This document shows positions 1-45,299 of a stretch of 45,299 nucleotides of DNA, one piece after another. Origin of the DNA: an uncultured Paracoccaceae bacterium (GTDB lineage: Bacteria; Pseudomonadota; Alphaproteobacteria; Rhodobacterales; Rhodobacteraceae). A model generated the notes under the pieces. That model was not told the origin of the DNA. It made no database searches and was given only the letters and a program-made list of their open reading frames with translations. Numbering within the stretch: position 1 is the first letter of the stretch; each line of letters begins with the position of its first letter. The DNA lies in NCBI GenBank assembly GCA_947500825.1, contig CANMTR010000017.1, forward strand, positions 1 through 45,299, read 5' to 3'. The translations under genes and the position numbers were made by a program.

Positions 1-435
1 GCGCGGCGGCTGATGACGATCCCCGGCATCGGCCCGCTGATCGCCACGGCGCTGGCGACACTCGCTCCGCCGCCGGAACACTTCCGCCGGGCGCGAGACT
101 TCTCAGCGTGGCTCGGAGTGACGCCAAGGCAACATTCCACGGGCGGAAAGCAGCGTCTTGGGGCGACGACCAGGATGGGGGAGCGCTCGCTCAGGCGGCT
201 GTTGATCCTCGGGGCCAACAGCGTGGTGATCAAGCGCAGCACCAATCCCATGGCGCAGCCGGGCACCTGGCTGGGCGGGCTGCTTGCACGCAAGCCGGGG
301 ATGCTTGTGCGGGTGGCTCTTGCGAACAAAGAGCCATTATTCGCCATTGGTTCGAGAACAATGGCGAGTGCGCGCATCGTCTGGGCACTCATGGCCCGGG
401 GCGGCGTCTACAGGGCTCCGGTCGCGGCGGCCTGA
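1..435 (+). pseudogene. IS110-family transposase, C-terminal part (cut by window edge), with small in-frame insertion
   Basis: The frame is open from base 1, so the gene continues to the left of the window. What remains is the C-terminal Transposase_20 (IS116/IS110/IS902) region: the helix-hairpin-helix-like TIPGIGPLIATAL motif, then DFSAWLGVTPRQHSTGGK and the arginine-rich RMGERSLRRLLILGA segment, and finally RIVWALMARGGVYRAP, the usual end of this family. Near the C-terminus 13 residues (EPLFAIGSRTMAS) interrupt what in relatives is normally a continuous ALANKMARIVWAL-type stretch. They are encoded by a 39-nt hairpin-forming insert (331-369) that keeps the frame. Family assignment is secure. 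Whether the protein is still active cannot be judged. Confidence 0.85.
331..369 (+). repeat. Palindromic mini-insert B, copy 1 (inside IS110 transposase)
   Basis: The arms TCGCCATTG (341-349) and CAATGGCGA (359-367) pair perfectly around a 9-nt loop, GTTCGAGAA. The insert is 39 nt and in frame, and it interrupts a conserved part of the IS110 transposase. A closely similar sequence (GAGCC.. start, same 8-bp stem, 9-nt loop GTTCAAGCA, same GAG end) occurs at 26688-26724 inside an unrelated IS5 transposase. The insertion limits are inferred from family-typical protein sequence, so they may be off by a few bases. Confidence 0.6.
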
Positions 436-727
436 GGCTCGTCCGCGGTCGGGGAACGTCAGAGCGCAGGAGGGCAAGGAGCGGCATGACGCAATCGTCG
501 TGAGACAGGACCGTGACACCCAGGGTGCAACGAAGTGCCACCGAGCACGCGGCTTTGATCTGGACCGTTCGACATCTCTCTCGGACGGATCGCTTTCGAT
601 GTCTCACCTCGACCACCATACGGGCCCGCGGCATGGATGGCCGCATCACGAGGCCGGATACATGTCAGCACCCGATGACGCGCCAAGATCGGCTTCGAAA
701 AACCCTCTTGCGCAAGGGGCGGTTATA
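436..727. other. IS110 element 3' non-coding end; no gene seen
   Basis: Between the IS110 transposase stop and the IS5 copy there is no recognisable protein. The stretch looks like the distal end of the IS110-type element. It includes a small palindrome, CTTGCGCAAG (704-713), close to the junction with the next IS. Confidence 0.4.
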
Positions 728-788
728 CATGTTGCGCAAAGCGGCGAGCGGGATTCACTTCGTGGATCCTGACGGGTAGATCGCAGGC

Positions 789-1735
789 ATGCCCACGCCT
801 TCTCCGACGCGTTACCGCACGACGCACTGGTCATCCTGCAATGCCGCGCTGTGCAAGCGGGGCTCGTTGTCGGTCTGGCTTGATCCCGACACGGTTTGGC
901 ATACGGGCAAGTCCGGCAAGCGGGGACGGCCCGAGACCTTTTCGGATGCCGCGATCCAGACCTGCCTGACGCTGAAGGTGCTTTTCGGTCTTCCCCTGCG
1001 CCAGGCGGTCGGACTGGGCGAGAGCCTGATCCGGACGGCGGGCCTCGATTGGCCGGTACCCTTCGTCGGGCGATCCTGCCACTGGAAGGCTCGCTGATCC
1101 TCCTCGGTCTCCACGCTTTGCCGACGCCAGGCACGGATCGCGGTGCAGATCCCGTATCGCGCCTCCGGACAGCCGCTGAACCTGCTGATCGACGGTACCG
1201 GCATCAAGTTTCGCGGCGATGGCGAATGGCTGGCCCGCAATCATGGTTCCTCGCGCCGGAGGCAATGGAAAAAGGTCCATACCGCCATGGACGCAGGCAC
1301 GGGAGATGTCCGGGCCGTTGGGTTCACGTCGAGCCGACAGGGCGACAGACCCCTGCTGCCGGCGTTGCCGGCACAGATCCCGCCCGATGAGCCGATCGAC
1401 ACCCGGAGGTGCCATGGCGCAATCGTCGAACGAGGTGCGGGCGCGGTCATGCCGACCCGCCGCAACGGCGGGCCTGGAAGGAAGACTGCCCAACTGCCAT
1501 CGCGCGAAACGAGATCTTGCGGGCAACCCGGCATCTGGGCCGAGCAGTGTGGAAGACGTGGGCCGGATATCATGTCCGAAGCCGGGTCGAGGCCAGAATG
1601 AACTGCCTGAAGCTCTTCGGCGAACGGATCATGTCGCGAGACCCCGATCGCCAGACCGCCGAAATCCAGATCCGCATCGCGCTCATGAACCGCTTCTCCG
1701 CCCTCGGCACCGCCGAGATCGAAGCGGTCGCCTGA
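789..1735 (+). pseudogene. IS5-family transposase, broken by a palindromic insertion and frameshifts
   Basis: The fragments together rebuild a DDE transposase of the IS903 group. The N-terminal part (789-1097) ends at a premature stop after CHWKAR. The DDE core with LLIDGTGIKFRGDGEW continues in another frame (from about 1143), and the C-terminal part with SRVEARMNCLKLFGERI...IRIALMNRFSALG ends at 1735 in a third. The first break is caused by a ~46-nt insert (1061-1106): copy 3 of this IS in the window reads straight from LDWPVP into DASTLCRR at this point. Non-functional as it stands. Confidence 0.85.
1061..1106 (+). repeat. Palindromic mini-insert A, copy 1 (inside IS5 copy 1)
   Basis: This stretch is absent from IS5 copy 3 but present in copy 2 (27090-27135, reverse orientation), with only two differences in 46 bases by hand alignment. 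Its core at 1070-1094 is a near-perfect hairpin: arms GCGATCCTGCCA and TGGAAGGCTCGC in this copy, and an even better match in copy 2. It introduces a stop codon and shifts the frame. The exact boundaries are inferred from comparison with copy 3. Confidence 0.65.
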
Positions 1736-1864
1736 ACTCAGCGGGGAGGAGGGGAAGCATGCTTCAAGCCGGAATAGCGCGACGGCGTCATGTAGCGGAT
1801 GTGGCCGCACCTGTGACCCGGCGACACGACCGCCCCCCGGAATGGGGGACGGTCGCGCTCCGGC

Positions 1865-4093
1865 TCAAGTGGTCGAGGCCTCCGATCCTCGGTCGGAGCC
1901 CCCGCGGATCAGCTTGGCCGAGGCGACGGCAATGGCGACCAGCGCCGCGCCCATGAGATCGCTCGCGATGCCGCCCTCGATCAGCGCGAGCGCGGCCCCC
2001 ATCAAGGCGATCCGGGTGATCCAGCTCGCCCGCGCATCCAGGAACCAGCCCTGCACGCCCGCTGACAGCAGATAGACGCCCACGACCGAGGTCAGCGCCG
2101 CACGGATGATCTCGAACCACGTGCCGTCCATCAGGATCGCCGCGTTGTAGAAGAACATGAACGGCACGATGAAAGCCGAGATGCCGATCTTGAACGACGT
2201 CACCGAGGTCTCCATCGCGTTCGACCCCGATATGCCGGCCGCCGCGTAGCTCGCCAGCGCCACCGGCGGCGTGATCGCCGACAGGACCGCGAAGTAGAAG
2301 ACGAAGAAGTGCGCCGTCAGCGGTTGGATGTCGAGTTGCACGAGGCCCGGCGCCACCACCGAGGCGGCCACCGCGTAGGCGGCCGTGGTGGGCATCCCCA
2401 TCCCCAACAGGATCGAGATGCACATGGCAAAGAACAGCGCCAGGAGCTGCGAGGTCGAGGCAAGGCCCAGAAGCACCGACGAGAAACGTGCGCCCACGCC
2501 CGTCAGGCTGATCACGCCCACGATGATGCCCGCGCAGGCACACACGGCGATGATCTGGATCGACATCACCCCGCCCATCTCGAACGCCTTGGCGATCTTG
2601 CGCGGCCCCATTCGGTGCGCCGTGAGCCAGCTGACGACCACTGCCGCGAGGGTGGCGTAGACACCCGCCCGGATCACCGAGTAACCCATGAAGAGAGCGA
2701 CGATCAGCATCACGATCGGGATGAAGAGGTAGATCTTCTTTACGAGCGCCGAGAATTTCGGGATCTCGTCCTCGTTCATCCCCTCCATGCCGAGCTTGGC
2801 GGCCTCGAAATCCACCATGAAATAGACCGACACGAAGTAGAGAATGGCCGGGAGGATCGCGGCGATGGCGATCTCGGTATAGGGGATGCCGGTGATCTCG
2901 GCCATGATGAACGCCCCCGCCCCCATGATCGGCGGGACGATCTGGCCCCCGGTGGAGGCCGCCGCCTCGATGGCGCCGGCGGTCTTCCTCTTGTAGCCGA
3001 CCTTCTTCATCAACGGGATCGTCAGCGAACCGGTGGCGACCACGTTGCCCGCCGAGGTACCGTTGATCATGCCCATGAGGCCGGACGCGAAGATCGCGAC
3101 CTTGGCCGGCCCGCCCCGGGCCTTGCCCGCCAGGGCGAAGGCGAAGTTGACGAAATAGTCACCCACCTTCGATGCCTGCAGGAACGCGGCAAAGATGATG
3201 AACAGGATGATGTAGGTGGACGAGACCGCCGTGGTCGGCCCGAGAATGCCCGCATCGGTGTAAAGCTGGCTGAAGAAGCGGCCCCATTCGATCGGCGGCG
3301 AGTTCAGGAACCCGGGCAGGTACTGGCCGGTGAAGACGTAGGCCAGGAAGATGGCGGAGATGACCACCAGCGCGAGCCCCGCGACCCGGCGCGTCATCTC
3401 GAGGATCAGCGCGCTGCCCGCGACCGCCGCCATGGAGATGCCGATGGGCGCGAAGGGGGTCCCGGTGGAGTTGCGCATGAGCGTGGAGTAGATCGCGATC
3501 AGGTAGGCGGCGACGGCGATCGAGCAGATGCACATCACCAGGTCGGGGATCGCGAAGCCAGACCGCACCCGGCGGTGGAACCATCCCAGCGCGATGGAGC
3601 CGGCCGTGGCGATCCACAGCGGCGCGCCGAACAGCCATGTCTCGCGGAACTTGATGGTCGGGTCCAGGCCGGTCCACTGGACGCCCGAGTTGATCTGGAG
3701 CGCGAACCAGATCGCCACACCCAGCGACATCAGCGCCGGGACGGCGAGCGCCAGCCCGATCAGGCCGAGCATTCGCGTCTCGCCGCTCTCGTCCTCGGGG
3801 AAGGCGGTGGGCGCATAGAACAAAAAGCCCAGGATCAGCGCGCCGGCCACGTGGACGATGCGAAAGTTCCACGTCTCCATTGGAAATCGAGGAAGATAGG
3901 GGATCTCGATCCCCGTGACGGAAGAGATCGACAGTCCCGTCAGCGCGGCCATGTGGAACGCGGCATAGAGCCCGGCCGCCACGGCGACCGTCATATAGCG
4001 CCAATCCTCGAAGATGCGCCGGTTGTCCTCGACGACATCCTCGTCGACGCCCTCGGCGATGTTGCGCTCGTCGTCCGCCTGCGCCTCGGCCAT
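1865..4093 (-). CDS. TRAP transporter fused permease (4TM+12TM), TAXI type
   Basis: 742 residues. This is the membrane component of a tripartite ATP-independent periplasmic importer, with small and large permease subunits fused as is usual for TAXI systems. After a charged acidic N-terminus come many hydrophobic segments. The DctM-type core shows FASGLMGMINGTSAGNVVATG, AAASTGGQIVPPIMGAGAF and SAITPPVALASYAAAGISG, the glycine- and proline-rich motifs of this family. I chose the start at 4093 (MAEAQADDERN) because GGAGG lies 8 nt upstream; an ATG 15 bases earlier is possible. It follows the TAXI binding protein gene (4171-5157) by 77 bp, which holds a strong hairpin. The substrate is unknown. 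The divergent neighbour is a PaoABC-type oxidase operon, so an aromatic or aldehyde-related carboxylate is possible, but that is inference. Confidence 0.92.
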   Translation of the reverse strand: MAEAQADDERNIAEGVDEDVVEDNRRIFEDWRYMTVAVAAGLYAAFHMAALTGLSISSVTGIEIPYLPRFPMETWNFRIVHVAGALILGFLFYAPTAFPEDESGETRMLGLIGLALAVPALMSLGVAIWFALQINSGVQWTGLDPTIKFRETWLFGAPLWIATAGSIALGWFHRRVRSGFAIPDLVMCICSIAVAAYLIAIYSTLMRNSTGTPFAPIGISMAAVAGSALILEMTRRVAGLALVVISAIFLAYVFTGQYLPGFLNSPPIEWGRFFSQLYTDAGILGPTTAVSSTYIILFIIFAAFLQASKVGDYFVNFAFALAGKARGGPAKVAIFASGLMGMINGTSAGNVVATGSLTIPLMKKVGYKRKTAGAIEAAASTGGQIVPPIMGAGAFIMAEITGIPYTEIAIAAILPAILYFVSVYFMVDFEAAKLGMEGMNEDEIPKFSALVKKIYLFIPIVMLIVALFMGYSVIRAGVYATLAAVVVSWLTAHRMGPRKIAKAFEMGGVMSIQIIAVCACAGIIVGVISLTGVGARFSSVLLGLASTSQLLALFFAMCISILLGMGMPTTAAYAVAASVVAPGLVQLDIQPLTAHFFVFYFAVLSAITPPVALASYAAAGISGSNAMETSVTSFKIGISAFIVPFMFFYNAAILMDGTWFEIIRAALTSVVGVYLLSAGVQGWFLDARASWITRIALMGAALALIEGGIASDLMGAALVAIAVASAKLIRGGSDRGSEASTT

Positions 4094-4116
4094 GCCTCGT
4101 TCCTCCATTGCGGTTC

Positions 4117-4138
4117 GGGCCCCGGCGGTCCGGGGCCC
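4117..4138 (-). promoter_or_regulatory. Intercistronic GC hairpin between TAXI SBP and TRAP permease genes
   Basis: Perfect 9-bp arms, GGGCCCCGG and CCGGGGCCC, around the 4-nt loop CGGT. It lies in the 77-bp gap between the binding-protein gene and the permease gene, with no U-tract. Such hairpins commonly stabilise the upstream message or attenuate transcription so that the binding protein is made in excess. That role is inferred here. Confidence 0.55.
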
Positions 4139-4170
4139 GGGTGGCGGGGCCGTGCGCCCCGCGGGGGGGC

Positions 4171-5157
4171 TCACTCGCCGCTATAGACCATCGCGTCGTC
4201 GATCTGGACGTCGGTGTTCTCGCGGAACCACTGGGCCGCGCCCGGATGCCAGGGCAGGACGGTGTTCTGCTCCGCGTTCTCCGGCAGCGTCGCTTCGGCG
4301 GCGCGGTGGATTCCCACCATGCGCTCGTTGTCGGACATCACCACATCCACCACCGCGTTGACGAAGCTGTCGGGCAGCGTGCATTCGGCGATGGCGAAGT
4401 TCCACATGGCCACCGAGCGCGCCGGCTCGGACAGCGTGGAATAGGTGTCCGCCGGGATCTCGAACTGTGCCACCGGGAACTCGTCCATCAGCGTCTGCTG
4501 CTGCTCCTCGGTGTATTCGATGATATTGACGTCCGTCTGCACCTCGAGCTGGCTGACCGCCGGGACAGGGATGCCGGCCGCAAAGGCGATCACGTCGAGC
4601 AGACCGTCCTGAAGCTGGCCGCCCAGGTCGGACCAGCCGCCGTTACGGCGCTCGTAGTTCACGCCGAGCGTGTCCATCATCCGCGGGAAGTAGGTGTCCG
4701 AGGTCGAGCCGGCGGGGCCGAATCCGATCCGGGCGCCGTCGGGGATCGCCTCGATGCTGTCGATGCCCGACGAGCTGAGGGCGGTGACCGAGAACGGCGT
4801 CTGGTACATCGGGAACATGGCGCAGGCGCCCGTCATCTCGAGGCCGGGCGCGATCGGGTTCGAGCCTTCCATGCTCTCCCGCGCGGGTCCGAGCGTCGTC
4901 ATGCCGAAGGCCAGGTCGCCGTTATGGACAAGGGCCATGTTCTGCATCGGCCCGCCCGTGACTTCCGCGCCGCCGGAGATGCCCAGCTCCTCGCCCACGA
5001 GGTTGGCCCAGCCCGAGCCGTAGGCGAAATAGGTTCCCCCCTGGCTGGCCGTGCCCACCGTGAAGCTCGAGGGCCAATCGGAGCGGTCGGCTTCCTGCGC
5101 GGTGGCCATGCCCGTAACGAGGCTGCAGGCCGCGATGATCGTGATCTGAGACTTCAT
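4171..5157 (-). CDS. TAXI-family TRAP transporter solute-binding protein
   Basis: 328 residues with an Sec signal peptide (MKSQITIIAACSLVTGMATA, cleavage near AQEAD), so it is periplasmic. The mature protein begins with the TAXI hallmark (FTVGTASQGGTYFAYGSGWANLV) followed by the ligand-domain pattern ALVHNGDLAFGMTT and RIGFGPAGSTSDTYFPRMMD. The start at 5157 is preceded by GGAGGAGCAC, a good ribosome-binding site; the frame is open further upstream but without family similarity. It is first in the operon with the permease at 1865-4093. It captures a small, probably anionic, solute for the fused permease. The ligand cannot be read from sequence. Confidence 0.92.
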   Translation of the reverse strand: MKSQITIIAACSLVTGMATAQEADRSDWPSSFTVGTASQGGTYFAYGSGWANLVGEELGISGGAEVTGGPMQNMALVHNGDLAFGMTTLGPARESMEGSNPIAPGLEMTGACAMFPMYQTPFSVTALSSSGIDSIEAIPDGARIGFGPAGSTSDTYFPRMMDTLGVNYERRNGGWSDLGGQLQDGLLDVIAFAAGIPVPAVSQLEVQTDVNIIEYTEEQQQTLMDEFPVAQFEIPADTYSTLSEPARSVAMWNFAIAECTLPDSFVNAVVDVVMSDNERMVGIHRAAEATLPENAEQNTVLPWHPGAAQWFRENTDVQIDDAMVYSGE

Positions 5158-5548
5158 GTGCTCCTCCAAGTCTGTGCCGGGCAGTTGCGCGGCATTCCGC
5201 TTAGGTCTGTACCGAGATCGAACGCAGATGCATACCCGCTTTGCAAATCTTGCGAGGGCCGGCCGCGCAGGAGGCCGGCTCGCCCCTCTGCCGCGGGGGC
5301 CCGACCGCCCGGCACGGGTCCCGTTCGTCCCGCGTGCGCCTGGCCTCCGCCCAGCCGGGGCCGGACGGGCGCCGCGCGGGGGCCGGACATGCGCCGGGCA
5401 CGTGCCCCCACGAACGGGGGCCACCCTGCGGCCGCCGCCGAAATCGGACTTAAACAGTCGGAATATCAATAATTTGAACGCCCTTGCCATCGGCTTGACG
5501 GGGCGCAGTTGGCGCGCGACGGCAGACGTCCTCGCGAAAAGGTTTATC
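5158..5548. promoter_or_regulatory. Divergent intergenic region between TRAP-TAXI operon and Pao-type oxidase operon
   Basis: 391 bp with no convincing gene. Most is very GC-rich (5260-5440). The part just before the oxidase operon is AT-rich (about 5448-5478, containing GGAATATCAATAATTTGAA), where the rightward promoter is expected. Leftward signals for the TAXI gene should lie in 5165-5260. I do not see a clear operator repeat. Confidence 0.4.
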
Positions 5549-6163
5549 ATGTCGAAGACACCTCCCGACCTCCGCCGGCCCGGCGTCTCGCGGCGCGGCT
5601 TCCTTCAGGGGTCATCCGTGGTCGCAGGCTCGCTTGGCATCGCGGCATCCGCCCAGGCCCAGGCCCAGGGCGAGACCGAGCCGGATTCCGCGGCCCGCAC
5701 CATCCGCCTGAACGTGAACGGCACGAGCCGCCAGCTTACCGTCGAGCCGCGCACCACGCTGGTCGAGGCGCTTCGCGACACGCTCGGCCTCACCGGCACC
5801 AAGATCGGCTGCAACCAGGGCCAGTGCGGCGCCTGCACGATCCTGATGGACGGCATCCGCGTCAATTCGTGCCTGACCCTCGCGGTCATGGCCGAGGGAG
5901 TCGAGATCGTCACCGTCGAGGGCCTGGCCGACCCCACCGGCGATCTGCACCCGATGCAGACCGCCTTCTCCGAGAACGACGCCTTCCAGTGCGGCTACTG
6001 CACGCCCGGACAGATCCTGTCCGCGATCGCCTGCATCGACGAGGGCCATGCCGGGGACGCCGCCGAGATCCGCGAATACATGTCGGGCAACCTGTGCCGC
6101 TGCGGCGCCTATCCCAACATAGTCGCCGCGATCGAACAGGTCCGCGACAGCCAGCAGGGATGA
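5549..6163 (+). CDS. paoA: Periplasmic aldehyde oxidoreductase, [2Fe-2S] subunit (PaoA/YagT-like)
   Basis: 204 residues. The N-terminus is a twin-arginine signal (SRRGFLQG, then a hydrophobic stretch ending AQAQAQ), so the assembled complex is exported folded. Two [2Fe-2S] clusters are visible: a plant-ferredoxin-type site (C88, C93, C96, C108; [10 protein letters not shown]) and the four-helix domain site (C148, C151, C183, C185; QCGYCTPGQ and LCRCGAY). It is the electron-transfer subunit of a xanthine-oxidase-family enzyme and the first gene of a tightly packed operon with the FAD and molybdenum subunits. The start at 5549 gives the Tat signal; a purine-rich AAAAGG lies upstream. The Pao assignment rests on the Tat signal together with the B subunit's extra cysteines. 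Confidence 0.88.
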
Positions 6164-6167
6164 ACCG

Positions 6168-7166
6168 ATGAAGAACTTCACCTATTCCCGCCCCGACGCC
6201 GTCGGCGCCGCGACGGAGGCCGCCGCCGCCGATGGCGCGACGATCATCGCGGGCGGCACCACCATGGTCGACCTGATGAAGATCGGCGTCCTGGAGCCCG
6301 ACGCGCTCGTGGACATCTCGGGCCTGTCCGACCTCGAAGGGTTCGAGGTGGGCTCCGACCGGATGCGCTTCGGCGCGCTCGCGAAGATGTCGACCGTGGC
6401 CGACGACCAGGCGGTGATCGATGCCTTCCCCGCCCTGTCGGAGTCGCTGTGGAAGGCCGCGAGCCCGCAGCTGAGGAACGTCGCCACCCTGGGCGGCAAC
6501 ATCCTGCAGCGCACGCGCTGCCCCTATTTCCGCGACACCGCCTTCGCCCAGTGCAACAAGCGCGCGCCCGGGTCGGGCTGCGCGGCACTCGACGGCGGAC
6601 ACACGAACCTCCACGCGATCTTCGGCGGCTCGTCCTCCTGCGTGGCGATGTATCCCGGCGACTTCGCGCAGGCGCTCGTGGCCTTCGACGCCGAGGTGTC
6701 GACCCGTGGCCCGGGCGGGACCCGCACGATTCCGTTCGCCGAGCTGCACGTCGCCCCGGGTGACGATCCGTCGGTCGAGACGGTTCTGGAACCCGGCGAG
6801 ATCGTGACCGGGATCACCCTGCCGGTGATCCCGGCCATGGCCAACAGCACCTACCTCAAGGCGCGGGACCGCGAGAGCTACGCCTTCGCCTCCGCCTCGG
6901 CTGCCGTGGGCCTCGAGATGGACGGCGACACGGTGCGCGACGTCCGCATCGGGCTGGGCGGCGTCGCCGCGACGCCCCACCGGGCGCGCGCGGCCGAGGA
7001 GTCCCTGCGCGGCCAGGCCCTGACCGAGGAGACGGCGCGCGAGGCGGGCCGCATCGCGTTCGAGGACGCCGAGCCGCTCGACGGGTCGGCCTACAAGATC
7101 GCGCTCGGCGCCGACGTGGTGGCAGGCGCCCTTCTGCAAGCGAAATCCCGCATGGGAGGCGAATGA
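6168..7166 (+). CDS. paoB: Aldehyde oxidoreductase FAD subunit with extra Fe-S cysteines (PaoB/YagS-like)
   Basis: 332 residues of the CO-dehydrogenase flavoprotein (FAD_binding_5) family. The FAD-binding motifs are [16 protein letters not shown] near residue 27 and [18 protein letters not shown] near 101. Four cysteines, C118, C129, C138 and C158 ([21 protein letters not shown]), are typical of PaoB-type subunits, which carry an additional [4Fe-4S] cluster, and are absent from ordinary XdhA/CoxM proteins. It starts 4 bp after the Fe-S subunit gene and its stop overlaps the start of the molybdenum subunit gene (ATGA). It passes electrons between the molybdenum site and FAD. Confidence 0.88.
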
Positions 7167-9430
7167 TGGCCCAGACGATCAACACCGAAGTCACCCGCAC
7201 CGACGCGCGCCGGAAGGTGACCGGCACGGCAAGCTACGCCGCCGACATGATCCCCGCGGGCATGCTGCACGGGGCGATGGCCTGCTCGGCGATCGCCGTA
7301 GGGTCCGTGACCTCGATCGACACCTCCGCCGCCGAGGCGGAGCCGGGCGTCGTGGCCGTCTACACCCACGAGACCCTGCCCGACTACAAGACGGTGAAGG
7401 GCTTTTACGCCGGCGGCCCGGGCTCCTCGTCTTTCTGGCCCATGGAGGGAACGGAGATCCGTTACGCCGGCCAGCCCCTGGCCTATGTCGTGGCCGAGAG
7501 CGCCGCGGCCGCCCGGCGCGGTGCGGACCTCGTCTCGGTGGAGTACTCCGAGTCGGGTGCGGCGATCCACATGGACCCCGAGGAGAGCTTCGTCGTCGGC
7601 GCCGGCGAGGACAGCGAAGGCATGATCCTGACCAAGGGTGACCTCCAGGCGGGCCTCGACGGTGCGTCGCAGACCGTCGACATGACCTTCACCACGCCGT
7701 TCCAGCACCACAACCCGATGGAGATGTTCGCCGCCACCGCCGAATGGCGCGGCGACCGGCTGACCGTGTGGATGCCGTCGCAATCCGTCAGGACCCTGCG
7801 CGCGGGCATCGCCGGCGCCTATGGCCTGCCCGAGACGAGCGTGCGCGTGATCTCCCCCTTCGTGGGCGGCGCCTTCGGCTCGAAGGCGGGGATCACGCCC
7901 TACGCCATGCTCACCATCGCGGCGTCCAAAGCCGTGGGCGCGCCGGTGCGCCTGATCGTGACGCGGCCGCAGATGTACACGGTCGCCACCTTCCGGCCCG
8001 AGACGCAGCAGCGCTTCCGTCTGGGCGCGGACGCCGAGGGGCGCCTGACCGCCTTCGAGCACGTGGAGACGGCGCAGACGCCCCGCTTCGACGACGTGGT
8101 CAACCCGGGCACCCACATAACCCGGGCCATGTATGCCTGCCCCAACATCCGCACCGAGCAGCGCCTGTCGCGGTCCGACACCAACACGGGCGGCTTCATG
8201 CGCGCGCCCAACGAGATGCAGACCTTCTTCGGCCTCGAGTCGGCGATGGACGCGCTGGCGCTGAAGGTCGGCATGGACCCGGTGGAGTTCCGCCGCGCCA
8301 ACGACACGATGACCCACCCCACGGCCGACGTGCCCTTCTCCTCTCGCTCGCTGATGGAAAGCTACGATGCGGTCGCCCAGGGCTTCGGCTGGTCCGAGCG
8401 CGGGCGCGAGATCGGCTCCATGACCGATGGCGACTGGCTGGTGGGCTACGGCTGCGCCACCGCGACCTATCCCACCAATATCCTGGCCTCGAACGCGCGC
8501 GTGCGGATGCAAGCGACGGGCAGCGCCTACGTGGAGCTGGCGGCCCACGACGTGGGCACCGGCACCTACACGATCATGGCGCAGGTGGCCGCGGCACGGC
8601 TGGGCCTTCCGGTGGAGGCCGTGGACGTGGTCATGGGCGAGGGCGACCTGCCCGTCGCTCCGATCTCGGGCGGCTCCACCACCGCCGCCTCCGCGGGCTC
8701 GGCCGTCCATGACGGCTGCATGAAGATCGCCCGGCAGGTGGCGGAGGTCGTCTCCTCCATGGCGGAAGGCCCGCTCGCGGGCGTGGACCCGTCGCGGGTG
8801 ACGCTCGACGACGGCACGCTGCGCGGCCCCGACGGCCAGAGCCAGAGTCTGGCCGAGGCGCTGCAGATGGTCCCCGAGGGCGAGGTCGAGGTGGTGGGCA
8901 CCTTCCGCCACCCGGCGCTGACGCCGGAGTTGATCCACGCGACCTTCGCGGGAGGCTACGGCACCGCCGGGCCGGTGACGCCCGAGATGGCGATGTTCGC
9001 CTTCGGCGCCGAGATGGCAGAGGTCCGTATCCACCGCTACACCCACGAGATACGGGTGCCGCGCCTGCACGGAGCCTTCGCGGCAGGAACCTGGCTCAAC
9101 CGCAAGACCTCCCACAGCCAGCTCATGGGCGGCATGGTCTGGGGGATGGGGTCGGCGCTTCACGAGGTGACCGAGACGGATACGCCGCGTGCGCGGTTCC
9201 TCAACGCCAACATCGCGGAATACCTCATCCCGGTGAACGCGGATGTGCGCGAGGTGCGCGTCGAGATGCTGGAGGAGCGGGACGACTACGTGAACCCGCT
9301 CGGCGTGAAGGGGATCGGCGAGCTGGGCATCGTCGGCACCGCCGCGGCGATCGGCAACGCCATCCACCACGCGACCGGCAAGCGGCTGACCGCCCTGCCC
9401 TTCCGCATCTCCGACATGGTCTCCGCCTGA
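7163..9430 (+). CDS. paoC: Aldehyde oxidoreductase molybdenum-cofactor subunit (PaoC/YagR-like)
   Basis: 755 residues, close to the usual size of PaoC. This is the catalytic subunit of a molybdenum hydroxylase that oxidises aldehydes (or N-heterocycles) using water. The family motifs are SPFVGGAFGSKAG for cofactor binding (about residue 233), GGFMRAPNEMQTFF, VELAAHDVGTGTYTI, and GVKGIGELG near the C-terminus with E720 as the expected catalytic glutamate. Two ATGs in tandem at 7163 and 7166 follow GGGAGG; either could be used. There is no signal peptide, so it would be exported with the Tat-bearing small subunit. No paoD/xdhC-type cofactor-insertion chaperone follows, which is unusual. The substrate is not determined by sequence; xanthine dehydrogenase activity is less likely than aldehyde oxidation. 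Confidence 0.9.
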   Translation: MMAQTINTEVTRTDARRKVTGTASYAADMIPAGMLHGAMACSAIAVGSVTSIDTSAAEAEPGVVAVYTHETLPDYKTVKGFYAGGPGSSSFWPMEGTEIRYAGQPLAYVVAESAAAARRGADLVSVEYSESGAAIHMDPEESFVVGAGEDSEGMILTKGDLQAGLDGASQTVDMTFTTPFQHHNPMEMFAATAEWRGDRLTVWMPSQSVRTLRAGIAGAYGLPETSVRVISPFVGGAFGSKAGITPYAMLTIAASKAVGAPVRLIVTRPQMYTVATFRPETQQRFRLGADAEGRLTAFEHVETAQTPRFDDVVNPGTHITRAMYACPNIRTEQRLSRSDTNTGGFMRAPNEMQTFFGLESAMDALALKVGMDPVEFRRANDTMTHPTADVPFSSRSLMESYDAVAQGFGWSERGREIGSMTDGDWLVGYGCATATYPTNILASNARVRMQATGSAYVELAAHDVGTGTYTIMAQVAAARLGLPVEAVDVVMGEGDLPVAPISGGSTTAASAGSAVHDGCMKIARQVAEVVSSMAEGPLAGVDPSRVTLDDGTLRGPDGQSQSLAEALQMVPEGEVEVVGTFRHPALTPELIHATFAGGYGTAGPVTPEMAMFAFGAEMAEVRIHRYTHEIRVPRLHGAFAAGTWLNRKTSHSQLMGGMVWGMGSALHEVTETDTPRARFLNANIAEYLIPVNADVREVRVEMLEERDDYVNPLGVKGIGELGIVGTAAAIGNAIHHATGKRLTALPFRISDMVSA

Positions 9431-9447
9431 CGCGGACCCGACCGCGT

Positions 9448-9466
9448 CCCGGCCCTCGCGGCCGGG
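9448..9466 (+). terminator. Possible terminator hairpin after the oxidase operon
   Basis: CCCGGCC and GGCCGGG pair around a 5-nt loop, 17 bp after the paoC stop. There is no U-tract, so termination is only suggested. The rest of the 297-bp gap to the transaldolase gene (9431-9727) has no gene; it ends with AAGGAGG (9715-9721), the ribosome-binding site of the next gene. Confidence 0.4.
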
Positions 9467-9727
9467 GCGTCTTGAGGCTCCACGCCGCCGCAGGACAGCC
9501 TTTCCGATCCCCCGTCACCTTCGGATAGCCTCGTCGGCACCGGGCCCGATGTGCCGAAGCCGGTCCGGAGGATCTGGCCTCGTTTTAGCGTTTGGTCCCA
9601 ATCCCTTGCGGGATAGCCGGGAGGTCGGATGCGCAACGGGGGTTGCGGACGATCTCCTCCGGGGCCTCTTGTTCACTCCGTGGCGCGGGCGTGATATCGC
9701 AAGGCGTCAAGAGAAGGAGGACGCGGG

Positions 9728-10666
9728 ATGACGAGCAAGCTGGACCGGCTGCGCGAGATGACGGTGGTGGTCGCCGATACCGGCGACGTGGAAGCGGTGC
9801 GCCGTCTCAAGCCGCACGACTGCACGACGAACCCGTCCCTAGTGCTCAAGGCCGCCGGGTCGGACTACTTCGCCGCCACGGTGGACGACACCATCCGCGC
9901 GCGATCGGGCGAGGACCCGGCCGACATCGCCACCGCCCTGACCGTCGCGGTGGGCGCGGAGCTGACGGGCATCGTTCCCGGCCGGGTCTCCACCGAGGTC
10001 GATGCTCGCCTCAGCTTCGATACCGACGCCTCCATCGACAAGGCCAAGCGGATCGTCGCCGCCTACGAGGAGCAGGGCGTGGGCCGCGAGCGCCTGCTGA
10101 TCAAGCTCGCCTCCACCTGGGAGGGGATCCGCGCCGCCGAGCGGCTGCAGAAGGACGGGATCGACTGCAACCTGACGCTGCTGTTCTCCATGGCGCAGGC
10201 CAAGGCCTGCGCCGATGCGGGCGCGTTCCTGATCTCGCCCTTCGTGGGCCGCATCACCGACTGGCACAAGGCCGCCGAGGGGGTGAAGGACTATGCCCCC
10301 GACGACGATCCGGGCGTGAAGTCGGTGCGCCGCATCTACGAGCACTACAAGGCGAGCGGAATCGACACGGTGGTCATGGGCGCGTCCTTCCGCAACGCCG
10401 CCCAGGTCGAGGCCCTGGCGGGCTGCGACCGGCTGACGATCTCGCCCGAACTCCTGCAGGAGCTGCACGACGACACCGGCGACCTGCCCCGCCGCCTGGA
10501 GCCTGGCGCGGCGGGCGGCCGGGCCGAGCCGATCGACGAGTCCACCTTCCGGTGGGAGATGAACGAGGACGCCATGGCCACCGAGAAGCTCGCGGAGGGT
10601 ATCCGCAAGTTCCACGCCGACGCCATGAAGCTCGAAACCCTCATCGCGGAGCGCACGGGCAAGTAG
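9728..10666 (+). CDS. tal: Transaldolase (TalB-type)
   Basis: 312 residues, the normal length for class I TalB-type transaldolase, a pentose-phosphate enzyme moving a dihydroxyacetone unit between sugar phosphates in the cytoplasm. Visible are the start motif [16 protein letters not shown], the [10 protein letters not shown] motif (about residue 33), the Schiff-base lysine K126 in [33 protein letters not shown], and [18 protein letters not shown] is well placed before the ATG. It stands alone and converges on allE, with a shared hairpin terminator. Its presence next to oxidase and ureide genes has no obvious pathway logic. A housekeeping copy probably exists elsewhere. Confidence 0.95.
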
Positions 10667-10672
10667 GTCCAG

Positions 10673-10712
10673 GCCCCGGCGCGGGACCGGTCATGCCGGC
10701 CCGCGCCGGGGC
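10673..10712. terminator. Bidirectional terminator hairpin between convergent tal and allE
   Basis: Perfect 13-bp arms, GCCCCGGCGCGGG (10673-10685) and CCCGCGCCGGGGC (10700-10712). The intervening bases contain a further CCGG/CCGG pairing. The stop codon of allE (10691-10693) lies in the apical loop and its last codons form one arm. No long U-tract on either side. Confidence 0.65.
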
Positions 10713-11518
10713 AGCGCCGCATGGCGGTTCACATCCTTGTAGAGCAGATACCGGAACGGCCCCGGCCCGCCGGCATAGCAGGCTTGCGGGCAGAAGGCGC
10801 GCAGCCACATATAGTCGCCCGCCTCCACCTCCACCCAGTCCCGGTTCAGCCGGTAGACGGCCTTGCCCTGCAGGACATAGAGGCCGTGCTCCATGACATG
10901 GGTCTCGGGGAACGGGATCACCGCGCCGGGCTGAAACGTGACGATGGTCACGTGCATGTCGTGACGCAGGTCGTCCGGGTCGACGAAGCGAGTCGTCGTC
11001 CATCGGCCCTCGGTCCCCGGCATCGGGGTGGGCGCCACGTCGTCCTCATGCCGCACGAGCGGTTGCGGCGCCACGACACCCGCCGCCGGCTCATAGGCCT
11101 TGCGGATCCAGTGCAGCTTCAACGGCCCCTGCCCCACCTGGCGCAGCCGCCACGCCACCCCCGCAGGGAGGAAGGCATAGCTTCCGGCGCAAAGCTCGTG
11201 CGCGCCGTCGAGGTCGAGGCGCCCCTCCCCATCCACCACGAACAGCACGCCCTCCGCCCCCGGGTCGGGTTCGGGCCGATCCGACCCGCCGCCCGGCCCG
11301 ACCTCCATCACGTAGTGGGAGAACGTCTCGGCGAAGCCCGACATCGGACGTGCGATCACCCAGGCCCGCGTCGCCTCCCAGTGCGGCAAGGCGCTCGCGG
11401 TGATGTCGCGCAGGGTGCCCTTGGGGATCACCGCATAGGCTTCGGTGAAGACAGCGCGGTCGGTCAGTAGTTGCTCCTGCCCCGGATGCCCGCCCGGCGC
11501 CGCATAATACCGTGTCAT
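10691..11518 (-). CDS. allE: (S)-ureidoglycine aminohydrolase
   Basis: 275 residues, a two-domain cupin. It converts (S)-ureidoglycine, made by allantoicase, into (S)-ureidoglycolate and ammonia in purine/allantoin breakdown. The N-terminus (YYAAPGGHPGQEQLLTDRA, then FTEAYAVIPKGTLRDI) is typical of AllE/UGlyAH. In the C-terminal cupin, ETHVMEHGLYVLQG gives the expected metal ligands Glu, His, His, and the PQACYAGG segment supplies the Gln ligand known from the family. I chose MTRYYAAPGG (11518) by family similarity; an in-frame ATG 15 bases upstream is the alternative. No other allantoin gene is adjacent. PuuD lies 5 kb away on the other side of the replication genes. Confidence 0.9.
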   Translation of the reverse strand: MTRYYAAPGGHPGQEQLLTDRAVFTEAYAVIPKGTLRDITASALPHWEATRAWVIARPMSGFAETFSHYVMEVGPGGGSDRPEPDPGAEGVLFVVDGEGRLDLDGAHELCAGSYAFLPAGVAWRLRQVGQGPLKLHWIRKAYEPAAGVVAPQPLVRHEDDVAPTPMPGTEGRWTTTRFVDPDDLRHDMHVTIVTFQPGAVIPFPETHVMEHGLYVLQGKAVYRLNRDWVEVEAGDYMWLRAFCPQACYAGGPGPFRYLLYKDVNRHAALPRRGPA

Positions 11519-11557
11519 TCTTAGACGTTCCATTCCGTTGCCACCCGATAGGCGCGG

Positions 11558-11770
11558 TCAGCGCACGAACCACTCGCCCGGCAGGCGCGCCGCCTCGAGA
11601 TCGAAGGTCGCGCGCCTCACCCGGTCGGCGGCCTCGACGACCACCCCGCGATCGACGTAGCCCCGCACTCCAGTGCTCGACCACCTCATTTCGTCCCGGG
11701 ACAACGGCCCCTGCCCCGGGTCTTCGTTCGCGAGGAACCGCATCAGCACATTGGTGTCGTGGGCGATCAA
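11558..11770 (-). pseudogene. VapC-type PIN toxin remnant
   Basis: From a TTG at 11770 the frame begins IAHDTNVLMRFLANEDPGQ, the first strand and catalytic aspartate of a PIN-domain ribonuclease. It then jumps to an unrelated-looking tail ending at 11558. With about 70 residues it is half the usual length, and the second and third acidic residues are not recognisable. It is a dead relic of a toxin-antitoxin module, paired with the antitoxin fragment just upstream (11846-11953). Confidence 0.6.
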
Positions 11771-11845
11771 TCCTCTGCCGCGCACATTGCCATGGGCCCG
11801 GTCCATCCCCTCCAGCGTCATCGCCGCCCGGCCCAAGCGATTCAG

Positions 11846-11953
11846 TCACCCGGCGAGATCGACGTAGCGCATCCGGTCGCCCGGACGCAGGGCCAGCACC
11901 ACGCGCACGGGAATGGTCGTCAGCCCCCGCGCGGTGATGGTCGATCCTGCCAT
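11846..11953 (-). pseudogene. AbrB/MazE-type antitoxin (VapB) N-terminal remnant
   Basis: A 35-residue reading frame starts MAGSTITARGLTTIPVRV and continues LRPGDRMRYVDLAG before a premature stop. This is the swapped-hairpin DNA-binding domain of VapB/AbrB antitoxins, whose usual form is STITSKGQTTIP...LKPGDRLRY. The C-terminal toxin-neutralising part is lost, and the gene is followed by the VapC remnant. Because both halves are broken, the module probably decayed as a unit. Confidence 0.65.
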
Positions 11954-12651
11954 CGCGTCCTTAGATGCTATCCTCTTCTGGGTATTTCGTAAGCGAGAAC
12001 CCTTGTGCGCTCAAGCGCCTCGACATGGACATCCTCGCGCGAAGTAGCCCGGACTGTCGCGTTCAGTGTTCGCTTGGGGCGGAAACTGGTTTGACCGCCA
12101 CGGTACAGGGACCGCGCCATGCGCCGCGATCCGTTCAAGGCAACCGGCATCCCCGGGACATCATGCTGCGGGCGGTTCGCTGGTCCTGACCGGTTCCCGC
12201 TCTCGTATCAGTGCCTCAGTGATCTTCCGCCGAACCAGGAACTTCGGCCCCGAGATCATCTGGCGCGCTCAAGCCCATTGGGCTTGGCGCGGCCTGACCT
12301 GGCACGTGGTCGAGGCCCCGGATCACGGAACATCAGCAGGAATCCGAACCACCAGTATGGCCCGCATTTCGACGGCACCCCGAATATCGACCGGAATTGG
12401 CGGAGGTCGAGCGCCCAGAAACGATCCGGTGGAACGTTTTCGGCAACGGACAGGCTTGATGTTCTTGGCGACTCGTCACCGGCCTCGGCCGTGCCGAGAC
12501 CGAGGAGGTAAACGCTACGGCCCCCATGAACGGTCTGGCGAACGGCGACTTGGACCTCCGGGGCGAACGAGTCTCTCGGTCTGCCGGGTGCCTCCTGCCA
12601 GATCGAGCAGTCGCCAGAGGATATGACGAAAGCTGCAATCTTCTGCTTTTT
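11954..12651. other. Non-coding or decayed stretch between TA remnant and parB region
   Basis: About 700 bp. Open frames exist on both strands, but none has recognisable domains or a convincing ribosome-binding site and protein pattern. It could be a decayed gene or plasmid spacer DNA. I assign no function. Confidence 0.4.
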
Positions 12652-12688
12652 ACGGGATAAGCATTTTTCGTGCAAAAGCTTATCCCGT
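12652..12688. repeat. Perfect 11-bp inverted repeat near parB end
   Basis: ACGGGATAAGC (12652-12662) and GCTTATCCCGT (12678-12688) flank 15 AT-rich bases, ATTTTTCGTGCAAAA. The half-site GGATAAG is shared with the four palindromes in the par region (CGGATAAGG). This may be a divided partition or replicase binding site, or a terminator for parAB, which reads toward it. Confidence 0.55.
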
Positions 12689-12717
12689 CACTCTTCGAGA
12701 TAGCCGACCTCGTCGCG

Positions 12718-12737
12718 ACCTTATCCGCGGATAAGGT
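12718..12737. promoter_or_regulatory. parS: parS-like palindrome, site 1
   Basis: ACCTTATCCGCGGATAAGGT, a perfect 20-bp palindrome extending to 22 bp with flanking G/C (12717-12738). It lies 7 bp beyond the 3' end of parB. It is one of four near-identical palindromes in 2.3 kb around parAB; ParB is the expected binder. Confidence 0.75.
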
Positions 12738-12744
12738 CCCTGCC

Positions 12745-13863
12745 CTATTCCAGCCCTTCGATCAGGGACGCGATGGCGCGCTCCAACCGGCCCCGGTCGA
12801 TCGAGGAGAAGTCCCGATCCACCGTGATCTCCAGCCGTCCCATGCCCGCCGTGCACTTCACCTGGCCGGCGCTGGAGCGGATGTGGAAGGTTGTCTTCGC
12901 CTTGGCGCCGGCACGCTTCTTGCGAGGTACCGGTTTAGGTGGCGCCATCCCGTTCTCGGCATTTTCCTCCGTCGTGACCGCCGCGCGCAGAACGCCAAGC
13001 TCGTCCGCGATCGTGCGGCCTTCCCAGCCCGAAAGGTCCCGCCGTATACGGTCCGCCAGGTCCGGCCGGTCCTTCATCTCCCTTGAAAGCGTGACGCCGA
13101 GCGCGCGGGGAATCTCGGTCGGATAGGCTAGCGCGTCCCCGATCCGATCCAGGAGCGTGGCGAAGGACCGGATATAGCTGCGCTTGGAGTACGGAGCGGA
13201 CTGGAACAGCGCGGCCACGGCTGCCTGCAGGTCGCCCGCCTCGGTCGCCGGGTCGGCAGCGTAGTTCTTCGCGGCATACGCCATCTCCGCGAAGGACAGC
13301 TCCTTGCGGATGACGTTCTCGTCCACCATCCGGCGATAGAGGCCGCCGACATCGTCGCCCTCGACCGGCATGACCAGCGCCGGGATCCGGGCCCAGGCGA
13401 CGTCTCCGGTTTCCTCCAGCAAGCTGCGGAAGGCGGTCAGGCGGCGATACCCCTGGATCAGTTCGAAACCGGTCCCGTCGGGGCGCGGCAGGACGCGGAT
13501 CGGGTTCGACAGTCCGATCTCGCGGACCGAGGTCATGAGTGCGGCCATCTCCTCGTCGGCGCCCGGGATGCGGTCGCGCACGAGCATGAAGGTGTGGACC
13601 TCGTCGAGCGGCACGTCCTGCACCACGTGGCCGGCTTCGCGAAGCGCCACGAACTCATGCGCGAGCGCGTCGTTCTCTTCCCGGATCACGTCCGCGGCAC
13701 TGCGCCGGGCGCGGAGGGCCTCGGCATTTTCGGCGATGGCGCTCGCCATGGGTCCGCGCCGACGGCCGGCCGGCGCGGGCGCATCGGGCTCCGCCGGCGC
13801 ATCGGCGGACGGGTCCGCCTCCGCCGGCAGATCGATATCGAACGTGCGGCGCTTGCGGCTCAT
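12745..13863 (-). CDS. parB: ParB/RepB-like plasmid partition protein
   Basis: 372 residues. It is the centromere-binding protein of a type Ia-like partition system, which binds parS and works with the ParA ATPase to segregate the replicon. After a low-complexity acidic/Ala-Pro N-terminus and an arginine-rich patch (GRRRGPMASAIAENAEALRARRS) come the ParB/Srx nuclease-like domain (IPGADEEMAALMTSVREIGLSNPIRV, FELIQGYRRLTAFRSL) and the RepB-type helical domain (ENVIRKELSFAEMAYAAKNYA, APYSKRSYIRSFATLLDRIGDAL). The C-terminus (about residue 310 on) is Lys/Arg-rich, then a predicted dimerisation segment. AAGGAGGT precedes the ATG, and its start overlaps the parA stop (ATGA). Confidence 0.92.
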   Translation of the reverse strand: MSRKRRTFDIDLPAEADPSADAPAEPDAPAPAGRRRGPMASAIAENAEALRARRSAADVIREENDALAHEFVALREAGHVVQDVPLDEVHTFMLVRDRIPGADEEMAALMTSVREIGLSNPIRVLPRPDGTGFELIQGYRRLTAFRSLLEETGDVAWARIPALVMPVEGDDVGGLYRRMVDENVIRKELSFAEMAYAAKNYAADPATEAGDLQAAVAALFQSAPYSKRSYIRSFATLLDRIGDALAYPTEIPRALGVTLSREMKDRPDLADRIRRDLSGWEGRTIADELGVLRAAVTTEENAENGMAPPKPVPRKKRAGAKAKTTFHIRSSAGQVKCTAGMGRLEITVDRDFSSIDRGRLERAIASLIEGLE

Positions 13864-15203
13864 CGGCGACCTCCTTCCGCTGGGACCTTATCCGCGGGTA
13901 AGGTTTCCTCGTCCAAGGCTTCCCAGTGCGGTAGCATCGTGGCCTTGAATTCGGCATAGGCCTGGTCGAAGCTCGCCCGCGCCCGGCGCCACGTCTCCCG
14001 CGTCATTTCCCGGTAATCCATCTCGTAGATAGAGCTGAGAAACCGGCCGGATTGCTCCACCGCGCGCGTCATCTCGATCGGGTGCTGCGCGAGCTTGTCG
14101 CCGAAGACCTTCCCGAACGCCTCGAACATCGCGCGATGGAGCTGGTTGTTGGGCTCGTACCGGGTGAGGAGGAACCGGACATCGGCGAACGCCTTCGGCA
14201 GGGAGACCTTATCCGCGGATAAGGTTCCCTCGAAGCCGTAGGCCAGATCTTCCAGCGCCTCGGAAAGCTGGCCGATGAAGCTCGTGGTGCTGTCGTATTC
14301 CCAGTAGCCCGGACCGGACGGGATGTAGAGCATGTCCGCGGCGAAGACGGCGTTCATGGACTGGTAGCCGATGGCCGGCGGACAGTCGAAGAAGATCAGA
14401 TCCCACTCCTCGGCTGGGAGCTGGTCGAGATACCGGCTGACCGCTGCGAAGAAGGACCATTCCGGGTTGAGGTGCCGGTACTGGGCCGAGGCGAACTCGA
14501 CGAAGGCGGCGTTGGCGCAGGAGGGGATCACGTCGATCGTGGGCCAGTTCGTGGGCTGGACGAAGTCCGACAGGCGCAGGTCGTGGATGCCCAGGTCGGT
14601 GATGCTGGACGGGATCGTGCGACGGGGCAGGGCGGTGCCGCTCATCGCCCCACGGGGGGCGGCGTTCTGCGCCTCGGTCTCGCGGACGAGGTCGCGGGCC
14701 ATGATGCCCCAGACGGTCTGCTCCTCGCTCACGTCGGTCAGGCCCATGGAATGGCTCAGCGTCGCCTGCGGGTCGAAATCCACACACAGAACCCTGTAAC
14801 CGTCGAGCGCGGCGGCGTGGGCCATGTGCAGCGCCACGGTGGACTTGCCGGCGCCACCTTTGAAATTGGCGATGGCTGTACGGAAGGCCCGCCCACGGGG
14901 GCGGTGAGGCATCAGCGATCCGGAGCGTGGCCGGATCTTGCGGCGCAGGCCGTTGATCTCTTCGAGCGTGAACCAGCGCTGCCGTCCGTCGGGCTCGACC
15001 TTACCCGCGGGTAAGGTCGGGTCGGCGGCCATCTTGCCGCGGAAGGTCGACTGATTGATCCCCAGGATCAGTTCGGCCACCTCCCACGAGGAGAACCGGC
15101 GCAAAGTCTTGACGTTCTCGGGAGAGAAGGTCTGCTGCCGGATCCAGCCCTGCATTTTCAAGGAGCGAAGTTGCAGATCCCTCAGGTCTGTGTGCGTCAG
15201 CAT
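13860..15203 (-). CDS. parA: ParA/RepA-like plasmid partition ATPase
   Basis: 447 residues. The N-terminus carries a MerR-like helix-turn-helix (SSWEVAELILGINQSTFRGK, then QRWFTLEEINGLRRKIR), which lets such ParAs repress their own operon. The ATPase domain has the deviant Walker A motif FKGGAGKST (K115, K120), VLCVDFDPQAT and DLIFFDCPPAIGYQSMNA. Three of the four parS-like palindromes lie inside this gene and encode the recurring hexapeptides LPAGKV (64-69), LSADKV and LPADKV. The start has GAGG upstream. It is first in the parAB operon and divergent from the replicase gene. Its partner is ParB (12745-13863). Confidence 0.93.
   Translation of the reverse strand: MLTHTDLRDLQLRSLKMQGWIRQQTFSPENVKTLRRFSSWEVAELILGINQSTFRGKMAADPTLPAGKVEPDGRQRWFTLEEINGLRRKIRPRSGSLMPHRPRGRAFRTAIANFKGGAGKSTVALHMAHAAALDGYRVLCVDFDPQATLSHSMGLTDVSEEQTVWGIMARDLVRETEAQNAAPRGAMSGTALPRRTIPSSITDLGIHDLRLSDFVQPTNWPTIDVIPSCANAAFVEFASAQYRHLNPEWSFFAAVSRYLDQLPAEEWDLIFFDCPPAIGYQSMNAVFAADMLYIPSGPGYWEYDSTTSFIGQLSEALEDLAYGFEGTLSADKVSLPKAFADVRFLLTRYEPNNQLHRAMFEAFGKVFGDKLAQHPIEMTRAVEQSGRFLSSIYEMDYREMTRETWRRARASFDQAYAEFKATMLPHWEALDEETLPADKVPAEGGRR
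13885..13904. promoter_or_regulatory. parS: parS-like palindrome, site 2 (inside parA 3' end)
   Basis: ACCTTATCCGCGGGTAAGGT, the same palindrome with one arm mismatch. It encodes the LPADKV hexapeptide near the end of ParA. Confidence 0.7.
14206..14225. promoter_or_regulatory. parS: parS-like palindrome, site 3 (inside parA)
   Basis: ACCTTATCCGCGGATAAGGT, identical to site 1 and perfectly palindromic. In parA it encodes LSADKV. Confidence 0.75.
14998..15017. promoter_or_regulatory. parS: parS-like palindrome, site 4 (inside parA 5' part)
   Basis: ACCTTACCCGCGGGTAAGGT, perfectly palindromic and extendable to 24 bp (14996-15019). It differs from site 1 by a compensated pair, one change in each arm, so symmetry is kept. 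It encodes LPAGKV in the N-terminal region of ParA. Confidence 0.75.
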
Positions 15204-15634
15204 GTTACCTCGGACGTCGATGAAAGGATTTCCAAGATTTACGCCGAATTTGTGGTTTTTGTCGAGATCCCTATTCTGGACGACAAGAGGCGTTACCGAA
15301 ACGCCCCGCGCGGATGTCCCAATCGTGGACGCGAATCGCTGGTCTGCCCGAGATGACGCCCGACGGACCGGATTGGGGGGACGCGGGCCCGAGATCCGAT
15401 GGGCTTTGGGAGGACATCCGAAGCGTATAGGGGGACGTTCTGAATGTCCCCCTATACCTACTCATACCGATTTTCTTCTGGATATTGGGGACCCCGATAG
15501 ACGCGGTTCCACGAATCCTTGACAAGGAGCCGCTCTCCAACGTTAATTCTGCCAAGATGCGTAAGAGCGTTTGAAGCGCCCGCAGAGGCGATCTAGCGAG
15601 AAAGCGTGCCCACGGGGCCGGGGCAGGAGCGACG
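15204..15634. promoter_or_regulatory. Divergent parA/rep intergenic region; candidate replication origin
   Basis: 431 bp without a gene. Next to parA is an AT-rich patch (15224-15270) and further in is a set of GGGGGAC-type motifs: GGGGGGAC at 15375-15382, then a strong inverted repeat at 15425-15457, then GGGGACC at 15487-15493. This arrangement (AT-rich DNA plus repeated protein-binding sites next to a replicase gene) is what an origin or a rep operator looks like. It also must contain both divergent promoters. Confidence 0.5.
15425..15457. repeat. Perfect 12-bp inverted repeat upstream of rep
   Basis: GTATAGGGGGAC (15425-15436) and GTCCCCCTATAC (15446-15457) around the 9-nt spacer GTTCTGAAT. 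It is placed about 180 bp upstream of the replicase start. It is likely bound by the replicase (autorepression or origin) or forms a control hairpin. Confidence 0.65.
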
Positions 15635-16387
15635 ATGCAGGACGGGCAGTTCCGTTACAAAGCCGTGGGACGACCGGTCACCGGCACCGGCGCCTCGGCT
15701 ATAAAGTACGATATCCTGACGGCGCTCCTCGTCCTGGCAACGAGGGGCGACGCTGTCGAGAGCCGCCTCTCCCTTCGTCTGTCGCTTCTCATCACCGCGC
15801 GGTACAGTTGGCGGGCGGGAACTTTCGCCGTCGGACAAAGGGAGATGGCCCGCATGTGGGGCGTGACCGAACGCACCGCCAAGCGGGAGGTGGCGCGGAT
15901 GCGCGCCATGGGCTGGATCGACCTTCGGGTGCCCGCCGCACGGGGCAGGGTGGCCGAGCATGCGATCGACCTCGGTGCGGTGATCGAGGCGACGCGCGCG
16001 CATTGGGACGCCGTCGGCCCCGACTTTGCCGCCCGCATGGGAGGCGCGGGCGAGGCCTCGAGTTCCGAGCCGCAGGACAACGTGGTCCCCTTCCACCTGG
16101 CGGCGGTGCCGCCGGCTCCGGACGCCACCCCGACGGCCGATCCGACCGGCTGGTCCGCCGCAGCCGCGGCGCTGCACGCAGCCGACCCGCATCTCTACGG
16201 GGCGTGGTTTGCACGGCTTCATCCACTCGAGCTCGAGGGCGGCGTCCTGACACTGGTCGCGCCGTCGAGCTTCATCGCGTCCTACGTGGAGACACACCAT
16301 CGGTCGCGGCTGGCCACGGCACTGGTCGCCAACGGGACGCCCGTCCGCGACGTCCGCATCCTGGGGCCGCGGGCGGGAAACGGCTGA
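15635..16387 (+). CDS. DnaA-like plasmid replication initiator
   Basis: 250 residues. The N-terminal half has a helix-turn-helix segment (FAVGQREMARMWGVTERTAKREVARM, about residues 68-93). The C-terminal part (about residues 175-235) resembles the DnaA N-terminal domain: AWFARLHPLELEGGVLTLV then APSSFIASYVETHH, which matches the W..L.PL...G.LTL.APS.F..WV pattern. There is no AAA+ ATPase. This combination, adjacent to divergent parAB, fits the DnaA-like replicases described for Rhodobacterales plasmids. The start is preceded by GGAGCGACG. It would bind origin repeats and recruit helicase in place of chromosomal DnaA. RepABC and RepA types are not supported because no repC-like gene is present. 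Confidence 0.8.
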   Translation: MQDGQFRYKAVGRPVTGTGASAIKYDILTALLVLATRGDAVESRLSLRLSLLITARYSWRAGTFAVGQREMARMWGVTERTAKREVARMRAMGWIDLRVPAARGRVAEHAIDLGAVIEATRAHWDAVGPDFAARMGGAGEASSSEPQDNVVPFHLAAVPPAPDATPTADPTGWSAAAAALHAADPHLYGAWFARLHPLELEGGVLTLVAPSSFIASYVETHHRSRLATALVANGTPVRDVRILGPRAGNG

Positions 16388-16698
16388 CCGGCGGGGCTCG
16401 CCCGAGGGCGTGACGCGCCTTGGGGCGCAATCCGACCCGGACGCGACGTGGGTCGTGAAAGAGCGCAATCGCGCGGTCGTCGCGGCTTCGCCCAACCATC
16501 GAACCAAGGTCGGGGGCCCGACGGGGTCGGAAACTCGGGCCAGGGAAACGACGCGGCGTCCAAAACCTCGGCACATGCCTGCAAACCGAGTGCAAATCGG
16601 CCATCGCCACCCGTGCTCTTTGCCCGGCTTGGACCTTGCCCGTGTCGAAACCCCCAGAGGAGGGCTAGGACGGGGGCAACGGGAACGGGAGACGGACC
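16388..16698. other. Intergenic region upstream of puuD; no gene seen
   Basis: 311 bp between the replicase and puuD. No recognisable protein. It ends in GGGAGACGGACC just before the puuD ATG, a plausible ribosome-binding site. The puuD promoter must lie here. Confidence 0.4.
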
Positions 16699-17913
16699 AT
16701 GTACGATTATGCCGTGTTGTGGGACTGGGCGGGGTTCGCGGTGCGCTGGCTGCACGTGATCACGGCCATCGCGTGGATCGGATCGTCCTTCTATTTCGTG
16801 GCGCTGGACCTCGGGCTGAACCGCGACATCCCCGGACCCGCGGACGGGGAGGAATGGCAGGTGCATGGCGGGGGCTTCTACCACATCCGCAAGTACCTGG
16901 TGGCGCCTGAGGCGATGCCCGAGCACCTGACCTGGTTCAAATGGGAGAGTTACGCCACCTGGCTGTCGGGGGCGGCACTTCTGATAATCGTCTACTGGGT
17001 GGGGGGCGAGCTGTTCCTGCTGGACCCGGGGAAGGCGGACCTTGCCCTGTGGCAGGGCATCGTTCTGTCGGCGGCCTCGATCGGGGTGGGCTGGCTTGCC
17101 TATGACGGGCTGTGCCGCTCGCGGCTGGCGGCACGGCCGAGCCTTGTCATGGCGGCGCTCTTCGCGATGATCGTGGCAATGAGCTGGGGGCTGAACCAGG
17201 TCTTCACCGGGCGTGCGGCGCTCCTGCACCTTGGCGCGTTCACCGCCACGATCATGACCGCCAACGTCTTGTTCGTGATCATGCCCAACCAGAGGATCGT
17301 GGTGGGCGACCTGAAGGCGGGTCGCAAGCCCGACCCGAAATACGGCCGCATCGCCAAGCTGCGGTCCACACACAACAACTATCTGACGCTGCCGGTCGTG
17401 TTCCTGATGCTGTCGACGCATTACCCGCTGGCTTTCGCCACGCCCCATGCCTGGATCATCGCCTGTCTCGTCTTCGTGATCGGGGTCCTGGTGCGCCACT
17501 TCTTCAACACGGTCCACGCGGGCGGACGGGCGCCGCTGTGGACCTGGGGGGCCGCGGCGGCGCTCTTCGTGGCGATCGCCTGGCTATCGAGCGCGCCCAT
17601 GGGGGGCGAGGCGGAGGCACGCGCGCCCACCGCGATCGAGGCCCGGTTCGCCTCGGCCGAGGGGTTCGCGGCGGCCCGGGACGCTGTGATCGGCAATTGC
17701 TCCATGTGCCACGGGCGCGACCCGGCATGGAGCGGGCTCCACTGGCCGCCCAGGGGCGTGGTGCTCGAGACGGAAGGCGACATCGTCCGGCATGCGCGCC
17801 AGATCTACCTCCAGGCGGGGGCGAGCCACGCCATGCCACCCCCCAACGCGGTGCGGATGACCCCCGAGGCACGGGCGGCCATCGTGTCGTGGTACCGCGC
17901 CGGGGCCGGCTAG
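16699..17913 (+). CDS. puuD: Membrane-bound urate hydroxylase/oxidase with cytochrome c domain
   Basis: 404 residues. PuuD oxidises urate to 5-hydroxyisourate at the inner membrane and passes electrons to the respiratory chain instead of oxygen. The urate oxidase N-terminal membrane domain starts with RWLHVITAIAWIGSSFYFVALD and WQVHGGGFYHIRKYLVAPE, followed by about eight hydrophobic helices. Residue 334 starts a cytochrome c motif, CSMCH (C334, C337, H338), and HAMPPPN near the end offers the methionine ligand. It is monocistronic and its stop overlaps the stop of the convergent TRAP permease gene by 4 bp. No HIU hydrolase or OHCU decarboxylase is nearby, so the product must be handled elsewhere. 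Confidence 0.93.
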   Translation: MYDYAVLWDWAGFAVRWLHVITAIAWIGSSFYFVALDLGLNRDIPGPADGEEWQVHGGGFYHIRKYLVAPEAMPEHLTWFKWESYATWLSGAALLIIVYWVGGELFLLDPGKADLALWQGIVLSAASIGVGWLAYDGLCRSRLAARPSLVMAALFAMIVAMSWGLNQVFTGRAALLHLGAFTATIMTANVLFVIMPNQRIVVGDLKAGRKPDPKYGRIAKLRSTHNNYLTLPVVFLMLSTHYPLAFATPHAWIIACLVFVIGVLVRHFFNTVHAGGRAPLWTWGAAAALFVAIAWLSSAPMGGEAEARAPTAIEARFASAEGFAAARDAVIGNCSMCHGRDPAWSGLHWPPRGVVLETEGDIVRHARQIYLQAGASHAMPPPNAVRMTPEARAAIVSWYRAGAG

Positions 17914-19922
17914 CGGGGCAGGGGGGCCGCGCCTGCGGCGGATGCCCGGCGCGCCATGACCAGGTTGGTCCCCAGCACCGCGGCGATCACGGCCGCGCCA
18001 AGGGCCTCGGCCACCAGGTGCGGCCAGAACACCGCGACGGCCGCGACGGTTATCGCGAGACGTTGCCAGTGGGGCAGGGGGGCGAAGAGGTAGCCCTCGA
18101 GCGCGGCGGCCAGGGCGGCCAGGGCCAGGATCGCGATGAGCCCGTTCCAGACCACGAGCGGGACAGGGCCGCCGGTGACGATCGGTTCGTTGAACACCAT
18201 GAAGAGCGGCACGAGATAAAGGCCCTTGGCGAATTTCCACGCCTGCACCGAGGTCTCCATCGGCGGGGACCCGGCGATGGCCGCGCCGGCGAAGCCCGCC
18301 AGCGCCACCGGGGGCGTGACGTTGGAATCCTGGCTCCACCAGAACACCACGAGGTGGGCGACGATCAGCGGCAGGCCGAACTCCTTGGTCAGGGCAGGAC
18401 CGACGAGGACGATCAGGACGATGTAGGCGGCCGTGACTGGCAGGCCCATCCCGAGGATCAGGCTCGCCAGCGCCACCAGGAGAAGTGCCAGAAGGATGTT
18501 GCCCCCCGAGAAGGCCAGCATCATAGCGGAGAACTTCAGCCCCAGCCCGGTGAGGCCCACCACGCCCACGATGATCCCCGCCAGAGCGCACGCGACCGAG
18601 ACGGCGACGGCGTTGCGCGCGCCGAGCTCGAGCGCCTCCATGAGCCGGGAGATGCCGGTGCGGACGAGCTCGCGCGCGCCCGCCAGTGTCGGGCCGGCGA
18701 CGAGGAAGCTCGCCACGGCGCGCACCACCGCCGCCGCGATCACGGACAGGATCGCGTAGTAACCCACCCGGAGCGGCGAGTAGCCCGCCACCAGCAGCCA
18801 GACGAGCACCACAAGCGGCAGCAGGAAGTGCCACCCCTCCATGAGCACGCGGCGCGTGTCGGGCAGGTCCTCGGACGGCAGGCCCTCCAGCCCGCGCTTG
18901 GCGGCCGCGATATGAACGAGGAGGTAGACGGTGCCGAAGTAGAGCACCGCGGGAAAGATCGAGATCACGACGATCTCGATATAGGGGGTGCGGGTGAATT
19001 CGCTGATCAGGAACGCGCCCGCGCCCATCAGCGGCGGCATGATCTGCCCACCGGTGGAGGCCGCGGCCTCGATCCCCCCGGCCTGCGCGGGGCGGTAGCC
19101 CAGCCGTTTCATGAGCGGGATGGTGAAGGCGCCAGTGGTCACCACGTTGGCGATGGCGCTGCCCGAGATCGAGCCCATGCCGGCGGAGGCGAGGACGGCG
19201 GCCTTGGCCGGGCCGCCGCGCTGGCGCCCGGTGGTGGCATAGGCCAGGTCGATGAAGAACTTGCCCGCCCCCGTCACCTCGAGGAAGGCGCCGAAGAGCA
19301 CGAAGATGAACACGAAGGTCGCCGCCACCCCCAGCGGGATGCCGTAGATCCCCTCCGCGCCCAGGGTGAGCTGGCTCGCCAGGCGGTCGAGGGAATACCC
19401 GCGGTGATTGAGGATGCCGGGCATGAAGTCCGACAGGAACGGCAGCTCGCCGCGGTTGCCGGCAAAGGCGTAGACGACGAAGACCGCACCGATCACGGTG
19501 ATCGTGGGGCCGATCGCGCGCCGCGAGGCCTCGAGCACCAGGAGCGTGGTGATGATGCCCACGGCCACGTCCTGGGTGCGGGGGAAGATCGCATTGGCGA
19601 TGGCGTCGATGTTGGCGGGCACCCAGTAGCCCACCAGCACGCTGCCTAGCAGAAGGGGCCCGTCGATGGCCCATCCGAGCGCGCCGCGCGGGCGCTCGGG
19701 GCCGGTGGCGGGATTGATGAGGAAGCACAGGACCAGGATGAAGCCCAGATGGATGGGACGCTGGTAGAACAGACCCAGGGGCTGGACGCCCGCGCCGTAG
19801 AGCTGGAACAGCGACAGCGCGATCCCCACCACGGCGATCGTGCGCAGCAGGATCGTGGGCCGGGGCGGGCCCTCGCCCGGTCCGTTCGTCCGGGTCGCGT
19901 CGGAGGCGTCCGTGATGTCCAT
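17910..19922 (-). CDS. TRAP transporter fused permease, TAXI type (second system)
   Basis: 670 residues, with 4TM and 12TM parts fused. Core motifs include AAASTGGQIMPPLMGAGAF, GGPAKAAVLASAGMGSISGS and NVTPPVALAGFAGAAIAGS. It is last in the operon after the DUF1850 gene (7-bp gap) and the binding protein. The start at 19922 has GGAG about 9 nt upstream. It is shorter than the permease at 1865-4093 and clearly a separate system. It lies end-to-end with puuD, so a role in importing a purine-related anion is tempting. However, the genes are convergent and not co-transcribed, so this is only inference. Confidence 0.92.
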   Translation of the reverse strand: MDITDASDATRTNGPGEGPPRPTILLRTIAVVGIALSLFQLYGAGVQPLGLFYQRPIHLGFILVLCFLINPATGPERPRGALGWAIDGPLLLGSVLVGYWVPANIDAIANAIFPRTQDVAVGIITTLLVLEASRRAIGPTITVIGAVFVVYAFAGNRGELPFLSDFMPGILNHRGYSLDRLASQLTLGAEGIYGIPLGVAATFVFIFVLFGAFLEVTGAGKFFIDLAYATTGRQRGGPAKAAVLASAGMGSISGSAIANVVTTGAFTIPLMKRLGYRPAQAGGIEAAASTGGQIMPPLMGAGAFLISEFTRTPYIEIVVISIFPAVLYFGTVYLLVHIAAAKRGLEGLPSEDLPDTRRVLMEGWHFLLPLVVLVWLLVAGYSPLRVGYYAILSVIAAAVVRAVASFLVAGPTLAGARELVRTGISRLMEALELGARNAVAVSVACALAGIIVGVVGLTGLGLKFSAMMLAFSGGNILLALLLVALASLILGMGLPVTAAYIVLIVLVGPALTKEFGLPLIVAHLVVFWWSQDSNVTPPVALAGFAGAAIAGSPPMETSVQAWKFAKGLYLVPLFMVFNEPIVTGGPVPLVVWNGLIAILALAALAAALEGYLFAPLPHWQRLAITVAAVAVFWPHLVAEALGAAVIAAVLGTNLVMARRASAAGAAPLPR

Positions 19923-19928
19923 TTCGGG

Positions 19929-20411
19929 CTACTCCAGGGAAATGCGGACGCGCTTGTGGGCGGCGCGGCGCGACAGCGAGACCTCGGCGCCTTCGGTGCT
20001 CAGGCGGTGGTCGACCTCCATCGTCCCGGGGCGCAGGACGTAGGCGTCTCCCGGCACCGGCTCGTCGATGCCGAGGATCCAGTACCCGCCCGCGCCGTCG
20101 GAGACCTGCCGCCCGCGACCGGGGATGTGGCCAAGCCCGGCGGCGAAGTCGGGCTGGTGGGAGCGCACGAGAACCATGCGGCCGTCGCGGTTCTCGTAGC
20201 AGTCGGCCACCTCGAACCCTTGCACGGAGTGGCGCCACAGGACGCACCATTCCCCGCCCTCGGGCATGTCGAGCCGAGCGATGGCGGTGCCGTCGTCGAG
20301 CCGGGCCGCGAGGTCCGCCGCCCCCGCCTGGGAGGCGAGAAGAAGCGCCCCCGCGGGAGCGGCGAAGAAAAGGCCCGCGGCTATCCCCCGGGCGAGGGCC
20401 GGAGGGGTCAC
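19929..20411 (-). CDS. DUF1850 protein of a TRAP-TAXI operon
   Basis: 160 residues with an N-terminal signal or anchor (LARGIAAGLFFAAPAGALLLASQAG is hydrophobic), so probably periplasmic or membrane-anchored. The DUF1850 core is visible as WCVLWRHSVQGFEVADCYE and a basic C-terminal strand. Such proteins are frequently encoded between the TAXI binding protein and the fused permease and are thought to be an accessory to the transporter; their exact role is unknown. The start overlaps the upstream SBP stop by 4 bp (ATGA). Confidence 0.8.
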   Translation of the reverse strand: MTPPALARGIAAGLFFAAPAGALLLASQAGAADLAARLDDGTAIARLDMPEGGEWCVLWRHSVQGFEVADCYENRDGRMVLVRSHQPDFAAGLGHIPGRGRQVSDGAGGYWILGIDEPVPGDAYVLRPGTMEVDHRLSTEGAEVSLSRRAAHKRVRISLE

Positions 20412-21367
20412 TCCCTCAGGTCGTCGGGGATATCGGCGCCGACCTCTTCGTAGTACCGGATCGCGCCCTCGTGGAGCGGCACGGGCGTGGCCGACATGGA
20501 GAACTCGACCGTCGTCTCCTCGGCGGCCGGGTGGACGGCGCGCAGCTCGTCGATGTTCTCGTACATCGCCTTCGTGATCTCGTAGACGGTGTCCGCGTCC
20601 ATCTCGGAGGAGACGACGAGGACGTTGGGCACGCCGATGGTCGACACGTCCTCGGACACGCCCTCGTAGGTGTCTGCCGGCAGCGTCAGGGCGGTGAAGA
20701 CCGGCTCGGCCTCCTGGGCGGCGGCGATCTCCTCCTCGGAGAGGGAGATCATGCGAACATCGTTGACCGTGGCGAGGTTGAGAATCGAGGACGTGGGGGC
20801 GCCCACGCTCCAGAATCCCGCGTCGATATCGCCGTTGGCGATGGCGTCGGCGGTTTCGTTGAAGTTCAGCCGCTGGGCCGAGAAGTCGTCGAAGGACATC
20901 CCGTTCGCCTCGAGCAGGCTCTGGGCGTTGACCTCGGTGCCCGAGCCGGGCGCGCCGACGGAGACGCGCGCGCCCTCGAAATCGGCGATCGACTCGATGT
21001 CCGAGCCCGCGGGTGTCACGATCTGCACCAGGTTGGCATAGAGCGAACCCACCGCGCGGATCATCGGCAGCTGCTGGCCGTCGAAGCGGCCGGTGCCGGA
21101 ATAGGCCTGCTCGACCGTGTCGGCCAGGGCGATGGCCAGGTCGGCGTCGCCGGTGGCGATCAGCCCCATGTTCTCCACCGAGGCGCCGGTGACCTCGGCG
21201 GTGGCGTCGAGCCCTTCGACGTGGCGGTTGACGACCTCCGCCAGACCGCCTCCCATCGGATAATAGACGCCGCCCGTCCCGCCCGTGGCGATGGAAAGCT
21301 GCGACTGGGCCATCGCCGGCCCGGCGACGAGCATGGCGACGGCGGCGACTGCACGCGTGGTAAGCAT
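20408..21367 (-). CDS. TAXI-family TRAP transporter solute-binding protein (second system)
   Basis: 319 residues with a Sec signal peptide (MLTTRAVAAVAMLVAGPAMA, cleavage before QSQLS). The mature start LSIATGGTGGVYYPMGGGLAEVVNRHV is the TAXI hallmark. It continues with TGASVENMGLIATGDADLAIALADT and GARVSVGAPGSGTEVNAQSLLE. The start at 21367 is preceded by AGGGAGGATC. It is first of a three-gene operon with DUF1850 and the permease. It binds the periplasmic ligand, whose identity is unknown. Confidence 0.92.
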   Translation of the reverse strand: MLTTRAVAAVAMLVAGPAMAQSQLSIATGGTGGVYYPMGGGLAEVVNRHVEGLDATAEVTGASVENMGLIATGDADLAIALADTVEQAYSGTGRFDGQQLPMIRAVGSLYANLVQIVTPAGSDIESIADFEGARVSVGAPGSGTEVNAQSLLEANGMSFDDFSAQRLNFNETADAIANGDIDAGFWSVGAPTSSILNLATVNDVRMISLSEEEIAAAQEAEPVFTALTLPADTYEGVSEDVSTIGVPNVLVVSSEMDADTVYEITKAMYENIDELRAVHPAAEETTVEFSMSATPVPLHEGAIRYYEEVGADIPDDLRE

Positions 21368-21818
21368 CTGATCCTCCCTCTGGTCTTGCTGGGGGGAGCC
21401 TAGCCGAAGGCGCGTGCCGAGTGAAACACCGAAAACTCGGCGCATCGGCCCTCCGTCCGGGGCAGGGGAGGCGGTCCCATCCGCCCGTCGTTCACGCAAG
21501 AGATCCGGCCGGTCACGAAGATGAGCCTTCGAGGTGGAGGACAGCACGGGCCCCGTTCTCGATCTGCCGGGGGAAACGGCGTCGGCCCGGAGGCCCCGAT
21601 CGGATTATCCCATGGCCCGGCGGGGCAGATGCCCGCCCCGATCCCCTTCGATGCGCCTCGTGACGATCCCGACCTTCTGCGTGTCTGGCATGTCTACGCT
21701 CCGTCCTCCCGCGCCGGGGGCGACAGGCAGGGTGGGGTCAGCAGGGGCCGAGCGCCGGCGGCCGCAACGCGCGAAATTGGCACATGCGCCGCTGGACGGG
21801 CGTGTTATCTCCCGCGCC
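21368..21818. other. Divergent intergenic region between TAXI operon and antiporter
   Basis: 451 bp. A frame in phase with the antiporter stays open through much of it, but it has no family similarity and no membrane pattern. I see no RNA gene or clear operator. Both promoters must be here. Confidence 0.4.
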
Positions 21819-24332
21819 ATGGATATCGTTCTCGTCACCACCACGGTCGCATCGCTTTTTCTCGTCATCGGCGTGGCCGAGCCGCTCGCGGCACGGTTCC
21901 GTTTGCCCTACAGCGTGATCCTCGCCGTCCTGGGCATCCTGATCGGGTCCGGGGCGATCTTCTTTCTCAACACCGAGCTGACGGACGCGCTCAACCCGGT
22001 CGCCGAGGCGATCCTGGGCCTGCCGATCCGGTCCAACGTGTTCCTCTACGTGTTCCTGCCCACGCTGTTGTTCCAGGCGACGCTGGGCATGAACCTGCGC
22101 CGGATGCTCGACGACTGGGTGCCCATCATCGTGCTGGCGGTCGTGGCGGTGGTGGCCGCGACCTTGAGTGTCGGATACGCCCTGTCATGGGCCAGCACGC
22201 TGCCGCTCGCGGCGTGCATGCTGATCGGGGCCATCGTGTCGACGACCGACCCCTCGGCGGTGGTGTCGATCTTCCGATCGATCTCGGCGCCGCGGCGGCT
22301 GGCGCGGATCATCGAGGGCGAGAGCCTGCTGAATGACGCCGCCGCGATCGCGCTGTTCGGGCTGTTCATGGGCTTCGTCATGCAAGGCGTGCCGGACCCG
22401 CGGCTCGAGGATGCCCTGTCGCGATTTCCCATGCTGATCGCGGGCGGCGCGGCGACGGGGTGGCTGGCGGCGCGGATCGCGGTGTGGGTGATGTCGCTCT
22501 TCGGGCGTCACGAGCGGGCGCAGATCTCGATCTCGGTGGCGTTGCCCTATCTCGCCTTCATTGGCGCCGAGCAGAGTATCGGGGCCTCGGGGGTGATCGC
22601 GGTCGTCGCCGCCGGCCTGACGCTGAACCTGGCCGGTCCGGGGCGGCTGCCGCCCCAAGCATGGCTGAACCTGCGCGAGGTCTGGGACCTCCTGGCGCAC
22701 TGGGCGGGGGCGCTGATCTTCATCCTGGCGGCGCTCCTGATCCCGCGGCTGCTGGAGGAGATCAGGGGAGAGGACGTGGCGCTGATCGGCGTCGTGGTCC
22801 TGGCGGCGATCGCTGCGCGGAGCGTGATCCTGTTCGTCCTGTTGCCGCTCCTGACCCTGGCGCGGGCCTCGCCGCGGGTGGAGCGGCCCTACCACGCGGC
22901 GATCCTGTGGGGCGGCCTGCGGGGCGCGGTGACCCTGGCGCTGGCGCTGGCGGTGACCGAGAGCGTGCGCGTGCCAGACGAGGTCAAGCGGTTGGTGGGC
23001 ATCCTGGCCACCGGCTTCACCCTTTTCACGCTGCTCGTGCAGGGCACCACACTGCGCAGCGTCATCCGGTGGCTGGGCCTGGACCGCCTGTCGCCCATCG
23101 ACGAGGCCCTGTCGCGGCAGGTGGTCGCGGTGGCGCTGCAGACCGTGCGCGAGGACGTGTCCCGGACTACCGACAATTACGAGTTGTCCCACGACATCGT
23201 CCGCTCGGAGGCCAAGCGCTTCGGCGAGCGGCTGGAGCGGGTCGTGAAGTCGGCCGAGGACAGTGCCGATATCCTGGACCGCGACCGGATCACGCTTGGG
23301 CTGATCGCGCTGGCGGGTCACGAACGCGACACGATCCTGGCGCGGATGCGCGAGCGCACGATCTCGGCGCGGATGGCCGAGCAGGTCCTTACCGACGCCG
23401 ATCGCCTGATCGAGGCCGCGCGCACCGGCGGGCGCAGCGGTTATCAGCGCGCGGCCCGGCGCAGCGTCGCTTATGGCCGGGCCTTTCGCGGCGCGGTGTT
23501 GCTGCACAACCGCTTTCGTCTGTCCGGCCCGCTGGTGGACCTGACCGCCGACCGCTTCGAACTACTGCTGTCGCAGCGGTTGATCCTGCGCGACCTCGGC
23601 GCCTTCATCGACGGACGCATCCGGCGCATCCACGGTCGCCGGGTGGGCGATCTGCTCCACGAACTGCTGGAGCGACGGGCGGAGACGGTGGAGACGGCGC
23701 TCCAGGGTCTGCGCCTGCAATATCCCGGCTACGCCGAGGAGCTGGAGCGCCGCTTCATACGGCGTACCGCCCTTCGGCTGGAGGAGCGCGAATACGCCGC
23801 GCTGCGGGAGGACGGGCTGATCGGCGCCGAGGTCCATACCGCGCTGATGCAGTCCCTGGGGGTGCGGCGCGCCGCCGCCGAGGACCGTCCGCGCCTCGAC
23901 ATCATGCTGCGCCGCTCGGAACTGGTGCGGCAGTTTCCCCTCTTCGCCGACCTGGGCGAGCCGGCGCTGAAGCGGCTGGGGCGGATGCTCCAGACCCGTT
24001 ACGTCAACGCGGGGGACGTGGTGATCGGACGCGACAGCACGGCGCGCAACGTGTGCTTCATCGCGTCCGGCGCGGTGGAACTGGTGAGTTCGGGCCAGTC
24101 CTGGCGGCTGGGCCGGGGGGAGATGTTCGGGCAGATGGCGATCCTGATGGACGCGTCGCGCAGGACCGAGGTGCGCGCCATCGCGCCTTCCACCCTGCTG
24201 GTCCTGGACGAGGAACGATTTCGCCGCCTGCTTCGCCGCAGCGGAGCGATGCGCGAGGCGGTGCGCGCCAGCGCCGAGAAGCGCGGCATCGCACCCTCGG
24301 CGCTTTTGTCGGATACGCCCGAGCTGGGCTAG
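21819..24332 (+). CDS. CPA1-family Na+/H+ antiporter with C-terminal cyclic-nucleotide-binding-like domain
   Basis: 837 residues. The membrane domain (about 1-390, a dozen hydrophobic helices) carries CPA1 motifs: FLPTLLFQATLGM, STTDPSAVVSIFRSI and IIEGESLLNDAAAIALFG with the transport-site acidic residues. It exchanges cytoplasmic Na+ (or K+) and H+, useful in marine or alkaline conditions. A long arginine-rich, largely helical linker (about 400-690) leads to a cNMP-binding/Crp-like beta-roll (LVRQFPLFADLGEPALKRL, then GRGEMFGQMAILMDASRRTEVRA) at 700-810, suggesting ligand or oligomer regulation. Start chosen where the first membrane helix begins. It ends 5 bp before a convergent gene. Confidence 0.9.
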   Translation: MDIVLVTTTVASLFLVIGVAEPLAARFRLPYSVILAVLGILIGSGAIFFLNTELTDALNPVAEAILGLPIRSNVFLYVFLPTLLFQATLGMNLRRMLDDWVPIIVLAVVAVVAATLSVGYALSWASTLPLAACMLIGAIVSTTDPSAVVSIFRSISAPRRLARIIEGESLLNDAAAIALFGLFMGFVMQGVPDPRLEDALSRFPMLIAGGAATGWLAARIAVWVMSLFGRHERAQISISVALPYLAFIGAEQSIGASGVIAVVAAGLTLNLAGPGRLPPQAWLNLREVWDLLAHWAGALIFILAALLIPRLLEEIRGEDVALIGVVVLAAIAARSVILFVLLPLLTLARASPRVERPYHAAILWGGLRGAVTLALALAVTESVRVPDEVKRLVGILATGFTLFTLLVQGTTLRSVIRWLGLDRLSPIDEALSRQVVAVALQTVREDVSRTTDNYELSHDIVRSEAKRFGERLERVVKSAEDSADILDRDRITLGLIALAGHERDTILARMRERTISARMAEQVLTDADRLIEAARTGGRSGYQRAARRSVAYGRAFRGAVLLHNRFRLSGPLVDLTADRFELLLSQRLILRDLGAFIDGRIRRIHGRRVGDLLHELLERRAETVETALQGLRLQYPGYAEELERRFIRRTALRLEEREYAALREDGLIGAEVHTALMQSLGVRRAAAEDRPRLDIMLRRSELVRQFPLFADLGEPALKRLGRMLQTRYVNAGDVVIGRDSTARNVCFIASGAVELVSSGQSWRLGRGEMFGQMAILMDASRRTEVRAIAPSTLLVLDEERFRRLLRRSGAMREAVRASAEKRGIAPSALLSDTPELG

Positions 24333-24337
24333 GGCGT

Positions 24338-25594
24338 TCAGCCGCGGCGAATATCGCGCATGGCGGCGAGGAAGCGCACGACCTCTTCCTCGGTGTTGTA
24401 ATGGCACAGGGAGACGCGCACGCAGCTCTCCATTCCCAGGGGCGCCAGGATGTTTGCGGAGTAATGATCCGCTTTGCGGATATGGGTGCGGATGCCCGCT
24501 TCGTTCAGCGCGGCGACGATGTCGCCCGCGCCGTGGCTCTCGAGCGCGAAGGAGACGAGACCCTCGCGGCGGGGATTTTCGACTCCGCCCAAGATGGTGA
24601 CGCCGTCGTAGCTCGCGAGTCCCGGCAGGTTGCCCGCGCCGTGGAGCAGCGCATTGGTCAGCGCAGCCTCGCGGGCGTGGATCGCCTCGCCGGCGGCCAC
24701 GATGCGGTCGCGGCGGTCGGTGGCGTCGCCGACGCGTCCGCCCAGCCAGTCGAAATACGCCACGACGTCGGAGAAGGCGGCATAGGCGCCCGCGTCACGG
24801 GTCCCCAGCTCCCACGGGGCACCGGGCGCGCCCATGAGCCCGTCATGGGGCAGGGCGGCGAGCCGGTCCGACAGCCATGCGATGCCGTAGCCGTGGCGCG
24901 AGAACACCTTGTAGGGCGAGATGACGTATCCGTCGACGCCGAGAGCCGCCAGGTCGAGCCGGCCGTGGGCGGCGTGCTGGATGCCGTCGACGATGATGTA
25001 GCAGTCGGGCGCGACTGCACGGATCTCCGCGGCGACGGCAGCCACGTCCACGCCCATGCCCGTCACGGGCGAGGTGTGCAGAATGGTGGTCACGCGGGTG
25101 TCGGGGGTGACCTCGGGCCGGAAGGCGGCGGCCTCGATCGAGCCGGTCGCATCGTCATGGGCCACGAGCACGTGGGTCTTGCCGCCGATGGGCGCGTAGC
25201 GGTCCGCCGCCGAGCGGGTCGCGGGATGCTCCAGGGTCGAGCCCAGGACGCGCCCGCCCTCGGGAGTGCCGAGGCAGGCGGCGCCGATCAGGCGGAAGAG
25301 GAGCTCGGTTCCGCTCTCGCCCGCGATGAACTGGCCGCCGGGGGCGTTGAAGAAGGTCGCCATGTCCGCCTTCGATCGAGCGATGAGGTCCTGGGCGGCA
25401 CGGCCGGCGGGGTTGTCGCGGCCCGGATTGTCGGGAAGGCCGGCGAACTTGGCCGAGGTTTCCACCACCGATTTCAGCGTCAGCGCGCCGCCTGCGTTCT
25501 CGAAGAAGGCGCGGGGGCCTTGGAAGGGACATTCGTCCACGTTTGCGAAACGATCGCGGATCTCGTCGATCAATCCTGGCTGCGCGTCGATCAT
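24338..25594 (-). CDS. Class V aminotransferase / cysteine-desulfurase-like PLP enzyme
   Basis: 418 residues of PLP fold type I, class V. Features include the N-terminal ENAGGALTLKSVVE, the ligand strand EHPATRSAADRYA, IIVDGIQHAAHGRLD (PLP-pyridine aspartate region), and VISPYKVFSRHG with K229 the expected PLP-binding lysine. C-terminal helix VRVSLCHYNTEEEVVRFLAAM is typical of this family. Relatives act as cysteine desulfurases, epimerases or unknown lyases. A ureidoglycine-glyoxylate aminotransferase role would suit the ureide theme, but the sequence does not resemble that branch closely enough to claim it. It stands alone, converging on the antiporter. Confidence 0.8.
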   Translation of the reverse strand: MIDAQPGLIDEIRDRFANVDECPFQGPRAFFENAGGALTLKSVVETSAKFAGLPDNPGRDNPAGRAAQDLIARSKADMATFFNAPGGQFIAGESGTELLFRLIGAACLGTPEGGRVLGSTLEHPATRSAADRYAPIGGKTHVLVAHDDATGSIEAAAFRPEVTPDTRVTTILHTSPVTGMGVDVAAVAAEIRAVAPDCYIIVDGIQHAAHGRLDLAALGVDGYVISPYKVFSRHGYGIAWLSDRLAALPHDGLMGAPGAPWELGTRDAGAYAAFSDVVAYFDWLGGRVGDATDRRDRIVAAGEAIHAREAALTNALLHGAGNLPGLASYDGVTILGGVENPRREGLVSFALESHGAGDIVAALNEAGIRTHIRKADHYSANILAPLGMESCVRVSLCHYNTEEEVVRFLAAMRDIRRG

Positions 25595-26144
25595 CTGGTC
25601 CTGTCCCCCTTGGCTTTCCGGGCTGTTCCGGCCGTGGGTGGAGGCCTAGCGCATCGGCACGCCGCGGTCGACGGTCGGGTCGGCACCTCATGGCGAGGGG
25701 CTTCGATCCCCGGGTCCCGGAGTTCCAGGTCCGCATTGTCGTTCTGGGCGATCATACCCTGCTCAGAATACCCCTCACAGAGCCCTTGGGACAAGTCCCT
25801 CGGGGAAAGGGATAGTCTGGCCATCAGCTGTTTTGCGGAGCCACGCGCGGGATCAAGGCGTGCAAACTAGCAGATTTCGGCCCCGACATGTCCGGCGCGG
25901 GTCGAATGGCCGTCGTTCTCGCGGCCCCCGCGGGGGAGGTGATCGCGCTCTGCACGGAGAGCTGCACGATCATGCTCCCGGTCGCAGCGTCCGAGACGCC
26001 CGGGGTCCCCACGGTTCGGCCGGTTTGAAAAGAGCTTCGTCGAGCCCGTCATTCGCGAACGGGACGTGAGTGGCAGTTGTGGAGGACCATGCGGACGTCG
26101 CTGACGCGCGTCTCGAACACCCGCATGCCGTTGTGCGAGGCGGA
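25595..26144. other. Intergenic stretch without a recognisable gene
   Basis: 550 bp upstream of the class V PLP gene. Open frames are short and without domains. It lies next to the spore-coat-U fragment and is probably decayed DNA left by IS activity. Confidence 0.35.
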
Positions 26145-26336
26145 TCAGTACGCGATCGTGACGAGTACGGAATCCTCGTAGCGCCCCGCACGCAGGCTTT
26201 GGCCGGAAAAGATCCGGCCGTAGACTGTCGCGGTTTGCGCCGCCGCCGTTCCCACCGCGCGCATATCGTTGCCGGGCTGGTTCCCCCAGGGCTGGCTGCG
26301 GCCAGCATCCTGGTAGAGGCCGTATCGCAGTTGCCC
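26145..26336 (-). pseudogene. Spore coat U / Csu-type pilin domain, C-terminal remnant truncated at an IS5 copy
   Basis: Immediately beyond the IS5 end the minus strand reads LRYGLYQDAGRSQPWGNQPG and then VYGRIFSGQSLRAGRYEDSV ending in VTIAY, a very characteristic SCPU-domain C-terminal half (usual pattern LxYxLYxDAxRTxxWG...VYGRVPxGQ...GxYxDTVxVTVxY). Such proteins are exported subunits of Csu-type chaperone-usher pili. About 60 residues survive. I could not find the N-terminal half on the far side of the IS, so the locus has also suffered a deletion. Confidence 0.7.
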
Positions 26337-26687
26337 TCCAGGCCGGCGCTGTTGCACGAAGCGTCTGAAGGTCAGAGATCCCCTTTTCCCGCCTGATTTC
26401 AGCCGACGGGCTGCGTGACGGGAATGCCGAGGGCCGTGAATCGGTTGAGGATGGCGATGCGGACTTGGAGTTCGGCGGTCTGACGATCGAAGTCGCGGGC
26501 GGCGAGTTTCTGACCGAGGAGCTTCATGCAGTTCATTTTGGTCTCGACGCGACTGCGCCGGTGGTAGCCGCTCCAGCGTCGCCAGATCGTGCGGCCGAGC
26601 CGCTCGATAGCCCGCAGTGCTTCGGTCCGCGCGCCTGCGCCAGGGCTGTCCTTTTTCCAGGGCTTGGCGTTGCGGCGCGGTAGGAGC

Positions 26688-26724
26688 GAGCCTTGTGCGC
26701 CATTGGTTCAAGCACAATGGCGAG
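26688..26724 (+). repeat. Palindromic mini-insert B, copy 2 (inside IS5 copy 2)
   Basis: CGCCATTG (26698-26705) and CAATGGCG (26715-26722) pair around the 9-nt loop GTTCAAGCA. The sequence matches the insert in the IS110 gene at 331-369 in stem, loop length and flanks (GAGCC before, GAG after). Here it disrupts the transposase frame. IS5 copy 1 reads straight through the same place (GAGAVMPTRRNG), showing that the segment is additional. Confidence 0.65.
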
Positions 26725-27089
26725 CGCATCGGCGCCCCGGCCGGCGATGGCATCGCGGCAGGCGCGGCCGTCATAGGCGCCGTCGGCGGTTACCGAGGCG
26801 ATCGGCTCGCCCTCGGGGATCTGACCGGGCAGGCTCGGCAGCATGGGCGCGTCGCCCACCCCGCTGCCGGTGATTTCGACCGCTGGACCTCGAGCGTCGC
26901 CTCGTCGACAGCCAAGTGGACTTTGCGACAGACGCCCCGCTTGGCCCCGCCATGCTTGCGTGCGTGCCATTCCCCTTCGCCCCGGACCTTGATGCCCGTG
27001 CTGTCCACAAGCAGGTGCAACGGCCCGCCCGAGCTCCGGCAGGGCAGCTGCACGGCCAGCGTCTTCTGGCGTCGGCAGAGCGTCGAGAC

Positions 27090-27135
27090 TGAGGAGGATC
27101 AGCGAGCCTTCCAGTGGAAGGATCGCCCGACGAAG
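27090..27135 (-). repeat. Palindromic mini-insert A, copy 2 (inside IS5 copy 2)
   Basis: On the plus strand the core at 27102-27126 is GCGA, G, CCTTCCA, G, TGGAAGG, A, TCGC: a 25-nt palindrome with a single G/A mismatch. It is the same 46-nt sequence as 1061-1106 (two differences) at the identical transposase position. IS5 copy 3 (39.0 kb) lacks it. Confidence 0.7.
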
Positions 27136-27511
27136 GGTACCGGCCAGTCGAGACCCGCAAGCCGCAGCAGGCTCGCCACGAAGCCCGTGATCTGGCGGAG
27201 CGGCAAGCCGAACAGAACCTTCACCGTCAAACACGCCTGAACCGCGGCGTCGCTGTAGATCGGCTGCGCCCCGCGCTCGCCTGAGGGTGCCGCGTGCCAG
27301 GGCGTCGACGGGTCGAACCAGACCGTCAGCGACCCGCGCTCACGCAGCGAGGCATTGTAGGCAGACCAGTTCAGAGTGCGGTAGCGGATGGGCGCAGGCT
27401 TGGACATGCCGCCCAGCTATGCCTCTGGACTCATGATGTGAATTCCAGGCAGCCTTCGTGCAACAAAGTCGTTTCGGCATTAAAATGGTACGAGCGATTA
27501 TCCCGTATTGA

Positions 27512-28775
27512 TCAGGGGTAATCTTTTCGGTCATCCGTTTCCGTTTGCTCGGCCGCCCATAAACTTGCCGCCTCCAGGGCTACGGGAGAGGCCGTAGGAA
27601 CTACGCTCAGGTAACTGTCGGTTTCTCCGGGCGCCACTGCCGCGCGCCGCGTCATGCGGTAGAGCGCATAGACCGCCATTGTTGCGAAGGTCCCCCCCAA
27701 GACTATCCAGAACGCAAAAGGATCGAGACGCTGCATCGCCCATCCCGTGATCATCGGACCAATGATGGCCCCGACCCCAAAGGTCAGGACCAAGCCTCCC
27801 GAGGCCGCCGGCATATCCTCGGTCGGGAGCGCGTCATTCGTGTAGGCAAGCAGGAGAGCATAAAGGGGGGGTCGTCACGCCTCCTGCGAGGAAGGCCGCT
27901 CCCATCAGGAACCAAATCGATGTGCCCGCGGCCCAGGCGGCAGCGCAGGAGACCGAGCCCAGGATCGAAGCCGCGAAAATGAGAAGCCGGCGGTCCATGC
28001 GGTCCGAAAGCCACCCGATAGGATACTGCAAGAGCAGCGCGCCTCCGAACAGCATCGCGACAAAAAGCGCGATCTGGTTCGCGCCCATATCGATCTGGGT
28101 ACCGAAGACCGCTGCCATGCCCGATTGAGTGGCGTAGACGCTTCCAAGGAGAAAAATTCCGACCGTGCCCAGAGGCGACCCGGAGAAAAGCCGTCTCAAC
28201 GACATCGGTCGCGCCATCTCGGAGACGGGGGCAGGAGTGACCGTGAGCAGGATTGGCGCGAATGAGACTGAGACAAGGATCGACGCGCCGATGAACAGGG
28301 CGGACGTGGCCGCATCGCCAAGGGAGAGCAGGCCTTGTGCGCCAATGATTCCCAAAGTCTGTGCGATCATGTAAGCGGCAAGTACCTGGCCACGGGTCTC
28401 GTTGTCGGCTGCATCGTTGAGCCAGCTTTCGGCCGTGACATAGATACCCGACATGCAAAAACCGATCAGGATCCGCAAAAGTGTCCAGGCGACCGGGTCG
28501 GTCAAGAGAGGGAAGGCAATCAGGCCGGCTGACATGAAGCTGCCGAGTGCCGCGAAGACCCGTACGTGACCCACGCGTCGGATCATGACGGGCGCGTACC
28601 GGGCCCCTGCCAGGAAGCCTGCGAAATAGCCGGAGGTTACGATCGCCAGCTCGGTGGCGGAGAACCCCTCGATCCCCCCACGCAGGCCGATGAGCGTGAA
28701 GTGCATCCCGTTGCCCAGCATGATCAGTACAATGCCAAGAAGTAGAGCCCAGACGCCGGAAAGGACCTTGCTCAT
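27512..28775 (-). pseudogene. MFS transporter with a single-base frameshift in a G7/C7 run
   Basis: Both parts together give a normal ~420-residue major-facilitator protein with about 12 membrane helices. The N-terminal frame from 28775 (SKVLSGVWALLLGIVLIMLG; AGGAGC upstream) runs to FLAGGVTTPPL. The C-terminal frame resumes with ALLLAYTNDALPTEDMPAAS and GGLVLTFGVGAIIGPMITGW and stops at 27512. The join lies at seven Gs (27865-27871; Cs in the sense strand); six would restore the frame. It could be a mutation, a slippage (phase-variable) site or a sequencing error. It is a drug/metabolite efflux-type MFS of unknown substrate. Confidence 0.85.
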
Positions 28776-28983
28776 AACTGCTCCTTGGCTGGGCGCACGC
28801 CTCTTCATGCACGCTGCACACCTCTCTCAGTTCGGCCTATCGGGATACGAAAGCATGTCAATGGCAACGGCTCGGCCCTATCGGACGGTTCGGTTTCAGT
28901 AGAGGGGCTCGGGAAATCGAACAGGAGCCATGAGTGGATGATCGGCGCGAGATCGGCATGATGCCGAGGAGCGAGGAGAGATC

Positions 28984-29110
28984 ATGACCGGACGACCGCG
29001 CGAGGGCCCGCAGCCCGGCCTTCTAGGTAAATGTGGCGCTTGCAGCGATTGGGGGAGAGCGGACGCTCTCCGAGTTGGCCGGGCAGTTCGGACCTCCATC
29101 AGACCCGGGT
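28984..29110 (+). pseudogene. IS3-family OrfA remnant
   Basis: One frame reads VNVALAAIGGERTLSELAGQFG, the helix-turn-helix region of IS3-type OrfA (usual form KVALAALRGDKTLAELAEQF). It is preceded by an in-frame stop and followed by degenerate sequence. GAGGAGAGATC just before the ATG at 28984 resembles the original ribosome-binding site. The rest of the element is not recognisable. Confidence 0.55.
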
Positions 29111-29119
29111 CACGCGGCT

Positions 29120-29297
29120 GATCACGCTGCATGGCGATTATGCCCCGCACGTGGCGCGGGGCGGTGCGAACGAGGCCCTGCGCGACGATCCCGAGGGCTT
29201 CGTAGGGTCGGGAGATGCCTTGGTGCGTGGTCCATCTTGTCGAGCGGCAGCTCAAGGTCCGCCGCCATCCGGATACGGCGACACGCTGGCTGAAGGG
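29120..29297 (+). repeat. ~175-bp dispersed direct repeat, copy A
   Basis: Shares about three quarters of its bases (hand alignment) with 39629-39804 in the same orientation, including GGGCGAACGAGGC-type and TCGAGCGGCAG blocks. Both copies read ...RLITL.G... then GANEALRDDPEG in one plus-strand frame, though copy A has broken frames. Origin unknown, perhaps a decayed mobile gene. Confidence 0.5.
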
Positions 29298-29506
29298 TAA
29301 CCGAGGCAATCCATGGAATGGATAGGCGAGAGACAGCGCTGGAACAATCCGGGTTGGCGAACGCCCATACCGCAGCCGGCTCCGCCCGGGCGCAGAAGGG
29401 CGGGACCGGCCACACGGCGGTTGTCTCCGGTGGAGAAAGGGCCGGCATCACCGCCGAGCAATGGGTCGTAGATCGAGCGCTCGCCTTACCAGGCAGGATG
29501 GTATAT

Positions 29507-29516
29507 ATGACGTCAT
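29507..29516. promoter_or_regulatory. Palindrome upstream of the toxin-antitoxin operon
   Basis: ATGACGTCAT, a 10-bp palindrome inside the AT-rich stretch GTATATATGACGTCATGTAT, 28 bp before the antitoxin start. This is a likely autoregulatory operator, since ribbon-helix-helix antitoxins of this type bind palindromes in their own promoter. Confidence 0.45.
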
Positions 29517-29544
29517 GTATGCTGACATTCGCGGGAGGTGCGAA

Positions 29545-29784
29545 ATGCCCGGATCCTTGCAGGTTCGAAACCTGAACGACGACATCATCCAGCGCCTCAA
29601 GTCGAGGGCCGCGCGGCATGGACGATCTGCCGAGGCCGAGCACCGGGAAATCCTGCGCCACGCTCTCTCGGCCGAGGTGGACCCCTCGTTTTCCGATCTT
29701 GCGGCCCGCCTCAGAGCGATGTCCGCCGGGCGTACGCACACGCCTTCGGAACAGCTGCAGGACGAGGGCAGGGCGGAGAGGTGA
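29545..29784 (+). CDS. FitA/VapB-type ribbon-helix-helix antitoxin
   Basis: 79 residues. SLQVRNLNDDIIQRLKSRAARHGRSAEAEHREIL is the ribbon-helix-helix of the FitA/Phd-like antitoxins that pair with PIN toxins. The C-terminal tail would wrap the toxin. GGGAGGTGCGAA precedes the ATG. The toxin start overlaps its stop (GTGA). The antitoxin neutralises the toxin and represses the operon. The frame is also open further upstream, but the ribosome-binding site and family length fix this start. Confidence 0.9.
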   Translation: MPGSLQVRNLNDDIIQRLKSRAARHGRSAEAEHREILRHALSAEVDPSFSDLAARLRAMSAGRTHTPSEQLQDEGRAER

Positions 29785-30221
29785 CGGCCTACGTCATCGA
29801 CGCGAGCGTCGTGATCAAGTGGGTTGTCAATGAGCCGGGATCCGAGAACGCCGTACGCCTTATCGGTGGCCCAACTCTGAGCGCCCCCGATCTGCTGATG
29901 TCGGAATGCGCCAACATTCTCTGGAAGAAAGTGCGTCGCGAAGAACTGACTCGGGACGAAGCATCCCTTGCCGTCGAGCTTCTCGTCCGGGCCGATATCG
30001 AGCTCGTCCCGACGCGTGCCCTCACCCCGGCCGCCACGCAGCTTTCCCTGGATCTCGATCACCCGGCCTACGACTGCATGTATCTGGCACTGGCGCTCGA
30101 TCGGGACGATGCGTTCGTCACGGCCGATAGCCGGTTTGTCCGCATCGTTGCGGAACGTGGAACTCCGGACCTGCAGGGGAAAGCAATTGACTTGTCAGGG
30201 TTCGACAAGCCCCAGACCTGA
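29781..30221 (+). CDS. vapC: VapC/FitB-type PIN-domain toxin ribonuclease
   Basis: 146 residues from a GTG start overlapping the antitoxin stop. All four acidic PIN residues are present: D7 (VIDASVVIKW), E42 (LLMSECANIL), D98 (AYDCMYLALA) and D116 (VTADSRF). These chelate the Mg2+ ions for single-stranded RNA cleavage, typically of tRNA. Length and motifs are normal, so unlike the remnant at 11.6 kb the module appears intact. On a plasmid it may act as an addiction system; on an island it may simply stabilise the region. Confidence 0.92.
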   Translation: MTAYVIDASVVIKWVVNEPGSENAVRLIGGPTLSAPDLLMSECANILWKKVRREELTRDEASLAVELLVRADIELVPTRALTPAATQLSLDLDHPAYDCMYLALALDRDDAFVTADSRFVRIVAERGTPDLQGKAIDLSGFDKPQT

Positions 30222-30295
30222 GCTCGGGACGTTCCGCAGGGGTGCGAAAATCTATTTTACCAGTTCGAAATTTGCACGCTGAAACCATCCGGACT

Positions 30296-31210
30296 TCAGC
30301 GGACAGATGGTGGCTCACTTTCTGACAAGCGCTCCAACTCAGTTGCTAATTGCGAAGCAAAACGAAGCGCCGCTACCGGAAGCGCTCGAGATCTCATCTG
30401 GCCAAGAAGCAGGTGGCCACGCGGCAGGTCTCTTTCGGAGATGGATCTGAAACAAATGCCACTATCTGGTCGAAGCCCGATCGCAATCTGAAAACCGACC
30501 AGTTGCTCGTGAAGCACGTAATGGCGGATCAGTTCGAACGATTCCGTCTCAACGCGCGGATCGACGCGCCGGTGCCGCGACTTTGCCGCTATGTCCAAGA
30601 GCGATCGCACACCGTATCGCGCGGACGGTGCGATATGACCGTGGTCGAGGCAATCCCGGAGGCGCAACTCGTCTCGGCTGGCCAAAGGATGTTGCGGCGA
30701 GAAGACCGCACAGACCGCTTGGGTTACGGAATGTATGACTTCGAAGTCCACCAGACGTACAGGCTCGAAGACGAGAGCCAGATCGCTGGCGAAATTTTCG
30801 AGATCGCGTTCTGCCGCCTCCCGGTCGCGAACATTGATCCCGAAGGAGACGCCCGGATGTTCACGACGGTAGAGCGCGATCTGCTCGGGCAGGAAGTACG
30901 GGAGCAGGGCCTGTGAGCAGGCAATGCTCACGTGGCCGCGCCGCTCTCCCGAAAGGTCCGCAACCTGGCTTTTGACCCGCGCAAGGTCCGATCGCTGCGC
31001 GAGGTAATGCCGCAAGACCAGCTCCCCTGCCGGATTGAGCCGCACACCGCGGGAAAGCCGCTCGAAGAGGGGGGCTCCGAACTCTTCCTCGAACCGCGCG
31101 ATGCGTCGGTTGAGGGCCGAGGCGGTAATGTTGGCATCTTCCGCTGCCTTGCGGATGGAACCGGCGCGCGCGACGGCCTCGATCAGGCGAAAAGTCTCAA
31201 GATAGCGCAT
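30296..31210 (-). CDS. LysR-family transcriptional regulator
   Basis: 304 residues. The N-terminal winged helix (RYLETFRLIEAVARAGSIRKAAEDANITASALNRRIARFEEEFG) is standard for LysR, with a periplasmic-binding-like effector domain after about residue 90. I chose the ATG at 31210, which starts the helix-turn-helix, has AGGGGATCC upstream and is the usual length. It is divergent from the ABC importer/AtzF genes across 113 bp, the typical position for a regulator of that operon. The effector is probably a substrate or intermediate of the imported compound. Confidence 0.9.
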   Translation of the reverse strand: MRYLETFRLIEAVARAGSIRKAAEDANITASALNRRIARFEEEFGAPLFERLSRGVRLNPAGELVLRHYLAQRSDLARVKSQVADLSGERRGHVSIACSQALLPYFLPEQIALYRREHPGVSFGINVRDREAAERDLENFASDLALVFEPVRLVDFEVIHSVTQAVCAVFSPQHPLASRDELRLRDCLDHGHIAPSARYGVRSLLDIAAKSRHRRVDPRVETESFELIRHYVLHEQLVGFQIAIGLRPDSGICFRSISERDLPRGHLLLGQMRSRALPVAALRFASQLATELERLSESEPPSVR

Positions 31211-31323
31211 GGATCCCCTGCGGTGCATTTTTCGCACCAGTCGTATGCCTTATTAGCATTTCCTGAACATCTGCGGAAGGCGACATGATGCGGTGACGGG
31301 AATCGCATCTCATGGAGCCGCCA
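31211..31323. promoter_or_regulatory. Divergent promoter region with LysR-type inverted repeat
   Basis: GGTGC (31223-31227) and GCACC (31235-31239) are inverted around ATTTTTC, giving the dyad geometry expected of a LysR regulatory site. It lies just upstream of the regulator start and about 85 bp from the ABC binding-protein start. A second AT-rich stretch (31247-31262) may hold the rightward promoter. Confidence 0.5.
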
Positions 31324-32928
31324 ATGACCACTCGCCGCACCCTCCTCAAGACTGCGGCTGCAAGTGCAGCCACGCTCCCCTTCCTGAGGGTCCTGCCGGC
31401 GCGTGCCCAAGCGGAAGGGTCGCTGGTTGTGGTGACAGGGCAGACGATCAACAGTCTCGACCTGCATCGGACCGGCACCAACCGGGCAAGTTACCAAGTG
31501 GCAGTCAACTGCTACGACAGGCTGCTCACCTTCGGAACCAAGACGCTTCCTTCCGGCGAATTGTCCTTCGACTATTCCGACATCCAGCCCGAGCTCGCGG
31601 AAAGTTGGGAGGTCTCGGATGATGGTCTTGTCCTGACCTTCAAGATCAAGCCGGAAGCCCGGTTTTGGGATGGCTCCAAAGTCACCGCGCAAGACGTCAA
31701 GTGGTCTTTCGACCGCGCCGTCAGCGTCGGCGGCTTTCCTACCGTGCAGATGGCAGCCGGCGGCATGACACGGACGGACCAGTTCGAGGCCCTGGACGAA
31801 GAGACCTTCGCCGTGACGCTGGACCAGCCGTCGAAACTGGCGCTTCCCGACCTCGCCGTTCCCGTGCCTTTCGTCATCAATTCGGCGGTCGCGAAGGCGA
31901 ACGCGACCGAGGACGATCCGTGGGCAATGGAGTACCTGCATACCACTCCAGCGGGGTCTGGAGCCTTCAAGGTCGCACGCTGGGACCAAGGACAGCAACT
32001 CGTCTACGAGCGCAACGACGAGTGGGTCGGTGGCACGGTACCGGCCCTGAGCCGCGTGATCGTGCGTGAAGTGCCGAGCCAAGCGACCCGCCGAGCGCTT
32101 ATCGAGCGGGGCGACGTGCAGATGTCATTCGATATCCCGGACCGCGATGCCGCTGAACTCGATGGCAGGTTGAAGGTCAATTCCACCCCGATTGCGAACT
32201 GCATGCATTGCGTTGCGCTGAACACGAATTTCGAGCCGTTCCGCGATCCGGATGTCCGCAAGGCCGTCGCTTACGCAATTCCTTACGCCGATATTTTCCA
32301 GACCGCCGCCTATGGACGAGGTCGGCCGCTTTGGGACGGGGCCGAAACGATCGAGGGAACGCAATGGCCGCGCCCTTTCCCCTACACTACCGATCTGGCG
32401 AAGGCACGCGAGCATATGGCGTCCTCGGGCTTCCCCGACGGATTCGACGTGCCGCTATCGATCAGTCTCGACCTCGCTGACTGGATGGAGCCCACCGCGC
32501 TTCTCCTGCAGGAAGCGCTGGCCGAGATCGGTATCAACGCGGCCATCGACAAGATCCCCGGCGCCAACTGGCGGACCCAGGCACTCGTGGAGAAATCGCT
32601 GCCGCTTCACCTTGAGAATTTCGGCGGATGGCTCGACACGCCCGACTACTATTTCTTCTGGGCCTACGTTGAAGGAAACCTCTTCAATTCCTCCAACTAC
32701 GGCAATCCAGAGGTCGAAACGCTCGTTTCTGAAACGCTACATATGCCGATGGACGATCCTGCTTATGGCGAAAAGATCCGACGGCTGTTTGAAATAGCTA
32801 TCGAGGACCTGCCGCGTATTCCCCTCTATCAGCCGGCCCTCAACGTCGCGATGAACGGCGCGGCAGGATACGAATTCTGGTTTCATCGCCAACTCGATGC
32901 CCGCCCGCTGGAGCGGGTGTCGGCTTGA
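31324..32928 (+). CDS. ABC transporter solute-binding protein, family 5 (peptide/nickel type)
   Basis: 534 residues. A twin-arginine-like signal (TTRRTLLKTAAASAATLPFLRV) targets it to the periplasm. The SBP_bac_5 pattern follows: ITINSLDLHRTG-type start, LAESWEVSDDGLVLTFKIKPEARFWDGSKVTAQDVKWSFDRAV, and DVRKAVAYAIPY. This family binds oligopeptides but also opines, glutathione and other nitrogenous molecules. I prefer the ATG at 31324 (GGAG 8 nt upstream) to the one 12 bases earlier. It is first in a five-gene operon ending in an allophanate hydrolase, so a ureido or amide compound is a reasonable guess. Confidence 0.92.
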   Translation: MTTRRTLLKTAAASAATLPFLRVLPARAQAEGSLVVVTGQTINSLDLHRTGTNRASYQVAVNCYDRLLTFGTKTLPSGELSFDYSDIQPELAESWEVSDDGLVLTFKIKPEARFWDGSKVTAQDVKWSFDRAVSVGGFPTVQMAAGGMTRTDQFEALDEETFAVTLDQPSKLALPDLAVPVPFVINSAVAKANATEDDPWAMEYLHTTPAGSGAFKVARWDQGQQLVYERNDEWVGGTVPALSRVIVREVPSQATRRALIERGDVQMSFDIPDRDAAELDGRLKVNSTPIANCMHCVALNTNFEPFRDPDVRKAVAYAIPYADIFQTAAYGRGRPLWDGAETIEGTQWPRPFPYTTDLAKAREHMASSGFPDGFDVPLSISLDLADWMEPTALLLQEALAEIGINAAIDKIPGANWRTQALVEKSLPLHLENFGGWLDTPDYYFFWAYVEGNLFNSSNYGNPEVETLVSETLHMPMDDPAYGEKIRRLFEIAIEDLPRIPLYQPALNVAMNGAAGYEFWFHRQLDARPLERVSA

Positions 32929-33950
32929 GTTCGCAAGCGAAAGCAATCAGCCTGCGTATTGCGCAGACCATTCCCGTCCTTCTCGGGGTGGTCATCATCA
33001 GCTTCGTTCTCACCCGGGCTCTTCCCGGCGACCCGGCGGCGTATTTCGCCGGGGTCATGGCAGATGCCAATTCCATCGAAGCCACGCGTGAGGCGCTCGG
33101 GTTAGACAAGCCCATGATACAGCAGTTCTTCCTCTACGTGGGGGACATGCTTCAGGGCGATCTGGGGCGCTCGATCAGTACCGGACGCCCGGTTGCGACG
33201 GACCTCGCAGAGCGGCTTCCCGCATCCCTGGAACTGACGCTCACTGCGCTCGTCCTTTCGTGCCTGATCGCCGTTCCTCTGGGCATCTGGGCGGCGGTAC
33301 GACAAGGATCGTGGGTGGATCACTTGTGCCGTGTGCTCGTAACCGCTGGCGTATCACTACCGACCTTCTTCACCGGCGTCCTTCTGATCTACGTCTTCTA
33401 CTACCTGCTCGGCTGGGCGCCGTCGCCGTTGGGGCGGCTTGACTTCTTATACCTCTCGCCGCCTCGCGTAACTGGTTTTTATCTGATCGACAGTCTCCTC
33501 GCGCGGGACATGGAGGTATTCTTCGCCTCGCTGCGCCAGCTCGCCTTGCCGGGTATAACGCTGGGCCTCTTCACCCTTGCCCCAATCGCGCGCATGACGC
33601 GCGCCGCCATGCTTACCGCATTGTCGTCGGACTATCTCCGCACGGCGCGCGCCGCCGGTCTCGGACCACGCAAGGTGCTCTACGGCTACGCGTTCCGCAA
33701 TGCGCTGCTGCCAGTGGTGACCACACTCGGAATGGTGTTCTCCTTCGTACTGGGTGCCAATGTCCTTGTGGAGAAGGTCTTCGCCTGGCCAGGGATCGGG
33801 TCGTACGCCGTCGAGGCACTGGTCGCCTCGGACTACGCCGCCGTGCAGGGGTTCGTTCTGGCAATGGCGCTCCTCTTCGTCTTTCTCAACCTGCTGATCG
33901 ACCTGAGCTACGCGCTGATCGATCCCCGTATTGGATTTACCGAGAAATGA
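32925..33950 (+). CDS. ABC transporter permease, DppB type
   Basis: 341 residues with six membrane helices. The conserved N-terminal TIPVLLGVVIISFVLTRALPGDP and the EAA loop (ARAAGLGPRKVLYGYAFRNALLP, about residue 240) mark a DppB/OppB-like permease. The start appears to be TTG at 32925, overlapping the SBP stop (TTGA), with translational coupling likely. It pairs with the DppC-type permease downstream. Confidence 0.9.
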   Translation: MSSQAKAISLRIAQTIPVLLGVVIISFVLTRALPGDPAAYFAGVMADANSIEATREALGLDKPMIQQFFLYVGDMLQGDLGRSISTGRPVATDLAERLPASLELTLTALVLSCLIAVPLGIWAAVRQGSWVDHLCRVLVTAGVSLPTFFTGVLLIYVFYYLLGWAPSPLGRLDFLYLSPPRVTGFYLIDSLLARDMEVFFASLRQLALPGITLGLFTLAPIARMTRAAMLTALSSDYLRTARAAGLGPRKVLYGYAFRNALLPVVTTLGMVFSFVLGANVLVEKVFAWPGIGSYAVEALVASDYAAVQGFVLAMALLFVFLNLLIDLSYALIDPRIGFTEK

Positions 33951-34813
33951 GCCAGTCCATAGATATCCGAACCGGTGGCTGGTCGCATTTCGTCTACGTA
34001 TTGCGCGACAATCCCGTTACACTTGTCTCCTTCGGGCTATTCGCAGTCTTTGCAATATCCGCGGTCTTCGGTCCCGCGCTGGTCCCTTACGATCCGCTTG
34101 CGACGAATGCCACAAGCGCTCTGCAACCACCAAGCTGGGATCATTGGTTTGGAACCGACAACCTCGGGCGCGACGTATTCTCGCGCGTGATCGTCGCAAC
34201 GCGGCTCGATCTGACGATCTCGATACTCGCCGTCGCGATCTCCTTCTTCATCGGTACGGTCTTGGGCGCGATTGCGGGATATTGGGGCGGGTGGTGGGAT
34301 ATCGTGCTCAACCGTCTCTTCGATACGATCATGGCCTTTCCACTCTTCGTGTTGGCTATGGGGATCGTCGCCGCGCTCGGAAATTCGGTGGAGAACATCA
34401 TCTACGCCACCGCGATCATCAATATCCCCTTCTACGCACGGCTGGTGCGCGCCGAGGTCAACGTGAGGCGCGATGCCGGATTCGCACGTGCGGCCCGCCT
34501 TGCGGGAAATTCGCATCCCCGCGTGGTCGCGTTCCACATTATCCCGAACGCCCTTCCGCCGATGATGGTGCAGGTTTCGCTGAACCTCGGATGGGCAATC
34601 CTGAACGCGGCCGGCCTTTCCTTTATCGGCCTCGGTGTTCGCCCACCGACGCCGGAATGGGGAATCATGGTGGCGGAAGGGGCGAACTTCATCGTTTCTG
34701 GCCAGTGGTGGGTCGCCCTGTTTCCCGGCCTCTGGCTGATGCTCGCGGTTTTCACCTTCAACCTGATGGGCGACGGATTGCGTGATCTGGTCGATCCCCG
34801 TCGGAGGACCTGA
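33947..34813 (+). CDS. ABC transporter permease, DppC type
   Basis: 288 residues. It has the OppC N-terminal segment (VLRDNPVTLVSFGLFAVFA) and GTDNLGRDVFSRVIVATRLDL, the diagnostic DppC motif. The EAA loop is DAGFARAARLAGNSHPRVVAFHIIPNA and the C-terminus reads LMGDGLRDLVDPR. Start and previous stop overlap (ATGA). It forms the membrane channel with the DppB-type subunit. Confidence 0.92.
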   Translation: MSQSIDIRTGGWSHFVYVLRDNPVTLVSFGLFAVFAISAVFGPALVPYDPLATNATSALQPPSWDHWFGTDNLGRDVFSRVIVATRLDLTISILAVAISFFIGTVLGAIAGYWGGWWDIVLNRLFDTIMAFPLFVLAMGIVAALGNSVENIIYATAIINIPFYARLVRAEVNVRRDAGFARAARLAGNSHPRVVAFHIIPNALPPMMVQVSLNLGWAILNAAGLSFIGLGVRPPTPEWGIMVAEGANFIVSGQWWVALFPGLWLMLAVFTFNLMGDGLRDLVDPRRRT

Positions 34814-34816
34814 CCC

Positions 34817-36460
34817 ATGCTGTCGATCAAGAACCTCGCGGTGGATTTCCGGACCCGCCGCGGCACCGTCGAGGCGGTGCGGGGCATCAGTTTCGACGTT
34901 GCCGCCGGCGAGACCTTGGGCATCGTGGGTGAGAGTGGCTCCGGCAAGTCCGTGACCTCGTACGCCCTCATGCGGATACTCGACGCCGGGGGCCGGATCT
35001 CGGCAGGGGACGTCGTCTACGGCGGGATGGACTTGCGCCGTGCTCATGAGCGCGACATGCGGGACATTCGAGGCCGGGAGATCTCGATGATCTTTCAGAA
35101 CCCGCGCGCGGCCCTCAACCCGATCCGCAAGGTAGGCCGGCAGATCGAGGACGTGCTTCGCCAGCACGGCCGCGCGACGCGCCAGGATGCGCGAGAAAAG
35201 GCCATTCGGGCGCTTGAGGACGTGCGCATCGCCGATGCAGAGGCACGATACGAGGCGTATCCCTTCGAACTGTCCGGCGGCATGTGCCAACGCATCGTGA
35301 TCGCCGTCGCACTGGCCTGCGATCCGCGCCTGCTGATCGCCGACGAGCCGACCACCGGGCTCGACATCACCACGCAGAAAGCGGTGATGGATCTCAGCCG
35401 CGACCTCATCCGGGCGCGCGGCATGTCCTCCATCCTCATCACCCACGATCTCGGTCTCGCAGCCGAGTACTGCGACCGCCTGGCGGTGATGAAGGACGGC
35501 GAGATCGTCGAGACGGGACTGGCAGCGGAAGTCTTTGCAAACCCCTGCCATTCCTACACCGTGCAGCTTGTCGCGGCGACCCCGCGGCCGGGGGTGCATG
35601 TCCGGGATCTTCTGCCGGCCAGGGCGCGCAGCCCGCTGCCGCCGCACGAAGTAGGGCAGGGGGCCTTGGTCGCGGTCAGGGGACTGACCAAGACCTATGC
35701 GGGCAAGTCCGGCCCCGTCCATGCCGTGCGCGGGATCGATTTCGACCTTCTCGAAGGGCAAAGCGTCGGGCTGGCGGGGGAGTCGGGGTGTGGCAAATCC
35801 ACCACGTCTGAGATGCTGGTCCGACTGCTCGATCCGACCGCAGGCACGATCCTCTTCGAGGGAGAGGATATCGGCGGGGTGCCCGCCGACGCCTTCACGC
35901 GCGATAAGCGACGCGGTGCGATCCAGATGGTGTTCCAAGACGCAACCGACAGCCTCAATCCGCGTCACACGGCCCGCAACGCTATCGCCGAACCGCTGCG
36001 GCGTTTGGGCGGTATGAAGGCGGCCGAGCGCGACTCGCGGATCGTCGAACTCGCCGATCTGACCGGTTTACCCGGCCGGCTTCTGGACCGCTTTCCCCAT
36101 CAATTGTCTGGTGGTCAGAAGGCCCGTGTCGGCATCGCGCGGGCGATCGCGCTCGACCCGAAATTCCTCATCCTGGACGAGCCGACTGCTGCGCTCGACG
36201 TCTCCATACAGGCTGTCGTGTTGAACTTGTTGGCCGATCTGCGCGCGCGTCTGGGCATGACCTATCTATTCGTCAGCCACGACCTGAACGTCGTTCGCCT
36301 GCTTTGCGACCATGTCATCGTCATGAAGGCCGGCGAAATCGTCGAGAATGGCCCAGTCTCACGAGTGATGACTGCACCGTCGCATCCCTACACGCGCGCA
36401 CTTCTGAGCGCCGCGCCGACGTCCTGCGATTCCCTGTCGCGAACCGAGGCCGCCGAATGA
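34817..36460 (+). CDS. ABC transporter ATP-binding protein, fused DppD-DppF type
   Basis: 547 residues with two complete nucleotide-binding domains in one chain. The first has Walker A GESGSGKSVTS, signature LSGGMCQRIVIA and Walker B LLIADEPTTGLD. The second has GESGCGKSTTS, LSGGQKARVGIA and LILDEPTAALD. Each half is followed by an oligopeptide-transporter C-terminal segment (HSYTVQLVAATPRPG, HPYTRALLSAAP), confirming the DppD and DppF types. It energises import through the two permeases. It starts 3 bp after the permease stop and ends 40 bp before the hydrolase gene. Confidence 0.94.
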   Translation: MLSIKNLAVDFRTRRGTVEAVRGISFDVAAGETLGIVGESGSGKSVTSYALMRILDAGGRISAGDVVYGGMDLRRAHERDMRDIRGREISMIFQNPRAALNPIRKVGRQIEDVLRQHGRATRQDAREKAIRALEDVRIADAEARYEAYPFELSGGMCQRIVIAVALACDPRLLIADEPTTGLDITTQKAVMDLSRDLIRARGMSSILITHDLGLAAEYCDRLAVMKDGEIVETGLAAEVFANPCHSYTVQLVAATPRPGVHVRDLLPARARSPLPPHEVGQGALVAVRGLTKTYAGKSGPVHAVRGIDFDLLEGQSVGLAGESGCGKSTTSEMLVRLLDPTAGTILFEGEDIGGVPADAFTRDKRRGAIQMVFQDATDSLNPRHTARNAIAEPLRRLGGMKAAERDSRIVELADLTGLPGRLLDRFPHQLSGGQKARVGIARAIALDPKFLILDEPTAALDVSIQAVVLNLLADLRARLGMTYLFVSHDLNVVRLLCDHVIVMKAGEIVENGPVSRVMTAPSHPYTRALLSAAPTSCDSLSRTEAAE

Positions 36461-36500
36461 GACCGGGCTTCATCCAAAACTCCAGCAGCCGGACCGATGC

Positions 36501-38279
36501 ATGAAAGACCAGACCGACCGCCCACTCGCCGCGTTGCGCTTCACCCTGCCAGATCTGCGCGCCGCGTTCGCCGACGGCTTGCCCGCTCGCGCGGTCATGG
36601 AAGAGGCGCTGGCGCGGATCGCGGCCGTAGGCGACCCGGGCATCTTCCTCCACCGTCTTCCCGACGCGGAACTCCTGGCAGCGGCGGACGCACTCGGCGG
36701 GCGTGATCCTGCGAAACCACTTTGGGGCATCCCGTTCGTAGTAAAGGACAATATCGACGTGGCCATGATGCCGACGACGGCTGGCTGCCCGGCCTACGCC
36801 TACACACCGGTCGAGGACGCCTTCGTCGTCGCGCGCCTGCGAGCAGCGGGCGCCATCCCGCTGGGAAAGACCAATCTAGACCAGTTCGCGACCGGACTTG
36901 TAGGTACCCGAAGCCCCCATTCCCCCCCCTTGAACGCCCTCGATCCGGAGATCGTGCCTGGCGGTTCCTCCTCCGGCTCGGCCGTCGCGGTCGCGCACGG
37001 GATCGTTCCCTTTGCCCTTGGGACAGATACGGCGGGATCAGGCCGCGTACCCGCGGCGCTCAACGGCATCGTGGGGTTGAAGCCGTCGCTTGGTGCCTTG
37101 TCCGCGTCCGGCGTCGTTCCGGCCTGCCGCACGCTCGATACGATCTCGATCTTCGCAACCGAGATCGCCGACGCACACGAAGTATTTCGAATCGCCGCCG
37201 CTTACGATCCTGCGGACGCCTATTCTCGCGCGATCCCGTCCCCCGCGCTCGCTGCCCCGCTCCCCGCACCGCGTATCGCGATCCCCGACCCTCAGAGCTT
37301 GATGACCTTTGGCGACACCGTTCAGGCAGACGCCTTCGCAGGGAGCTGCGCCGCGCTTGCCGCGTCAGGAGCGCGAGTTGAGGAAATCGACTTCACGCCG
37401 TTCTACGACGTGGCCCGGATGCTCTATGAAGGTGCGTGGCTGGCGGAACGCCTGACAGTTATCGAGGAGCTTTTGGCACGCGACCCCCAAGCGGTACATC
37501 CCGTGACGCGGAAGGTCGTCGAACCCGCCGCCGGCATGAGCGCAGCGGACGCATTCCGAGGCATCTACCGCCTGGCGGAGCTGCGACGGGTTTGCGAGCC
37601 TACCCTCGGAACTTACGACATACTCTGCGTTCCGACGATCCCGACCTTCTACTCCATGGCTGAACTCGCCGAAGATCCGCTCGTCCCGAACGCGAATCTA
37701 GGGACCTACACGAATTTCGTGAATCTTCTTGACCTATGTGCGCTCACCGTCCCGACGGGTGCCCGATCAGACGGCCGCCCAGCGAGCGTGACGTTGATCG
37801 GCCCTTCCGGCGCAGATGCCAAACTAGCGTCGGAAGCACTTCGCCTACTTACCCACGGTCAAGACAAGCACGCGAAAGCCAGCGCAGAGCCATCGGAATT
37901 GACGATCGCGGTTTGCGGGGCGCATATGTCAGGCCTCCCTCTCAATTCCAGCCTCACGGCGCGTGGTGGGCGGTTTCTCGAGAGCATTCGCACGGCTCCG
38001 GCTTACCGGTTCTATGCATTGGCAGGCGATCCACCTGCGAGACCCGGCCTAGTAAGGGAAACTGACGGGGCATCGATCGGCTTGGAGCTTTGGGCACTGC
38101 CGCTGCCCCAAGTTGGAAAATTCTTATCAGAAATACCCGCCCCGCTTGGCCTCGGCCGCGTTAGTCTAGAAGACGGTCGAGACGTGACGGGCTTCGTCTG
38201 TGAGGCGATCGAGACTCCGCAGGCAAGAGATATAACGTCTTTTGGAGATTGGCGCAGTTACCTTGCATCGCTCGGTTGA
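36501..38279 (+). CDS. atzF: Allophanate hydrolase (AtzF type)
   Basis: 592 residues. The N-terminal amidase-signature domain has the Ser-cisSer-Lys triad at K82 (VVKDNID), S156 (PGGSSSGSAVAVA) and S180 (GTDTAGSGRVPA), each exactly nine positions before the AtzF residues K91/S165/S189. A C-terminal domain of about 130 residues (from SELTIAVCGAHMSGLPLNSSL to the end) is the allophanate-hydrolase C-terminal domain. It hydrolyses allophanate to carbamate-type products, finally two ammonia and CO2, feeding nitrogen. It follows the ABC importer by 40 bp. No urea carboxylase, biuret hydrolase or cyanuric-acid gene is adjacent, so the source of allophanate is unclear. Confidence 0.92.
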   Translation: MKDQTDRPLAALRFTLPDLRAAFADGLPARAVMEEALARIAAVGDPGIFLHRLPDAELLAAADALGGRDPAKPLWGIPFVVKDNIDVAMMPTTAGCPAYAYTPVEDAFVVARLRAAGAIPLGKTNLDQFATGLVGTRSPHSPPLNALDPEIVPGGSSSGSAVAVAHGIVPFALGTDTAGSGRVPAALNGIVGLKPSLGALSASGVVPACRTLDTISIFATEIADAHEVFRIAAAYDPADAYSRAIPSPALAAPLPAPRIAIPDPQSLMTFGDTVQADAFAGSCAALAASGARVEEIDFTPFYDVARMLYEGAWLAERLTVIEELLARDPQAVHPVTRKVVEPAAGMSAADAFRGIYRLAELRRVCEPTLGTYDILCVPTIPTFYSMAELAEDPLVPNANLGTYTNFVNLLDLCALTVPTGARSDGRPASVTLIGPSGADAKLASEALRLLTHGQDKHAKASAEPSELTIAVCGAHMSGLPLNSSLTARGGRFLESIRTAPAYRFYALAGDPPARPGLVRETDGASIGLELWALPLPQVGKFLSEIPAPLGLGRVSLEDGRDVTGFVCEAIETPQARDITSFGDWRSYLASLG

Positions 38280-38325
38280 GCGCCTTTAGTTCCATCCGGC
38301 TTTTCGGCCTTTTCGATACTTAAAC

Positions 38326-39372
38326 CGGGGTTGTTGCAAAAAGCGGACTGAAGACATGCTTCCGCCTTTTTCCGGCGGGTCAAGACACATGAACGATTTT
38401 GACGGTGCTTGAGGGCTGAGAAGCGGTTCATGAGAGCGATGCGTATGTGAACTTCGGCGGTCAGAGGGTCGGGGTCTCGTGCGGCGGTGCGCTCCCCGAA
38501 AGCCTGGAGCCACCGCATCCTGGCTTCGACCCGGCTTCGCTTGCGGTAGCCTGTCCAGCGTTTTGAGAACGCCCTACCGTCTTGGCGCGCAGGGTCTCGT
38601 TTCAAACCCGGCCCGCCGGGCCATCCTCTTTCCACGGCCGGCCGTTCTTGCGGATCGGCATGATCGGAGCGGCCCGCCGGCTGGGGATGGCCGTGTAGCA
38701 GCGGCGGGTATCGTAGGCGCCATCGGCCGTCACCGTGGGGATCGGCTCGTCCCCAGGGGTTTGATCGAGCAGATCGGGGGGACGGGGCTGTCGCCGTTGC
38801 GGCTCGGGGTGAACTCCACGGCGCGCATGTCGGAGGTCGCCGGGTCCATGGCCAGGTGGACCTTGCGCCCCTGAGGGCGCCCTCGCCCCCCCCGTGTTTG
38901 CGGGCCTGCCACTCACCGTCGCCGAGGAACTGGATGCCGGTGCTATCGAGGAGCAGGTTCAGCGGGCCCTTGGACCGACGATCGAGGATTTGGATCATCC
39001 GCATCTTCTACCTGCGACAGAGCGTCGAAGCGTCCGGTACTGGCCAGTCGAGCGCGGCCTGCTGCAAAGGGCTGTCCACCATCCCGGCGGTCTGTCGCAC
39101 CGGGAGCACGGAAAAGCATCTTGATCGACAGGCAGACCTAGATCGCCGCGTCAGAGAAGGCGGGTGGCCGACCAGGCCTGCATTCACCCGGTGCGAGCCA
39201 AGTCGTGTCCCTGTCGAGCCGGACGGGGTAAGCCGCGCTTCTTGAGCGCGGCGTTTTAGCGGGACCAGTTTGTCGTGCGGTGGCGGGCGGGTGACGGCTT
39301 GCTCATACCGCCCTCCTAACCTCATGGCTCCGGGCCGTGAATCTTTCCCCAGAAGATTTAGGCAACGACGCC
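38326..39372 (-). mobile_element. Decayed IS5-family (IS903-like) insertion sequence, copy 3
   Basis: About 1.05 kb, the standard IS903 size. The left end GGGGTTGTTGCAAAAAG (38327) and the inverted right end GGCGTCGTTGCCTAAATC (from 39372) match in their GTTGC cores. It lies 47 bp beyond atzF. Unlike copies 1 and 2 it carries no palindromic inserts, so it shows the ancestral arrangement. Confidence 0.7.
38380..39306 (-). pseudogene. IS5-family transposase, multiply frameshifted
   Basis: Starts at 39306 with SKPSPARHRTTNWSR followed by an early stop. Fragments continue with ALDWPVPDASTLCRR, LLLDSTGIQFLGDGEW, KVHLAMDPATSDMRAVEF, TVTADGAYDTRRCYTAI, then KRSRVEARMRWLQAFGER and IRIALMNRFSAL. At least three frame changes separate them. 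The end near 38380 is approximate. This copy is useful as the uninterrupted reference for insert A. Confidence 0.8.
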
Positions 39373-40037
39373 GTATCGCCCGCGATATCCCAGGGTAGAA
39401 CGAGATGGGTTGCCTTCGAAGCCGTCGGTTTCTCGAGGTTGCAGTATCGGTCAGCAATCCCTCGGGCTGCCGGCAGGATCGCCCCCATATGCGTACTTTG
39501 CCCGGTTTGCCTTTGCCATACCCCGAGCTCGTCCCGGTCCCGCCATGACCTGGAGCAGAGACCTGGCCAATGTGGATCTTCAGCCTCCGATCCTCGCGCT
39601 TTGCATGCCGGGCCGAGGCGATGCGCTTGATCACGCTATATGGCGAGGAGGGTGTACGCGTGCCGCGGAACGGGGCGAACGAGGCGCTCCGCGATGATCC
39701 GGAGGGCCTCGCGGGGGCGGAAGATGCCAAGGCCGTGGGCCACCTCGTCGAGCGGCAGTTCGGGGTCCGCCGACAGCCGGATACGGCGTTACGCTGGCTG
39801 GAGGAGCAAGCCGGGTCCTGCCGTGGAGCGGGCAGGGCAGGGACCCCGGCGGCGCAGCGTCTCCGGTAAACAGAGCGACAGGACGGGCATATCGGCTGGC
39901 GCGGTGACCTCGCCACCACGCTCGATGCCGAGGGAACCCTGACTTGAAGAGAGCGCGGGACACGTTCAGTGTGCTCCCCGCACCGTCCGGCGGTTGTTTC
40001 CTCGATAATTCCTCTCGCTCTTAGGAAGGACCCCGCC
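39373..40037. other. Region between IS5 copy 3 and the helicase gene; contains repeat copy B, no gene recognised
   Basis: 665 bp. The only recognisable content is the dispersed repeat at 39629-39804 and, at the end, AGGAAGGA (40023-40030), the ribosome-binding site of the helicase. Frames through the middle lack known domains. Confidence 0.4.
39629..39804 (+). repeat. ~175-bp dispersed direct repeat, copy B
   Basis: Aligns with 29120-29297 in the same orientation. Here one plus frame is clean over the repeat: MRLITLYGEEGVRVPRNGAN, then EALRDDPEGLAGAEDAKAVG, then HLVERQFGVRRQPDTALRWL. The encoded family is not one I recognise. The two copies bracket the toxin-antitoxin, LysR/ABC/AtzF and IS5-copy-3 segment. 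Confidence 0.5.
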
Positions 40038-41798
40038 GTGAACATCGAAGCGCCGCGCAGCCCGTCGTTCTTCGACAGCCACGTCCAGCGCTGCGAGGGG
40101 ATCCTGACAGGAGACGTCGGGATCGGCACGGTCGTCGGGAAGCTTCGGGCCGTCCTCGAGCGTGAAGATCCGGGCAAGCGGCCGGCGATCCTCAAGCGCG
40201 CCGCAATCCGCGAGCGTGCGCCGTTCCGGGATCTCGCGGCGCAGGCCATCGACCGCACTCTGCCGGCGGTGGAGCATGACGCCCCGAGGTCGGGTCTGGA
40301 CGTGAACAGGGGGCTTTTGGACTTCGTGTCCCTCGTGTCGCCCAATATCCGTCTGCGGGCGCGGGCCGGGTCGGGCAAGTCGACCGCGATCGTCATCAAG
40401 TGCGACTTCCTGGTGAACGGTCTGGGCGTGCCGCCCGGAGCCATCCAGATCCTCACGTTCAACAGGAGTGCGGTGGACGATCTCGTCTCCAAGCTCCACG
40501 CAACCCTCGGACCCGAGACGGGCGGCAGGATCGGGGTGAACACCTTCCACAGTCTCGCCTACCACGTGTTGAAAAGCTTTCCCGAGACCCGCGAAAGGAC
40601 GCTCGTCTTCCGGGAGGAGGATCGCAGCCAAAAGGACCAGCTGTCCGATCTCGAGAGGACCGTGCGCGCCGAGACGACGCCGCGGGATCTCAAAGCATAC
40701 AAGGATCGCTATGAGGGGACCACCTTCGGCTTCATGACCAAATTTCCCGACTTCGACAGGTCGGTGAGGGAGTTCGTGACGGGGGCGTCGTCTCTCTACC
40801 GCGCCCGCCGCGGGACGCCGGGGCGGGCGAAGAGGACACCTGTCACAAGTCATCTTTCCCGCGTTGTCGAGGCCTACGAGAAACGCCTCGACGAGACGGG
40901 CGTGTTCGACGGCGAGGCGGGCATGCGCGAGGCCGCGCGGATCCTGTCCGGCGCGGAGGACATACCGAGGTTCAACCGGCTGACCGGCGCGCTGCAGTTT
41001 CTCTTCGTCGACGAGTACCAGGACTTCTCGGCCGCCTTCGAGGAGCTGACGCAGGGCGTGATGGCGCGGAATCCCGATTGCGTGCTCAATGCGGTGGGCG
41101 ACGACTGGCAGTCGATCAACGCCTTCATGGGCGCTGATCTGTCCTTCTTCGACGGGTTCAAGACACGCTACCCCGCCGCGCTCAACCTTCCCTTGCACAC
41201 GAATTGGCGCTGCGGGCGGCGTATCGTGGAGCTGGGCAACCGCGTAATGAAACCCGACACCGGCCACGAAGCCGTCGCGGGGCTTTCCCGCGAGGGCAGG
41301 ATTCGCGTGAAGACCGGAGACATCAGCCAGTTCGGTCGCAAGAAGGAAGAGTGGCATGAGGAGGCCCGGGCTTTCCTCGAGCGCCAGGTCGCGACGATGG
41401 CGCGCCATGCCTGGGAGGAAGACGCCCGTGCCGGCCGGGCCCCGGGGTCGATGGTCCTCCTCGCGGCCAGGAACAAGCCGTTCGGCCGCTCCATAGGCGC
41501 CTTCGCGCGGGCGATCGACAGCCCGGAAGGCGCGAGTGTCGAGGCGAGTACATCGCACGGGTCCAAGGGGCGCGAATGGGACCACGTCATCCTGCTCGAC
41601 GGGATCTCCTCCCTCTACCCGGGAGAGCACCCGGCGGACCCCGTCCAGCGGGACATGATAAGCCGTGACGAGAAGGATGCCGAAGGCCACCGGCTGCTCT
41701 ACGTCGCCGTCACCCGGGCGAAGCGGTCCCTCGCCATCCTGGCCCCCACGGACCTGCACCCGAGGCTCGAGGCCGCGCGGGGTCTGGGGGCGCTGTAA
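40038..41798 (+). CDS. UvrD/Rep-type superfamily 1 DNA helicase (stand-alone)
   Basis: 586 residues from a GTG with AGGAAGGA 7 nt upstream. All core SF1A motifs are present: Walker A RARAGSGKST (K114), QILTFNRSA (Ia), LFVDEYQDFS (II), VGDDWQSINAFMGA (III), HTNWRCGRRIVELGN (IV), STSHGSKGREWDHVILLDG (V) and RLLYVAVTRAKRSLAIL (VI). A ~100-residue N-terminal segment precedes the helicase core and has no family I recognise. It is shorter than UvrD/PcrA (about 720), lacking part of the accessory domains. No partner nuclease or toxin gene is adjacent. Such lone helicases occur in accessory DNA and in some phage-defence loci; the function here is open. Confidence 0.88.
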   Translation: MNIEAPRSPSFFDSHVQRCEGILTGDVGIGTVVGKLRAVLEREDPGKRPAILKRAAIRERAPFRDLAAQAIDRTLPAVEHDAPRSGLDVNRGLLDFVSLVSPNIRLRARAGSGKSTAIVIKCDFLVNGLGVPPGAIQILTFNRSAVDDLVSKLHATLGPETGGRIGVNTFHSLAYHVLKSFPETRERTLVFREEDRSQKDQLSDLERTVRAETTPRDLKAYKDRYEGTTFGFMTKFPDFDRSVREFVTGASSLYRARRGTPGRAKRTPVTSHLSRVVEAYEKRLDETGVFDGEAGMREAARILSGAEDIPRFNRLTGALQFLFVDEYQDFSAAFEELTQGVMARNPDCVLNAVGDDWQSINAFMGADLSFFDGFKTRYPAALNLPLHTNWRCGRRIVELGNRVMKPDTGHEAVAGLSREGRIRVKTGDISQFGRKKEEWHEEARAFLERQVATMARHAWEEDARAGRAPGSMVLLAARNKPFGRSIGAFARAIDSPEGASVEASTSHGSKGREWDHVILLDGISSLYPGEHPADPVQRDMISRDEKDAEGHRLLYVAVTRAKRSLAILAPTDLHPRLEAARGLGAL

Positions 41799-41803
41799 GT
41801 CAC

Positions 41804-41819
41804 GGGGCCGGACGGCCCC
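41804..41819 (+). terminator. Possible terminator hairpin after helicase gene
   Basis: GGGGCC and GGCCCC around the loop GGAC, 5 bp after the stop codon. No U-tract, so weak support. Confidence 0.35.
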
Positions 41820-42773
41820 CATAAGCCGGGGGTGGCGGAAGGCGGATACAACGACACGTCCGTCTCCGGGAGACGGGGCTGTATCAGCAAGCGTACAGGT
41901 CGATCATTGGTCTCGCGGACAAGCCAAGAATACTCCATGGCGATTCCGTTTCTCGCCGAGATGCCTGTCGGGGCGGCTCTGCCGATCATCACCCGGTCGC
42001 TCGCAAGGGTGGTGCCACCTGAGCCGAGGTCGGCAGGGTGTGCGCCAGCACGATGTCCTTGCCCAAGGCATCTGAATTGGGTGTAGTCGTTCGCATGGGA
42101 GAGAGACGTGGGCGACGGCGACCCCAAGGGAGGAGGAGGGGTCGCCGTCTGGGGTCGGGCCCGGGAGGAGGTGGGCCCTGTGTCCCGTCGAACAATCTAG
42201 GCATTCTGCGCTGCAGCGCCAATGCTGCACTTGAAATTCCGCCACCCGCTGACCGCATACCCGGCGAATGCCGCAAGTTTCGGCCCGATCTGCAAGCGAT
42301 GGCGCAGAGTTGGGCGCTGAGCGCATCGTCCGAGCCGTGAGTTTGGGCGCCGGGTTGGCGGCCGGCAAAGCCTGAAAGTGCAATATGGCGTCCGCCCCGG
42401 ACCACCGGATCAACCGTTCGACGATCACCCGGTCGGAACGCACGGTCATAGCGTATTCCTCTGCGGGGCAATCGATATGATCCTCGATCCTGCGATGGTT
42501 CGGCGCTCGGTACGAACGCCGTACCAATATCCGCCAATCCTTCTTTCACTACGTTCAACGTCATTCTCGGCCGTATCAGGCAGGTCCGATGGGTCGGTCA
42601 GGCACTTCGGATCGTGCCAATCCTTCTCCGAAGATTGCGGGCATCTCAGCATTCCGCCGTCCTCGATTGCCCCTGCCGCGCTGCCCGCGTCGCGGGAACG
42701 AGTATCTGGCCCGTGAGCGCTTGCCACCGAAGGATGAACGCGTAACCATTCGAGTCCATTGGGGAGGAAAACC
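41820..42773. other. ~950 bp without a recognisable gene
   Basis: Open frames on both strands are interrupted or lack domains; none has a good ribosome-binding site. It could hold decayed mobile-element DNA. The last part contains the promoter of the GDSL hydrolase and its GGGGAGGAAAACC ribosome-binding site. Confidence 0.35.
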
Positions 42774-43832
42774 ATGGCTCGAGGACTTCAACTGCCGCTG
42801 ATCCTGGGTGGGGCGATCATGATCGGCACCCAGGCGAGCGCTCTGACGATCAGCAGCCTCACGTTCTTCGGCGACAGCAACGTCGACATCGGACGCGCGG
42901 CGTCCCCGGAAACCTACGACGGGGATGACATCCTACCTCCTCCGAACACGGTGGGCGGACGATCCTCGGATGGGCCGATCATCCCCGAATACCTGTCCGA
43001 CCGGCTTGGCGTGGAACAACTGAACTTCGGCTGGGGTGGCGCTCAGAGCGGGCGTTACAACATCATAGGCGATGCGGCGGTCGAGACGGGCCTCCAGCAG
43101 CAGATCGACGAGTTCGAGGCGCGCCTGGGCGGCGATCGGGCCGACCCGAATGCGCTCTACGTCCTCTGGGCCGGGTCCAACGACCTCGTCGGAAGCTTCT
43201 CGACCCCGGACCTGACTTTCGAGGCCCTCGACAAGAGCGACGAAGGGGACGTGAAGGATACCGCCACCCGGGTTCGGCAGAACCTGACGCAAGCCGTTGC
43301 CGATCTGGACGAGTTGGGCGCGCAGAACACTATCGTCGCCAATCGCACCACGCGCCCGGTTCTGTCGGACAGTGCCGCGCCGTGGGAGCTTCCCGATCTC
43401 GACCCTGAGGCCGAAGGTGTTCAGAATCCGGAGCTGAACGATGCATCGGGCAACTATCTGAATACCATTCTCGCGGATCTCGTGCCCGAACTGGATGCCT
43501 CGCTGGCCTCGAGCGTGAGCCTGTTCGATGTCGACGGCTTCATCCGGGACATCATCGCGTCTTCGGGCGAGAACGGCTTCCTGTCGTATTCCGACGATCC
43601 CTCCCAGTACTGTATCAACCAGCCCGACGCGGATTGCAGCGACATCATCAACTACGATGGCGCCCACAAGACGTCCGCGGTCCATTCGATACTGGCGGGG
43701 GACTTCATCGACACGTTCGATCTGGACGGGGCCGCGGCGCCGGCCCCGGTTCCCCTTCCTGCTTCAGGGGTCCTTCTCTTCGCGGCCATGGGAGGTTTGG
43801 CCGCTGTCCGTAAACAGCGGTCGAAGACCTGA
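42774..43832 (+). CDS. SGNH/GDSL hydrolase with VPLPA-CTERM sorting signal
   Basis: 352 residues. A signal peptide (PLILGGAIMIGTQASA, cleavage near ALTIS) exports it. SGNH block I is TFFGDSNVDIG with nucleophile S35, block II FGWGGAQSG, block III VLWAGSNDLVG, and block V YDGAHKTSAVH with the catalytic Asp/His. The C-terminus is APVPLPASGVLLFAAMGGLA followed by a basic tail, the VPLPA-CTERM signal used by exosortase/rhombosortase-type systems in Rhodobacterales for envelope or exopolysaccharide-linked export. It is probably an extracellular esterase or lipase acting on acylated polymers. Start at 42774 is fixed by GGAGGAAAACC; an in-frame ATG 15 bases upstream is less likely. No exosortase gene is seen here. 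Confidence 0.9.
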   Translation: MARGLQLPLILGGAIMIGTQASALTISSLTFFGDSNVDIGRAASPETYDGDDILPPPNTVGGRSSDGPIIPEYLSDRLGVEQLNFGWGGAQSGRYNIIGDAAVETGLQQQIDEFEARLGGDRADPNALYVLWAGSNDLVGSFSTPDLTFEALDKSDEGDVKDTATRVRQNLTQAVADLDELGAQNTIVANRTTRPVLSDSAAPWELPDLDPEAEGVQNPELNDASGNYLNTILADLVPELDASLASSVSLFDVDGFIRDIIASSGENGFLSYSDDPSQYCINQPDADCSDIINYDGAHKTSAVHSILAGDFIDTFDLDGAAAPAPVPLPASGVLLFAAMGGLAAVRKQRSKT

Positions 43833-43838
43833 AGGTAG

Positions 43839-43867
43839 CCCTGCCCAGTTCTGACGGCTGGGCAGGG
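43839..43867 (+). terminator. Terminator hairpin after the GDSL hydrolase
   Basis: Perfect 10-bp arms CCCTGCCCAG (43839-43848) and CTGGGCAGGG (43858-43867) around 9 nt, 6 bp after the stop. No U-run follows, but the strength and position support a terminator. Confidence 0.65.
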
Positions 43868-43964
43868 ACCATAGAGGCGTCTTATCGCCCCGCGGCATAT
43901 CTATTAGTTGTCTGTCGCAAGCTCCACGGGCGATAATATGTGCGCACGCATAACAGCCTCGGCC

Positions 43965-44380
43965 TGCCCCCAGAAAAGTGGTCCTCCCTGAAGTAGGCTT
44001 TCGAGCGAGAGGGAGGACGAATGAATGGGACAGAAGAGACACAAGCCGGAGGAGATCGTCGCAAAGCTTCGGCAGGTCGACGTGCTGGTATCGCAAGGCC
44101 GATCGGTGGCCGAGGCGGTGAGATCGATCGGGGTGACGCAGTTCACCTACTACCGCTGGCGCAAGGAGTTCGGGGGCTGAAGACCGAACAGGTGAAGCGG
44201 TTGAAGGAGCTGGAGAAGGAGAACGAGCGGCTCAGGAAGGCGGTCTCCGATCTCACGCTCGAGAAGCTGATCCTCCGGGAGGCCGCCTCGGGAACCGAAG
44301 GTCCGCGCAGCGAAACTTCTGAGCCCCGCTCGCCGCCGGGCCTGCGTCGAGCGTGTCCGGCAGACGTTCGGGGTGATCCT
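43965..44380 (+). mobile_element. Truncated IS3-family element (left part)
   Basis: Begins with TGCCCCCAGAAAAGTGG, a terminal repeat similar to that of the adjacent element (TGCCCCGAAAAAGTGG, 44380). Only OrfA and the first residues of OrfB remain before the second IS3 element interrupts it. Confidence 0.65.
44025..44379 (+). pseudogene. IS3-family OrfA (frameshifted) and truncated OrfB start
   Basis: OrfA from 44025 reads GQKRHKPEEIVAKLRQVDVL and RSVAEAVRSIGVTQFTYYRW to a stop at 44178. The expected continuation (GLKTEQVKRLKELEKENERL, a leucine-zipper region, then LEKLILREAASG) is in the next frame. A five-G run at 44172-44176 is one G short. OrfB begins (KLLSPARRRACVERVRQTFGV) and is cut at the junction with the next IS. 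Inactive. Confidence 0.8.
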
Positions 44381-45299
44381 GCCCCGAAAAAGTGGACGGG
44401 GTCAGGCCGCCATGCGCTCCATGTCGGCCGGTGATCTGTAGCCTATCGCGGAATGCAGGCGCCGTGAATTGTAGAAGCCCTCGATGTAGGCGAACAGATC
44501 CCGACGCGCCTCGTCCCGGGTGGCGTAGACCCGGTGGTGAACGCGCTCGACCTTTAGCGTGTGGAAGAAGCTCTCCATGGGCGCGTTATCCAGGCAATTC
44601 CCCTTGCGACTCATCGAGGGCGTTATCTTCGCGGCGGCAAGGGCTTGGCGATACTCGTCTGCGGCGTATTGGATTCCACGATCCGAATGCTGAATCAGAC
44701 CGGGAGCTGGCCGCTGGCGTTTAACGACCATGTCGAGCGCCTCGAGAGCGATCGAGGCGTGCAGGGTCTCGCGCATGCTCCAGCCGACGACCTTGCGCGT
44801 ATGCATGTCGATGAGTGCCGCGAGAAAGAGCCAGCCTTCGCCGGTCCGGATATAGGTCAGATTGGCCAGCCAGACGCGGGTATCGGCGCGGTTGCCGTAA
44901 AGTTTCTCCGCAGCCTGTTTGGCGCGATCGGGTAGTCGTGACGGCTGTCGGTTGTGCGAACGCGGCGCGAGATCGCGGCCAGCCCTCGCAGGCCCGCCGC
45001 CCGCATGAGCCGTGCGATACGGTGGCGACCGACGCCACGACCTGCGGCGCGTAGAACGGCGTGAACGCGCGGCGCACCGTAGCATCCACCGCTTTCTGCG
45101 TGGGCCCGGCGGATATCGCTCAGAAGGGCTCGGTTCTCGATGCTACGTTTGCTCTCGGGACGTTTCCGCCAGGCATAATAACCGCTCACAGACACGCCGA
45201 TCACGGCGCAGATCGCTCTGACGATCGTGTCCCATCTGGTGGTGTAGCTCATGGCAGGCCCGACGGATGTCGGCGTGGCCGAGCTGATCAGTCCGTCTG
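44380..45299 (-). mobile_element. IS3-family element at the right edge (partial)
   Basis: Terminal repeat TGCCCCGAAAAAGTGGACGG at 44380-44399; the element runs out of the window. It is inserted in, or abuts, the first IS3 element. It carries the transposase at 44402-45252; its OrfA would lie to the right of the window. Confidence 0.75.
44402..45252 (-). pseudogene. IS3-family transposase OrfB, one frameshift
   Basis: From about 45252 the frame reads VRAICAVIGVSVSGYYAWRK then HAESGGCYGAPRVHAVLRAAGRG and RRNFTATAP, where it loses phase near 44885. The other frame continues with TRVWLANLTYIRTGEGWLFL, LIQHSDRGIQYAADEYR, MSRKGNCLDNAPMESFFHTLKVE and the rve (DDE) end YNSRRLHSAIGYRSPADMER, stopping at 44402. 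One base lost near GCGCCGATACC explains the break. The catalytic D,D,E are all visible across the two frames. Confidence 0.85.

Follow-up and report, generated by a model that had tools for sequence, protein, structure and literature searches.

We analysed a stretch of 45,299 nt from an uncultured Paracoccaceae bacterium (the window), in which two IS5 transposase genes carry nearly the same short insert. Judging from sequence comparisons, the insert probably belongs to a family of REP-like mobile hairpins that are non-autonomous and about 47 nt long. We call it element A, and between IS5 copies it may have been spread by short gene conversion as well. Element A is dispersed and present in many copies, its presence at a single IS5 codon is scattered among related IS5 genes, its folding is conserved, and it brings a net gain of 42 nt at the compared sites.

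The two inserts in the window are 46-mers, at 1061-1106 (+) and 27090-27135 (-), and they mismatch at exactly 2 positions, as a sequence-only reading of this DNA had counted by hand. Both are at one codon of an IS5 transposase. A third IS5 copy has no insert and reads straight across (its empty site is GGAC, at about 39035-39032 on the minus strand), so that reading was right to call the segment an insertion: relative to the empty site, 46 nt are in place of 4 nt (equivalently, 47 for 5), or a net gain of 42. Around the inserts, copies 1 and 2 have 27 mismatches in 92 positions to the left, which agrees with the earlier estimate that the upstream transposase sequence differs at a quarter or more of positions, and 11 in 44 to the right. 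A degenerate pattern for the insert has 2 matches in the window, versus a mean of 0.00 in 100 shuffles, and the 44-nt core has no further match in the window at up to 14 mismatches. The hairpin that had been seen in the core also holds up: as DNA, the 48-mer folds with -10.5 kcal/mol (z -2.86).

The hosts are remnants of IS5-family genes whose transposase is described by the model NF033579, and IS5 is the target; element A is a separate thing. IS5 copy 1 (789..1735, +) matches NF033579 on two stretches, with E-values of 3.6e-22 and 1.6e-27, each of which is under the whole-protein cut-off. A separate comparison gave matches at 822-1487 and 1469-1696. Its ORF (789-1097) ends at a TGA inside element A, and there are more indels downstream. 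IS5 copy 2 (26410..27407, -, outer border approximate) has an ORF at 27407-27099 that also ends at an in-frame TGA inside the insert, and it holds a hairpin of another family (family B) besides element A. IS5 copy 3 (38258..39100, -, borders approximate) is the one with the empty site. So the insert does add a stop codon, as had been proposed, but the further claim that it silences the transposase stands only in part, because both interrupted copies carry other lesions too. Both copies of element A are antisense to the transposase. Using the 48-nt covariance model R1, copy 1 is at 1060..1107 on the minus strand (64.7 bits, E 2.9e-14) and copy 2 is at 27089..27136 on the plus strand (75.5 bits, E 3.7e-17), where both sequences belong to the 29 from which the model was built.

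We found 32 IS5 copies that match our anchor at this site, of which 16 are filled and 16 are empty, and the filled copies all have the insert at the identical site and in the identical orientation. Among the 15 filled copies with enough flanking sequence (105 pairs), the insert diverges by 4.6% on average, versus 23.1% for the left flank, and it is as diverged as the left flank or more in just 3 pairs. (The mean for the right flank, 43.6%, is inflated by indels.) The sequence-only reading had argued that the insert is more alike than its flanks, and this is true across the larger set. It had also suggested looking for the insert in every member of the IS5 subgroup, with divergence like that of the flanks, as the sign of an ancestral part of the element; instead, half of the copies are empty and the insert is less diverged. 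On a tree of the IS5 flanks (30 of the 32 copies, as two with short right flanks were dropped; 186 columns), the filled state requires 7 changes, at least 5 of which are forced by well-supported branches, and a single clade of filled copies is rejected (AU test, p 3.9e-101). For example, window copy 2 is sister to an empty copy from the same genome (L066), with flanks that are 99% identical over the 186 tree columns; blastn alignments of a wider stretch show 1 mismatch over 350 columns and 13 over 631 columns, where the longer one spans the gap. Window copy 1 is nearest to the empty copies L042 and L058. The polyphyly of the filled copies and the empty sister confirm that shared ancestry of the whole IS is not the explanation. 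Element A has arrived at this codon of IS5, or has spread there, on several occasions. Because of the lower divergence of the insert and the scattering of filled copies on the tree, we rejected the idea that it is an ancestral part of IS5.

In particular, it is very hard to believe that the insert is a functional part of an IS5 subgroup, for instance a signal for recoding or bypass within the mRNA of the transposase. There is a GTC..GTC repeat at the insert, and skipping from one to the other would restore the normal length; the net gain of 42 nt is a multiple of three; and the insert is conserved as the flanks diverge. But besides the polyphyly and the nearly identical empty sister, the IS5 copies with an uninterrupted gene that we saw for this site (L041, L042, L043, L045, and L050) are all empty, the copies in the window have other lesions, and related elements are present in unrelated genes and between genes. 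We dropped translational bypass or a mini-intron at the GTC..GTC repeat because of the empty sisters and because the element occurs in unrelated genes. A less far-fetched alternative, although we consider it unlikely, is that the element was inserted just once, into a single IS5 ancestor, and that short-tract gene conversion later carried it from one IS5 lineage to others. This would account for the one site and orientation of all 16 filled copies. Also, window copies 1 and 2 have GTACC and TCTC junctions in common, unlike the nearest empty relatives of copy 1, and the filled label is somewhat clustered on the tree (7 changes versus 10.4 in shuffles, with 14 of 500 shuffles as low). However, the two window copies mismatch at a distance of 12 nt from the 47-nt unit on its left and of 5 nt on its right, so a shared tract could be at most about 62 nt, and junctions in Sinirhodobacter populi differ by one base. 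Furthermore, conversion between IS5 copies cannot explain the members of the family that are in other IS families or at other sites in IS5. Short gene conversion may still add to the spread between IS5 copies. The recent, site-preferring insertion that the sequence-only reading had proposed is thus supported, except that the shared site may be due in part to conversion rather than to fresh insertion each time.

On the strand opposite to the IS5 gene of the window, element A has the form N-TGAGGAGGATCAG-(11-bp stem with a 3-nt loop)-CCCGACGAA-N', where N pairs with N', and its length is about 47 nt. The ends, NTGAG/NTTCG, are imperfect inverted ends. The 29 chosen copies align over 48 columns without gaps, and if we consider the 11-bp stem and the two terminal pairs, then 93.1% of the cells are standard pairs, versus 38-52% if the partners are slid. 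Cells that are changed on both sides number 76, versus 28.3 in shuffles, and none of 500 shuffles had as many. Two of our five measures of covariation do not exceed the shuffles: 7 pairs are changed on both sides, versus 6.6 (323 of 500 shuffles were as high), and there are 18 further pair types, versus 16.8 (153 of 500). Adding an outer helix of 5 bp lowers the paired share to 87.7% (29 rows). Two of its five pairs do not form in most of the rows: 19 of 29 lack pair 6-42, and 18 lack pair 7-41. Among 98 full-length copies (of 107), columns 6-7/41-42 are GA/GA in 54, GC/GC in 22, CC/GG in 5, and mixed in 17. Watson-Crick pairing of the outermost bases holds for 42 of 44 site clusters, versus 18.9 in shuffles (0 of 10,000 were as high); this test used one copy per cluster of similar flanks, the clustering was loose, and some of the clusters are not independent events. 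Compensatory changes preserve the stem and the terminal pair.

In a search with the covariance model, 74 of the 198 family genomes that we sampled, its own included, were positive for the element (E ≤ 1e-4). In a class-wide sample, 6 of 142 genomes were positive, or 5 of 141 if we exclude its own. Both surveys scored the best first-look candidates only. Some genomes have many copies: at E ≤ 0.01, there are at least 72 in Mangrovicoccus, at least 71 in S. populi, at least 57 in Poseidonocella, at least 32 in Palleronia, and at least 21 in one Jannaschia bin. We also found at least 14 in a second Jannaschia bin, at least 9 in J. seosinensis, at least 6 in its own genome, at least 14 on one Rhodobacter plasmid, and at least 4 on one Cereibacter plasmid. 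All 10 of these genomes and plasmids were chosen because they bear the element, and the counts are lower bounds. A search of plasmids with the insert itself gave stretches of 85-93% identity in Cereibacter plasmids and one match of 77% in a Rhodobacter plasmid, and two of these are in an IS256 gene and in an IS21 istA gene. We took loose matches in plasmids from Streptomyces, Nocardia, Rhizobium, and others to be due to chance, and inspecting the one from Rhizobium (L009) led to the same verdict. A scan of genomes with a degenerate 37-nt pattern gave 31 stretches, from S. populi, Jannaschia, Palleronia, Poseidonocella, Mangrovicoccus, and a bin that is labelled only as Proteobacteria. The exact variant from the window is rare: at up to 3 mismatches, it is in 1 of the 198 family genomes, namely its own. 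Viral contigs had 0 matches to one pattern, and sequences from five sources had no relevant Rfam family at the gathering score (the sole match was to the cobalamin riboswitch).

Many of the copies that we examined lie within transposase genes, and these genes belong to several IS families. These include IS256, IS481, and IS21 genes, as well as genes with IS66, IstB, IS110, and further transposase matches in Pfam. (IS family names that go beyond the matched models are what we take these genes to be.) We considered the contexts of 30 top-scoring, and hence non-random, loci (the best 20 of 72 from Mangrovicoccus and the best 10 of 57 from Poseidonocella), and 24 of these are within, or at most 400 nt from, transposase sequence. 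Specifically, for 15 of them tblastn finds an IS5 or IS256 transposase no further than 400 nt away, although some of these matches abut the element rather than span it; 6 more have a Pfam match to a transposase or to IstB at E ≤ 0.01, three of which (L108, L125, and L131) are under the curated cut-off; and 3 more (L114, L119, and L123) have DNA similarity to a locus with a transposase match. The six that we did not count (L104, L107, L127, L129, L130, and L132) resemble pieces of transposases by eye. Of 20 peptides that were compared to Pfam, 11 matched and 9 did not. In its own genome, where our context covers all but two copies (C32 and C72), two are in IS66 genes (L139 and L140) and one is beside a DDE_3 gene (L028). 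In S. populi, by eye, many copies appear to be intergenic and adjoin a ccccgggatattt repeat. The sequence-only reading had suggested that copies outside of IS5 would favor a mobile element, and both the IS256, IS481, and IS21 genes and these apparently intergenic copies are of that kind. We also note tandem arrays of element A in S. populi (L027 and L030), with a period of 42 nt, that seem by eye to lie between genes.

Seven chosen copies in the sense orientation, all with N=G and in IS256, IS481, IS21 istA, istB, IS66, IS3, and IS5 genes, are open and in frame. On the other hand, copies with N=A (e.g., L124, L109, L112, L108, and L152) place a TGA in the frame of the gene, and two copies with N=G (L143 and L161) contain a stop, so keeping the frame is not general. 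We considered selection for an open frame and do not claim it, as the seven open copies were chosen as N=G and the N=A copies bring a TGA.

Comparing filled genes to empty ones gives the same net gain, 42 nt, for each of four types of genes. Besides the IS5 site of the window, these are IS481 (H124; 374 versus 332 aligned nt), IS256 (H137, 444 versus 402; H138, 451 versus 409), and IS21 istA (H151; 445 versus 403). In IS481, there is a clean gain of 42 nt ahead of a resident CGAACG. In IS256, in IS21, and at the IS5 site of the window, the first target bases on the CGAACG side differ between empty and filled copies. The exchange relative to the empty sites is thus a 47-nt unit for 4-5 nt. We did find a net gain of 43 in S. 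populi (L016 versus L067), and the reading frames that flank a number of N=A copies within IS5 imply one extra base. None of the empty and filled sites that we compared in IS481, IS256, IS21, and IS5 has a target duplication. At L028 and L032, direct repeats of TCATT had seemed to be candidates for one, but the empty-site comparisons in other genes do not support this.

We looked for a mobilising enzyme or an autonomous parent in the bearing genomes and at matches to the TGAGGAGGATCAG end, and found neither. Of 8 bearing genomes that we searched for the domain of Y1 transposases (Y1_Tnp, PF01797), 7 gave no hit, among them those with 71, 72, and 57 copies, and the eighth gave a single partial hit; 5 of 14 control genomes were positive. 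There are 41 exact matches to TGAGGAGGATCAG in six genomes or records, and we read out 30 of these: 25 continue with the hairpin of element A, 4 with an altered hairpin, and 1 with apparently unrelated sequence. None of the 30 sites opens a long element within about 60 nt past the end, as a parent IS with the shared 13-nt end would. It is therefore improbable, given that Y1 genes are lacking, that element A is a conventional REP that is mobilised by a RAYT (TnpA-REP, a Y1 HUH transposase), even though it is a short palindrome with conserved ends and up to 72 dispersed copies per genome, some of them in tandem or apparently intergenic in S. populi. Its ends also differ from GTAG. RAYT-associated REPs are mainly extragenic; for element A the picture is mixed, with 24 of the 30 top loci of two genomes in or near transposase sequence and many copies in S. 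populi that look intergenic by eye. MITEs (see PMC10969869) are non-autonomous, structured, and dispersed. Element A shares these features, and its imperfect inverted ends might suggest that it is a MITE that belongs to a larger IS with matching ends. We think that this is slightly less plausible still, as none of the 30 sites opened such an IS within about 60 nt and no target was duplicated at the compared sites.

Element A resembles the GTAG and CGTC superfamilies of REPs in being a short multicopy hairpin with conserved ends. As described in the accessible part of PMC3733652, CGTC REPs are mostly alphaproteobacterial and, like element A, have no known dedicated transposase. Their stems are 8-9 bp long and begin with two A-T pairs, their loops have 4-5 nt, their tail is mostly CCA, and their locations are mainly intergenic. 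Element A, with its 11-bp stem, 3-nt loop, and TGAG/CGAA ends, differs from that description. The palindromic elements of Rickettsia (RPEs) are about 150 bp and lie in metabolic genes, in frame (PMC10969869 and PMC3733652, each in part). As with RPEs, we have short palindromes inside unrelated alphaproteobacterial genes, and some copies of element A add an open in-frame peptide. But many other copies bring a stop, and those in the window are antisense with a stop. Among the matches listed from open PubMed Central papers, there was no description of such elements in the transposase genes of Rhodobacterales. Set against the known kinds, our verdict is that element A is a family of REP-like, apparently mobile hairpins.

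The window also contains two hairpins of family B, both on the plus strand and with approximate borders. One (329..370; pattern match at 342-368) is in an IS110-type transposase gene (NF033542, E 2.2e-23 on 13-318), and the other (26685..26728; pattern match at 26698-26724) is in IS5 copy 2. Members of family B share the loop CGCCAYYGGTYCRAG, whereas their complementary arms vary, and their ends are often similar to TGAG/CGAA. The arms pair at 7 or more of 9 positions in 58 of 81 non-redundant exact matches to the loop in the loci that we fetched, versus 10.3 if the arms are randomly re-paired. Among 25 plasmid records with matches, one match is annotated as an IS3 transposase and one as an IS21 transposase.

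How might element A move? We infer that the mobile form would be a folded single strand, which a putative enzyme would cut and join in trans. The right end, CGAANG, would mark the target, so that a CGAANG-like site would be recognised. Transposase genes would be the main refuge of the element because they are multicopy and dispensable, and the bias towards them would reflect tolerance rather than targeting. We tentatively suggest, as a possibility that we ourselves doubt, that element A and family B represent a class of hairpins, not described so far, that parasitise insertion sequences. They would move in the form of folded single strands and would need no Y1 transposase, with about 47 nt swapped for 4-5 nt and the terminal pair completed by the target. 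If this is true, then there is an extra layer of parasitism in bacterial genomes: mobile DNA that is near the smallest possible size, that lives on insertion sequences, and that enters their transposase genes repeatedly. Some of the IS genes that are broken in these bacteria would be explained as well. A specific prediction is that about 47 nt are exchanged for 4-5 nt and that the terminal pair is matched, and bearing genomes that have no recognisable Y1 transposase make the movement of transposase-orphan REPs testable.

Other short repeats are present in the loci that we fetched. Palindrome C (GGGACATTGCTTCGCAATGCCCTGCCGGGCAGTGGA) has 29 non-redundant matches at up to 7 substitutions (in L012, L011, L025, and others), four of which are in a single IS5 copy (L012, at 149, 344, 493, and 746 on the plus strand). 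Four loci (L166, L171, L185, and L192) have an end of element A that is followed by an altered and longer hairpin; perhaps one mini-element was inserted in another. Finally, two long ORFs on the minus strand of the window (1865-4174 and 17584-20250, with 769 and 888 amino acids) have diverged repeats in common, at 74-76% identity, and are possibly paralogous genes.
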